A stretch of DNA of 64,000 nucleotides from Pteria penguin (taxonomy: Eukaryota; Mollusca; Bivalvia; Pterioida; Pteriidae). The position numbers and the translations under genes are program-made. A model generated the notes under the pieces. The model did no database searches and was not told the DNA's origin. It saw only the letters and a program-made list of their open reading frames with translations. The stretch covers positions 51,884,167 through 51,948,166 of the forward strand of contig CM068586.1 in assembly GCA_035048485.1 (NCBI GenBank), written 5' to 3'. Position 1 is the first letter of the stretch. The number at the start of each line of letters is the position of its first letter. Positions 1 to 64,000 of this stretch are shown here, in pieces.

Positions 1-102
1 GTGTGTATATATGTATGTACGTGCGTACGTACGTATTTATGTATATGTGTGTGTGCATGCATGCATGCAAGTATGTATGCATATGTGCATGTATATGTGT
101 GC
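1..102. repeat. GT/GTAT-rich microsatellite
   Basis: The window opens in an impure (GT)n/(GTAT)n/(GCAT)n tract of alternating purine and pyrimidine. It has no coding potential. Confidence 0.85.
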
Positions 103-770
103 ATTGAAACTTCCGGATATCATTGACGATTCCGATAGTGATACTGATATTGAGGAGTGTTAACATTCAATGACATTATGTTTATTGAGCATTTTTCATA
201 GATTTGTTTGTGTCATTTCTGTTTGTCCACCACTAACTAAGTTTAACTTATTTCATTACAATATACGACATGTATATTTATTCAACGCTTATAGCATATT
301 CGACTGCTCTTGTGAAAGCGTTCTTGTAAAATCTTCACCATGATTGTAACTGAAAACTTACATGTATTCGTTGATTTTTTTTTCTGAGGTAATTAGTTTG
401 ACCTTTGTTATTTGTCTTTTATCAAAACAAACCTAATCAATAATTTTGATATAACATGTTTTACTTCGTCGTACCATTATTTTTGTTATGAACATAAGCC
501 TGTCGTGACCAAACACAAAGCGTGTCGGAGTTATGGTCGGAAAGTCGTTGGTTCGATTTTGGATACACGCTGACCATCTGCGAGTTACTAACAGTTGAAT
601 CGTTATTAAGAATCACTGACTGCCAATGTTGTGGTAGTCCGACAGTAGGTAAAATTTACTGAAGTCTCGACAACTATAACCTGTGACTATATATCTTAAA
701 TATTGCTACATTTTACATTAAACCACGATAAATCTGCCAAATTAACACAGTTTCAAGTCAAACTAACTAT
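103..770. other. Unassigned AT-rich stretch
   Basis: There is no long reading frame and no repeat that I can match elsewhere in the window. A weak tRNA-like B-box (GGTTCGATT) near 550 hints at an old SINE head at about 505-570, but the body cannot be recognised. Confidence 0.4.
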
Positions 771-777
771 GCATAAC

Positions 778-1400
778 TTCATGCGTCGGACTCGTAATGG
801 GAAATTCGTGAGTTCGAATCCTCAGATGGCGAGGAAGTTGAAAACGTCTTCGGGCGTTTATGTGCCCGTGTCAGACTTGACACGTAAAAGACCCCTATCT
901 GCCCATAGTGGGGGTGCCCGCCAGGAGCACCAATCATTGCAGTCGGCACGGCTATGTCCCGTCACAATTTTGCTGAAATATCGTTGAACTTGCATTCACA
1001 GAGACGTGAAACTACAATTAACCCAACCAAAACAAACATCCCTGATTTAGATGAGAGCAGTATATTGGTCTTTATATTTTAACACATATAGGATCCTGCC
1101 GACAAAGAATCAGTCATAGTCTTCAGACGTCAATGTGCCCGTGTCGGACTTGGTACGTTAAAGACCCCTATCTGCCCATGGTGAAGGTGCCCGCCAGGAG
1201 CACCAATCGTTGCAGTCTGCACGGCTATGTCCGGTCACAACATTGCTGAAATACCGTTTAACTTGCATTCACAATGACATTAAACTACATTTAACCAAAC
1301 CAAACCAAACATCCATGATTTAGATGAAGAGCAGTATATTGGTCTTTATATTTGAATACATATAGGATCCTGCTGACAAAGATTCAGTCATGGAATTGAG
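778..1400 (+). repeat. tRNA-headed SINE with a tandemly duplicated body
   Basis: The head at about 780-835 carries an A-box-like stretch and a B-box (AGTTCGAATCC). The body follows, with conserved blocks such as GTGCCCGCCAGGAGCACCAA. The body occurs twice in direct order, at about 848-1120 and 1121-1395, with a period of about 273 bp. The second copy lacks the tRNA head, so this looks like a duplication of the body rather than two insertions. The reading frame at 703-987 crosses the SINE and is not a gene. Confidence 0.7.
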
Positions 1401-2465
1401 TTTTGTACAAATAAATATTCAACCAGGCTCAACGATTATGTGTATGGAATCCTCAGAGCTGTCATAACTTATTTTGCTGAATATGTCGTTTACTAGCCTT
1501 TATATCAAACTAATTGTAAAACGAATTTAGAATGCATTTCCAATGTAGAAAGGTTTGTCGAATTATTCACTCTGTTTAACATAAGTAGATACCAGTTAAA
1601 ACCCTTGATATATTGTACATATAACTGGCTCCTCCCTGAAATTTACTACATTTGAAATATGCCATATTTTTTGTTCGGGTTTTTTTTTTTTTTCGCTATG
1701 TGCATTAGCACCATTATCGTACCTAACGGCGGTGAAGCGACATCGTGACGTCGAATGACATCAACATCAATGCGTTTTATCATGAATTCAGATTACCACA
1801 AAAATCTTATTTTTGTACGCTTTTTCAAAGGGTTTTCGAAAAAATGTTCTAAAACATTCCGTTATGAATCCAAAATAATTTCATTTTCATTCGGACTTTA
1901 GTGGAAAACGTTCCTACTCCTTTTCTCCTATTATATTTTTAAACATTTGTTCATCATGGAAATATATTGTTAATCTCTATGGGGTACATGGAATGTCACC
2001 CAACTCTTGGTTAATTACATTTCACGACGTTTGATTAAGTATATGTATTGATTCTATCCTTTGAATAAAAGTTTCAGCATACTATGGAAGACATTACTAG
2101 AATTCGTTGGCTGTTCATAATGGTGGAATATGGGACTCCTGGGCTACAGAAGTTTTCTGCCCATACAGAACATATGCCATTGGTTATAAAATAAAGGTAA
2201 ATTTGAAAATTAACATATGCCTATTATTCAAAGATTGTAAGTCGTTTTGCTGTATTCCATTTTTGGACAATTCTTCCAACAAATTGAAGGGGAACTCGAA
2301 ATTAAGGAGGGTGTTACTTGAGGAGATTTTAGTTCTTAGTTTGGTGCACAAAATTAAAAGGTATATATGTTCTATATTTATTATAACCACTAGGCCGATG
2401 TCACTGCTGGTGGAATGATAGTCCCCGAGAATATCATGTCACACGATTTGACTCTTTCTACGGGG

Positions 2466-2565
2466 TATATGTGACGGGTGTTGCTAGCAAGCAGGAGATG
2501 CTCACTCTCCCCGGGCACCTGATCTCACTCCATCACAGGGGTTCACATATGCTCTTCAAGTAGAC
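2466..2565 (+). repeat. Dispersed GC-rich motif (intron of VMO1 copy A)
   Basis: The block contains GTGACGGGTG, then GCAAGCAGGAGATGCTC, then CCCGGGCACCTG and TCTCAC, ending near GGGTTCACAT. Variants of the same block recur at about 3228-3320 (+), 7930-8090 (-, twice), 10985-11090 (+), 18105-18200 (+) and 49430-49520 (-). It stands out against the AT-rich background. Its role is unknown. Confidence 0.6.
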
Positions 2566-2961
2566 ATATTTTGTTATTTTCCATTTGTTTTTCATTTTCA
2601 CTGATTTTGTATGTCCTATGGTTTCATGATTTTTGGACTTGTGGTTTGGATTTATCCATCATCTTTACATTTCAGTGCTTTTGTACTGACATGAAATATA
2701 TACATCAAATTTTTTAGTCACTCTAAAACTAAGGAGTGTCTCCCACATGCATGGCTCTGTCCTTAGATAGATTCTTTGGTTCACTTTTCGGTCAATTTCG
2801 CTTCAACGCTACTCTTCATATTTCTATATATTTTGAGAATTCCAATCATTCGGTCGAAATGCGCATATGGTTGCGCAAAATTGAAAGGTATTTATGTTCT
2901 ATGTTCTTTATTCACAATCTTACAATATTCTTGAATTGTACCGTATACATTTACTTATCAA

Positions 2962-3071
2962 CATATCCTAAAGTAAGATCAGGCCAACTACAAGGAAATA
3001 CAACAACCTAAAGGTTGAAATACAACAACCTAAAGGTTGTTGTATTTCCTTGTAGTTGGTCTGATCTTACC
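2962..3071. repeat. Inverted duplication (near-perfect palindrome) in VMO1 copy A intron 2
   Basis: The block GTAAGATCAGGCCAACTACA at about 2971 is followed by AGGAAATACAACAACCTAAA and then returns in reverse complement, ending TTGGTCTGATCTTAC at about 3070. The corresponding introns of copies B (about 13720-13790) and D (about 49680-49735) hold only one arm, so the extra arm is derived. Confidence 0.85.
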
Positions 3072-3227
3072 TTCAAATCAATTTTAGTCATATTAAAATT
3101 AATCTATCACAATAGGTAATTATATATATTACTTCTAAGTCTGCCATAGTTTCTTAACATTGATCAAATATCTTTATCAAACGCTTTGTATTGTCCAGCA
3201 CATATGGGCAAATGGTTGTACATGTAT

Positions 3228-3320
3228 GTAATGGCATTCACGGCAGGTATGGCAAGCCAAATAGGAGAGTCTCACTCCGCCCGGGTACCTGCTCTTATAT
3301 TTGAATTTCAGAGGTTCGTA
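3228..3320 (+). repeat. Second copy of the GC-rich motif in VMO1 copy A
   Basis: The block has GGCAAGCCAAATAGGAGAG, TCTCACTCCGCCCGGGTACC and a TTCAGAGGTTCG tail. The matching place upstream of exon 3 in copies C and D carries the same block, so it belongs to the ancestral duplication unit. Confidence 0.6.
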
Positions 3321-4859
3321 AATGTCTTCTTTAGTACATTGACATCGTTGTTAATGGCATAGTCATGTAACACTAGTTATTTTTGTGTTTTACATTCCTA
3401 AAAATAAATGAAGTCAAGTTCTTCTCAAAAATGCTCTCATTATAGGTTGAACGACCACAGGGACGTGGTGATGACACGGCTTTGAACAATATTGCTTTGA
3501 TTTGCTCTGACAATACTGTTATTGATGGAAGGCAAATGCCAAATGAGGGAAGATTGGCTGGAAGCGAGACGCTGCATTTAAGTTAAGAGTCGAAGGGAAA
3601 CAGGTATATTACCCAGTTCCAAAATAAAAAATGTCTCTTTTCTTCCTTATTTTCTTATGACATTATAATAGTTAAAGACCGGAATTCCTCACACACAGTA
3701 TGAAAATTAAAGTTTTCTGCCCAATTATATGGGAATTATAACTACTTGTTCGTCTATACTATGGAAAATATAACGGTTTACGAGACATTTTCCAGTTTGA
3801 AAGGCTTTAAGATTTCATTTATTTTCTGGTTCGTAATAAACAAGAGGTTCAACACTGGAGGTTTGTTTATTGTAGTCACAAATGATTATTTGACTAAATA
3901 TATATGTTACAGGGCAAGGAAGACGACACTGCTGCGAACTGGATTAAATTAAAGTGTAGAAATGACGGCACTGGGGAACTGGATATTCCAGGGAACTATA
4001 TATCAACAGGGATCTGGCAGGAGTATGGGGAACTTGGGCAAGTTGGAGTAGCCAATGCTCACCAAACTCCGACATATGCGATTTACAGAACAAATTTGAA
4101 AATCGCAGCATCGTGGCGCTTGAATGACATAAAATTCTTCTGCTGCAATTTCAATTTTCGATGACTCATTTACTTATCAATAAAGTTTCACTGTTTTGTC
4201 TCTTGTTTATTGATCATGACCACTGTTTATTTGAATTTTTATATGCATTAGATAGATCTATAATTGGATAATAGAAAATCCACAGATAGTCTTTTCGGAA
4301 ATTTTCATATGCTCTTCAAATAGACGCTATTTTAAAATAAAGTTTAGATAACTGAGTTTTAGAAATCATCATATCAACGACAAATTAAAAGGAAGTGGGG
4401 AGTGATTATAAGTAGGACGATGTAACTGCTGGTGGACTGATAGTTCCCGAGAGCATCATAAGTCTAGTTTTCAGTGCTTTTGTACTAACGGTCTACTTTT
4501 CAGTGCTTTTGTACTGACATGAAATATATACTCAAAATGTTTAGTCATGAAATTATTTAAATCACCCTTAAACTAATGAGTATCTCTCTCATGAATAGCT
4601 CTCCCCTTACATTAATTCTTTGGTTCACTTTTCGGTCATTTTAGAATTCCAATAGTTCGGCCACGAGCATCACTGAGGAAACATAAATTGACGAAATGCC
4701 TCTCTGGTGCACCTAATTAATAGGTATATGTGTTCTATATTTATTAAAACTAGGCCGATGTCACTGTTGGTGGACTTATAGTACCCGAGGGCAGCATATG
4801 TCTAGTTTTCAGTGCTTTTGTACTGAACGCAAAACAATGAAGTCTAAAAGCGATGGGGG

Positions 4860-5040
4860 TTTCACACCATGTTTGCGCTGACCGCAAACAGGGTCGTCGA
4901 GAATAAATGAAAAGGGACAATACATTAAAATAAAGAGTCCTTCATGAATAGATATATGCACAACCACTGTAATTCCCAAGATAAAGCTTTCAAAAGGTTT
5001 CTAGTTTATTCCTTTACTCTGGAATTTGCGTTTGGTTGCG
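4860..5040 (+). repeat. VMO1 3' flank repeat (duplicated downstream sequence)
   Basis: The segment reads GACCGCAAACAGGGTCGTCG, then AATAAATGAAAAGGGACAAT. It is shared with about 6440-6600 (-), 20150-20560 (+), 20790-21260 (+) and 48120-48240 (-). It lies downstream of every VMO1-like copy and marks the extent of the duplicated unit. Confidence 0.65.
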
Positions 5041-5150
5041 TTTTGTTTATATTAAGAGCATCTCTTGTACTCTTCAATGTACTGCCTTAATCCATGCTTG
5101 CTTTTCCAATGATTAGTCGATGTGAATATCAAAATAAGAAAGGGGAGAAA

Positions 5151-5167
5151 GACGGGGGGGGGGGGGG
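5151..5167. repeat. Poly-G tract
   Basis: An uninterrupted run of G follows GAAAGAC. It is one of several long G or C runs in the window (others near 6571, 20149, 31434 and 37511). Confidence 0.9.
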
Positions 5168-5169
5168 CT

Positions 5170-6400
5170 ACAAAAACAATGATGTTATATAATACTTTGC
5201 TTTTCCAAGTCTGTATCCAGAATTTGCACAACCTGTAATACAATTTTCTGTGTGCCAATTTTTTGTACTGAGGCATGAAAATTTAAAACAAGAAAATACA
5301 AAACAAATGTAACGAACAACGACTTACAACAACCCCAAGGGGATGCTGTCTACATGGCAAGTCTTGCTACATTATGACTTAATTAATGGACCAATGTTAG
5401 AGTAACTGAAAAAAAAAATGAAAAAGAAAAAACAGCTACTTAACAAGTGTACTTTAAATCCCATATTTAGTAACCTATGTTGCAGACTGGCTATGTTCTA
5501 TAAAGCAAATGTTATATTCATAGAAGATATGTCATTAGTTGATGCTTCTTCGCGTTGCATACTTGCATACCTCGGATATCCTTCTTTGTTCTGTATGTTA
5601 GCTCTTGTGGCTTTTTTGCTCCTGAACTATTTTCTGCTTGAAATATTATATGGTTGGACAAACCTTTATCAGGCTTTATCTCTTAGCATTAATCTGCGTG
5701 CACACACTTTTGATTTTATCTATATGCGTTTACTTTTGCACTGATATTTGTGTACTGACTGCTTGTTTGCACATGTATGTATTTGTCTTCAATGACCTAC
5801 TTATTACCAGTGCTCAAACGATGGATTAAACAACAATACGATTTAATAAGTTACAACAATGTATTTTTTCTAAGGTAAATAACACTTAAGGGATCAAAAT
5901 TTTCCTCTGGACAATTTTCAGCATGACATTGAAATTGAATTTAATGGAAATTGATATGTAGATGTATATAGATATATATTTATATTGTCTTTTAACACCA
6001 AAAACATTATGAGGGAAAACTCCCATTTTCTATTTATAAACCGAATCATTATGCCATTTACTTATAAAGAGACAACGTTTATCCAGACGTATACAAAGTC
6101 CTTAATTTAACGCAGTATCTCACAATAATTACAACAATTATCTGTTTTCACAAAATTTGGTAAGATAAGAAATAAAATATCGTTAGAAATCAACAATATA
6201 GAACAACTTTTTTGGTGATAAATCTATTGTTTCCTGTAATCCGGATGTTTATTTGGCATTACCGAAAGAAAAAGAGCAGTTGTTGAACACCGGATGCGTC
6301 AAGAAGCTGGGATTACAAGTAGAAATCCTTTTATAACCGCTGACATATATATATATTCATACGCAACCTTTACTGTGGGCCATTATGACGTCACCGATCA
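5170..6400. other. Centre between tail-to-tail VMO1 copies A and C, no gene seen
   Basis: Two short frames (5418-5744, 5638-5829) have no recognisable domain. The part from about 5880 to 6250 matches, in reverse complement, the sequence downstream of copy B (about 20550-21545), so it is the 3' flank of copy C and not a gene. Confidence 0.55.
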
Positions 6401-6570
6401 TTGTTATTCATATAGGAATAAACCACAAACGAATTTAGTTTGAGCAATTACTGTGGTCGTCAATATATCTATTCAGGAAGCACTGTTTATTTCCATGTAT
6501 TGTCCTTCTTCATTTATCTTCGACGACGCTGTGTTTGTGGTCAGTGGAAACATGGATTGACCTAAACCAA

Positions 6571-6610
6571 CCCCCCCCCCCCCCCCCCCCCCCCACACAC
6601 ACACACCCGC
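6571..6610. repeat. Poly-C followed by (AC)n
   Basis: A run of more than 20 C is followed by ACACACACAC. It mirrors the (GT)nGn tracts at 20135-20165 and lies in the same VMO1 3' flank repeat on the opposite strand. Confidence 0.9.
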
Positions 6611-7044
6611 CACTCATAGTTGTCTTGCCTTGCGCCACTTGTGGCTTCATGCATATTCTAAATTTATATAAATATTAATATGAACACTTGCAAAATCCTT
6701 TTAATTTGAGGTTGATATGATGATTTCTAAAACTCAGTTGACTAAACTTCATTAAACCGAAGGACACACAAGATCAGCAAAACGGAAAAACAAATAAAAA
6801 ATAAACGATCTAAATGAAGAGCATATGAAAACTTCCGAAAAGGATCGGAAGACTTTCTGTGGATTATCATTCATAATTGTTCTATTATCCAATTATAAAT
6901 CCATCTCCTGTGATATACAACATTTATAGTCATTATAAAAAGTTAAGTAAGCAAAGTACTGGTCATGAGCAATAAACAAGAGACAAAATTGTGAATCTTT
7001 ATTGATAATTAAATGATTCATCAAAAATTCCTTTTGCAGCAGAA

Positions 7045-7308
7045 TCAATAACGACGAAGTAACACACCCTTGCAACAGAAGAATTTTACATCATTCAATG
7101 CTGTGTCATCGCAACCACCCTGCGATTTTTCAAATTTGATCTGTAAACCGCATATTTCGGAGTGTGGTGAGCATTGGCTACTCCAACCTCCCCAGGATCC
7201 CCATACTCCTGCCAGATCCCTGTTGATATATAGTTCTCTGGAATATCCAGTGCCTCCATTTTGACACTGGAATTTAATCGAGTTCGCAGCCGTGTCGTCT
7301 CCCTTGCC
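7045..7308 (-). CDS. VMO1: VMO1-like copy C, terminal exon
   Basis: An intact last exon of 87 codons plus stop, beginning right after TTACAG. It carries the family pattern twice: [13 protein letters not shown] at the start and [17 protein letters not shown] at the end, with [19 protein letters not shown] in the middle. This is like the third sheet of VMO-I in vertebrates, which ends with a DDTALN..FFCC motif. Phase 0 matches exon 3. Confidence 0.85.
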
Positions 7309-7616
7309 CTGTAACATAAATATTCAGTCAAATAATCGTGAGACTACAATAGACACAAATTTCTTTAAATACAGTGATGCACCTTTTTATTACGAACAGA
7401 AAATACATCAAAACTTAAAGCCTTCAAATTCCAAAATACCTCTCAAACCGTTATATTTTCAATAGTCTAGTCGGAGATGTAGTTATGAATTCCAAATAAT
7501 TGGGCTAGAAACCTTTTCATAACCTGTTTGAGGAATTCCAGTCTTGTACTATAATAAGAATGTCATAAGAAAATCAGGAAGAAAATTAACATTAATTTCA
7601 TAACTATTTACTATAC

Positions 7617-7799
7617 CTGTTTTCCTTCAACTTTTAATTTAAATGCACCTAGATAGCTCATATCTTCACAGCGTTTCGCTTCCAGCCAATCTCCCCGCAT
7701 TTGGCTATTTCCCCATCCTTCGATAACCGTATGGTCAGAGCAAATCAAAGCAATATTGTTCAAAGCCGTGTCATCACCACGTCCTTGTGGTCGTTCAAC
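7617..7799 (-). CDS. VMO1: VMO1-like copy C, exon 3
   Basis: An open exon of exactly 61 codons, phase 0 at both ends, flanked by AG (intron before) and GTATAG (donor after). It encodes RGDDTALNNIALICSD, the second VMO sheet repeat, and ends KVEGKQ. Copy D has one more codon and a 1-nt deletion; copy A lacks about 25 nt. Confidence 0.85.
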
Positions 7800-7929
7800 C
7801 TATAATGCGAACACTTTTGAGAGGAACTTGACTTCTTTAGTTATAGAAATGTTAAATTAAAAATTAGAAATTAAAAAATGTAAAATAACTTGTGTCACAT
7901 GACTATGGCACATACAACAATGTACTACA

Positions 7930-8090
7930 CTAGAGAACAGGTACAGGGGAGGAGTGAGACTCTCATATTTGGCTAGCCACATCACATACAAAGTTAAGAA
8001 CAATGTACTCCATTAGACGTTCACGGGCCCCTGAAATTCAGAGGGGAGAACAGGTACCCGAGAGGAGTGAGACTCTCCTTTTTGGATACA
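7930..8090 (-). repeat. Two copies of the GC-rich dispersed motif
   Basis: GAGTGAGACTCTC occurs at about 7955 and again at about 8065, each preceded by GAACAGGTAC. They sit where exon 2 of copy C should lie, so a rearrangement between these repeats may have removed the exon. Confidence 0.6.
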
Positions 8091-8561
8091 CTTACATTCT
8101 AAATCAGATATATGTTAGCTTTCAATACTTTTGCCAAGTAATTGATATTCCAAAACATGCATAACTGAAGAGACACAACAATTTACTGTAAACATACCCA
8201 TAGGCAGGATAGCAATACATAGAATACTTGTGAACTGCATAGTTGATGATTTCTTTCGGGTGCCTCTTTCAACTTGTTAGATGTACGTCTTCCAGTTTCA
8301 ATACGGTGATAATGCATAGTTTGCTACATAAGGGATTATATACACAAAATGAATGGAAAACATGGTAACATTTGGCAATGCTCTTTTATACAATATATTA
8401 CTCCAAGGCAAATATATATGTTGTTTCATTTTCGATTTCATTTGCGATCTGTGCTGTGTCATTTTTAATTATTTCCTACTGCTACGAATGAAATAATAAT
8501 AAATATTTTACAAATTTTTTTTTTTTATTTACAACGATTAAAAGACAAGTTAACAACTTAT

Positions 8562-8790
8562 AGAAATCCTGCTCGTTGGCACAGATTTTGGCGTAAGGGT
8601 GTCGTTTGTGTCGGATGAAACCGAAGTACCTGGAGAAAACCCAAGAAGCCAGGTTGGTGACAGCCCCATGATATCACGTACCACACCGGGAAACGAACCC
8701 GGGTCGCATTGGTGAGAAGCAAGCGCGATACCAACTGCGATACCTGGCCCCCATACTGCGCCATCTGGCCCCCATCATAAATATTGTAGC
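8562..8790 (-). repeat. tRNA-derived SINE (third family)
   Basis: On the minus strand the tRNA-like head lies at about 8755-8690, with CGCAGTTGGTATCGCGCT and the B-box GGGTTCGTTTCCC. The body runs to about 8562, next to a T-run. It interrupts the upstream region of VMO1 copy C: flanking sequence matches copy D without the SINE. Confidence 0.75.
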
Positions 8791-8834
8791 GATGAATAAA
8801 TAATGCACAGCGTAGAAATGTACTTTTAAACTTC

Positions 8835-9695
8835 TTACTTAGGGTTATAGATGTCATAAACTTCGAAAACCTTTTGGTAAATTTTATAGATCTTATTCAG
8901 ACATTTTATCTAAATTCGGAAATATTACTTTTCAACAATATGTATCAAGAGGAATTTCCCATCCCAACTTCTACGGTGATCTAGTCTACAAACTGAGAAA
9001 GGTCAAAGGTTCCGATAATTTCATATCGGCTAGTTCTAAGATTATTAAACGCCTTCGACACCGACAAATGACCCCGAGATCATCGCGAAGACCATAGATC
9101 TTGTATTGTGTCCCTCTCTAACCCAATGCAGGCTTTTACTTGAGCGTTGCACGCTGACTAATAGGGCAGTGGGGACTCTATGACGGGACTTGTCCAAACC
9201 TTTTCAGAGAAGACAAGGTCCTGATCCTCGTCTCCTCTGACTGTTAGTCGGAATTCCTATTGATCAACGATCTGAGCTCGCTAACAGACGGGCAGAGCAT
9301 GGTTAACTTATGTTGATGTCTCCTTATATTTTTTGATAGCAACATATTATTCTATTATTGTTTCGTGTGTAATAAATTTTTGTGACCTCTCTCCTTGAGA
9401 AACCTGTTGATCCTTGTTCTCTATTTGGAGGATTATTTATAAATTTTTAAATGTGTGTCCTTTAATTGTGCTGCTTTTACGGTGAGTGGGAAGGTGGGCG
9501 CCCGTAAACCGGTTAACCACACCAATTGAGTGACGTTTGTTACTTCAATTGACCGTCCTAAATCGGTATCGTAACCGCAGCACAATCGAATATTTTTGTA
9601 ATGTCGTTCCGTGTATATTATGCTCTTGTCATTTTTTGTGTGCAGGTCTTTGGTGATTTGTGTCATTCAGCTTTGTCGGATGTCTTCTGTTTTCT
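8835..9695 (+). mobile_element. Naiad-type Penelope-like element, 3' end only
   Basis: This is a strongly 5'-truncated copy. The first part codes for the RT C-terminus (FQQYVSRGISHPNFYGDLVY, then KGSDNFISASSKIIKRLR); after a small frameshift the frame ends LLLERCTLTNRAVGTL and TGA. The 3' untranslated part contains the SECIS-like fold at 9156-9249 and the common tail GTAAACCGGTTAACCACACC. The element appears to be flanked by short CTTTTA repeats, inside the upstream region of VMO1 copy C. It fills a gap that the copy at 58.8 kb has lost (about 37 nt after HPNF). Confidence 0.8.
9156..9249 (+). promoter_or_regulatory. SECIS-like stem-loop in Naiad 3' end
   Basis: Seen: ATGA at 9180-9183, 12 nt, AA at 9196-9197, 24 nt, then TGA at 9222-9224. 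The lower helix pairs GGGGAC with GTCTCC; the upper helix pairs GGGACTTGTC with GACAAGGTCC (one mismatch, one G-U). An outer stem GACTAATAG / CTGTTAGTC closes it. Spacing fits the eukaryotic SECIS pattern. Compared with the 61-kb copy, the upper helix gains a T-A pair where that one has T-T. Confidence 0.65.
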
Positions 9696-9997
9696 CTTTT
9701 ACTATAGAATGTAATTAAAGGTGTAATATGTACTAGGTTTTAAAGTTACATCGGACATGAAAGGGAATGTACGGAATTCACTTGACAAATAAGTGCAAAT
9801 GTGGGCCGTTTGACAAAGATTCATACGCACGATATTTCACATACGTACAAAAAATTCCAACACTCAAGTTCACAAAGAATCATAACATGACTGACGGACA
9901 ACTTTCGTTACGGGATATCCAAAACCTTTTGTACAGCTAAAAGTGTCTTAACTATTTAAGGAATTTCGTTACTTATAAATATAAGTGCCGTGTTTTA

Positions 9998-10204
9998 ATG
10001 AATATAGCAGCAGACAAGCAAAGAAGAAAAGAGAAAGTATTTTGCAACAGGACTCAAGTGCTGGACACACTGAATGACAGGGAGTTGATCCAGCGATATA
10101 GCCTACCACGGAAGAGCCTCCTTAACTTAGTGTACGTGGTCAAAAAGGATATAGATCCACCCACAAATAGGTCACATTCTATTCCGACCGTAATAAACGT
10201 ATGA
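9998..10204 (+). pseudogene. PIF/Harbinger (HARBI1-like) transposase N-terminal fragment
   Basis: The frame reads VLDTLNDRELIQRYSLPRK, then SLLNLVYVVKKDIDPPTNRS. This resembles the start of HARBI1-type nucleases (D-E-L-I-x-R-Y-x-F/L-P-R, then a P-T-x-R-S patch before the catalytic part). The catalytic DDE part is absent; the frame stops at 10204. A second inverted piece of the same gene lies at about 11945-11830. Confidence 0.6.
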
Positions 10205-10258
10205 TTGATAATATTTTAGCAATTATAAGAAAACAATCACAACACAAGAATTACCCCT

Positions 10259-10762
10259 GTTCAAAACAATTAACCTGTTTCCCCTTCCAGACAGAACCCA
10301 TTGTAGTAGATATTAAAGTAGACACTGACCTCGTCTTTTGAATATTTTTTCTTGATTTAGATTGATCCGAAAGATCTGTACATTATTACAATGTTTTTAT
10401 CTCTTTCCACATTTTATTTTCCTTTTCATGTAAATGAATAACATCCATTGAATAAACGGACAATGCAAGAGTACTTGCGCATACATGTATATATTACGTC
10501 TCATCACGACGAAACGTATATTTTGGAGCTATGATGATGAAAATTTCCAGTCGGAAGGTCCTGTCTAAGATACATGCAGAGATCTAAGAACCCTTTCAGT
10601 ACCAAACCTTAGCATTTTTGATAGATCCAACTCTATATACACTGATGAATCTACTCACTATAAATATTTTATAATTTATAAATCAAGAAAAAAAAATATT
10701 TAAAAGACGGTGTCAGAGATTTACTGTCTGGAAGGGGACACATGTTAATTGTTTTGAACAGT
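10259..10762. mobile_element. Fold-back (MITE-like) element of about 505 bp
   Basis: The left arm begins TTCAAAACAATTAACCTGTT and continues through CCCCTTCCAGACAG and TTTTTTCTTGATTTA (about 10259-10362). The right arm is its imperfect reverse complement (about 10665-10762), ending TTAATTGTTTTGAACA. It has no coding potential. The TSD was not resolved. Confidence 0.7.
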
Positions 10763-10774
10763 GCGTCGCATCCC

Positions 10775-11620
10775 CTCCCTGGATCTGTATCTATGGGACT
10801 TTCGTTTTCAATCTAGATGATAACTATTCATTTATTGGTTTCTATACTATTTCTGGCATTAGAACTAGTCATACAATCAGTGACGTACTACAACTGTGTA
10901 CTCGAGATATACCTTTTGTTGTGAAATCTTTTCTTTGTACTTTCGTATGTACAATTAGGAAACCAAAACTCTTGATTTTGACATGTTTTTTAAGAACTGC
11001 TGTGACGGGTGATGCATGCAAACAGGAGACGCTTACTCTCCCCGGGCACCTGGTCTCACCTCGGAATTTTTCAGTATTTCGGGGTTCACATCAGTTCCTT
11101 TTTGAAACTTACACGATTTTGTATCTGTCCTTGGACTTTGAAAATGATTAACGGTTTGGTACTTCTTCGATATTGATTCTGACCAAAGGGAGGAATTACC
11201 GGATGCAGTTCCCTCGTCCCTCAGATGGGGAGCCGTAAAAATGGGCCAATCTTATGAAATGCAATTGATTTTTATGTAGGTTTACTAATTCTAATTGTCT
11301 TGCTTCATATGAATTCCATTGGTCCCCTCCCTGGATCAGCGCCTATAGGACTTTTCTTTTAATCTAGATGAGAACTATTCATTTATTGGTTTCCAGACTA
11401 TTTCTTGCCTTGGAACTAGTCATACAATCGGTAACATGCATTAGAAGATATACCTTTCGTTGAGAAATATGTTTTTGACTAAAGGAAGGAGTTACCGGGT
11501 GCATTCCCCTCGTCTCTCATATTAGGACCCGTTAAAATTGGCCAATATTATGAAATGCAATTGATTTTTATGTAGCTTTAGTAATTCTAATTGTCTTGCT
11601 TCATATGAATTCCATTGGTT
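10775..11620 (+). repeat. Direct tandem duplication, first unit carrying an insertion
   Basis: The unit starting CCCTCCCTGGATC and ending near GAATTCCATTGG is present twice (10775-11325 and 11326-11620). The first copy is about 250 bp longer because of a segment at about 10930-11175 that is absent from the second copy. Confidence 0.75.
10930..11175 (+). mobile_element. Approximately 245-bp insertion carrying the GC-rich motif
   Basis: The segment runs from TTTGTACTTTCGTATGTACA to TGGTACTTCTTCGATATTGA and is nearly identical to 18030-18285. Unit 2 of the local tandem duplication is an empty site, which supports real mobility. It contains GTGACGGGTGATGCATGCAA and CCCGGGCACCTGG. The 76-aa frame inside it also appears at 18 kb but has no recognisable domain. 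Confidence 0.65.
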
Positions 11621-11829
11621 AGATTTGACATACATTTACAGATTACTCAAATGTCTCTCTCCGACTGTTCTCTCCTAGTAGTTGACAAACCGGAATGAAA
11701 TTTATGGGCTAAACTTCAAATCTCCAATGTAAAGATAATTTTACTCTATAGGGTAATTGTTGGATTGTTGCGTTGTGTTAGCGTTGTTATAATAGCAAAA
11801 TATTTTCATCCATACATGTAGAATGGCCC

Positions 11830-11945
11830 GAATAGAATGTGACCTATTTGTGGGTGGATCTATATCCCTGTTGACCACGTCCACTAAGATAAGGAGGCTC
11901 TCTCGTGGTAAGCGATATCGCTAGATATCGTTTCTTTATCCATAT
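11830..11945 (-). pseudogene. Inverted second piece of the Harbinger-like transposase
   Basis: The reverse complement matches 10075-10190 (GGATATAGATCCACCCACAA, ATAGGTCACATTCTATTC). It carries indels and its frame is broken. Confidence 0.6.
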
Positions 11946-12727
11946 ATTCAAGTTCATGTCCGATGCAACTCTAAAACCTAGTATATACTACACCCTTTAA
12001 TTACATTCTATAGTAAAAGTGCATTTTTACGGCGTGGATTATTTATGCCTTGCTAGAAAACTCAATATATCATTCGCAGCAATAGGAAATACTAAAGAAA
12101 TGATACACCACAGATTCCAAATGAAATCGAAAATGAAAAACCATATGCAATTGCCTCGCAAATTTATAAAAGAGCTATGCGAAATGTTACTATGAGTGAC
12201 GCATTGTTTTCCATTCATTCTGTGTATATAAGAACCCTTTGCATTATCACCGTATTGAAACTGGAAGACGTACATCTAAAAAATAAGTAAAAAGTTGAAA
12301 GAGGTACACGAGAGAAATCATCCACTATGCAATACACCAGTATCCTATGTATTGCTATCTATGGGTATGTTTTACAGTAAATTGTTTTATCTCTTACTTT
12401 ATATATGTTTTGGAATACCAATCGTTACTTGGCATAAGTATTGAAAGCTAACATATATCTGATTTAGAATTAAAGTTACTAAACACTGTAGTTGTTAACA
12501 GAAGCATATTGCTTCAAAGAATGCGTATATAAATTGAATCTTTAATAAGATTTAAACTTGAAAGTGGAATTTTGATGTTCTACCAAGAATTCTACATGTA
12601 TTGGCGGAGGATTCCATTTATTTCATTGTGTTGCTTTTTTATTGAAGTATGCTCACTTTGGTTTTATTTCAGATTTGATTTTCCAGTATTTAGTATGTAA
12701 CCATGTTGTCTCATGAAATACCAATAA

Positions 12728-12905
12728 CTTATTTACACCTTTGTCACACAGTGAGTGAGGTGCTCGGTTCCTTAGGTCTCGGGTTTGACTCCAGCGATGG
12801 ATATACCATTGCCCTGTCTTTCTGGATAGGAAATAAAAATTGAGGTCCAGTGTCATTGTAGGCGTGGATATTAAAAGATGCCTCACTGGGTCTGTTGTAA
12901 AAATA
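12728..12905 (+). repeat. SINE family 1, diverged, in intron 1 of VMO1 copy B
   Basis: It shows GAGGTGCTCGG, the B-box-like GGGTTTGACTCC, then CCTGTCTTTCTGG and the body end ATGCCTCACTGGGTC. It lies in the same relative place as the SINE at 50620-50785 in copy D, in the same orientation relative to the gene. It is therefore probably older than the gene duplication. Confidence 0.65.
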
Positions 12906-13504
12906 TCAACTCAAAACAAAAATCTTCTGAAAAGGTGTTATGATAACTGTATATAGATTCAGTTGCAAAGTGGATACTTATTCCATCTTATGGTCATATA
13001 TTACTAAACTGTCTCGAGAATAAAGGATCATTTCAAACAGATTTTAATCACTTTAACTCCGATTAAATTTTTAAGTTAGAAATATCCGAATTCCATCCCA
13101 TATCCACCGACCCATTTCATACATATCCCTACACACAGACACACATAAATACGTACATCATCTGGTGAAACTTATACATATGTTGGTAATTGAAATTACA
13201 GTGCATATGCATTTGTAAAGTAAACTTTCTCCTCCTATATTTTCAAACATCTATTCGTAATGAAAACATATTGTTAATCTCTGTTGGATATTTGGATTGT
13301 TACCACACTCATGGTTAATTACATTTCACAAAGTTTGATCAAGTATATATACTGATTCTATTCTTTGGATAAAAGTTTCAGCATACTTTAGAATTTAATA
13401 TTATAATTCTCTGACTGTTCATAATGGTGGCATATGGGTCTCCTTGGTCCAACAGTTGTCTGCCCATTTGGAATATATGCGAATGGTTATAAAATAAAGG
13501 TGAA

Positions 13505-14060
13505 CTTGAAATTTTATATATGCCTATTTTTCAAATTGTAAATCGTTTTGCTTTATTACATTTCATTCACACTTCTTGCAATAAATTGATGGGGAACTCA
13601 AAAATATGAGGGCGTGACTTGGTTAATAAAATTCAAATATGAGAAATACATTGATGAGATTTTGAGTTTTTTATTCGCAAATTATACAATATTATGAGTT
13701 TTACCTTATACTGCTACTTATCAACAGATCCTAGAGGTAGTTGTATTTTTGTAGTTAGCTTGATCTTACTTTCAAATCAATTTCAGTTACTAGTATATTT
13801 TAATTGATCTTTGAGAATGGGTAATTATATATAGCTAAACACGAAGAAAAATTACCGAAGGGTGAACCATATCTCATAGTCCACGAATTACAAGGGCAAT
13901 ATCGTGTATAGTGTCATATACAGACAAATGGGAACCCTCGAGAGGAGTAAGCGTCCCCTGGTTGTATTCAAGGCATGAAATGTTTTTTAACTGAAATTCC
14001 GGCATCGGAAATGCATGTGAGCAAATGCCTGTATATATACGTATAATGCCAAATCAAGTA
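13505..14060. other. Intron 2 remnant of VMO1 copy B
   Basis: Intron sequence similar to copies A and D (for example AGCTTGATCTTACTTTCAAA at about 13760), followed by unassigned sequence. It contains no gene. Confidence 0.5.
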
Positions 14061-14069
14061 TAGTAAAAC

Positions 14070-15580
14070 AAAATTAGATGGTTAGTTTGTATGGTCATGT
14101 CCCAAAATATCGGTTAATATTCCTTACATCGGAATCTGAAATTGTACTGGATCTCTATCTCCACCATACAACTTCCTCAGTGACAATTTTGAACTTTCCT
14201 CAATATATCCTTGTTTCTTGGCAAAAGACCTCAATCTTAGGACGAAATTTTCGTATTTAGAGCATGCCCTAGCATAGCGTATAAGTTGTGAAATGAATAC
14301 TCCATATACAGGAGAGGAGGGTATGTAGCTACTCAGAAAAGGGAAGTTGATAATAATGAAATAGAAATCGTCACGTCATAGAGAGTGGTTACTAATGAAT
14401 CATCGTCACTAGTTGATAGGAGTATATCGAGGTATGAAGCAGAATATATGCTCTCAGTTGTATCTTTTATCTCAAGTTCCTTTGGATATATGATGTTGAG
14501 GTGATCCTCAAATACAGGGTCGTTAATCGACAAAACGTCATCGATGTATCGGAATGTAAAGATGAACGGAGATGCTAATTGTTTTTACCATTGGAGAGCA
14601 GAGATGAATGAATTCTGCTTCGTAAGAGTACAAAAACGGTTTTCCATCAAATGTCACAAAAATATTATCTATAAGAAATTCTAACATTTGTATCATTTCT
14701 TCTGAATACTTGCTGCTAGAATCAGACTATCCCTTTACAAAATGTGTCATTGTGGCCTAAAATGAGATACTTATACCTTCGAATTCCTTTTTGTTAAAGA
14801 AGGCGTTATAAATAATTTATGATATTCTATACTTAAGTTTCTGATGAGGAATGGTTGTATAAAGAGTCGAATGTAAAATAGGAGATTTTAAATGTTCTAT
14901 AATTTCCTTGGAATTCTTTAGGATCCACAGCTGATTGATTCCACTTCTCAAGTAAGCAGTAGAGCAGTATTTCTGAAAATCATGTTTTATTTCTGTTAGA
15001 ATTTTGGCGAGTAATATGGAAAGAGACTTGGTGGAACACTTGGAAGATCCAGTTATGAATCGATGCTCAGATGGAGTTTTATGCATCTTTGGAAACCAAA
15101 GAAGTATGTTAGCTCGAGATCAGATTCATTTCTAGTAGTTCCGAATGAACTGATAACCGACTTTTGATTATCCAATATCTTTGAAGGAGATAAAGTTGTA
15201 ACTGTGTAAGTTGGATTCCCATGTGTAGAATGAAGACCAATCTCTGCTGTACGGCATTTAATATAATTTGTACAAAAATGTAATCCTTTGCTGCATTGTC
15301 AGCAGGAACAAACATGAACTTTTAGTGAAGTCGAGAAAGTTCTCCAACGACACTGGAGTCACGAAATATAGAATAGTGTTTCTTTTCAAGAAATGACAAC
15401 GTCTTCGAATTCTTTTCTTTAGCAGGCTTTTGATCAACGTCAGCCGTTCAGAAAGAGTAGAGTATGTTATACATCCTTATCTCTCTTAGCCCAACATCTG
15501 GCATACTCTTCACATGATTTCATAATAATTAAGAATATTTGAGCTTGTCTCATAATATTCTCATTTATCGTGGCATTCTT
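14070..15580 (-). mobile_element. Naiad-type Penelope-like element fragment (a)
   Basis: Read on the minus strand, with frameshifts: MKSCEEYARCWAKRD (about 15530); FVPADNAAKDYIFV (15312); MHKTPSEHRFITGSSKCSTK (15086, RT); HSTLYTTIPHQKLKY; IYPKELEIKDTTES and ASYLDILL (about 14485-14410); then YGVFISQLIRYARACS (about 14305). These are RT and post-RT blocks shared with fragment (b) and with the 58.8-kb element. The YxDD-bearing block and the N-terminal endonuclease are not seen. It faces away from fragment (b), with about 700 bp between their 5' ends. Confidence 0.75.
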
Positions 15581-15584
15581 AGGA

Positions 15585-16225
15585 AAGATAACTTGTATCC
15601 TCTGGTATACGAGTTTGGGTTATCGATCTTAGATAATTAAGTAATGGTCATTGTTTCAATTGATTCTAGTCAATGCTTCCATTGTAAGACCCCTCTACCA
15701 TTCATTGCAAAAACGAAGAACAAAGACATTCGAAAAATCTCCCTCCCATAAGTTCTTTATTTGTAATATTACATATATTGAAATTTCACTTTGCACACTT
15801 TTCTGCCTAGTTTTTTTTTTATTTTTCAGAGTTGGTTTCAGACCTGCAATTTGGTTGTAAAACTAACATCAGATGTTCAACCTGCAACTATCCCTTGTGA
15901 CGTAATGCTGATTATCTCATACTGCAAAATTGTATTCATTTTCTTTGAAACAATCCCTTGCAGCGGTGGATAATCTCTTGAACCATATCTGGCGGAAAGC
16001 AAACTATTCAATATATATCTTTTGTGTAAAGACTGTAATAGTAGTATGGATTCTTCAGTATTCTACGAAAGTACACCAGTAATGGTGATTATCTCATACT
16101 GCAATATTGTATTCATTTTCTTTGAATAGTGACAGATATAAGTTATATACTAATGAATAATCCTCTATTTAACATGAACTACTCATTATTTTATATATAT
16201 AGACTTTGTGCCATAAACCACTCAA
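15585..16225. other. Spacer between divergent Naiad fragments
   Basis: AT-rich, no gene. A block (ATCTCATACTGCAAAATTGT, then ATTCATTTTCTTTGAA) occurs twice, at about 15913 and 16088, i.e. a short direct duplication. Confidence 0.45.
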
Positions 16226-16259
16226 CATATAATATATAATAAGCCCAATATCCATGATA

Positions 16260-17999
16260 TATCCTTTGATGCTCTTTTACCATTTGTCAATCTACCATTA
16301 GGGCTTCATCATATTCGTACCAAGTTATATTCCCTTCCTTTGAAAAGGTTATATGAATTGTACGAATCGTCAATATCCTTACATTTTACCGACTCTAGTT
16401 CCCCACAATATCGACTGCAGGGCGTCATTATGGACATATCGTCTAGCAGACTTTTCAAGGCAGTTAAAACCGATATACCTATCGGTAATAACATTCGCCC
16501 CTTCATTAAAATGAAATTTGCAAATAAGAGGATTGATGCTCTTAATTTGAGTAACATTTTGAACCATAGGTTAGTCAAGGACAAAATCCCTCCATATTTC
16601 AAACATCAGGAGTTGCCTTGTATTTCCTACAGCTATACATCTTCTGTGTCCTTTAAAATATTTAATTATAAATGTGTTTCACAGTGTCTTGATTCACATA
16701 ACATTACAAAAGACTTTCCACTCTGTACATGCTCCACATCAAAGTATCTTTACCCTCCATGCGGCCATGTGGTAACTGGTGACCTCAATATAGTCTATAC
16801 CAGGAAATTACGACACCTCCTGAAGAAAGGTCCTAAATATAGAGTCCCGTTCGTTCACATGGCGTGAAAATTTCAAAATTATTATGGATGCATGCGAGGA
16901 ATATGCCAGGAGATGGTCGAAAAGGGAAGAAGTGGAGTCTGACACTCTCTTCGAGTGGATGAAATCCACCGGAGAACTATTCAAAAGAAGAATAGGGCGT
17001 CTTAGGCATTCGGTAAGAACCAAACACGAGTCTATATTTAATGACCCTGATGTAACCAGGGAACTCTCTGAACTCCATGAACAATTTATTATTGTCCCAG
17101 CTGACAACGCAACAAGATTTTACATTAATTGTCTGTTAGAGGAACTTGGATTACACTCTGCACCTGGAAATCCAACATACACACAAACAAATTTATTTAT
17201 TTCTGAAATACTTCAAAACCACAAATCTGTCCTCGAGTCTTTTGGAATTACCACAACAATCTTGTCATTGGGCGGGAAGATACATATTTTGTAAAAGAAC
17301 ACTCTTATGCAAAACACAAGTATACCGAAGATCAAATCATCAAAATGCTGGAATTTTTAATAGACAATATTTTTGTGGTGTTTGGAGGGAACATTTTTCA
17401 GCAAATCATTGGCATTCCCCATGGGAACTAACTGCGCCCCTCTTCTTGTTGACATTTTCTTATATTTGTATGAGGCAGAATTTATTCAAAACATGCTCTC
17501 CACAGGCAGAAAAAAACCTCGCATCTCAGTTTAATTTTACGTATAGATATATAGACGAAGTATTGTCAATAAATAATCCTAACTTTAAGGATTACATACA
17601 TGAAATCTATCCCCATGAACTTGAGATAAAAGAGACAACCGAGAGCAATAATTCCGCTTCGTATCTGGATATATTTTTAACTTTCGACAATACACCTCTC
17701 TGTATGACAAACGTGACGATTTTAACTTCCAAATAACTAAATTTCCGTTTCTTTGCAGCAATATCCCGTCCTCACCTGCCTATGGAGTTTTTATATCACA
17801 ACTTATAAGGTACGCAAGAACCTGTTGTCTATACGACGGTTTTATTCCAACGACTGGCCACTAAGTTGCTCATGCAGGGATATGTTAAAGAACGTCTGAA
17901 ATCGTCACTGAGAAAGTTCTACGGTCGCTATGGGGATCTTGTACGAAAATATGATGTGCCCCTTTTTAGAATGATTGATAATATTCTGGAATGCGACTA
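16260..17999 (+). mobile_element. Naiad-type Penelope-like element fragment (b)
   Basis: The segment 16340-16867 encodes FIKMKFANKRIDALNLSNIL, the CxC motif CTCSTSKY, and GHVVTGDLNIVYTRKLRHLL, then KKGPKYR. After a small frameshift follow DACEEYARRWSKREE (16885) and FIIVPADNA (17083). About ten residues are missing between PADNA and FYINCLLEELG. Later: a frameshifted RT block near 17365-17470, YRYIDEVLSINNP (17542, the YxDD region), YPHELEIKETTES, and YGVFISQLIRYART (17783). The order CxC domain then RT, with no endonuclease after the RT, is that of the N-terminal-endonuclease Naiad clade. The element is 5'-truncated and dead. Confidence 0.78.
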
Positions 18000-18029
18000 A
18001 ATGACCTGTTCAGTGAATACCAAATATGA

Positions 18030-18285
18030 CTTTGTATACCAGTTTTGTACTTTCGTATGTACAATTAGGAAACCAAAACTCTTGATTTTGACATGTTTCT
18101 TAAGAACTGCTGTGACGGGTGATGCATGCAAACAGGAGACGCTTACTCTCCCTGGGCACCTGGTCTCACCTCAGAATTTTTTAATATTTCGGGGTTCACA
18201 ACAGTTTCTTTTTGAAACTTACCTGATTTTGTATCTGTCCTTGGACTTTGAGAATGATTAATGGTTTGGTACTTCTTCGAAATTG
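18030..18285 (+). mobile_element. Second copy of the 245-bp insertion with GC-rich motif
   Basis: Nearly identical to 10930-11175. It lies directly downstream of Naiad fragment (b). Confidence 0.65.
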
Positions 18286-18595
18286 ATATATAGACTTTGT
18301 ATGATATGAATAATGTTGTATGGTAGATTTCTACAATCTTTGTGGTTTGTCCTTGTCAATTGTCATCCACTTAATGTGTAATGTTAATGCTATATTAATA
18401 TTTTATGATACATTCGAGGTTACATATTGAATTGGTTTTGTCTATATATAGACTTGGTATGATAGTGAATAATGTTGTATGGTAAATTTTCTACCATCCA
18501 TGTAGTTTGCCCTTGTCAATTGGACAATGGGCTTTCACTTATGACAATGTATAATGGTAATGCATTATGACGAATTTCAATTAAATATATTATAA
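18285..18595 (+). repeat. Tandem duplication of about 160 bp
   Basis: TATATAGACTTTGTATGATA at 18287 returns as TATATAGACTTGGTATGATA at 18446. Both are followed by GAATAATGTTGTATGGTA and CCTTGTCAATTG. There is no coding potential. Confidence 0.7.
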
Positions 18596-18639
18596 TGTTG
18601 GTTGAAAAATCCACTGCGGCCATTATTATTGCCAATAAA

Positions 18640-19095
18640 ACTGAAAACTTGTATTACTTATGATTGCATAGTTCTAAGTATTCAATATTTGGTCTGAGTC
18701 CGTCAAGGTCCACGATAATATCAAAATTTTGACGCCATGTAAATGACTGTGGCTTTCTATATCTTAAGCCTTTACTTAAAAGTCCTCTAAGTTTTTCATT
18801 GCGAACAATATGGAGATCTCCTGTCATGGATTATATTTAAACTCTGAAGAGGAACATGAACACTCTATAGGGTTATGAAAGTCTTTCGGATCTACACATT
18901 TAAAATTTTGTTTTAGTTAAAGATTTTGGAAGCAACTGTTGGTGTATATTTAGAGGAAATACAAGGCGACTCCCTCATTTTTGAAGTATGGAGGAATATT
19001 ATCTTTGATAGACTTATGATTTAAAATGCTACTTAAATTAAGTGCGTGTGTCAGTTCCATTATTTGCAAAATATACTTTAAAAAAGGGGGCGCTC
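18640..19095 (-). mobile_element. Naiad-type element fragment (e), CxC domain
   Basis: On the minus strand: KDNIPPYFKN, then the CxC motif CSCSSSEFKYN (about 18870), then MTGDLHIVRNEKLRGLLSKG and LRYRKPQSFTWRQNFDII. This is the same block as GHVVTGDLNIV in fragment (b). It is truncated at both ends and inserted just before the broken exon 3 of VMO1 copy B. Confidence 0.7.
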
Positions 19096-20134
19096 CTCAT
19101 TGCCATCTACAGGCCTGTCTGAAATGGCAGCTGGCGATGTCCAAGATAACACCTTGGCGGGAAGCGAGACGCTGTGAAGATAAGAGCTGTCTAGCTGCAT
19201 TTAAGTTAAGAGTTGAGGGGAAACAAGTGTATTACATAGTTCCAAAATTAATAATGTTATTTTCTTCCTCATTTCCTTATGACCTTATAGTACAAGACTG
19301 GAATTCCTCAAACTGGTTATAAAAATTAAAATCAAAATTTAAGTTTCCAACCCAATTATATGGAATTCATAACTACATTTACGACTAGACTATTGGAAAT
19401 ATAACGGTTCAAGAGGTATTTTCCAAATTGAAAGGCTTTAAGTTTTGATTTATTTTCTGTTTGGTAATATAAAAGTGCATCACTGTATTTAAAGAGATGT
19501 GTGTCTATTGTAGTCACATGATTATTTGACTGAATATTTATCTTACAGGGCAAGGGAGACGACACGGCTGCAAACTCGATTAAATTCATGTGTAGAAATG
19601 AAGGCACTGGATATTCCAGGGAAATGAAAATCAACAGGGATCTGGAAGGAGTCTGGGATCTTGGGGAGTTTGGAGTGGCCAATGCTCACCAAACTCCAAC
19701 ATATGCGGTTTTCAGATCAAATCTGAAAAATCGCAGCATGATAGCGATGACACAGAATTCAAAGACGTAAAATTCTTGTGCTGCAAATTCAATTTTCGAT
19801 GAATCATTTAATTATTGTTAAAATTCACAATTTTGTCTCTTGTTCATTGTCCATGACCAGTACTCTGCTTATTTGAATTTTTCTATTGACTATAAATGTT
19901 GTATATGACAGAAGATGGATTTATAATTGGATAATAGAAAAATTACGAATGATAATCCACAAAAAGTCCTTCGATGCTCTTCATTTAGATCGTTTATTTT
20001 TAATTCCCTTTACCTTCTTGCTGATCATGTGAGTCCTTCCGTTTAATGAAGTTTAGTCAACTGAATTTTAGAAATCATCATATCAACGTCAAATTAAAAG
20101 GAATTGGCAATATGTTGAAAGGCGAGGGGCAAGT

Positions 20135-21260
20135 GTGTGTGTGTGTGTGGGGGGGGGGGGGGGGAGGAGGTCACTCCATGTTTGCACTGACCACAAACAC
20201 AGTGTCGTCGAAGATAAATAAAGAATGACAATACATGGAAATAAACAATGCTTCCTGATTAGAAATACGGATGACCACTGTAATTGCTGAAGATAAAGCT
20301 TTCAAGTCGTTTGTTGTTTATCCCTATATGAATAACAATGATCGGTGACGTCATAACGGCTTCACATTAAAGGTTGCGTGTGAATATATACGTCAGCGGT
20401 TAGCAAAGGATTTCCAAGTAGAATCCCAGCATCTTGTCGCATCTAGTGTTTAACATCTGCTCTTTTTTCTTTCGGTGATTCCAAATAAACACCCGGATGT
20501 TATTTTTTAATCCATCCATCATATTTACATACAAACACTTTCAAGATCTGACTGGCCGGATTAAAGGAAATGACAGATTCGTCATCAAAAACAGTTGTTC
20601 TTTATTGTTGACTTCTAACGATATTTTATTTCTTATATCACAGGAGATGTATTTATAATTGGATAATAGAAAAATTATGAATGATAATTCACAGAAAGTT
20701 TTAGAAATCATAATCAACCTCATATTTAAAGGAATTGGCAAGTGTTCATATCACTTGTATATAAATTTAGAATATAATTTAGAAAGGCAAGACGAGGTAC
20801 CGGTGGGTGAGACGGGGGAATGGGTATCACTTCATGCTTGCACTGACCACAAACACAGTGTCGTCGAGGATAAATGAAGAAGGACAATACATGGAAATAA
20901 ACAGTGCTTCCTGATTAGATATATGGACGACCACTGTAATGCTCAAGATTAAGCTTTCAGGACGTTTGTGGTTCATTCCTATATGAATAACAAAGATCAA
21001 CGATGTCATAAAGGTCCACATTTGAGGTTGCGTGTGAATATACGCAAAGGTTTTCTACGTGTATTCCCAGCTTCTTGTCTCATTCGGTGTTCAACAACAT
21101 CTCTTTTTCTTTCGGCAATTCCGCACGTTATTAATTCAAAATACACACTCTTTAAAGATGTTACTGACCGGATTACAGCAAACAACAGATTCATCATAAA
21201 AAAAGTTGTTCTTTATTGTAGACTTCTAACGATATTTTACTCCTTATCTTTGTGAGAACA
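20135..21260 (+). repeat. VMO1 3' flank repeat, present twice
   Basis: Two direct copies (about 20135-20660 and 20770-21260), period about 658 bp, each with CTGACCACAAACACAGTGTC, GGACAATACATGG-like, CCTATATGAATAACAA and GTTGTTCTTTATTG blocks. The first starts with (GT)n and an 18-base G run. The same sequence lies downstream of the other VMO1 copies. Confidence 0.7.
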
Positions 21261-21544
21261 GATGATTGAATTTTGAATTTGTTGTAATTGTAGTGAGATA
21301 CTGCGTTAAATTAAGGACTTTGTATACTTCTGGATAAACGTAAAGTTGTCATTGGACACCAGCTGTGTCTTTCTAGTTTAATGATATACAATGCAGTTTG
21401 TAAAAAGAAATTGGGAGTTTTTCCGCATGATGGTTTGGTGTTAAAAGACAATAAAAACATTACTCTATATATCAATTTCCAGTACATTCAATTTCAATTA
21501 CTTGCATAAACTCGTTCAGAGGTAATTTTCAATCCCTTAAGTGT

Positions 21545-21625
21545 TATTAACCTTATGTTGATGTCTTCTTACATATTTTTGATAGCAACATATTATTCTA
21601 TAAATTTTGTAAATTGTAATTTTTT
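21545..21625 (+). repeat. Small Naiad tail fragment
   Basis: TTATGTTGATGTCTTCTTAC and TTTTTGATAGCAACATATTA match 9305-9350 in the tail of the Naiad 3' end at 8.8-9.7 kb. Confidence 0.6.
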
Positions 21626-21629
21626 TAAA

Positions 21630-22340
21630 TCCTATTGCTCTTTTATCCATTCGTTCGAGCGCTGGTAATAAGTAGATCAGAATATACGACGCTTGTTTAT
21701 GCCACTTGAAAACGAGGGCCCTCTATAGTCACGTTACATATGTCACAATATATAATCTACAAACATGAAATTCTTATATGTTGCTTATTGTTATTAGCTA
21801 TGGAGAATTTGCATATTTGAATTTCCTGATATCTGAGCCTTTGAATGACATATACAATAATTTACTTTACCTTATCGACTACTGTTTATCATGCTTTATA
21901 TCATAAACCAATCAAAATAGTCATTACATCGTACCATTATTCACCCATATTTAATCCGGGATTCATGGCTATCATATCAGATACAGTTACTTCCCTTGTT
22001 CTAGGCCCGAACGTTCCGATAGATTTCGGCATCGAAGTTACGAATGGGACCGATGAGTATATCATATCAATAGATATTTTTTCAATTAATTTGATTGTCG
22101 TCCTAAATCGAAATCTTGAATCCAACCCTTCAGCTGATAGATAAGGAAAATGAGTATGAAATAGAATTATGCATGTACATTTGAACAACTGGAGGCACAA
22201 AATTTCATTTTACCACAGAAATTTTTATCTGCAAGCAAACACGAAAAACAAAAACTGGACAATATGGTATTGGGTCCATACTTTGCAGTCACATTTATCC
22301 ATAAAGCTTTCATTTGTTAACTTTTCTTCTTTCGCTCTCA
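21630..22340. other. Unassigned stretch
   Basis: A 99-codon frame (21845-22144) lacks any domain that I recognise and overlaps an 87-codon antisense frame. I see nothing else. Confidence 0.4.
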
Positions 22341-22346
22341 AAACTG

Positions 22347-22605
22347 GTGTGGCCTAGTGGATGAGGTGCTCGGCTCATGATCGAGAAGTCCCGGATTCGA
22401 CTTCCGCCCCAGGCACTCCAGTGTTCTGTCTTTCGGAGACAGTAAAGATCGAGGTCACATTTCACGGTAGGTGAGGCACGTAAAAGATCCTTCACTTCTC
22501 TGGGATGGTCCGTTGCAAAAGTGTAAATTTGTATGCAATGCATCAGGAATATTCCGTCACCATATACGTAAAATAATCGTGGAGTGAGGTAAAACAATAA
22601 TCAAT
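22347..22605 (+). repeat. tRNA-derived SINE, family 1
   Basis: The head GGTGTGGCCTAGTGGATGAG (A-box) is followed by a B-box-like GGATTCGACTTCC. The body has CACGTAAAAGATCCTTCAC, GTCCGTTGCAAA and the tail ATACGTAAAATAATCGTGGA, then AATCAATCAGTC. Confidence 0.85.
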
Positions 22606-22609
22606 CAGT

Positions 22610-23335
22610 CTTTCATTTTCAGCTCTTGTGGCTGTGATTATTTTGGATGATGTCTGAATATGGCAACATTTGACAAGAGATACTGTAGACCTTATTTAAT
22701 TCGCTAATCTAATCTAGATCTAATTTAAGAACTTAAAATTCAAAATCCATTTGCGACGTTTAATATCAAGTCCTGGATCGAAAGAAACGACACGTTTGTA
22801 AATGATTAATAGCTTTTACATATGCTTTTTGACACAGGGATTTACCAAAGAAAAAGTTTCCGAAATGCATTTAAACAATTTTTATGGTGATCTTTATTTA
22901 TATATTCTAAAATACAAAATTAGGCCCAAGACTTCATAGTATTGCTAGATTCTCGTACAACTGATGTGAGCAGATATTTTGTAAGAGACGTCTATTGATG
23001 ATATCAAACATTATTTATAATAATTACATTAAGTAAACTTGGAATACCAAATCTGTAGAAAGTTCGGAAGAATGTTCTCCCAAGCTGATTAAAACCTATT
23101 TATTTCATAACCATTTCTGCTACCTTCACTTTCTTCTCCTAAGTGAAACCGAAATAGAAATGTCTCTATATGTCAAATGTTTACCTTGAGTTGGGGCTTA
23201 GGATTTTGTCTCCATCATCAGAGAAACGGGGAAAATACTGACTAATCTATTCGGTCTTACCGTAATACAGAGATACTTCCCATTTGGGACGGTATCTGAC
23301 GTAAAACACTTATAACGTCATCAAATTCTATGAAA
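22610..23335. other. Unassigned AT-rich stretch
   Basis: No gene, no matching repeat. Confidence 0.5.
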
Positions 23336-23339
23336 ACTG

Positions 23340-23670
23340 ATCTAACACTCAGGGATATACAAATACAAATTTACATATAAAAATATAGATATACAAGTAC
23401 AGATAGAAATATACATATAAGAATTAAGACAAATATTAGCTAACAAACATATATACAAATATAGTCATACAAAAATGGATATATAAATATAATCATACAA
23501 ACATATACACACCAATTTAGACATACAAAAATACACATAAGAATAAATATATGCAGATATTGGCATACAAACATATGTAGAAATATAATCACAAATTTGG
23601 TTCCACAAATATTGACATACAAATATACACATGCATATTTAGACATACAAATAAAGATATGCAAAACTTG
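23340..23670. repeat. Degenerate ATACAAATATA-type low-complexity array
   Basis: An imperfect repeat of about 20-25 bp (ACATACAAATATACACAT and variants). The 74-aa minus frame in it is Ile/Tyr/Cys/Val-rich by composition and is not a gene. Confidence 0.75.
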
Positions 23671-23674
23671 CTCC

Positions 23675-24540
23675 TTACAGTTTTAGGAATTTCGTGTTTT
23701 ACAATAAACGTTCATTTCATAATTACTAGTCTGTTTCAGTCCTCTGGTTGTCCTTTTTCATTATGTTTCAGTGGTTGTTCAAATGTTGGGATTCATAAAC
23801 CATGTATTTTACGGTCAATTGCCTGCCACATATTTTGATACCAGTTTAATCGTGTATTATTTATGCCATTTTCTATCTTTTATCCTAACCTTGGTTTCTC
23901 TTTCATTTCTTTTTTCATATTCAAATAATTTAGCTCTCTTTCCTCCTTCTTGCGACGTTCTGTATCCTCGACGAAGTCCCTTCCATATAACACAATACAC
24001 AATACTTTACACCTCGGTCATACCTTAGACAAACATTGAAAATGTATTGTGACGTCACGAAATTCAATAAATATTTAAAAGGGAAGGGTCAATTACTCAG
24101 ACTTATATATCATTGATGTGACTGTTTACTAGAGAATCAACGTCTCCAAAATCCAGAAATGAAAAAGCTCGCCAGTATAGAAGGTTAAAATATATTTTTT
24201 ATATATGTGAAAACCAAGTTTGATTCAATTATGTTGTGTCATCTACCGATAATCTTTACTCATTGCGATTTAGATCAGATACAATATATAGTAAATGTGT
24301 TTTTCAGCTTCAGTTCAAGCTTGGATAATGCATTGTTACAACATTTTTCCATTTACTTAATAAAACGATTGCATGTCATATCATGTATATCAAATAGAAC
24401 TTAAAATGAAGCAAATCATATATTGCCCCAAAGCCTCAAATAATGTGCCACATGTTACAATGAATCATTTTGTATATATCAGAGTATCTGTTACAACACT
24501 ATGGTTCGTCGCTTTGAAAAATCAAGACTTTCATCGAAAG
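23675..24540. other. Unassigned stretch
   Basis: Short frames only (for example 23771-24028, a hydrophobic 85 aa). No homology that I recognise. Confidence 0.4.
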
Positions 24541-24544
24541 CCAT

Positions 24545-24790
24545 TGTGCCGACGTTTCTCAGTTGGTAAAGTGCTTGACTCCTGACTGAAGAGTCCCGGG
24601 CTCGAGTCCCGCCGGAGATTTCCTAGTATCATATCTTTTAGAAAACATAGTAAAAACCGAAGTCTTATGTCAAGAAGACGTGAAACGTAAAGGAAACCGC
24701 AAGTGTGTCGGAGAAGTCCGTTACAGATCTCTAAATGTCTGTGCGATTCATCAAGATGATAACATCACTAATTAAGTTACATAATCTTCA
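24545..24790 (+). repeat. Diverged tRNA-derived SINE
   Basis: The head has CTCAGTTGGTAAAGTGCTTG and the B-box GGGCTCGAGTCCC. The body shows AGTAAAAACCGAAGTC, CGTGAAACGTAAAGG and GTCCGTTACAGA, like family 1 but strongly diverged. Confidence 0.65.
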
Positions 24791-24799
24791 AATCGTAGA

Positions 24800-25730
24800 C
24801 GTTAAAACAAACACGCAGAAGTCAGAAGTGTCATCGGACACGCTCCAGTTATCTCTAATTACTATCCTATCTACGAGAATGTTTACATACTATTTGAGGT
24901 AAAGAGCTCAATATTTCATAGTAACTGAGCACCAAATATTGACTTGATTTAGAATGCAAGTAATATACATGTAGTATCAAATCAGTTGAGTGACTATTCA
25001 TATAAAGTATTAACGTGTCGAATTTTTCCGACAAAGAAAAAAGGTACATGTTATTAATGATTATTTTTAGATAAATTATGCAATTAGAAATATATTTAAA
25101 AAACGTAACAGTGTTCCCATATATTTCAATCATCTATCCCTAATGGAAAATTTTCCGTGATATATTGGAATAATGAAATATAAACATGGATAAAGAAAAC
25201 TATTCAGTAGTGCATGGGTGGTTTTTTTTTTCTTTCTTTCTTTCTTGATTATTTGGGGTGGGGGTGTTGGCTCAGTTTTCAGTTTCAAGCATTTATTGCA
25301 TTTATAAGGAACATGTCTCTTAAAGAGCTCGCTGTTTTCTTGTATGGAAACTTCATTCTGAGGGTACCGGTAGATCATCTCTATTTCAGACAAACGTATC
25401 ATTCATTTAACTTACATTAAAAAAAAGATAAAATCAGAACAAACAGAGAACACGTCCTAACACAACACTGGTATTAAGCAATTCTTTGTCTTACATGGCA
25501 CATAATTTAAGTTTGCTTGTCATAACTGATGCCTCATAAGGTCATGACGATTGGGGACATTGCTCCTTATCACGTATTGTCATATGATCGCCTTGATCTT
25601 GTAAAATCTTATTTCGGGTTAGATCATACATATACGTTAATTCACTGCTGAATATACAGTATGAAGACAAGGAGAGAACGCTGTTGCTGCTCATATTTCA
25701 ATTACCATCTAGGAAAGAAACTAAGGAACG
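24800..25730. other. Unassigned AT-rich stretch
   Basis: A T-rich tract followed by (TTTC)n lies at about 25224-25245, and a G-rich patch at 25255-25268. No gene. Confidence 0.45.
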
Positions 25731-25734
25731 TTAT

Positions 25735-27290
25735 CATAATAAAATTGAAGCATATATTTCAGTACAGACACACTGAAAACTGGGCTTACATACATACATG
25801 TAAATGTAATTTTAAGAAACCAAAATAACAAACATCTTGAGGTACCACTTAATTCACTACCTATGTCTCGCAATAGTCTGTAAATTCAGCATATGTTGCA
25901 CGCTTTTTTTTATCCATGCCTTGGTGGATCTGACCAAAACACAACTGAAAGAGAGGGGAATGAGTACTTAATATCAAGTCTCATCAAAATCCTTCCAATA
26001 GTCCTGAAATAGAGGTCTATCATGCCTTAGTACAACACACAAATAGTTTAATATTTATTTCCTTGAAATCAGGAAAGACATTGAAACACAAAATTCATGC
26101 AAAATACATGCGCGAAAGGGTTGCAACGGGGTCTGGAACCACCCTGCAATTCGGCGAAAATTAATTTTTCTTGTTATTTTAAGTAATTTTACACACAAAA
26201 ACATGGATGGACCTACTCTTGGAAAATTCATTATGTGAACCCCCTCTCGAAAAAATTTCTGGATCCGCGCCTGAAAATAGGCAAAGTACAATCAGAGAGA
26301 AAAACAAAAAGAAGAAATTTCGGAAAAGAGTTCCCTGAAATTTTTGACAACAACTACCCCGTCTTTAGGCAAACCACATCTTTTTTAGTCCAGTACAAAA
26401 GACAACCCAAAAGAAACAGGGAAAATCATGGTCAAGGTCCGCCTTATGACAAGAACCTACAGATTACAAGCAAAAAGGAGTAAATTCTCTGGACGGCTAC
26501 AATCTCCATTGTACCAGCTCTGAAATACAGAGAATGAGGATGAGCAGCTCTTCGTCCTGTGCTGTGCCAAACTCGGATAGAAGAGGGAACCCTATCTTAG
26601 GAAACTTAGAGAGATACTAGCAGATCACTTTACACAAGAAGCAGCTGACACAATACAGGGCTCCGACAAACTCAAAATCCAGCTAATTATCGATTGTTCC
26701 CACCCTACCATCACGACACTAGAAGGATGTAGGGGAGGATGGCTGAAGACAATGGAGCAGGCCAGTCGGGGAATGGTATACGCGTTGCACAGGTATAGAG
26801 CTACATTACTAAGGGACGTATGAGAAAAGAATATCTTTCCTTTTTAAAGGCAACACCCCAGTTTTTTTAAGTAAGACAGTTTTAAGCGCTACATGACAAA
26901 TTAAGGAAAATACTAATACCCCCCCCCCTTTTCTTCTTATATTCGAAACATTTCCTTTTTATACCAAAACAAATAACACTATGTGAATAAGTTTTATTGG
27001 TGTGGAACACTTAATATCCTGTTCTTAAATGGTATACAGAACAAAACTACCACAAATGTAAATAAGAATTAGCCGCCACCTAGGTATTTTAATTTGATCT
27101 TATACTACCAGTCCGGTTTTTAACTGGGTGCTCCTTAGTCAAAGGAGGGTCACACGTGAAAGAAGAAATACCTTAAATGAAAATATCATTTTCGTTGGTG
27201 ACATTAACTGCGCTTTGCATGCTGATGATAGACCGGGTTCCAAAACAGTTGAAAGAGCTTAAAGATATTTAAAACGATTTGATCAAAAAC
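25735..27290 (+). mobile_element. LINE-type 3' fragment, copy 1 (decayed)
   Basis: Homologous along about 1.55 kb to 57173-58695. The coding remnant (about 26235-26825) has the C-terminal part of a non-LTR retrotransposon protein: GQGPPYDKNLQITSKKE in one frame and the block ending GMVYALHRYRATLLRDV in another. More frameshifts than in copy 2. A poly-C run is at about 26920. Confidence 0.65.
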
Positions 27291-27299
27291 AAATATTTG

Positions 27300-27670
27300 G
27301 ACCTACACTGAGCCGAATATACGAAATGGAATAAAATAAGGGAAAAATCTATTAATTTTGCAAAAATAGCACATTTAACCCAAAATATTACATATTTGAT
27401 ACATGATATGGTACTGAAACCCTTTTAGTTAGATAGATCATATCAAGGTCTATCAGATTACATTTTTATTCATGAATTTATCGAGTTGTTTACATTTTAT
27501 TCAAAATTTCCAATTTTCAGCGATTTTTGATAAAAATCTTATGTTTTTGCCCAATAACTCAGTAAAGCCCCAACGGCAAGAGTGCAAACATACCTTAAAA
27601 TGTTTCCCAGAGAATGTACTTTAACATGAGGTATGTCTGCAAAATTCCCCCTGGGGGGAACAAAAGAGTT
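27300..27670. other. Unassigned stretch
   Basis: No gene. It contains short dispersed-repeat blocks (AATAACTCAGTAAAGCCCCA) but nothing that I can assign. Confidence 0.4.
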
Positions 27671-27674
27671 TCTG

Positions 27675-28100
27675 GATCATGGACTATATGGAAACATTCC
27701 TCATTTGTCTATTATTCAGGACATTAAGATGACACGTGCTTTAGCCCTGGGCAACAACCCTGTGAAATAACATAAAAAGCCATGAAGGCAGTAAGAATCT
27801 GTGGCAAAGAAAAGAATTTAATTCCTTCATCTATACTGACAAAGGAGATTTTTTCAAAATCAAGAGATAAAAGAGATAAGCACTGTGACCTTGATCTTCC
27901 AGATATGACATTGAAAATCCACAGTATTAATTCTCCAGTCATAAGTAATAAATGTGCACATTTTAAAAGTCCTAGCATAAACAATTTCGTCTGTACCTTG
28001 TTTACAAGTTGCATTCTCAAAACCTTGCTATTTTCAAAAATGACCTTTAACCTGGATATAGAAAATCAATGCGGTTCGTACTCATGCCATAAGAAATAAG
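27675..28100 (+). repeat. Dispersed repeat (GACCTTGACCTT type), copy 1
   Basis: GGACATTAAGATGACACGTG, TTTAGCCCTGGGCAACAACC and AAAGAAAAGAATTTAATTCC are shared with 63340-63480. The two overlapping frames of about 100 aa here are not genes because their sequence is part of a repeat and is open on both strands. Confidence 0.7.
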
Positions 28101-28364
28101 TGTACCATGTACCATGTACCATGCCTAAACGGTAAGGTCTGTATCGTGTTACCAAGGTGCGGACAGATCCACAGACCCGCAATGCCATATCATATTACAT
28201 GTAAGTCTGTTTACAACCCGAGAACAAAATTCTTGGAAATAATTTTTGGATTCAATTTCTTTGCAGTTACATTTATTTCAATGAAATCATTTAAGATATA
28301 TACAAAATCAATGCATCATAAGCAACCTACAAGAAGATGTCTCAGGAATTATCTGTTAATAATA

Positions 28365-28500
28365 GAAAAGAACATGCACACAAAACATGATAATAGTAGA
28401 ATATACACAGAAAAACAACGATACAAATATATTGGATTGTGCTGCAGTTAGGATACCGACTTAGGACAGTCAATTGAAGTAACAAATGTCATTCAAAACT
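28365..28500 (-). repeat. Naiad 3' tail fragment
   Basis: GATACCGACTTAGGACAGTC and ATGCACACAAAACATGATAA match the tail at 9540-9660 in reverse complement and 51000-51115 directly. Only the last part of the tail is present. Confidence 0.7.
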
Positions 28501-28509
28501 AGAACAAAA

Positions 28510-29620
28510 ATCATCTACACTTATTGAATGAAACACACTTCTGGCAACCTCATTAAATTCGATCTACATGTATATTGTGTGTAACACTAAAGGAGCACAA
28601 TAAAGTTAACATTTTAAATAAATTGCCCTTCCAGATCACTCTTATATATTCAGTTTGATGGCAACTGCAGCTGGTCTGAGTGAAAAAAAAATTGCCAAAG
28701 GAGGGTAACCTCTAAGGCCTAAGTTGTCAAAATATTGAACCCCCCCCCCCTTTGACAGCTCAGAATGTACACAGGAACATTAGTGGGGGGCCTTCAGTCC
28801 TTCATCTCTATCTAGTATCATTCAAATTTGTCCACTAAATCTGAAAAAGTCCATTAAAACTTATTATTACAAACTATTTCTTTTATCTTAAAAAATTTGC
28901 AAAAATTTAAGCAATTACTTATGTATTCCATTTCTTTCTAAAAACATTAATTACAATAAAATCAGTTAAATAAAAATGAAATCAATGCATTATAACCAAT
29001 ATACAAAGAGGAAAGCTACTGCTAATACTATTTATAAACTTCTAGGTCAAAAGTGGAATATTGTAATTGTTGGGTATTTATTTCATTTTAATAGTGAATT
29101 TCGACACATGCAGTATCTTACAAACGACCCAATGTTTTGGCCAATTTCGAACCCTGGTGTCATATGACTAAAGGTAACGATTTTCAGGAGATTTCTGTAA
29201 ATACAAAATTTAAGACTATATTCTGATTATATGTGGCCAAAACATAATAAATTTTAAAGAACATGATGAAAAATTTATCAACGAAGGTTAAAGATGTTCA
29301 AGACAACACTACTGCAGAATTTGATAATAAATTATTACATTATTTACTAAATCATATCCTTTCAGTTAGCCAATGTACATCACATAATATTATATTAATA
29401 CATATATAATTAATAAATAAGAAAAAAAAAAAAAGAAAAGAACAAAAGTAAACAACAGTTATGTAACTCATAAACCTCTAGAAAATCAAATTTGTATATA
29501 ATTTGTCATTAATTTGTACATCACAGTTTTATGTTTAAATGTTGAAGTGTTGTATCACCAACACACACTGCACTGTACTGTACCAGTTAATGGTATCAGA
29601 GACATAAATATGTACCTGAT
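28510..29620. other. Downstream flank of the TRIM-like gene, no gene seen
   Basis: AT-rich, with a C-run at 28740 and an A-run at 29425. No long frame, no repeat match. Confidence 0.45.
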
Positions 29621-29632
29621 GATATCTACACC

Positions 29633-30787
29633 TTACACAGGTTGACACGTGACGGAGTACACTGTTATCACGTCACATTTGTCTGTATAGTCATAGAGGC
29701 TGACATACAGCTTTTCTCCTTGTCCGTCATAGTATATGTACTTAGGCTTGCCGTTCATGTCACTCTTCTCCAGCAGTTTACGTTCATACTTTCCTGATGT
29801 TGATAATAAATGTACGCAGTCACCGCCAGAATCAGCTACACCCAAGACGCCGCGTATTTCCGTTATACCCCGCAGTCCTCCTGACAGGGGAGTAAACCAT
29901 AGCACCTCGCCCTCCACAGACACACATAGTACTCCACTACTGTCACCCCGGCACGGCACGTATATGACATGGGACTTCTGATCCATGTAGATATCCCACC
30001 CGAATGTTATCTTCTTCCCGCACGCTTCCTTGACTGTGATGTGTCTGACGTGTTCCCCCTGTCTCCCCAGTATGGTGATGATATTGTCGTACCTGTGTAA
30101 CACGCAGTAGTATGTCTTGTTATAGTGGATACCGTGCGCCATATAGTTGACGTGATATGTAACGTCACTACATGTTACTGTCTGGCCGTGTATATTCCAT
30201 AGGTACACTTTGTTACCGAGTCCGCATGTAGCGAATGTGTCGTCACTGACACGTGTGATCCCCCATGTAGAAGCCTTGAGTGCAGTAGATGACAAGTAAG
30301 TACCGCCATCATCAAACAACTTGAGCATCTTGTTATCATTATCTACTACGAAGACTTTACCAGCTACAGTCAATACACCACGGACAGTAACACCACATTT
30401 ATCTTCAGACCTTTTGACACTGATGTCTCTGCAGTGTACGGCTTTCAGGTTACCAGGATCAGCATATTTTGTCGATTTCTTGTCACTTTTTGGTAAAGCT
30501 GCACGTTTGCTTTGACCTTCGTCGTGTCTGCTACCCAAGGCCACCGCGTATGGTGGATCATCGTACTCTGTTTTCAGAAAATCAGAAGCACATTCGTCCT
30601 CATTATTGACTGACGGGGTGATAGCGGGTAGGAGGAGTTTAAATATGATGTGGTCTTCTGACATTTTAAACGTAGGATGCATGTCAGAACATGCCTTGCA
30701 GTAGAATTCTCGGCATTGGTAACAAACGGAGTAGACTGCGGAATGTTTACCTATTTTTAAGCAGGGGTGGCAGTACGTGGTAGACAT
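29633..30787 (-). CDS. B-box zinc finger / beta-propeller protein (TRIM-like), single exon
   Basis: 384 codons, ATG to stop, uninterrupted. Residues 6-46 form a B-box-type zinc finger: C6-x2-C9, C22-x2-C25, C30-x2-C33, H37 and H46. A polar linker (about 47-110) follows; I see no RING upstream and no strong coiled coil. Residues about 115-380 consist of repeated strands (GVLTVAGKVFVVDNDNKMLK, ITEIRGVLGVADSGGDCVHL) typical of the NHL/WD-like propeller of mollusc TRIM2/3/56/71-like proteins. Such proteins serve in protein-protein recognition, often in ubiquitination or innate immunity; without a RING, ligase activity is not implied. G+C is higher than the surroundings. A single-exon structure fits the expanded, intronless TRIM-like families of bivalves. 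The start is chosen because the zinc finger begins at residue 6. Confidence 0.85.
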   Translation of the reverse strand: MSTTYCHPCLKIGKHSAVYSVCYQCREFYCKACSDMHPTFKMSEDHIIFKLLLPAITPSVNNEDECASDFLKTEYDDPPYAVALGSRHDEGQSKRAALPKSDKKSTKYADPGNLKAVHCRDISVKRSEDKCGVTVRGVLTVAGKVFVVDNDNKMLKLFDDGGTYLSSTALKASTWGITRVSDDTFATCGLGNKVYLWNIHGQTVTCSDVTYHVNYMAHGIHYNKTYYCVLHRYDNIITILGRQGEHVRHITVKEACGKKITFGWDIYMDQKSHVIYVPCRGDSSGVLCVSVEGEVLWFTPLSGGLRGITEIRGVLGVADSGGDCVHLLSTSGKYERKLLEKSDMNGKPKYIYYDGQGEKLYVSLYDYTDKCDVITVYSVTCQPV

Positions 30788-30789
30788 TT

Positions 30790-31400
30790 CTCTAGATTTT
30801 ATCTAAAACAATACAGGAAATCACAATGAAATTCATATTTTAGCGACTACGTTCTCGTAGATCGACTCAGCAAAGTTTGCATTACGCGTCACTTGTATTA
30901 TTATTATAGATCTAGGTGATGCATTTAAATTATGAATTACCCTCTTATATGCTTTAATTAATTATTTTTTTCTTACAAATGCAAAAATACTTACAACGGT
31001 AAACACGTCTAGTTTCCTTCTTGGTTGTTAATCTCTATGAAGTCATGTGATATAGCAACAAATTTTTATACGAGTTATCTTTCTTACCCCATAAAGCTGC
31101 GTAAACTCAATGACTAGGTGGCATGTATGTATACAACATGTATATAATATAATATAATATAGTATATTGGCTTATATGTCTCTGATGTGAATAAGATGGA
31201 CAATCAAACAGAAAGTCCTCTCCCTTTTTCTTCTTATTATAATGATTATTTTTATTTTTGGTTGTTTTATTATTGTTTATGTCTTTTTGTTTTTGGTTTT
31301 TCTTTGGGGGGGGGGTGTACTATTTTGCTGTAGGGTTTGGTATTATTCTTTTGATTGATGTCTCAAGAGGAGTAGTTTCGTGGTTTATTGTTGTTTATTT
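30790..31400. other. Upstream flank of the TRIM-like gene
   Basis: AT-rich, with TATAATATAATATAATATAG at about 31142. It is the likely promoter side of the minus-strand gene, but no specific element can be fixed. Confidence 0.4.
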
Positions 31401-31414
31401 CATTTTATCATTAT

Positions 31415-31419
31415 TGTGT

Positions 31420-31450
<31 letters not shown>

Positions 31451-31470
31451 GGGGGGAGGGAGGGGGGTGT
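31415..31470. repeat. (GT)n followed by long G run
   Basis: (TG)n then more than 20 G, then GGAGGGAGGGG. G-quadruplex-prone. Confidence 0.9.
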
Positions 31471-31619
31471 TTGAGGATGAAAGATGGAGCAATCACTTAC
31501 GGATTCATTGTAAAATGTTAACAATCTTTAGATAACAAATTTGACCTTTTTTTTTTTCGTTGACATTTAAGATGTCGTATCCTTCATACATAGCATAATT
31601 TACAAATGATTTGTTTGTT

Positions 31620-31892
31620 TGTTTGATTATTGTTTTACGTCACTCCACGATTATTTCACGTATATGGTGACGGCATCTGCCTGATGCATTGCATACAAAT
31701 TTGGACCTTTGCAACGGACCCACCCGAAGCAGTGAGGGATCTTTTACGTGCCACGCCTACCGTGACACGGGACCTCGGTTTTTACTGTCTCATCCGAAAG
31801 ACAGAACACCGGTGTGTCCCGGGCGGGAGTCGAACCCGCGACCTCTCGATCACGAGCCGAGCACCTTATCCACTAGGCCACACCGGCTTTAA
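31620..31892 (-). repeat. tRNA-derived SINE, family 1 (well preserved)
   Basis: On the minus strand the head reads CCGGTGTGGCCTAGTGGATA with the B-box GGGTTCGACTCCC; the body has CCGTGTCACGGTAGGCGTGG and the tail TCGTGGAGTGACGTAAAACA. Frames of 67 and 89 aa across it are artefacts. Confidence 0.88.
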
Positions 31893-32070
31893 TATATAAA
31901 TGAAACGGTATCTTGTGTGTTATCATGACGATTTTGACGAGTATCCACTAATATCATACATGTGTCTACCTTGAATTTTCGTTTATATTTTCATTAAACT
32001 TGGGACGTTGAGATTTCCTTCCCTGTGAGATAAGGAAGAGAATAAGTAAAAAAAACCAAATTGTGTCCGG

Positions 32071-32300
32071 TGTAACATTAAAAAGTGACCCCATTGAAAA
32101 CTGACCCACGGGTCAGTTTTTAATGTTAAAAACTGACCTACGGGTCAATTTTTAACGGTTTGAGTGTTGATTTTTGATGTGGAAAATTGACTCGGTCCGT
32201 TATTTAATGACCCCACCCACGCATGAAAAAGTGACCCTCGCATGAAAATGTGACCCTCGTTGAAAATTGACCGGCAGTGGTGGGTCATATTTTAACGTTA
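32071..32300 (+). repeat. Hairpin-rich terminal segment, left end
   Basis: It starts TGTAACATTA and contains AAAACTGACCC-AC-GGGTCAGTTTT (perfect 11-bp arms, 2-bp loop), a second similar hairpin, and several GTGACCCTCG-like repeats. The reverse complement of the first approximately 85 bp recurs at about 38320-38403. Confidence 0.75.
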
Positions 32301-32504
32301 AAATTGACTCTTTGCGTATAATGCTCCTTTGAAATATGCAGTTCACACTGTATACTTCCTGTTTGCACACGGGTCATTTACAGCATGGTCTACATTTTAC
32401 GTTGGATAATGACATCATATTTAGAATATTATGCAAATTTCCATCTCATTAGACGCGTTGTCTGTTAGAACTGATATTTTTATCAGCTATAAGCAAGTGG
32501 CTTT

Positions 32505-33590
32505 TGTTAAATAAAAAGTGATATTTTGCAGAGACAATGCAGGGATTATAATTGGACGGGGGTTGGAGGGATGGAAGGGAAGGGGGGTCATGTTTCAATA
32601 TTAATTCATGACTCCATATGATAAAGCTTCGAACTCCTGCTTAAAATATAGTGTGACTTTCAATAATTTTTTAATAAACTTGAAAACTTGTTATTAGAGG
32701 TGGGGTCAAATTTCAACATTAAAAAACGACCCCATGTCGAGATAATCTCCTGATTACAATACAAGTATTTAGCTAAGTACAATGTGTGCTTTTGTTGGAT
32801 AAAAAGTGATAATCAGCAGATACGATGCAGGGATTATAACTAGGGGAGGGGGGTGTCATATTCAACATTAATTCATGACTCCATACGAAAAAAAGCATTA
32901 AACTCCTGCTTAGAATATAGTGTGACTTTTAATAATCTTGAAAACTTGTTATTAGAGGTAGGGTCAAATTTTAATATGAAAAAACGACCCCATGTCGATA
33001 CAATCTCCTTGTAACAATAGAAGTATTTAGCCAAGTACACTGTGTGCGTTTGTTGAATAAACAATGATAATTTGGAGAAACGATGCAGGTATTATAACTA
33101 GGGGATGAGGGGTGTTCATATTTCAACATTAATTCCGGACTCCATATGAAAAAAAGTATCGAACCCCTGCTTAAAATGTAGTGTGACTTTAATAAACTTG
33201 ACTTGTTATTAGAGGTGGGGTCAAATTTTCACATTAAAAAACGACCCCATGTCGAGATAATTTCCTTATTACAATACAAGTATCTAGCTTGGTACACTGT
33301 CTGTTTTTGTTAAATAAAGAGGGATGTCTTGCTGAGACAATGCAAGGACAGTAGCTGGGAAGGGGGTGTTTATATTTTAACATTAATTAATGACTCCCTA
33401 TGAAAATAAAATCGAACACCGGTTTATAACATAGTGTGGTTATTCGATTATCTGATTATAAGACTGGTCATTAAAGGTAGGGTCAAATTTCAACGACCCC
33501 AAGTCGAGAAAATCTCCTTTTTACGATACGTGTATTTAGCTAGATACACTTTCAGTGGGGTCAAATTTTAACCTTAAGAAAGGATAACTT
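32505..33590 (+). repeat. Tandem array of four units of 257-285 bp
   Basis: Unit marks: GATGCAGG/GCAGGGATTATAA-like blocks at 32540, 32826, 33084 and 33340, each followed by TTCAACATTAATTC-like and AAACGACCCCATGTCGA blocks. The GACCCCATG motif echoes the terminal hairpins. No coding potential. Confidence 0.75.
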
Positions 33591-33779
33591 TAATAGTTTA
33601 TAAAATGTCTTTGTACAGGAAATATCTGGAACAATCAATGCACATAGATTAATTATACGGTAGTAGATTCCTCCCTTATATTTTGTTTCGTCATTTGTGA
33701 CACTTGATACAATTATGAACTTTTACATGGTAAATATTCTGTGTTATATCCCAATGAAATAGTTTCTAAATAAATCTAT

Positions 33780-34160
33780 AGAACCGCTGTTGATATCAAG
33801 CGGTCTGAGAAAAAAGAGGAGTTACTGGCTAAGTTATATGTGGCAGAAGTTACCATGGAGCTATACAATACATGAATATAAATAATATACTAGAACATAT
33901 AAGACATTACAAATATATTTGATTGTAGTGCAATTACGATACCGACTTGAGACGGTCATTTAATTTGACAAAAGCCAAACAAATGGTGTGGTTAACTGGT
34001 TTACGGGTACACCTTCCCACTCACCGTAACAGCAGAACAATCAAAGGACGTACATTTAAAAATTTATAAATAATCCTCCATGTAAAGAACAAGGGTCAAC
34101 AGGTATCGCATATTGAGAGGTCATAAAAATATAAACACGTAAGGTATTGTAAAACATAAA
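33780..34160 (-). repeat. Naiad 3' tail fragment
   Basis: The reverse complement matches 61260-61640, including GTAAACCGGTTAACCACACC-like, GTCGGTATCGTAATTGCAC-like and the AGCTCCATGGTGACTTCTGC block. The coding part is absent. Confidence 0.75.
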
Positions 34161-34214
34161 CATAAAATATAAGGAATTGTTAGAAAATTCGGCCTCTGAT
34201 GACAACTGTTTGTC

Positions 34215-34445
34215 TTCGAGTTTAACTGATAATCTGTTGCCCTCAATCCCAGTCAATAACTGTATAATATTCACATGAAAATCAAATATTAACCAAAGAG
34301 ATGCAAAGGTAAGTATCCTTTTTTTTTTGGGGGGGGGGGGAGGAGGGTTAACCGATAATCTGTTGCCCTTAATCCCAGTCAATAACTGTATAATATTCAC
34401 AAGAAAATTAAATATTAACCGAAGAGATGCGAAAGTAAGTATCTT
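34215..34445 (+). repeat. Tandem duplication of about 130 bp
   Basis: AACTGATAATCTGTTGCCCT at 34223 returns as AACCGATAATCTGTTGCCCT at 34350, each ending AGATGCRAARGTAAGTATC. A T-run and G-run separate the units. The 114-aa minus frame here is a repeat artefact. Confidence 0.8.
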
Positions 34446-34496
34446 TTTTGAGGGGAGGGGAGCGGGGGGTTGTTTTTGGTCAATATCTAGAGTATA

Positions 34497-34841
34497 GAGC
34501 CCGTGTGGCCAATTTGTTAAGGGTTTCTTCTTATGATCGAAAGGTCCAAGGTTCGAGTCCCGCCCTGGTTATTACGGTTATCTGTCTTTTGGATGAAACT
34601 GTGAAAACCGGTGCTCTGTGTCACGGTAGGCTTGGCGTGTAAAAGAACCCTCACTGCTTCGGGATAAGTCCGTTGCAAAGGTATGATTTTCTAAACAATG
34701 CAGCGGCATTTTCGCTAGCCGAGGCTCTAATCCGATTCTTTCTTCTCCCAGCTGCATTGGCTAGTGAAGATGTGCATCAGGCAGATGACGTCACCAAATA
34801 CATACAATAATCGTGTAGTGATATTAAACAAGAATCAATCA
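34497..34841 (+). mobile_element. SINE family 1 with exact 12-bp TSD and internal insertion
   Basis: Flanked by ATCTAGAGTATA at 34485-34496 and 34842-34853. The head has GTGTGGCCAATTTG and the B-box GGTTCGAGTCCC. Between the CCGTTGCAAAGGT block and the GCATCAGGCAGATG block lie about 80 extra bases that begin and end with a short inverted repeat (CAATGCAGC / GCTGCATTG). Confidence 0.88.
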
Positions 34842-35074
34842 ATCTAGAGTATATATCCCATTTTCCACTTTCTAACGTAATATTTATGAATTTGTTTTTC
34901 ATTTACACTTTGCATTCGCTTCATTCACAAATAATCAAATTTTCTGAAAGATGACATATACTTGTCCATATGATTAATGATAATTTAAAAAAAAAAAGAT
35001 AATTTAGAAACAGCACATGTTACCCAAAAAGTAATCGACTGAAAGTGCAACGGTATGATTTTCTTTTCGGTGAG

Positions 35075-35247
35075 TTGGTTGGTTGGTTGATTGTTGTTTC
35101 ACGTCGCTTTCAACAATATTTCAGTTATATCGCGACATGGAAGCAGGAGGTTACCAACCTCTTAAATAGTGGCGCAACCCGGGAATCGAACCCGGATCGT
35201 CGGCGCCGCAAGCCAAGCGCTTAACCACTACACCACACCTGCCCCCC
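35075..35247 (-). mobile_element. SINE family 2 with exact TSD
   Basis: Flanked by TTTTCGGTGAG at 35064-35074 and 35248-35258. On the minus strand the tRNA-like head is GTGGTGTAGTGGTTAAGCGC with the B-box GGGTTCGATTCCC; the body has GCGATATAACTGAAATATTG. A near-identical element is at 55352-55520. Confidence 0.9.
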
Positions 35248-35532
35248 TTTTCGGTGAGAGTAAATTGTCAATGTTTGTATCTAAGTATGATCTGTCATTT
35301 TAGAAACCCCAGTAAAATTCGTATAAATTACATTTAAAAGTATTTTCAAACTCCATGTAAATCGATCTTGTTTTGTGGTTATAACCAAATTTATATTTAT
35401 TGGACTGCACTTATTTTCTCGTGATTCATATTAAGCGGAGTAAGTGCTGATCTTCGTGTTTTAAAATTAATGATTTCGCTAACAAAATGTTTGTGACGAC
35501 ATTATGAAGGACAATCACAGATCACGCTAATT

Positions 35533-35806
35533 GATTGATTGATTGATTTTTGTTTAACGCCACACCACGAATATTTCACGTATATGGTGACGGCATCTGC
35601 CTGATGCGGGACATACAAATTTTGACCTTTGCAACGGACCCGCCCGAAGCAGTGAGGGATCTTTAACGTGCCATGCATACCACGACACGGGGCCTTGGTT
35701 TTTACTGTCTCATCCGAAAGACAGGACATCGGCATGACCAGAGCGGGACTCGAACGCCGACCTCCCGATCAGGAGTCCAGCGCGATACCACTAGGCCACG
35801 CCGGTT
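35533..35806 (-). mobile_element. SINE family 1 with exact 11-bp TSD
   Basis: Flanked by TCACGCTAATT at 35522-35532 and 35807-35817. Head on the minus strand: CCGGCGTGGCCTAGTGGTAT; the tail at the other end is (AATC)n. Confidence 0.9.
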
Positions 35807-36270
35807 TCACGCTAATTCATGAATATGTTAATACAGCGTATATCTAAAACCTTATCATCAACATTTTGGGTGAAAATTAGGTTGTGTACAAATACAGTAA
35901 TTAATTGTTCAAGATTGCATAAAGTGTGTCAAGGAAGGGACTTTTGGACAGATGGACACGTGACCGAACATCGTCCTTTACATGATTATTCGAACTGGCG
36001 TGTTCTTTAAACGGCGAGACTACTTTTCATACGTGGTCTGTTTAGGAAAAAAAATGCTGAAGATAATACGAACAAAACAAATAATGATAATAATAATAAT
36101 AATAAATAGAAATTATAATATACGTATATTTGACGTTATGCCTCGACAATTGTTTTATTCACGTGACATCTTGTTGTGAATGAAATGCTACTACACTGAG
36201 ACTCTGAGTGCGGCATGCCTTTCAAGAGTCGTTTCGCCGTTTTAAGGGACTGATCAGTCGAATACGTGTA

Positions 36271-37622
36271 CGAGGGGGTGTTCCGAAATTATTGTTACTT
36301 GCGCAATATCTCGTGGAAATAGTGCTAAATGAGCTTAAAACTACCCCATGGCGATAGCGTGATATCTGAAGCGTGGTATAGGTAAATTTCTCGCTCACAA
36401 TTACACTGACCTTGGTGCTGTGTACATTGTTTTGTAGCGTACTCGTTACACTCTATATAAATATGGTTGGCAAGAGAGCTGAAAACGTAATTGAAATTAG
36501 GGCCTATATCAAAGGTAGGTCTCTACTTGGCTTAAAGGCGGTAGATATTCATCGTGAGGTGTGTGATATTTATGGGAAGGGTCAAATGTCATATATGACT
36601 ATTTGTAGGTGGGTTGCTCGATTTAAGTCGGGACACCAGCAGCTGAAAGATGCTGCTCACACAGGTCGCCCTGCAACAACAACAACAAAGCATAACATTG
36701 AACGAATTCGACAAATCCTTGAAAAAGATGCAAGGTACACTGTCAGGCAGTTAGCTAAAATGACAGGCTTGTCTTTAGCACGTATTCACTGTATTTTAAA
36801 GAAACATCTTAAGCTGGGCAAGATCAATGCCAGGTGGATGCCCCATTTACTAACTGACGACCAAAAGAGGTCCCGGTTTGACAAGGCCAAATCCTTATTG
36901 AAGAAATACCCAAAATACAGCAAAAAGGCTTTTGATAATTTGGTCACAGGTGATGAAACATGGGTGTATTTTTTCGAGCCCAAAAGAAAATGCTCTAATC
37001 GAATCTGGGCAAACAAAAACGCAGGCGCCCTAGCATTGCTAAAAGAATACGCACCGTGAGGAAGGTTTTGTATGTCATATTCTTTGATAACAAGGGTCCA
37101 ATCATGCAAATCCCTGTTCCGAAAGGCAAAACTGTCACAGCAAAGTATTATAGAGACGTTGTACTTCGAAAACTGAAGAAAGTCTACAAACGCCGCCGCC
37201 CACATACAGATTTGAAGTACCTCAGTCTCTTGCATGACAATGCGCCAGCACACAAGGCGCGTATTGTAACGGAGTTTTTGAAGGCAGAAAAGGTCACTGT
37301 CCTCCCCCACCCTGCATTTTCACCAGACTTGACCCCCTGTGACTTTTTCTTGTTCCCCAAACTAAAATTTCACCTATCTGGAAAAAAATATAAATCAAGA
37401 AATGCCCTTGGCTCTGCCATTCACCAGTATCTTATGAGTATACCAATTCAAGAGTACGAAAACTGTTTCCAAAAGTGGATTGATCGGTTGAAACGATGCA
37501 TAAATGCAGAGGGGGGGGGGGGGGGGGGGGTTAATTCGAAGGACAGGGCAAAGTAAAATGATCACAATTACTTCTATCAAAAAGAAATCGCCAAAGTAAC
37601 AATAACTTCGGAACATCCCTCG
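36271..37622 (+). mobile_element. Mariner-family DNA transposon, 1352 bp
   Basis: Terminal inverted repeats of about 29 bp: left CGAGGGGGTGTTCCGAAATT, right (reverse complement) CGAGGGATGTTCCGAAGTTA. The target TA is at 36269-36270 and 37623-37624. It holds one transposase gene (36463-37556). Confidence 0.92.
36463..37556 (+). pseudogene. Mariner transposase, one frameshift
   Basis: The N-terminal helix-turn-helix part begins MVGKRAENVIEIRAYIKGRS, with a second DNA-binding helix near YTVRQLAKMTGLSLARIHCI. Catalytic residues: first D in TGDETW, second D in LLHDNAPAH, third D in LTPCDFFLFP, 34 residues after the second, i.e. the DD34D spacing of mariners. A 1-nt shift near 37020 breaks the frame (IWANKNA in the first frame, RRPSIAKRIRTVRKV in the next). 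Everything else is open, so the copy is young. The C-terminus is distorted by a 19-G run at 37511-37530. It cuts and pastes its own ends at TA sites; this copy could be mobilised only in trans. Confidence 0.88.
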
Positions 37623-37624
37623 TA

Positions 37625-38235
37625 TGTTTTGCAAGTGTATGAAATAATAACTTACATTATTACCCAGCGACATAATTCAAGAGAACTAGTAACGTTCTGA
37701 TACACATATGCATATTTTAAACGTTGTTGTTATTTTTGAAAATCACGAATGAAATCACGATGCCAAATGCTATATGTTTGTGATGAGGGTTCCTAATCAC
37801 TGAATATGTGAAACATGTTAAACAAATCATCCTTCTATTAAATATATATATTCAGTAATAACTGAGAGGGGCTGACCATAAGTCCAGACCCCTCTATAAT
37901 TACGATCCTCACTTCTGTTCTGGATCCGCTGATGTCTTTGATGTGAATGCTTTTAACTTGATCCAGTGACCATATGCATAATAGGTTAAAGACAAACAAA
38001 AAGGTGAAATAGTAAAGACTTTTTCCCAAAATAGCCCCCCCTCCCCCAAAAAAAAAAAAAATCTGCCTAGTAAATAGATTTTCTCCCGAGATAAAAAGTA
38101 TACAAGTATTTAAGAAAATTTGGCAGGAGGAGGCAAAGAATATATGGAAGGGGGAATGAGATGGAATGGTGAGACACATCCCATATGTCCACCAGACTTC
38201 CATAGAAACTTGTATTTCAATGCTATACATAAAAT
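37625..38235. other. Unassigned stretch inside the hairpin-ended region
   Basis: The 150-aa minus frame (37838-38290) runs into the terminal repeat and shows no domain. A C-run and A-run at 38034-38061. Confidence 0.4.
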
Positions 38236-38239
38236 TAAA

Positions 38240-38403
38240 AATCGTTAAAAATGACCCCATGGGGAGTTGAAATTTAACGGCGAGCGTCAATTTTCAACGA
38301 TTTTGGGCCAAATTTAGCGTTAAAACTGACCCACGTGTCAGTTTTTAATGATAAAAACTGACCTGCGGATCAGTTTTCAATGGGGTCATTTTCTAATGTT
38401 ACA
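38240..38403 (-). repeat. Hairpin-rich terminal segment, right end (inverted)
   Basis: The reverse complement starts TGTAACATTAGAAAATGACC and holds CATTGAAAACTGA and AAAAACTGACACGTGGGTCA, matching 32071-32160. Together they bound a 6333-bp interval. Confidence 0.72.
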
Positions 38404-38409
38404 TTGGCA

Positions 38410-39160
38410 CCATAAACTGAGAAAACACATAATTTCAAATTCGTCTGTTCAGTAATGAATTAATAACTAGGATTTTGATTTTATTGAGTTTTATTCTATC
38501 GGTAACTAGAACAAGCGTAGCTTTAAAAAAAAACAGGTTGCAATCGGAATAGCATTAAATATTCAAGATGTCGGTCACAAAGTCAAATGGTTTTATGTTA
38601 ACAGGAATTACTAGTTTTTGAAATTCATTTTTAAAAAAGTTAGATCCTTTTATAGAATTATTTTTCTGATGCAGCCATCTGTTTTGCGCAGTTGTTAATT
38701 TTCCCGCCAAAATATGTAAAGCCACGCCCCATTTTTTCCTTACTAGGAAATTAGTCGCGCCTTATTTCCTTTTTGAGGAAAATGTCTCGGATATTATTGT
38801 TAATATTCGGAAATAAGTAGTTTTTGTAGAAAACATATCACTTTTTTAAGAAAAAATATGATCATTTTCATATGATTTATTTCTAAAAATGTGCTAATAT
38901 TGCATCTTAATACTAAATTATTACCCAACATGCCACGCTAATGGAGTTTGCACATGCGCTCTCAAAGCGAATTTGCCATCTTGGCCGATTGCAATTAAAC
39001 CATTCTGCATGACAATTTATTGAACGTTTGATAATGGAATAAATTAAAATGAAATAATTGACTTAAGTATTTTCTCATTTTATGGAGTCAAACCCAGCTG
39101 ATGTTTGATTCTTGTTTGGATTACATATATTCAAATTAATTATTAGAGCAGTATCTTTTT
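38410..39160. other. Unassigned AT-rich stretch
   Basis: No gene and no repeat match. Confidence 0.45.
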
Positions 39161-39164
39161 GTTT

Positions 39165-39600
39165 TTGTTGTTAATTGTTGTTGATGATAATGATTTCTTT
39201 AGGGCATAATGTGTTGTGCTTTGTAGCTGTTGAAGTTGTTAGTTTCACGTAAGGCATATCGTGTAATGGTTTGTTGAACACTGTTTTATGTATGCCATAT
39301 TGTGAAGTGACTTGTTGTTTCATGTATGCCATTGTGAAGTGATTTGTTGTTGTTTCATGAGGGGCATATTGTGTAATACGTTGTTCATGTTGTTGTTTAA
39401 TGCATGACATACTGTGTAGTGATTTGATGTTGTTGTTTTATGTAGGGCATATTGTTTAGTGATTTGTTGTTGATGATATTTCATGAGGGTAATCTTGTGT
39501 AGTTGTTTGTCTTTGTTGTTTCAAGAAGGACATCACATGTAGGGCTTTGTTGTTGTTGTTTCTCAAAGGGCATCTTGTGAAGTAACTAAATTTGAGTAGT
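39165..39600 (+). repeat. Degenerate tandem repeat, about 45 bp
   Basis: Repeated blocks of TTGTTGTTGTTTCATGAGGG-like, GGCATATTGTGTAGTGATTT-like sequence, about nine loosely conserved units. Confidence 0.65.
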
Positions 39601-39689
39601 TGATTTCATAACTCCACTTTCTCTTTTTCTTTCAAACAAGTGCATTATTAAAAGAGGCGTTAACACATTTCTTTTTTTATATTTTATAC

Positions 39690-39890
39690 CTAACAAGAGC
39701 AATGCCTAGCGTGACATATTACTCTCTTCCCTTAGTTTGAAGGAGAGAATTTTGAAAGTATGGAAACATTCCCCCCACCTTAAACTGCTAAATCCCCAAT
39801 AGTTCATTCTGTATCTTGCCTACACGGTTTTCTAAGCAATCAGTACTACGACCTTCACCTTTGACCTTGAAAAAATATAAGCGTCTTTAT
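39690..39890 (+). repeat. Dispersed repeat flanking the 28-bp minisatellite
   Basis: GCAATGCCTAGCGTGACATA and AAGTATGGAAACATTCCCC are shared with 63250-63330, next to the other minisatellite. TTGACCTTGAAAAA and ATAAGCGTCTTTATCTTG return at 41835-41865. Confidence 0.7.
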
Positions 39891-39892
39891 CT

Positions 39893-41320
39893 TGCATGAG
39901 GAGTAAGTGTACCAAGCCTTGACATGAGGAGTAAGTGTACCAAGTCTTGACATGCGGAGTAAGTGTACCAAGTCTTGGCATGAGGAGTAAGTGTACCAAG
40001 TCTTGGCATGAGGAATAAGTGTACCAAGTCTTGGCATGAGGAGTAAGTGTACCAAGTCTTGGCATGAAAAGTAAGTGTACCAAGTCTTGGCATGAGGAGT
40101 AAGTGTACCAAGTCTTGGCATGAAAAGTATATGTACCAAATCTTGGCATGAAAAGTAAGTGTACCAAGTCTTGGCATGAAAAGTAAGTGTACCAAGTCTT
40201 GGCATGTGGAGTAAGTGTACCAAGTCTTGGCATGAGGAGTAAGTGTACCAAGTCTTGGCATGAGGAATAAGTGTACCAAGTCTTGGCATGAGGAGTACGT
40301 GTACCAAGTCTTGGCATGAGGAGTAAGTGTACCAAGTCTTGGCATGAAAAGTAAGTGTACCAAGTCTTGGCATGAGGAGTAAGTGTACCAAGTCTTGGCA
40401 TGAGGAGTAAGTGTCCTAAGTCTTGGCATGAGGAGTATGTGTACCAAGTTTTGGCATGAGGAGTAAGTGTACCAAGTCTTGGCATGAGGAGTAAGTGTCC
40501 TAAGCCTTGGCATGAAAAGAAAGTGTACCAAGTTTTGGCATGAGGAGTAAGTGTACCAAGCCTTGGCATGAGGAGTAAGTTTCCTAAGCCTTGGCATGAA
40601 AAGTAAGTGTACCAAGTCTTGGCATGAGGAGTAAGTGTACCAAGTCTTGGCATGAAAAGTAAGTGTACCAAGTCTTGGCATGAAAAGTAAGTGTACCAAG
40701 TCTTGGCATGAACAGTAAGTGTACCAAGTCTTGGCATGAGGAGTAAGTGTACCAAGTCTTGGCATGAGGAGTAAGTGTACCAAGTCTTGGCATGAGGAAT
40801 AAGTGTACCAAGTCTTGGCATGAGGAGTACGTGTACCAAGTCTTGGCATGAGGAGTAAGTGTACCAAGTCTTGGCATGAAAAGTAAGTGTACCAAGTCTT
40901 GGCATGAGGAGTAAGTGTACCAAGTCTTGGCATGAAAAGTATATGTACCAAATCTTGGCATGAAAAGTAAGTGTACCAAGTCTTGGCATGAAAAGTAAGT
41001 GTACCAAGTCTTGGCATGTGGAGTAAGTGTACCAAGTCTTGGCATGAGGAGTAAGTGTACCAAGTCTTGGCATGAGGAATAAGTGTACCAAGTCTTGGCA
41101 TGAGGAGTACGTGTACCAAGTCTTGGCATGAGGAGTAAGTGTACCAAGTCTTGGCATGAAAAGTAAGTGTACCAAGTCTTGGCATGAGGAGTAAGTGTAC
41201 CAAGTCTTGGCATGAGGAGTAAGTGTACCAAGTCTTGGCATGAGGAGTATGTGTACCAAGTCTTGGCATGAGGAGTAAGTATATCAAGTCTTGGCATGAG
41301 GAGTAAATATACCAAGTATG
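39893..41320 (-). repeat. 28-bp minisatellite, about 51 units, with higher-order repeat
   Basis: Unit: GGCATGAGGAGTAAGTGTAC followed by CAAGTCTT. Variants differ at a few positions (GAGGAG, GAAAAG, GTGGAG, GAACAG; ACGTGTACC; GTCCTAAG). A distinctive run of variants around 40126-40390 reappears 812 bp later (29 units) at 40938-41200; a marker variant (TACGTGTACC) is at 40297, 40829 and 41109. As 28 is not a multiple of 3 and the unit has no stop on the minus strand, all three minus frames are open (475, 466 and 250 codons), each with the same 28-residue period (MPRLGTLTPHAKTWYTYSSC...). I regard these frames as by-products. Confidence 0.95.
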
Positions 41321-41324
41321 ACAG

Positions 41325-41990
41325 TTCTAGCCCCAACGGTTTGATTTGTATCCTGTCTACAAGGGTTTCCTACCAGGTCAAAGAACAGTAATTAACAAAG
41401 AGTCGTGATTGGCTTCTTGTGGTGTAGGGAGAGAGAGACTACTGTTTCATTGTATCAGGAGCTGTGATGAAATTATTTGATCAATCTATAAGTAAAGATT
41501 GATTCTGCTGTAAAATCATGAATTTTTATCTCATTTCGCTAATGTAAAACTTCTATAACCTTAAAAGTGGTAGTTGTTTACATTTGAATTTTGGCCAGTC
41601 TTGGGGGGTGACCCCTTTCCAGCTTGATTTTAAGGTGGATAACCTGTATTAAACTGTTAAAATTCTGATAGAGGACGGTCTGACAAACATTTGTTATATG
41701 GATTGTATATAGCTAAAATGTAGGATGTTATGGAAATCTTGCTGGAAGTTTGGTAATTTAACATGGGACCCTATGGGAAATGGAATTACTATGCTTTGAC
41801 CTACCAAGTAGAACTTGACATCTGACCTTTGGCTTTGAAAAACAATAAGCGTCTTTATCTTGGCATAAGGAGTAAAGGAACCAAGTTTGACAGTCTTAGC
41901 CCCAATGGTTTGGTCTGTATCCTGCTTACAAGATCAGACAGACGGAAAAAGACGGGACGTATGAAAATTAAATCATTCCCCAGACCGTAC
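41325..41990 (+). repeat. Right flank of the minisatellite (dispersed repeat)
   Basis: It has GGTTTGATTTGTATCCTG and, at 41855-41935, CTTTATCTTGGCATAAGGAG then GAACCAAGTTTGACAG: a single diverged unit of the minisatellite in its ancestral setting. Confidence 0.65.
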
Positions 41991-42159
41991 TGATTTATAT
42001 ATCTAAAGTTTGTATCCGATTGTCATGTTGTGAAACGGATGAAAGTAAGAAAATCAGCACCGTGGATATGACTTTTCTACACACGTGTATTACACAGTTT
42101 AAACCATGTGGACACGTGTGCTATATAACACAGTATATCTATATTGGAATGGAGAGTAA

Positions 42160-42415
42160 GACGATGTGGCCTAGTGAATAAGGTGCTGGGCTCTTGAACC
42201 GGAGGTTCCAAGTTCGACTCCTGCATTTGGCGCACTGGTATCCTGTCTTTCCGATATTACAGTAAAAACCGAGGTCCATTGTCACGGCAGGCGTGGCACG
42301 TAAAAGATCCCTCACTCCTTCGAGCGGTCTGTTGCAAAGGTATACATTTCTATACGATGCGCCAGGCAGATGCCGTCACCATATACGTGAAATAATCGTG
42401 AATGAAAATCAATAA
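42160..42415 (+). repeat. tRNA-derived SINE, family 1
   Basis: GATGTGGCCTAGTGAATAAG, B-box AAGTTCGACTCC, GGCACGTAAAAGATCCCTCA, tail ATATACGTGAAATAATCGTG. Confidence 0.82.
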
Positions 42416-42417
42416 TC

Positions 42418-42650
42418 GAATGCCGCCAGTGACTCGTCGGTTTTCTGTCTTTATAATGCGGCAGTCAAAGCCGAGTACCAATGTCGCTGTAAACGTAGCA
42501 TGTAATGTATCTCTCATTGCTTCAGATTTATCTGTGGCATCAAAGATGTTTTGTTGAATTATACTTCCCACGTTGCACAGGTCTAGCATTACATGAGGCA
42601 GGAGTCATCCTGTAAGAGCAGTGGCCTTTGTGTGACGTAAAACAGGAATC
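42418..42650 (+). repeat. Decayed second SINE copy
   Basis: GTCGGTTTTCTGTCTT, CGGCAGTCAAAGCCGAG and TCTCTCATTGCTTCAG line up with the body of family 1. The tRNA head is lost. Confidence 0.5.
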
Positions 42651-42654
42651 AAGC

Positions 42655-43240
42655 AAACAAAATTATTAGGATCGCTTAAGTTCATGCACACGTCTCGCCC
42701 AATAGCTGGATATTCCTGACAGTGGACCATAGATACCCGAGGACAGGCGTAATGGTAGCCCACAAGTAGGTCATCGATTTGAACGCTGTCGTTGTGTAGA
42801 TAATAGACATCTTCAGTATGTGGCGACATTGCACTCGATATCGTATTAACATGATAAACTTGAGGGATTGTATCAAAAGTACTACCGATGTATGGAGATT
42901 TTACAGTATCATATTGCCAGCGAAAATGAAGACAGTCCCAAGTAATATTACGAAAGAAAAAACTGATTCACTAGTGTTTTCTCTCCCCAGAAAGATTCTG
43001 GGTCCTACAGATTAAGGGCGGTGGTAGTTAGAATGTGAGAAATGTTTCGTGCTGTGAGACGTCGATTTTTGGTTTCATTATCTTGGAAGGTGTACAGTAA
43101 CTTTTTTTATAAGTAGATTTAATAGTTGAAAAAAACTCCAAGCTTCCATATGAAGTTCAATTTTAGAATACATACTATCATGGGCTAGGGAACGGTAAGA
43201 TTATCCGCCCGTGGCAATAAACGAGCGTCAGCACACGAAG
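42655..43240. other. Unassigned stretch
   Basis: Overlapping short frames on both strands (42605-42876 minus, 42818-43015 plus); no domain recognised. Confidence 0.4.
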
Positions 43241-43244
43241 GATT

Positions 43245-44180
<936 letters not shown>

Positions 44181-44314
44181 AATCTTCAAACTAAATCCAG
44201 TTCTAGCTTTATACTTTGAAATTCTGAATTTAATTATACTGCGATGCTCATTGTACATTTTTTTTTTTTTTTGATAATTTTATGCGGAGTCCACAATTAT
44301 TTTATTTGTTTTGA

Positions 44315-44390
44315 GTTTGTTACTCAATTAACCGTACTAAGTCGGTATCGCATCTGTTGTACAATCGATATTTGTGGATCCAGTGAGATG
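44315..44390 (+). repeat. Naiad tail end fragment
   Basis: ACCGTACTAAGTCGGTATCG and TTGTACAATCGATATTTGTG match 9550-9600. Confidence 0.55.
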
Positions 44391-44394
44391 TTGT

Positions 44395-45845
44395 GGGTAA
44401 ATTTCTGAAAGTAGAATTTGTTCTTACTTAATAACGACAGATACATATTCAATGTCACTAATTTTCGTTCACTTGGCCTTTATCGAGTGGTTAAAACGAG
44501 ATAATGTGTGTTTCTGTTTTTATTATAATCAGTGGGCTCCCTTTTGGAAGTGTAAGAATGCTTTCTGGTAAGGTCTGAATAACGTCATAGTACTAGGTCT
44601 CCAACTCGCGTACCATGCTTTGCAGCTGATATATAATCAACTCAAAATTACGATATTTTGTACAACGACTTGTCTAACATTTTAGTAAGTGACAGATGAA
44701 CGTCCGGTTGCCAAGCTGGCTTCTTTGAATCCCATATTAGGCATTATATTGGATTGTAGTAAGTCATAACATGAGTAATAAGAAACTTTATTTGACTTTA
44801 CATTTAGAATAGTAAATGAATAATATTTTCATTTCGATTTATGAATTTAATTCGATTCACGATTACAGGTCAGAAGAAATTCGGATCTTTTGCTTCTTTC
44901 AGTACAGCATTAGTCATTACTTTGAATATTTCTTCTTAACAGTATCGCACAATGTGTGAAATGTTAAAAAACTGATGGTGGTAGCCTAAATTTAAAATCT
45001 GGATCAAAAAGATGTCAATTTTATGTCAGACAACACCCCTCTGATGGTGCACCGTACATATCATCGTCATATGTACTTCAAAGTCTTTTTCTTCTTCCGT
45101 TACGAAGTATACTTATTCTCAAAGTTGCCATGATGTCACTGTCTACATTGTTCTATGTAGATGTCGAAGGAGTATGATAAGAATCCTTAGCCCAAGCATC
45201 CTACACAGACTCCTCAACGGACATCTACATAGAACAATATACCTTGGGGTATAACTTGGGTTTTATCGTAAGTGAGAATACAACTTTAACTTCTTCTGTA
45301 TCATTATCAGTTCTGAAGAGTGTTGCTTATAAAACGTGATCAGGGGTTTTATATCTGTAAAACATGTGTTCAAAATCTACACGTTTGTGATAAAATATTT
45401 TAATCACTCCTTTTTACCAAAATTCCTCAAGGAATACGCATGGTCTCTATGATAACGTCCAATGCTTTACCCCATGCAAATGTTCTGAGTGCCCATTAAC
45501 AAATACCCAGATGTCAGACTTCACGAATAAGTTGAGGGGTATACTTCATTCAAACCCTTTAGAACAAGCAATTCCAGTCAGAATTTTTCACCCATTGATA
45601 TGTACAGTACAGCAGGGATGAATTTAGTGCACACTGTAATATGCCAGATAAGTTTCCCACTTGAAATGACCTGCTCATCAGGAAAAATAGAGTAATAGAC
45701 CTCTTCACTATAACTGCAGAGCTGTAACATTGGACAGCAAAATCAATAGCATTCCCTCCAATTCGATCAAAATGACATCATATGACATTATAACATAAGA
45801 AAATTTTCAGGTAACGTTAATCAGTTTGCAATCCAACGCTACAGC
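44395..45845. other. Unassigned stretch with one inverted repeat
   Basis: An inverted repeat at about 45150-45240: ACATTGTTCTATGTAGATGT and GGAGT at left, ACTCC and ACATCTACATAGAACAAT at right. Nothing else recognised. Confidence 0.45.
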
Positions 45846-45879
45846 TCCACATTTATTGTGAAGAGGTCTATGAAGCTCT

Positions 45880-47320
45880 TTAATACAGATATAAAACCCC
45901 AACATAGTTTACGGCCCAAATAACATAGAATTGAGAGTACTGAAAGAGTTGTCAACGGAATAAGCTCTGGTTCTATCCATCATTTTCAATACTACAAAAG
46001 AAATCAGAGAATTACCATCCGACTAGAGAGCTGCTTCTTTGAGCCAGGAGAATAACACTGAGAATAATTGACTGTGAAACTATGGAGCATATAGTGACTA
46101 TCTGTATCATGAACCATGCAGACCACCACAATGTTATATCCTTTACAACATGCAAGAAAAGCAAACAAGACATAACAATGTACCATTATGGACTTCTCAA
46201 AAGCCTTCAGTAACATCAACCATACCTTATTAATGCTTACGATAAGTTGGAGCATCCAGGATCCCACGGCTAAGTGTATTTTGACGGACTTTTTTTCTCT
46301 ATATCAACTACTACTACATGTATATGCAAGAAAGAATCCATTATTGGCAGATGATACCATAGTATACCTGTCTATCTCTGTGTATTCTGATTCAGCAGAT
46401 CTGCCAGGGGACACTGGATTACATGTAACTGGCTAAATGAGAAACCACCTTAAAAATGTTCTTTCATCTCGAGAAATGAAATATACTTACCTTCAGCAGG
46501 AAAGACAACCCTAATAGAACTTCTACATGGACACACCCTAGCATCAGTGCACAGCATGTCGCCCAAGACGACCACTTTTGCTTCCAGGCACCAGAAGTCT
46601 TCCTACTTGATTGCCCAAGTGGCGATTAAAAATTGTCCAGTGTTAGTAAACATTGACTGCCATTACAAAAGTCTGCATTTATTTACAGGTTATCAAACAC
46701 TACTCTGGGCTCCTAATTTTTGAAATCTAAGAACCCAGGTTTCTACCATGTGAAACACAGTTAATTTTAGTCCCTGCTCAGTGATATATACTTTGAATGT
46801 GAGGATCTACGATGGAACAAACATGTGAAATAGATCTGCAACAAAGCCATCAAAGCCATCGGCTTCTTAAAATGCAATCTTAACGTCAACGCTGCATCAG
46901 TAAGGAAAATACTTACAAAGCACTGGAAGTCGGCGTGACCTAGTGGTAACGCGCTTCGCTCCTGATCGGGAGGCCGGGGTTCGAGTCCCGCTCTGGTCAT
47001 GCCGATGTCCTGTGTTTCGGATCAGACAGTAAAAACCGAGGTCCCGTGTCATGGTATGCTTGGCACGTTGAAGATCCCTCACTGATTCGGGTGGGTCTGT
47101 TGCAAAGGTCAAAATTTGTATGCCCCGCATCAGACAGATGCCGTCACCATATGCGTGAAAAATTCGTGGTGGGACGTTAAACAAACATCAATCAATCAAT
47201 CAATTACAAAGCACTGGTTAGACCACTCATCGAATATGCAAGCCTAGTCTTGGACTCATACCATCAGAATGAATTAGAAATAAAGAGTAGAAATGGTCCA
47301 GTGACAAGGAGCCTGATATG
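45880..47320 (+). pseudogene. Non-LTR retrotransposon (LINE) RT remnant, split by a SINE
   Basis: Scattered reading-frame blocks: IELRVLKELSTE (about 45930, as in GPDxIPxRxLKELS), MDFSKAFSNINHTLLM (46188, the first RT catalytic block), LLADDTIVYLSIS (46352, the ADD catalytic block), LRWNKHV- and LGFL-like blocks, then LVRPLIEYASLV (about 47217). Order and motifs are those of jockey/CR1-like RTs. Many frameshifts and stops; dead. Confidence 0.75.
46927..47203 (+). mobile_element. SINE family 1 nested in the LINE, exact 14-bp TSD
   Basis: Flanked by TTACAAAGCACTGG at 46913-46926 and 47204-47217. Head GGCGTGACCTAGTGGTAACG, B-box GGGTTCGAGTCCC, tail (AATC)n. Removing it restores the LINE reading across YKALVRPLIEYA-like sequence. 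Confidence 0.93.
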
Positions 47321-47324
47321 TTAC

Positions 47325-48115
47325 TTTCAGACATGGAAGCTACTCAGCCATCAATGAAATGTTAGAATATGTGGAATGGAGTTGGAATTGGAGAAGATAA
47401 GGAAAGATGCTCAACTTGCAATAAGATAGAGAATGACAAGGTTGTCAGCAATAAGGAACTTTTTTAACTGTATCATATTGCCCTGTGAGTCTTTTATCTT
47501 GACTGCCACATGAAGTATAACGCTCAACTTTTTAGTACACTTCATATTGGAGGAAGAAGAGGAGGGACATCTTGTATGACCTAGACGAATGACCAGAAAC
47601 TTTTGTGATAGACCCCGTCAAATTCCATGAACCAGAATGACTGTCGTCAGCATTCGTTTTTCCTGAGCACTTTCAGGGATTGAAATGCTCTTCCTCCTGC
47701 CATTTTGTCCACAACCTCATCAGTGGCCTTCGAAGCCTGTGTGATCAACTCTTGTATGAGGTCTTCATTTTATCCAGTTTTGACCATAAATACATATATA
47801 TGCATTAAAGATCTTAAACATATAGTACAGTTCACTTGTTGTGTTTTTCCACCTGCCAATTTCATTTCCAATTTCAAGAATTACATATTACACAGTGTAT
47901 TTCACCAAGGCGTTAATAAGCACAGGAAAGTTTACACATGAATTCCCATTGTGATCTTGGATGTTTTTTCCCACTGAGTGTTGTGCACTTTCTCCAATAC
48001 ACCTGTTCTTTACTTTACCTGACAATGGTTGGTGAGTTTAGATCTGCTCAAATGTAGAATATTCTGCATCAGAATACTCAGAATTGTCAGAAAGAATGGG
48101 CTTTTGAGTTTCAAA
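47325..48115. other. Unassigned stretch
   Basis: No gene recognised; a 78-aa frame at 47705-47941 has no known domain. Confidence 0.4.
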
Positions 48116-48119
48116 CAAA

Positions 48120-48545
48120 AATTAAAAACTATTCACACGCAACCCTTAATGTGGGCCGTTATGACGCCACCGATCATTTTTATTCTAGAAAGCTTTATCT
48201 TGGCAATTACAGTAGTCGTGCATATATCTATTCTATGAACACTTGCTAATTCCTTTTAATTTGAGGTTGATATGATGATTTCTAAAACTAAGTTGTCTAA
48301 ACTTCATTAAACAAGAGGACACACAAGATCAGCAAGAAGGAAAACAAATAGAAAATCTTGAAACTGAAAAGCTTATGAAAACTTCCGAAAAGGATCGGAA
48401 GACTTTCTGTGGATTATCATTCATAATTTTTCTATTATCCAATTATAAATCCATCTCCTGTGATATACAACATTTATAGTCATTATAAAAATTCAGATAA
48501 GCATAGTACGGGTCATGAACAATAAAAAAGAGACAAAATTGTGAA
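48120..48545 (-). repeat. 3' flank of VMO1 copy D (shared repeat)
   Basis: CACACGCAACCCTTAATGTG and AAACTTCCGAAAAGGATCGG are nearly identical to 6350-6990 downstream of copy C, minus strand. Confidence 0.7.
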
Positions 48546-48567
48546 TCTTTATTGATAATCAAATGAT

Positions 48568-48822
48568 TCATCTATAATTTAAATTGCAGCAGAAGAATTC
48601 TACGTCATTCAATGCTGTGTCATCGCCACTATGCTGTGATTTTTCAAATTTGATCTGTAAACCGTATGTGTCGGAGTTTGGTGAGCATTGGCTACTCCAA
48701 CCTCCCCAGGATCTCCATATTTCTTCCAGATCCCTGTTGATATTCAGTTCCCTGGAATACCCAGTGCCTTCATTTCTACACTTGAACTTAATCGAGTTAG
48801 CAGCCGTGTCGTCTCCCTTGCC
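48568..48822 (-). CDS. VMO1: VMO1-like copy D, terminal exon
   Basis: Open for 84 codons plus stop, phase 0. [19 protein letters not shown], then [19 protein letters not shown] and [15 protein letters not shown]. Cysteine positions match copy C. Confidence 0.85.
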   Translation of the reverse strand, partial: GKGDDTAANSIKFKCRNEGTGYSRELNINRDLEEIWRSWGGWSSQCSPNSDTYGLQIKFEKSQHSGDDTALNDVEFFCCNLNYR

Positions 48823-50299
48823 CTGTAACATATATATTCAGTCAAATAATCATGTGACTTCAATGGACACATGTCTTAAATTACAGTGATGCACCTTTTT
48901 ATTACGACACAGAAATAAGTCCAATGTAAAAGACTTTCAAATTGGAAAATACCTCGTACACCGTTAAATTTACAATAGTCTAGACGTACATGTAGTTATG
49001 ATTCCCATATAATTGGTCTGGAAACTAATTTTATACCCTGTTTGAGGGATTCCAATCTTGTACTATAATAATAAGGTCATAAGAAAATAAGGAAGAAACT
49101 AGAAATTATTGATTTTGGAACTTGGTTATATACCTGTTTTCCTTCGACTCTTTGCTTAAATGCAGCTAGATAACTGTGGTCAATTTCACAGCGTCTCGCT
49201 TCAGCCATTCTCCGCACATTTGGTTATTTGCTCTTCCTTCGGTAACCGTATTGTCAGAGCAAATCAAAGCAATATTGTTCAAAGCCGTGTCATCACCACG
49301 TCCTTGCGGTCGTTCAACCTATATTAATGAGAACAGTTTTGAGAGGAACTTGACGTCTTTAGCTACAGAAATGTAAAATAAGAAAGTAGTGTTACACGAC
49401 TAGGGCACTAACAACAATGTACTACAGTAGATATTAACGGACCCCTGAAATTCAGAGGTCAGAACAGGTACCCGGGAGGAGTGAGACTCTCCTATTTGGC
49501 TACTCATACCTTCCGTGAATGCCATTACATACATGTACAACTATTGGCCCATATGTGCTGGACAATATAAAGCGTTTGATAAAGATATTTTACCAATGCC
49601 AAGAAAGTATGGCAGACTTAGAAGTAATATATATAATTACCTATTGTGAAAGGTTAATTCAAATATGACTAAAATTGATTTGAAAGTAAGCCATCTACAA
49701 GGAAATACAACAACCTTTAAGATATTTTGATAAGTAAAGGTATAAGGCACTATTCAAAATAATTGTCTTATTGCGAATAAAGAACTCAAAGTCTCATCAC
49801 TGTATTTATTATATTTGATTCTTATTCACCAAGTCACACCCTTCTCATTTTCGAGTTGCCCATTAATTTATTGGAAGAGATGTGAAACAAATGGAATAAA
49901 GTAAAACAACTTAAAATCTTAGAAAAATAGACATATATCAATTTTCAAATTTTCCTTTATTTTATAACCAATGGCATATGTTCTGAATGGGCAGAAAACT
50001 TGCTGACCCCATGAACCCCATATTCCACTATTTTGGACAACCAGCAAATTTTCATAATGGCTTGCATATGCTGAAAATTTTATTCAAAGAATAAGATAAA
50101 TACATATACTTGATCACGATTGGAGTAACAATACCAATAACGTACAGAGATCAAAAAATCTTTCCATGACGAACGGATGTTTGAAAATATAACAGGAGAA
50201 AGTTAGCTCTACAAATATATATGAAATGTAATTTTAATTACCAAACTACAGATGAATTTCACTAGATGATGGACGTATATAGTCACTTTCTGTGTCAAT

Positions 50300-50392
50300 G
50301 TGTGGAGGAGGGGTGTGTATGTGTTTGTGTGTTTGTTTGTTTGTGTGTGTTTGTTTGTGTGTGTGTGTGTGTGTGTGTGTAAGGGTGTGTTT
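50300..50392. repeat. (GT)n / (TTTG)n microsatellite
   Basis: GTGTGTTTGTTTGT-type then pure (GT)n. The 61-aa frame through it is an artefact. Confidence 0.9.
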
Positions 50393-50619
50393 GAAATGGG
50401 TCGGTGGATATGGGATGAAATATCCCCCTATTCGGATATTTCTAACTTTGATACTGAATCGGAATTATAGTAAGTAAAATCTTTCTGAAATGACCCTTTA
50501 TTCTCGAGACAGTTTAGTAATATATGACCATAAGATGGAATAAGTATCCACTTTTCCAATCGAATCTATATACAGTTATCAAAACACCTTTTCAGAAGAT
50601 TTTTGTTTTGGGTCGATAA

Positions 50620-50785
50620 ATTTACAACCTACCCACCCGAGGCAATGAGGTATCTTTTAATATCCATGCCTACCATGACACTGGACCTCAGTTTTTATTG
50701 TCTGGTCAGAAAGGCAGGACAATGGTATGCCCACCGCGGGAGTCTAACCCGAGCACCTCATCCCCTGTGCCACAAAGGTTTAAAT
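50620..50785 (-). repeat. SINE family 1, diverged, in intron 1 of VMO1 copy D
   Basis: ACCCGAGGCAATGAGGTATC, TTTATTGTCTGGTCAGAAAG and GGGAGTCTAACCCGAGCACC. Orthologous in place to 12728-12905 in copy B. Confidence 0.65.
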
Positions 50786-50994
50786 AAGGTTTTAAAATTT
50801 CTTGAGACAACATGGTTAAATACTATAAATACTGGAAAATCAAATCTGAAATAAAACCAAAGTGAGCAATGCTTCAGTGAAAAAACAGCACAATGAAATA
50901 AATGACATCTTCCAGCAAAATATGTAGAATTCTTCGTAGGACATCAAAGAGAAAACAGAAGACATCTGGCAAAGCTGTATGACAAAATTCACCA

Positions 50995-51665
50995 CGGACA
51001 TGCACACAAAACATGATAATAGTAAAATATATACGGGAAAACGACATAACAAAAATATTCGATTGTGCTGAGGTTACGATACCGAGTTTGGACAGTCAAT
51101 TAAAGTAACAAACGTCACTTAATTGGTGTGGTTGACCGGTTTACGAGCGCCCATTTCCCCCACTCACTGCAAAAGCAGCACAATCAAAGGACACACATTT
51201 AAAAATTTATAAATAAACCTCCATATAGAGAACAAGGATCAACTGCTTTTCAAGAAAAGAGGTCATAAAAATTTCTTATACACGAAACGTTTATAGAATA
51301 ATATGCTGCTATCAAAAATATGTAAGGCGACATCAACATAGGTAAACAGTGCTCTGCCCGTCTGTAAGCGAGCTCAGGTCCTTGATCAATAGAAGTCCCG
51401 ACTAACAGTCAGAAGGGACGACGATCAGGACCGTGTCTCCTCTGAAAAGATTTGGACAAGGCCCGTCATAGAGTCCCTACCGCCCAGTTAGTCAGCGTGC
51501 AATGCTCAAGAAAGAGTCTCTATTGGGATGTAGAGAGACCCAATACAAGACATATGGTCTTAGTGATGATCTCGGTGTCGAACTGTCGATGTCAAAGGGG
51601 TTTGATAATTTGAGATACCGCTGATATGAAATTATCGGAATAGATCACCATATTCAAGTTCAAAT
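50995..51665 (-). mobile_element. Naiad 3' end, truncated
   Basis: On the minus strand: the RT C-terminus remnant (SDNFISAVSQIIK), a degraded LVLG-like block, EHCTLTNWAVGTL and TGA; then the SECIS-like fold and the tail. It is inserted in intron 1 of VMO1 copy D. Confidence 0.75.
51400..51493 (-). promoter_or_regulatory. SECIS-like stem-loop in Naiad 3' end
   Basis: Minus strand: outer stem GACTAACTG / CTGTTAGTC; lower helix AGGGAC / GTCCCT; ATGA; 12 nt; AA; 24 nt; TGAT. The upper helix pairs GGGCCTTGTC with GACACGGTCC (one mismatch, one G-U). Compared with 61.1 kb the first pair of the lower helix is A-T instead of G-C, a compensatory change. Confidence 0.65.
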
Positions 51666-52204
51666 CTAACAAGAGGGTAAATTTATATAAGCATTGTTTG
51701 AAGCAACAACTACAGCATTTAGTAATTTACATTCTAAATTAGATATATGTTAGCTTTCAAAACTTATGCCCAGTAACGACTGATATTACAAAAAAGTACA
51801 TAAATGAACAGGTAAACCAAATTACTGTAAAAGATACCCATAGACAGACTAACAATACATAGGATGCTAGTGAACTTCATAGCTGATGATTTCTTTCGTG
51901 TGCCTCTTTCAACTTGTTAGATGTCCGTCTTCATGTTCCAGTACTTAGATAATGTATAATGTTGCTACATACATACACAGAATGAATGGAAAACACTACG
52001 TCAGTCATAGTAACATTTGGTAAAATTCCTTTATACAAAATATTACTCCCAGGAAAATAGGTATGTTGTTTCATTTTCGATTTCATTTGGAATCTATGGT
52101 GTATCATTTCTTTAATATTTGCTATTGCTGCGATGGATGTATTGATAAATTTTGTAGCGATGCATAAACGAGTCACGCCGTAGAAATGCACGTTCACTAT
52201 AGAC

Positions 52205-52300
52205 GTTAAATGAAGGGTGTAATATGTACTAGGTTGCATCGAAAATGAATGGGATGTATTGAATTCACATGATAGATAAGTAACATTTTATACACAGAAA
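52205..52300. repeat. Harbinger-like end upstream of VMO1 copy D
   Basis: GGGTGTAATATGTACTAGG matches 9727 (+) and 11990 (-). It has the same distance and orientation to exon 1 as in copy B. Confidence 0.6.
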
Positions 52301-52619
52301 ACACGTTATAATGTTCCCGGCCGATTTGTCCGGATAAACGGATTTTCCGGATTACCGGACCATAGTACCGGTACATTAGATGTTAAAGAATCATATTTCT
52401 TGATGAAAGAAGGGTGTATACAGTACACAATAAAGCACAAGTGATAATCCTTATATGCGTTTAATTTGAAGAAATGTATTACGTATTTAATATATCAAGA
52501 TCTTTGGTAAATTATACATTAATTTCAGCCAAACCCGATGGTATTGGTATTTTATAATCGAAATGTTATAAAAACATTCATACTGAAGTCAGACATTCGA
52601 TAATGCATCCAATTATCTT

Positions 52620-54470
52620 CTTTTAGCTATACATCCACCATTGTTTCTAAACTGTTTAATTACAAACAAACTTTGAAGTGCCTAGATATCAAATATCTTA
52701 CACAAAACCATACCGCGTGTTCATGCTCCTTATCCAAATTTACATATAGTCTTGTTGGTCACGTCATCACTTTATCTCAATGGCGATGTCAACATCGTGA
52801 ACAATGTAACTCTTCGTGAGCTAATTACCCGGGGTCCAACATTTAGAGAGCCTAAAACATTTAATTGGCGAACCAACTTCCGTATTGTTAGGGATTCGGT
52901 AGAGGACTATGTTCGTAGATGGGCAAAACGTGAAGAAGGTGAGCTAAATACGTTGTCAGAATGGATTTAGAGTGTAAGAGGTTTGATACTCACAAGTATT
53001 AGTAATTTAAAAAGGGGCATGAAGACCATTCATCCGTCTGTCTTCGACGACCCAAGAGTCAGAGAAGAACTCGAAGGAATGCATGACAATATAAATTGTC
53101 TTTAGAGGAACTTGGCATTAACAAATTTACTGGAAATCCCACTTACACTCGCTCTACACTCTCACTAGATGAAATTATTATTAACCATAAGTCAGTGTTA
53201 AGTACCTTCTTTAACTTATGTACTAAGGATAGTAGTTCGAGTTACCCTATTTATATTGGATCTCTAAATTACACAAAGATCCATATAAACATAGGTTCAT
53301 TGCAGGATCCAGTAAAACTTCTATCAGCCCTCCTTACCAAAATATTATCTGCAATTAAGGAGAAACTTTAGACGTACTTCGATGTGATTTACTCTAGAAG
53401 TGGTGTTAATCAGTTGTGGATACTATAAAAACTCCAAAGAATTATTGGAAAACTTAAAATCTCAAAATCTGACAACTATTAAATTCATTAAGATTTATCA
53501 TTTTTCTACACTTTATACCACCATACCTCATGATAAATTGAAAAACTGGCTCTTTAGAATCATTGATAACTGTTTCTTCACCAAAAAGGCTTCACGCAGA
53601 TATAAATTTATTGTTTTAGGATATCTAGATACATATTTTGTGAAAAACCACTCTGAATCTAAAAATGAGTACTCTGAAGATGACATCAAAAACATGCTGG
53701 ACTTTATTTTGGAAATACATATATACAGAATATTCTGTATATAAAAAGAATATCAGTATTAAGTATGACTTTTTCGCATCATGTTGACTTCAACAATGTC
53801 AGTATTTCGAGATTTTCATACAAATGCGAGTTTGATAAGTCGTTTTCGAAGAAAATTGACTTACGAAATCTCGTAATGGTATCTTTAAAACAATAACTCG
53901 ACATAAAATTCTCGTTAGTAGCATGTTTATTGCAACATATCAACAAAAATGATGTGAATAATTCTTGATTTTCATGGAAATGCGACTTTATTACGACGAT
54001 TAATTTTAAAATTGACATAAGGGAAATCGCATAAATTTATCTTGACTTAAAGAAAATCAACTAAGTGTTTTATAGATGACAAGTTGCCCACAAGAACTCG
54101 TTTAAGGACAGTTTACGGCAACTTTTCGACTTTATTACGTCATCAAGTTTTATTACTCTCGGCAAAGCAGTTTTATTTTTGGCATGAGATCTACTACTGA
54201 CAATACAACAACACCAGGCACCAACACGTTTTCGTAGTAACATTCCCTTCTCAAATGAATATCTTGTCTATGTGACTCAGCTGATTCGGTATGCTAGAGC
54301 TTCTTCTGACTACGGCTCTTTCATTCATGGAGACAAATTATTTGGTGACAAAGTTATTACCACAAGTATATGAAATCAAACGTCACTATTCTGCAAATTT
54401 TACGGACGATACAAATATCTAGTTTACAATTAGGGGATAAACGTGCTGTGTTTGATTGTTTCCCAAGGTA
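52620..54470 (+). mobile_element. Naiad-type Penelope-like element fragment (c)
   Basis: Coding blocks with frameshifts: the CxC motif ACSCSLSKF (about 52718), GHVIT, LNGDVNIVNNVTLRELITRG (52775), VEDYVRRWAKREEGELNTLS, then (as in fragment b) a gap where the VPAD..VV(C) block should be, followed by LEELGINKFTGNPTYT (53102), RT blocks KILSAIKEKL and FSTLYTTIPHDKLKNWLFRI (53498), and after a foreign-looking spacer at 53750-54190, YLVYVTQLIRYARASSDYGS (54262). Dead; 5'-truncated. Confidence 0.72.
53755..54195. other. Spacer inside Naiad fragment (c)
   Basis: AT-rich, not alignable to the other Naiads here; it has recurring CATAGAAATGCGA-like blocks (ATTTTCATACAAATGCGAG, TTTTCATGGAAATGCGAC). It is possibly an unrelated insertion. 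Confidence 0.4.
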
Positions 54471-54479
54471 TACTGTGGT

Positions 54480-55338
54480 TACACCGTTGGAAAGAGGGTT
54501 TTCCTGGCGACGCTTGCGGAATGGTAGAACTTAAGACGTTAAGAGCACTGAACGAAGTTGTTACTGACAGTATTTTTGATAGTTGGAGTCAGAGGCAATG
54601 TGGACAAAGAGTACGTACAATGTAGTAATGCATTTGAGGACGGTATATCATGGTTATACATGTCTGAACGCAAACGTATGGACCAATCAGAATTGTCAAA
54701 ACAAAACAAGTGAATTAGAATTATCGGTTATCGTTGTCGTCGACTTCCTTATTCGATTGAAGATGATTATCGGTTTGGATTGTGGTAGATTCTGTCGCAA
54801 TAACTAAAAACTATCGTGACGTCTTACCAAATGGGACTACGGTATTATACCGTCTACTGAATGTGACTTCGAGTTTTTAATAACTCACCTTATATTATGG
54901 CATACCTCCATGTCACCTGATTCCACCTCGGGATTTTTCTGGGGGTCCGTGATTGCCTTTACTCATTATTTTGTCTCTGTATCGATTTTCCGACAGAACA
55001 CGGCTTGGTATCTTATTCTTTCACTCCATCTCTTACCATTTAAAGACACATAATGTCTAATTTTATAAAATCAGAGGTACAATAAAATATATTCCTAACT
55101 TATTTTACTTATATAAAGATTATAAACTGCAGCGACCCCCAAACCCAATAAGCCTTGTTTATACAGTTATTGCTGCAGCAAGTTAGAAATACGACCCTCA
55201 AATTTAACCTACTTACGTTCGTACGAGACCGGAGAATACGCACGTGACCTTAAAATTATTCATTTGCATACGGGGTAAAACAACAATGGCGAAGATAAGA
55301 AAGAGAAAAAGAAAAGAAATCGGCCTTCTGTACTAAGT
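54480..55338. other. Unassigned stretch
   Basis: No gene. A weak GC-motif-like block (CCACCTCGGGATTTTTCTGG, GGGGTCCGTG) lies at about 54915-54955. Confidence 0.4.
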
Positions 55339-55351
55339 GACTCGGAAAAGA

Positions 55352-55520
55352 TTTTTGGTTGATTGGTGTTTTACGTCGCTTTCAACAATATTTCAGTTAT
55401 ATCGCGACATGGAAGCAGGAGGTTACCAACCTCTTAAACATAGTGGCGCAACCCGGGAATCGAACCCGGATCGTCGGCGCCGCAAGCCAAGCGCTTAACC
55501 ACTACACCACGCCTGCTCCT
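55352..55520 (-). mobile_element. SINE family 2 with exact 13-bp TSD
   Basis: Flanked by GACTCGGAAAAGA at 55339-55351 and 55521-55533. Almost identical to 35075-35247, so this family was active recently. Confidence 0.92.
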
Positions 55521-55534
55521 GACTCGGAAAAGAA

Positions 55535-56060
55535 AAGAAAGAAAGAATGAGTATGATGTAAAGCATGCGATAAGTAGAATTTGTACCACGTGCATTGCAT
55601 ACATTATGCAAATTTCCGAGGTCGACCGAGATGAATAAAACTGATAAGAAAAACGTGGGTTATGTAGCATATTTGTATGCGATAGCTGCATTTAATACCG
55701 ATGGGCAGTCCAAAGATACTGTACTAAACAAATTTACGATGTTACCTTAATCACAATAGTAGACGCTACAAGAGACCATTTAACGATACAGCCCACGGAA
55801 AAATAGACAACGACAACGTTGGGGTATGGCATTAGGTCTACGGACATTCGTACCGGCAAGACATTCACCTCAGAATTTATCCTAAAACAATGTCGTATCC
55901 TTTTAAAACACTGAGATACATATCTGTTTTTATTCTTCAAAAAAAGTTTATCTTCAAAAAAAGAGAAAAATTCACGCATACTTTCCCGTTCCGGATATAT
56001 CTTTAATAAGAACAGATCTAAATAAAGTACAAGAAAACGGGGAGATTTGAAAACTGCAAG
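55535..56060. other. Unassigned stretch
   Basis: A 111-aa minus frame (55734-56069) with no recognised domain. No repeat match. Confidence 0.4.
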
Positions 56061-56064
56061 AGTA

Positions 56065-56190
56065 TTCACGATACCCTAGAGTTTTTGACTTGACGTCACG
56101 ATATTCTGCACTTTTTGATATGACGTCGTGATACCCTACAATTTTTATGTCACTGTGACGTCACGATACCCTAAAGTTTATGATATAAAG
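56065..56190 (+). repeat. Short tandem repeat with GACGTCACGATACCCTA motif
   Basis: Three to four units of about 35-45 bp: TGACGTCACGATATTCTGCA, GACGTCGTGATACCCTACAA, GACGTCACGATACCCTAAAG. The GATACCCT block returns in the hairpin at 56310. Confidence 0.65.
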
Positions 56191-56308
56191 TCTTTGTGAT
56201 TAGCGACTTGGTTTAAAAAACCGTAACACTGTGCGTATTGCCTCTAGTTGTAATTATTTTTATCAAATACATTAGAATGACTAACGCCTAACAGTGGAAC
56301 TCAATTTC

Positions 56309-56338
56309 TGACAGGGTATTCGCCGATACCCTGTCAGT
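56309..56338. repeat. Perfect 12-bp hairpin
   Basis: CTGACAGGGTAT, 6-nt loop, ATACCCTGTCAG. Confidence 0.85.
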
Positions 56339-56446
56339 TTTTGTAAAACACAAGCATGGTAATCCCTAATTTTCTTTTCGTTTGTTAATTCTAAAACGTT
56401 TTTTAATCTATAAAGAAAAGAGGAAGAAAAAAGGCCAACATTATTA

Positions 56447-56862
56447 GTTATTAGGTTTGTTACTGACCTTACACGGAAATATGTCTATGGGCTTTATCAA
56501 CCCGACATATTTCCGTGTAAGGTCAGTAACAAACCTAATAACTGTTTTATTTTGTCGAGGACAATTTACCGTACACACAAATGATCAGTTCCAGAACACC
56601 AACGTAGTTTATATTATGATTTTCAGTCTAGTTTTGCTTATTGTCCGACATTGCCGTACACATTTTTACAACTGACTCTACACAAGAATTTCTAGGTCAG
56701 TCACATGACCAAAATCAAACATTTCCATTGGGTCAAACTATATATGGTGATATAGGCTATTATTTGGCCTCGGACTAGTTTGACCCAATGGAAATATTTG
56801 ACTCTATGGGTTTTATCTACCCGACATATTTCCGTGTAAGGTCAGTAACAAACCTAATATCT
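56447..56862. mobile_element. Nested fold-back element
   Basis: Left end TTATTAGGTTTGTTACTGAC (38-bp arm ending ATATGTC). Its reverse complement occurs twice, ending at 56542 and at about 56860. Between them is a second inverted repeat: CATTTCCATTGGGTCAAACT at about 56724 against AGTTTGACCCAATGGAAAT at about 56777. No coding potential. Confidence 0.8.
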
Positions 56863-57172
56863 AATAATATCACCAACCTGGGCACATGAGAAACATGAGA
56901 TACCAGCAAGTGTCAGAATATTCTGTATCGGAAGTGTCCCTTTCAGAAATCTTATTTCAAATCGCAACCGAAACTAGCATTACATCATTCTAAAACAGTC
57001 ATATTTTACGAAAATCACAGAAAACACGAGAAAATGTACAAAAACAACTGAATGCGAAAAGATGACAAAACTTGATCTCGGAATGGAATAAAAAACCACA
57101 ACACTTCTTAGGACAACGTTCTACAGCAATATGCAGGGCAATTAAAAAATAATCTACAAGCCCGTTATCACA

Positions 57173-58695
57173 ATAACATTGAAGCATAGACTTCAGTACA
57201 GACACACTGAAAACTGAGCTTACATACATACATGTAAATGTAATTTTAAGAAACCAAAATCTTGAGGTACCAATAATTTCACTACCTATGTAGTGTATTT
57301 CTCTCGCAACAGTCTGTAAATCCAGCATATTTTTCGCGCTTTTTTGGATCCATGCCTTGGTGGATCTGACCAAAACACAACTGAAAGAGAAGGGAATGAG
57401 TACTTAATATCAAGTCTCATCAAAATCCTTCCATTAGTCCTGAAAAAGAGGTCTATCATGCCTTAGTACAACACACAAACAGTTTAACATTTATTTCCTT
57501 GAAATCAGGAAAGACAGTGAAACACAAAATTCATGCAAAATACATGCGCGAATCCAAAGGGTTGCACCGGGGTCTGGACCCACCCTGAGATTCGGCGAAA
57601 ATTAATTTTTCTTGTTATTTAGATAATTTACACACAAAAACATGGATGGACCCACTCTTGGAAAATTCATTGGGTGAACCCCCTCTCGACAAAATTTCTG
57701 GATCCGCGCCTGAAAATAGACAAAGTACAATCAGAGAGAAAAACAAAAAGAAGACATTTCGGAAAAGAGTTCCCTGAAATTTTTGACAACTATGCAAATC
57801 ACATCTTGTTTAGTCCAGTACAAAAGACAATCCAAAAGAAACAGGGAAAGCCATGGTCAAAGTTCGCCTTATGACAGGAACCTACAGATTAGAAGCAGAA
57901 AGGAGTAAATTCTCTGGAGGGCTACAATCTCCAATGTGCCAGCTCTGTAATACAGAGGATGAGGATGAGCAGCTCTTCCTCCTGCGCTGTGCCAAACTCG
58001 GACAGAAGAGGGAACCCTATCTTAGGAAACTTACAAAGATAATAGCAGATCACTTTACACAAGAAGCAGCTGACACAATACAGGGCTCCGACAAACTCAA
58101 AATCCAGCTAATCATTGATTGTTCCCACCCTACCATCACGACACTAGCAGGATGTAGGGGAGGATGGCTGAAAACAATGGAGCCGGCCAGTCGGGGAATG
58201 GTATACGCGTTGCACAGACATAGAGCTACATTACTAAGGGACGTATGAGAAAAGAATATTTTTCCTTTTTAAAGGCAACACCCCAGTTTTTTTTTTAAGT
58301 AATACAGTTTTAAGCGCTACATGACAAATTAAGGAAAATACTAATACCACCCTTTTCTTCTTATCTTCGAAACATTTCCTTTTTACACTAAAACAAATAG
58401 CACTATGTAAATAAGTTTTATTGGTGTGGGACACTTAATATCCTGTTCTTAAATGGTATACAGAACAAAACTACCACAAATGTAAATAAGATATTTTAAT
58501 TTGATCTTATACCACCAGTCTGTTTTTAACTGGGTGCTCCTTAGTCAAAGGAGGGTCACACGTGAAAGAAGAAATACCTTGAATGAAAATTTCATTTTCG
58601 TCGGTGACATTAACTGCGCTTTGCATGCTGATGATAGACCGAGTTCTAAAACAGTTGAAAGAGCTTAAAGATATTTAAACGATTTGATCAAAATG
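57173..58695 (+). mobile_element. LINE-type 3' fragment, copy 2
   Basis: The open frame 57853-58248 (MVKVRLMTGTYRLEAERSKF; then CQLCNTEDEDEQLFLLRCAK) is the C-terminal zinc-binding region of a non-LTR retrotransposon polyprotein, of the C-x2-C..(H)..C type; the His is replaced here. The frame ends HRHRATLLRDV. It is better preserved than the copy at 25.7 kb. No RT or endonuclease is present, so this is a 5'-truncated insertion or a non-autonomous derivative. It ends about 120 bp before the Naiad at 58.8 kb. Confidence 0.7.
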
Positions 58696-59672
58696 AAAAG
58701 AATTAACAAGAGACCCAGGTGAGCCTATATTACTCACCTGAATACAATTTTCTCATTCACAAACAAGTAAGTGCTTTAAGAAATTCGCAGATACAAATTT
58801 TCTCTCGCTAACTGTGACCTAATAGGTCATTAAACGATCTTCTATTTATCGCAAACAATAATGGCCGTCATGAACTTTTGCATGCACTATCCTCTATTCC
58901 GGTAAATAAATTGAAACCTATCCTGGACGAAGCTGATCTTCGAAGTTTACGCAATTCTGATTGATATAAACTCAATTTGATTATTTTATTTTCATATAAT
59001 AAACTCTTTCCTCGTATTCCGTCTCTTCCACCCAAGCAGCAATTTCTCAAAATTAAATTTATTAATAAAGGCTTCGATCTACTTAACATTTCTAATATTT
59101 TCCGTGATCATAGAGTCACATCTAAAATCCCCCAATATTTTGAGAATTTAGAACCTCCAATTATTTGTTACCAGTACAAAAAGCCTATAAGAAATCTTAT
59201 TTTAAATTATAATAAAGTCACATCTAACCCTGATGTTTCAGACTCTATTCCTTCGTCGTGTTCTTGTGAAAATTCTAAATATGTTTATAAACCGGCAGGT
59301 CATGTTATTACTGGTGACCTAAACTGTATTTCGGACAAGAAATTGCGCACCCTTTTTGGAAAAGGACCTAAATATAGGTTACCGTCCAGGATAGATTTCA
59401 ATAAATGCCGTGACGTTATAGAAGATGCTTTAACTACATATTGTAAACGTTGGTGTAAAAAAGAACAGGTAAATGTTCATGCTCTTAATGATTGGAAATT
59501 CGAGATTTTAAGAATTGTCGATATCCGTATTAAGAACTTTACGGAAAATCCGCATTTATTTCAACAGCCTAATACATTGACGACAAATTCTATTAAAAAG
59601 AAGATAGCTGACTTACATGCTAAATATCTCTTTGTTCCCGCTGATAAAGCAGGTAATAACATAATAGTTGTT

Positions 59673-59675
59673 TGA
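59673..59675 (+). other. In-frame TGA at a conserved position (candidate selenocysteine codon)
   Basis: It directly follows GTT GTT (Val-Val) and is followed by AAA CTA TAT TAT ATT GAA in the same frame, which continues open for about 180 codons. Both flanks are conserved-looking RT sequence, so this is a substitution-type stop and not the end of a gene. Confidence 0.65.
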
Positions 59676-60558
59676 AAACTATATTATATTGAAGTACTTA
59701 AAAACGAATTAAACTCCACTCATACATATGTTGAAAGCCCTACCCCAAAAGAGAGCACCTTGCACGATCACCTCATGACCATGTCCGACTTCAAAATTAA
59801 AACTGATAAATCTGATCTACCAACCATGTATTGGCTCCCAAAACTACATAAAAGTCCATATAAACCACGTTTCATATCTAATTCTAGCCACTGCTCTACT
59901 ACGGTACTATCGAAACATATTACGTCTGCTCTAACTGCTATAAAAGATCATATTATCAAATATTGTGATGTCGCATTTCATAATAGTAACATCAATTACT
60001 TTTGGTCGATTAAAAATTCTCATGAAGTTATAGACAAATTTCTTTCGCTAAATTTCAAAGCGACTCAAATTTCTACATTTGATTTTTCTACACTTTATAC
60101 ATCTCTGCCTCATGATTTGATTAAAAGCAAGTTGCTGTCTCTTATACAATGGTGTTTTCACAGAGAATCTAAAACGTACGTATGTACTTCCAATAACTCT
60201 GGATTTTTTCCAACAAACAATATACTTCATATAAATACTGGACTGCAAGGAATTATGTAAAGCACTAGATTTTCTCATGAATAATATTTTTGTGCAATTT
60301 GATGGCAAGATATATCAACAAATAGTTGGGATTCCTATGGGTACTAACTGCGCGCCTCTGATAGCAAATCTATTTCTTTATTGTTATGAGAGGGATTTTA
60401 TGGTTTCTATTCAAAAATCAAAACGTTTTGACCTCATTGACAAATTTAATAATACTTGCAGATATCTGGATGACATTTTGGTTATGGATAACCCTGAATT
60501 CGAACAATTTATATCAGAAATATATCCACCAGAGCTCACATTGAATAAAGCTAATACT

Positions 60559-60561
60559 TGA
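60559..60561 (+). other. In-frame TGA before DKSTPFLDL (second candidate)
   Basis: The codon lies between LTLNKANT and DKSTPFLDLNIKI and the frame continues. In fragments (a) and (b) the same place holds Glu/Ser (TTES..SASYLDI), so it could equally be a nonsense mutation. Confidence 0.4.
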
Positions 60562-61093
60562 GATAAATCTACACCTTTCTTAGATTTAAACATCAAAATT
60601 ATCAACAACCTAATATATACTAATATTTATGATAAATGTGAGGATTTTGGATTTCCTATTGTAAATTTCCCTTACTTGGATGGCGATGTCCCTCGACTCC
60701 CATCATATGGTATCTATATATCTCAATTAGTTCGATTTGTCAGAGGTTGCACCGATGTTTTAGACTTTCATAAACGAAATTTACAAATTACTACTAAACT
60801 TTTAACTCAGGGTTACAGATATCACAAGCTAAGAAAAACATTCGGCAAATTCCTCAGATCTTATTCAGAACTTCTATCTAAATTTGGAAATATTTCTTTT
60901 CAACAGTATGTATCCAATGGAATTTCCCATCCTAATTTTTAAAAGGCTCCGATAACGTTATTTTATCATGTAATAAAATAGTCAAACGTCTCCTAAATAG
61001 ACAATATGATATTGAGATCATCAAAAAGACTATAGGTCTTGTATTTGGCCCCTCTACAGCCTTATGCAGACTTTTACTTGAACGTTGCACGCT

Positions 61094-61188
61094 GACTAAC
61101 AGGGCGGTGGGGACTATATGACGGGCCTTGTCCAAAGCTCTTTCAGAGGAGACATGGTCCTGAACCTCGTCCCCTCTGACTGTTAGTC
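61094..61188 (+). promoter_or_regulatory. SECIS-like stem-loop overlapping the RT stop codon
   Basis: Outer stem GACTAACAG (61094) / CTGTTAGTC (61180). Lower helix GGGGAC (61109) / GTCCCC (61169), perfect. Core ATGA at 61118-61121 and TGA at 61161-61163. Upper helix GGGCCTTGTC / GACATGGTCC (one T-T mismatch, one G-U). AA at 61134-61135, 12 nt after ATGA; 25 nt from there to TGA. This fits the pattern ATGA-N(10-12)-AA-N(18-27)-NGAN used for eukaryotic SECIS elements. The TGA within ATGA is also the stop of the RT frame. Confidence 0.72.
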
Positions 61189-61644
61189 GGGACTCCTACA
61201 GATCTAGGGTCTTAGCTCGCTTTCAGACTGGCAGAGCACGGTTTATCATGTTGATGTCTCATATATTTTTATACCATTATGTGTTTTACAATACCTTACC
61301 TGTATATATTTTTATGACCTCCCAATATGCGATACCTGTTGACCCTTGTTCTTTACATGGAGGATTATTTAGAAATTTTTAAATGTACGTCTTTTGATTG
61401 TTCTGCTGTTACGGTGAGTGGGAAGGTGGGCCCGTAAACCGGTTAACCACACCATTTGTTTGGCTTTTGTCAAATTAAATGACCGTCCTAAGTCGGTATC
61501 GTAATTGCACTACAATCAAATATATTTGTAATGTGTTAAATGTTCTATTATATTATTTATATTATATTATATATATATATCATGTATTGTATAGCTCCAT
61601 GGTGACTTCTGCCACATAACTGAGCCGGTAACTCCTCTTTTGTC

Positions 61645-62270
61645 TTTAACAACAGACACAAGAATGTAATTCTCTTCTGTACACTATATATGCAATCAAG
61701 ACCATGATACAAAATTAGGTTAAAAAGATAGTCAGGATTCTTTTTTATCATTTTCCCCTTGTACATAATTTAAAATCTTCTTTTGGGGTAATGAAGTTTA
61801 AAACTGCCTTGAGCAGGGTTTTGATATGCTTCCCTTAATCATGACAGAACTGGACTATATAAAAATTTAGAAAAAAAAGTCATAAAAAACTAAAAAACTA
61901 AACTTTGATGTAAAATTTTCAAGCAACTTTTCACATAGATTTTTTCTAATTTAATTTGGCAAATAAATGCTTTATAACTTCTATACATACTGAGTAAAGT
62001 AAGAAAATAAAATAGAAATATATGGAAAAAAGACTCTTTTTATTAAGTACTATTAAGTACTGCAAAACACGTAACATTTTTTGGTATAAAATGAAATAAA
62101 AACTCTTTTTAATTTTTTTGTTTCCAGCTGGGTTTTAACTGCTAACCACCAGAATGCCAAAACTGGCCTATACCAAAAACAGGAAAAAAATCATAAATCT
62201 AGAAATTCAAAACAGATTATTCACATGACTGTGATGATAACACTTTAAAATAACCCTTGAAATAGACATT
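61645..62270. other. Unassigned AT-rich stretch
   Basis: No gene; dispersed-repeat-like sequence before the second minisatellite. Confidence 0.4.
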
Positions 62271-62274
62271 ATCA

Positions 62275-63095
62275 AAAACTTGTAAGCACATAGATGCTTT
62301 ATGTAAGCACACAGATGCTTTATTTAAGCAAATGTATGCTTTATGTAAGCACACAGATGCTTTATGTATGTACACAGATGGTTTATGTAAGCACATATAT
62401 GCTTTAAGTAAGCACACAAATGCTTTATGTAAGCAAATGGATGCTTTATGTAAGCACACAGATGCTTTATGTAAGCACATATATTGTTTATGTAAGCACA
62501 TAGATGGTTTATGTAAGCATATAAATGCTTTATGTAAGCACATAGATGGTTTATGTAAGCACATAAATAATTATGTAAGCACACAGATGGTTTATGTAAG
62601 TACACAGATGGTTTATGTAAGCACATAGATGGTTTATGTAAGCACACAGATGCTTTATGTAAGCACATAGATAGGTTTATGTAATCATAGAGATGGTTTA
62701 TGTAAGCACACAGATGGTTTATGTAAGTACACATATGGTTTATGTAAGCACAGATATGGTTTATGTAAGCACACAGATGGTTTAGGTAAGCACATAGATG
62801 GTTTATGTAAGTACACAGATGCTTTATGTAAGCACACAGATGCTTTATGTAAGCACATAGATGCTTTATATAAGCACATAGATGCTTTATATGCTTTATG
62901 TAAGGACATAGATGGAATATGTAAGAACACAGATGGATTATGTAAGAACACAGATGGTTTATGTAAGCACATAGATGGTTTATGTAAGCACATAGATGGT
63001 TTCTGTAAGCACATAGATGGTTTTCATAAGCACATAGATGCGCTATATAAGCACACCGATGGATTATAAGAACACATAGATGGTTTATGTAAGCA
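62275..63095. repeat. 21-bp minisatellite, about 39 units
   Basis: Unit TTTATGTAAGCACATAGATGG with variants (ACACAG, GATGCT, GTACAC). The period is a multiple of 3, so long frames arise on both strands: minus 268 aa with CAYINHL-type repeats, minus 115 and 109 aa with CLHKPSM-type repeats, and plus 98 aa with LCKHIDG-type repeats. I treat them as by-products of the repeat. Confidence 0.95.
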
Positions 63096-63229
63096 CAGCA
63101 GTCATCATGCAAGTACTTCAACCCTACCAAGTTTTGACATAATCAAAATCATTAAATTAGTTCTGAATGAGACACCATCAAAACTGATCAACATATATGC
63201 TTAAAGCATTTTCTCCTCATTTCAATCTT

Positions 63230-64000
63230 AAAACATTTGGAACAAAAGTAATGCCTAGCATGGCATAATACGCCCATCGCATAGTTTGAAGGGATTCAAT
63301 TTAGAAGTATGGAAACATTCCCCATTTGTCTATTATTCAGGACATTAAGATGACACGTGCTTTAGCCCTGGGCAACAACCCTGTGAAATAACATGAAAAC
63401 CCATAAAGGCACTAAGAATTTGTGGCAAAGAAAAGAATTTAATTCCTTCTTCTGTACTGACAAAGGAGATTTTTTTTTCAAAATCAAGAGGCATCTTCTT
63501 TTATTTCATCAGAGTATTATGCATACGTTTTATGAAAATCCAGTCACGATTATTAAAATTACAATGTATTGTGTCCCATACAAATTGCATTTATTCTATA
63601 CTAGATGAAAAACTAGAAAGGAAAAACATAAGCATTGTGACCTTGACATTGATTTAATGTCATGTCACATCCTTGTGTCCTGGGCAACAATTCTGTGAAA
63701 TATTATTCATATCCATGTAAGGGGTAAAAGTTTTGGTCCATAAAAAGATTTACACATCATATTATTGTGACCTTGACCTTGCTACTATGACTTTGGTTCA
63801 ACATAATGACAGACACAATATTGGATCCTGAGCAACATTTCTGAAATATTATTTAGATCGATGGACAAAAATTTACCCTATCAGATGCATTCTGACCTTG
63901 ACCTTATAGATATGACTTTGTGTCAGCCATGGCACATCCTTGGGTTCTAAGCAACAATTTTGTGACATTCAAATCAAATCCTTGCAAGAGGTGGAAAGTT
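63230..64000 (+). repeat. Dispersed repeat (GACCTTGACCTT type), copy 2
   Basis: GTAATGCCTAGCATGGCATA, AGTATGGAAACATTCCCC, GGACATTAAGATGACACGTG and TTTAGCCCTGGGCAACAACC match 27680-27870 and part of 39695-39775. From 63635 repeated blocks GACCTTGACCTT / GACTTTG..TCA recur about every 120-130 bp to the window end. Confidence 0.7.

Follow-up and report, generated by a model that had tools for sequence, protein, structure and literature searches.

A Naiad-like Penelope-like retroelement family of Pteria penguin with fixed in-frame UGA codons and a SECIS element: a probable case of multi-selenocysteine coding

The window (the whole 64-kb stretch of Pteria penguin DNA analysed here) contains a retroelement remnant whose long reading frame is interrupted by TGA codons and closed by a SECIS-like fold. 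The question raised by this locus is whether these TGA codons are scars of ordinary decay, or whether the family to which the remnant belongs used UGA to encode selenocysteine (Sec), as proposed in an earlier note on this DNA. We addressed it by comparing the remnant with its close copies in the genome and with diverged relatives.

Element boundaries, copies and protein anatomy

The DNA search covered the 838-Mb genome (49 contigs), and the best 40 of 3557 candidates were scored; therefore, the copy number given here is a lower bound. Thirty-nine other copies are 97–99% identical to the window copy over the matched part. The features of the element body are listed below, with codons numbered as in copy L006.

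58821..61647 (+): Penelope-like (Naiad-type) retroelement of family A, 5'-truncated copy, delimited by the 39 other matching copies
58821..61121 (+): remnant of a single ORF, corresponding to codons 278–1055 of L006, with its frame disrupted by three deletions (two of 1 base, one of 31 bases)
59259..59267 (+): CxC motif (Cys424-Ser-Cys426, codons 424–426) in the linker before the reverse transcriptase (RT)
60078..60116 (+): presumed RT motif A region, FDFSTLYTSLPHD, assigned by sequence
60463..60474 (+): presumed RT catalytic motif YLDD, assigned by sequence

The 5' boundary at 58821 is the shared start of the 39 other copies (one of which matches from 58822 instead). The start at 58818 given in the earlier note is thus replaced, and a TGA at 58815 falls outside the element. 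Upstream of 58821, the other copies extend with different sequence (one of them by only about 24 bases), indicating that the window copy is 5'-truncated. On the 3' side, homology continues to approximately 61640–61650 in those copies whose retrieved sequence extends to this point. The deletions relative to L006 are located at about 60209–60244 and at approximately 60939. Judged from these alignments, the window copy is a dead, 5'-truncated and frameshifted member of a Penelope-like retroelement family that has many copies and resembles Naiads in its anatomy. Private frameshifts or stops are common among the family A copies. An intact frame, with no frameshift and no stop beyond the fixed TGA codons, is present in three (L006, L041 and L068) of the 17 copies extending to codon 1.

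L006, which lies on the minus strand of its locus, has 1054 codons, among which are five internal TGA codons but neither TAA nor TAG, and it ends at the TGA matching 61119. The encoded protein begins with a Cys-rich part that includes a GIY-YIG-like stretch and has TGA at codons 123 and 134. This part is followed by a basic stretch, by TGA at codon 325, by the CxC linker, and by the RT motifs to YLDD (TGA at codons 562 and 858). In the element protein P0001, the GIY-YIG-like stretch occupies about aa 127–158, N-terminal to the RT motifs, and the RT is the last part encoded. The RT motifs were picked out by eye, and we presume that the names GIY-YIG, CxC, motif A and YLDD are the appropriate labels. 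When P0001 was searched against Pfam, PHROGs, NCBIfam and the PDB, no decisive match was obtained: Pfam yielded no family even at an E-value of 10, no RT was among the PDB matches, and the NCBIfam group II intron RT matched aa 760–833 weakly (E 0.002, with 17.2 bits where the cut-off is 300). AlphaFold2 models of two pieces from the window had mean pLDDT values of 39.6 and 37.6, which are too poor for use.

The CxC motif, a feature of the Naiad clade, is present in the window family, and CTC or CSC also occurs in three of the four distant Penelope-like fragments listed in the next section. Head-to-tail partial copies (pseudo-LTRs), which are expected of Penelope-like elements, were found upstream in L007, L041, L058, L063, L068, L069 and L070, and inverted neighbour pieces with 77–86% identity were found at L004 and L053; such tandem partial copies and inverted pieces are also a feature of the Naiad clade. 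Rfam listed no hammerhead ribozyme at the gathering cut-off in the 42 loci, many of which end short of the 3' end of the element. The Naiad clade is not known to have a canonical hammerhead ribozyme.

Other features of the window were noted in passing. A reading frame at approximately 34059–34160 (-) ends in a peptide that is also encoded immediately 3' of the SECIS in family A, and it is probably another 3' fragment of this family. Just past the element, a 21-bp tandem array of about 38 copies (62281–63097) has open frames on both strands, and the minus strand of a 28-bp tandem array of 51 copies (39890–41317) contains extended open frames. A transposase remnant, which we take to be mariner-like, is spread over two frames at 36382–37553 (+). 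A 389-codon frame at 29636–30802 (-) has a Cys/His N-terminus that is presumably B-box-like.

In-frame TGA codons within and between families

The in-frame TGA codons of the window copy are as follows.

58962..58964 (+): in-frame TGA at codon 325, putative Sec, in 40/40 copies and also in family B (L073 and L075)
59673..59675 (+): in-frame TGA at codon 562, putative Sec, in 40/40 copies and also in L073, and in L075 beside a one-base indel
60559..60561 (+): in-frame TGA at codon 858, putative Sec, in 40/40 copies, with Cys or Ser in some relatives

The earlier note had placed TGA codons at these three positions and had reported that TAA and TAG are absent from the window copy. The positions are correct, and the family frame of the window copy contains neither TAA nor TAG. 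In the alignment, which comprises the window copy and 39 loci and from which no copy was removed, the consensus at all three sites is TGA, not a sense codon, and it is fixed in 40/40 copies, a count that does not represent 40 independent observations because the copies are near-identical, were chosen as the best matches to the window and have one recent ancestor. Two further TGA codons lie in the part that the window copy lacks: codon 123 is TGA in 26 of the 28 copies reaching it (one TTA and one gap), and codon 134 in 27 of 28 (one gap). As the note had anticipated, TGA is commoner across the copies than TAA or TAG. The remaining stops are sporadic and nearly always private (11 TAA, 2 TAG and 3 TGA columns, each in a single copy except for one TAA in two). 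In the per-codon majority sequence, the coding frame has 0 TAA, 0 TAG and 6 TGA, and the other two forward frames have 57 and 134 stops, a contrast that goes beyond chance.

According to a decay scenario, the TGA codons would be nonsense mutations of one master copy that were spread passively by the enzyme of another element. The dead state of the window copy, the private frameshifts or stops in many copies, and the common ancestor of the near-identical copies are all consistent with this scenario. However, five of the five fixed internal stops are TGA, whereas new stops in this family are mostly TAA. The new stops expected from the family's own base changes have a TAA:TAG:TGA ratio of about 16.8:7.3:7.5, and under this mutation spectrum the probability that all five are TGA is approximately 8e-4.

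Diverged relatives provide a comparison across a longer distance. Family B consists of two degraded single copies with many private stops, B1 (L005 with L073) and B2 (L075), which were found beside two loci. Other relatives are listed below.

L073 675–1448 (+): copy C, closely related to family A and lacking both ends, with TGC (Cys) in place of TGA at codon 858
8822..9234 (+): 3' end of a related Naiad with its own SECIS at 9172–9234 (35.4 bits), 76–78% aa identity
51415..51639 (-): 3' end of a related Naiad with its own SECIS at 51415–51477 (39.5 bits), 60% aa identity
16217–17952 (+), 14163–15104 (-), 18708–19042 (-) and 52622–53600 (+): distant Penelope-like fragments, 27–57% aa identity by piece

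TGA is present at codon 325 in both B1 and B2. At codon 562, which sits inside a 10-base invariant block, TGA is present in B1, and B2 retains it within an identical TTGTTTGAAA block, next to a one-base indel, where the automatic codon table reads one base off and gives TTG. Conservation between families thus concerns codons 325 and 562, and that of codons 123, 134 and 858 is within family A only. Codon 858 is TCC (Ser) in B1 and AGC (Ser) in two of the distant window fragments. Codon 325 is TCC (Ser) in one distant copy in which the alignment is uncertain. Among the relatives obtained, no homologue has another residue at codons 123, 134 or 562. With Ser found beside Cys at codon 858, the putative Sec columns are not all plain Cys replacements, as far as the alignments allow us to judge. 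The residues at codon 858 are compatible with a path from Ser through Cys to Sec, of which we infer the direction.

The SECIS element and the end of the frame

The SECIS element and its surroundings in the window copy have the following features.

61110..61173 (+): SECIS element (Rfam RF00031, SECIS_1), 35.4 bits against a cut-off of 35
61119..61121 (+): TGA that is both the end of the ORF (terminal codon 1055) and the UGA of the SECIS core, in 40/40 copies
61092..61102 (+): 5' arm of an 11-bp lower stem, in coding sequence (fold of 61086–61196, z -3.69)
61180..61190 (+): 3' arm of the same stem in the same fold

The SECIS-like fold that had been suggested to close the frame is recognized by Rfam at 61110–61173. 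Across the copies, the match is above the Rfam cut-off in 36/40 (the window copy, 5/7 loci, and 14/16 and 16/16 further copies), and it is below the cut-off in L005's own copy, L007, L048 and L052. The SECIS of B1 scores 46 bits. The 64-kb window yielded three SECIS matches at E-values up to 2 and no others, and each of the three closes an element of this kind; the four distant Penelope-like fragments had no match at this threshold. The core ATGA is intact in 40/40 family A copies and in all seven sequences of an alignment of diverged SECIS elements, and the 3' TGA is intact in 39/40 family A copies. In the seven diverged sequences, 90.8% of the cells pair, compared with at most 55.9% when the pairing was slid. 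Covariation in these seven sequences is weak, with double changes at 3 pairs, a number reached in 47 of 500 shuffles. The 11-bp lower stem is present in family A and in the 8822 relative, and it is interrupted in B1 and in the 51415 relative. The z values of the long-hairpin fold are -3.7 for the window copy, -4.7 for L006, and -2.9 to -3.6 for three relatives.

A long protein could also be produced by UGA readthrough without selenocysteine, through leaky termination or a near-cognate tRNA. The inserted residue cannot be read from sequence alone, and the Ser at codon 858 in relatives would agree with such readthrough. However, leaky termination needs no SECIS and is unexpected at five sites, whereas the SECIS exceeds its cut-off in most family A copies and in the diverged relatives, and only UGA is fixed. 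We regard this possibility as very unlikely.

The same arrangement, with the frame leading to the core UGA, is seen in B1 and in two relatives within the window (at 9181 and 51468). In the piece beside L007, the SECIS core is present, and the frame does not lead there cleanly. The five upstream UGA codons are located 591 to 2796 nt away. A minimum of 51 nt between a UGA and the SECIS has been reported for Sec insertion (PMC3737529). On the basis of this minimum, the core UGA should terminate translation, and the five upstream UGA codons could be read as Sec.

Past the SECIS stop, most family A copies have neither TAA nor TAG over approximately 86 codons at 61122–61380 (+). This open stretch is not kept in family B and is probably due to chance. 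A coding extension beyond the SECIS was rejected, since the apical loops of families A and B differ by one base and the frame is not kept. This one-base difference puts whatever follows the SECIS into another frame, and the core UGA is therefore the most likely end of the ORF.

Selection beyond the UGA codons and the case for recoding

Within family A, variants shared by at least three copies have a nonsynonymous to synonymous ratio (N:S) of 9:20, compared with 414:158 for singletons (p 8e-6), and those shared by at least two copies have an N:S of 35:34 (p 4e-4). Beyond codon 562, the values are 5:12 for variants in at least three copies and 212:85 for singletons (p 6e-4). Beyond codon 858 alone, the corresponding ratios within the family (2:3 and 89:41) do not differ significantly (p 0.33).

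We also estimated dN/dS against family A by the Nei-Gojobori method on tblastn pieces. The dS values of family B are approximately 1.4 (B1) and 1.5 (B2), with dN/dS values of 0.14 and 0.18, respectively. Between the UGA codons 562 and 858 (codons 563–857), dN/dS is 0.19 in B1, in which one 64-codon piece has a saturated dS, and 0.18 in B2. For codons 859–1054, it is 0.19 in B1 and 0.12 in the window relative at 8822–9180. Higher values were found for the piece at 51415–51639 in the window (0.26) and the one beside L007 (0.39), both of which are decayed, and for 29 codons beside L004 (0.50). The close copy C gave 0.35–0.68 at a dS of only 0.09.

The low dN/dS beyond the UGA codons, together with the TGA codons kept in the diverged family B, indicates that the sequence beyond them has been translated and selected, as expected from recoding and not from decay. 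The decay scenario is difficult to reconcile with the dN/dS of 0.12–0.19 in the better pieces, with TGA kept at two sites across a dS of about 1.4, and with a SECIS located at the end of the frame. Decay as the source of the TGA codons is rejected by the mutation spectrum, by the comparison of shared and private variants and by the diverged family, and we consider it extremely unlikely.

We therefore return to recoding, the explanation that we prefer. It is highly probable that the window copy is a relic of a family whose single multi-Sec selenoprotein is decoded via one SECIS and ends at the core UGA. The predicted product would be a single protein that comprises an N-terminal endonuclease-like part, the CxC linker and the RT. 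Its five in-frame UGA codons would be read as Sec by host factors acting on the one SECIS at the frame end, and translation would stop at the UGA inside the SECIS core, which would be too near the SECIS to be decoded as Sec. Counting against this explanation are the distance of about 2.8 kb between codons 123 and 134 and the SECIS, and the low efficiency expected when five Sec residues must be inserted one after another. The fixed UGA codons, the SECIS and the selection beyond the UGA codons are observed, and they point to actual Sec insertion, to termination at the core UGA and to transposition that would depend on host selenium. The descent from a selenocysteine-using retrotransposon proposed in the earlier note gains support from TGA in 40/40 copies, the SECIS, the TGA codons in the diverged family and the purifying selection downstream; the production of the element would then depend on host selenium. 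Beyond that note, the sequences add the fixation of the TGA codons across copies, two putative upstream Sec codons, selection past the UGA codons, the retention of two TGA codons in the diverged family B, and the location of the stop codon inside the SECIS.

It is also conceivable that the family coded for Sec in the past and is now extinct, so that its SECIS is a relic; this agrees with the preferred explanation for the past and differs from it for the present. The window copy is dead, and only 3/17 copies reaching codon 1 are intact (L006, L041 and L068). However, the 97–99% identity among copies and the three open copies point to recent activity, and extinction appears unlikely.

Elements of this kind have been described before. 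Craig, Yushenova, Rodriguez and Arkhipova (2021, Mol Biol Evol 38:5005) reportedly named the Naiads and described those of spiders and clams as encoding multiple selenocysteines; the window family would be a further example of multi-selenocysteine Naiads. It resembles the spider and clam Naiads in its presumed Penelope-like type, a putative endonuclease-like part N-terminal to the RT, the CxC linker, the tandem pseudo-LTR copies and the several in-frame UGA codons. Among the papers covered by our literature search, none treated Penelope-like elements together with selenocysteine. Selenoprotein P similarly has several UGA-Sec codons in one frame. Human SELENOP has 10 UGA codons and two SECIS elements in the 3' UTR (PMC5133445). 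Unlike SELENOP, the window family has one SECIS, which overlaps the stop codon and belongs to a mobile element.

The case presented here draws on many copies and on the comparison between families, with selection beyond the UGA codons as part of the evidence. Repeats that carry a SECIS also have a practical consequence for annotation: in a genome like this one, an automatic selenoprotein gene search will pick up retroelements, as with the three SECIS matches in the window, each located at a retroelement end. Tentatively, and with slightly less than even confidence, we suggest a lineage with lasting Sec decoding, in which a hairpin of about 100 nt with a coding 5' arm holds a SECIS whose core UGA is the only stop, and distance from the SECIS sets whether a UGA gives Sec or termination. 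If this is true, once UGA means Sec, later UGA mutations would become missense instead of nonsense, sites such as codon 858 may drift from Ser through Cys to Sec, and the activity of the element would be tied to host selenium. Sec recoding in a mobile element would thereby link genome invasion to the selenium and redox state of the host.
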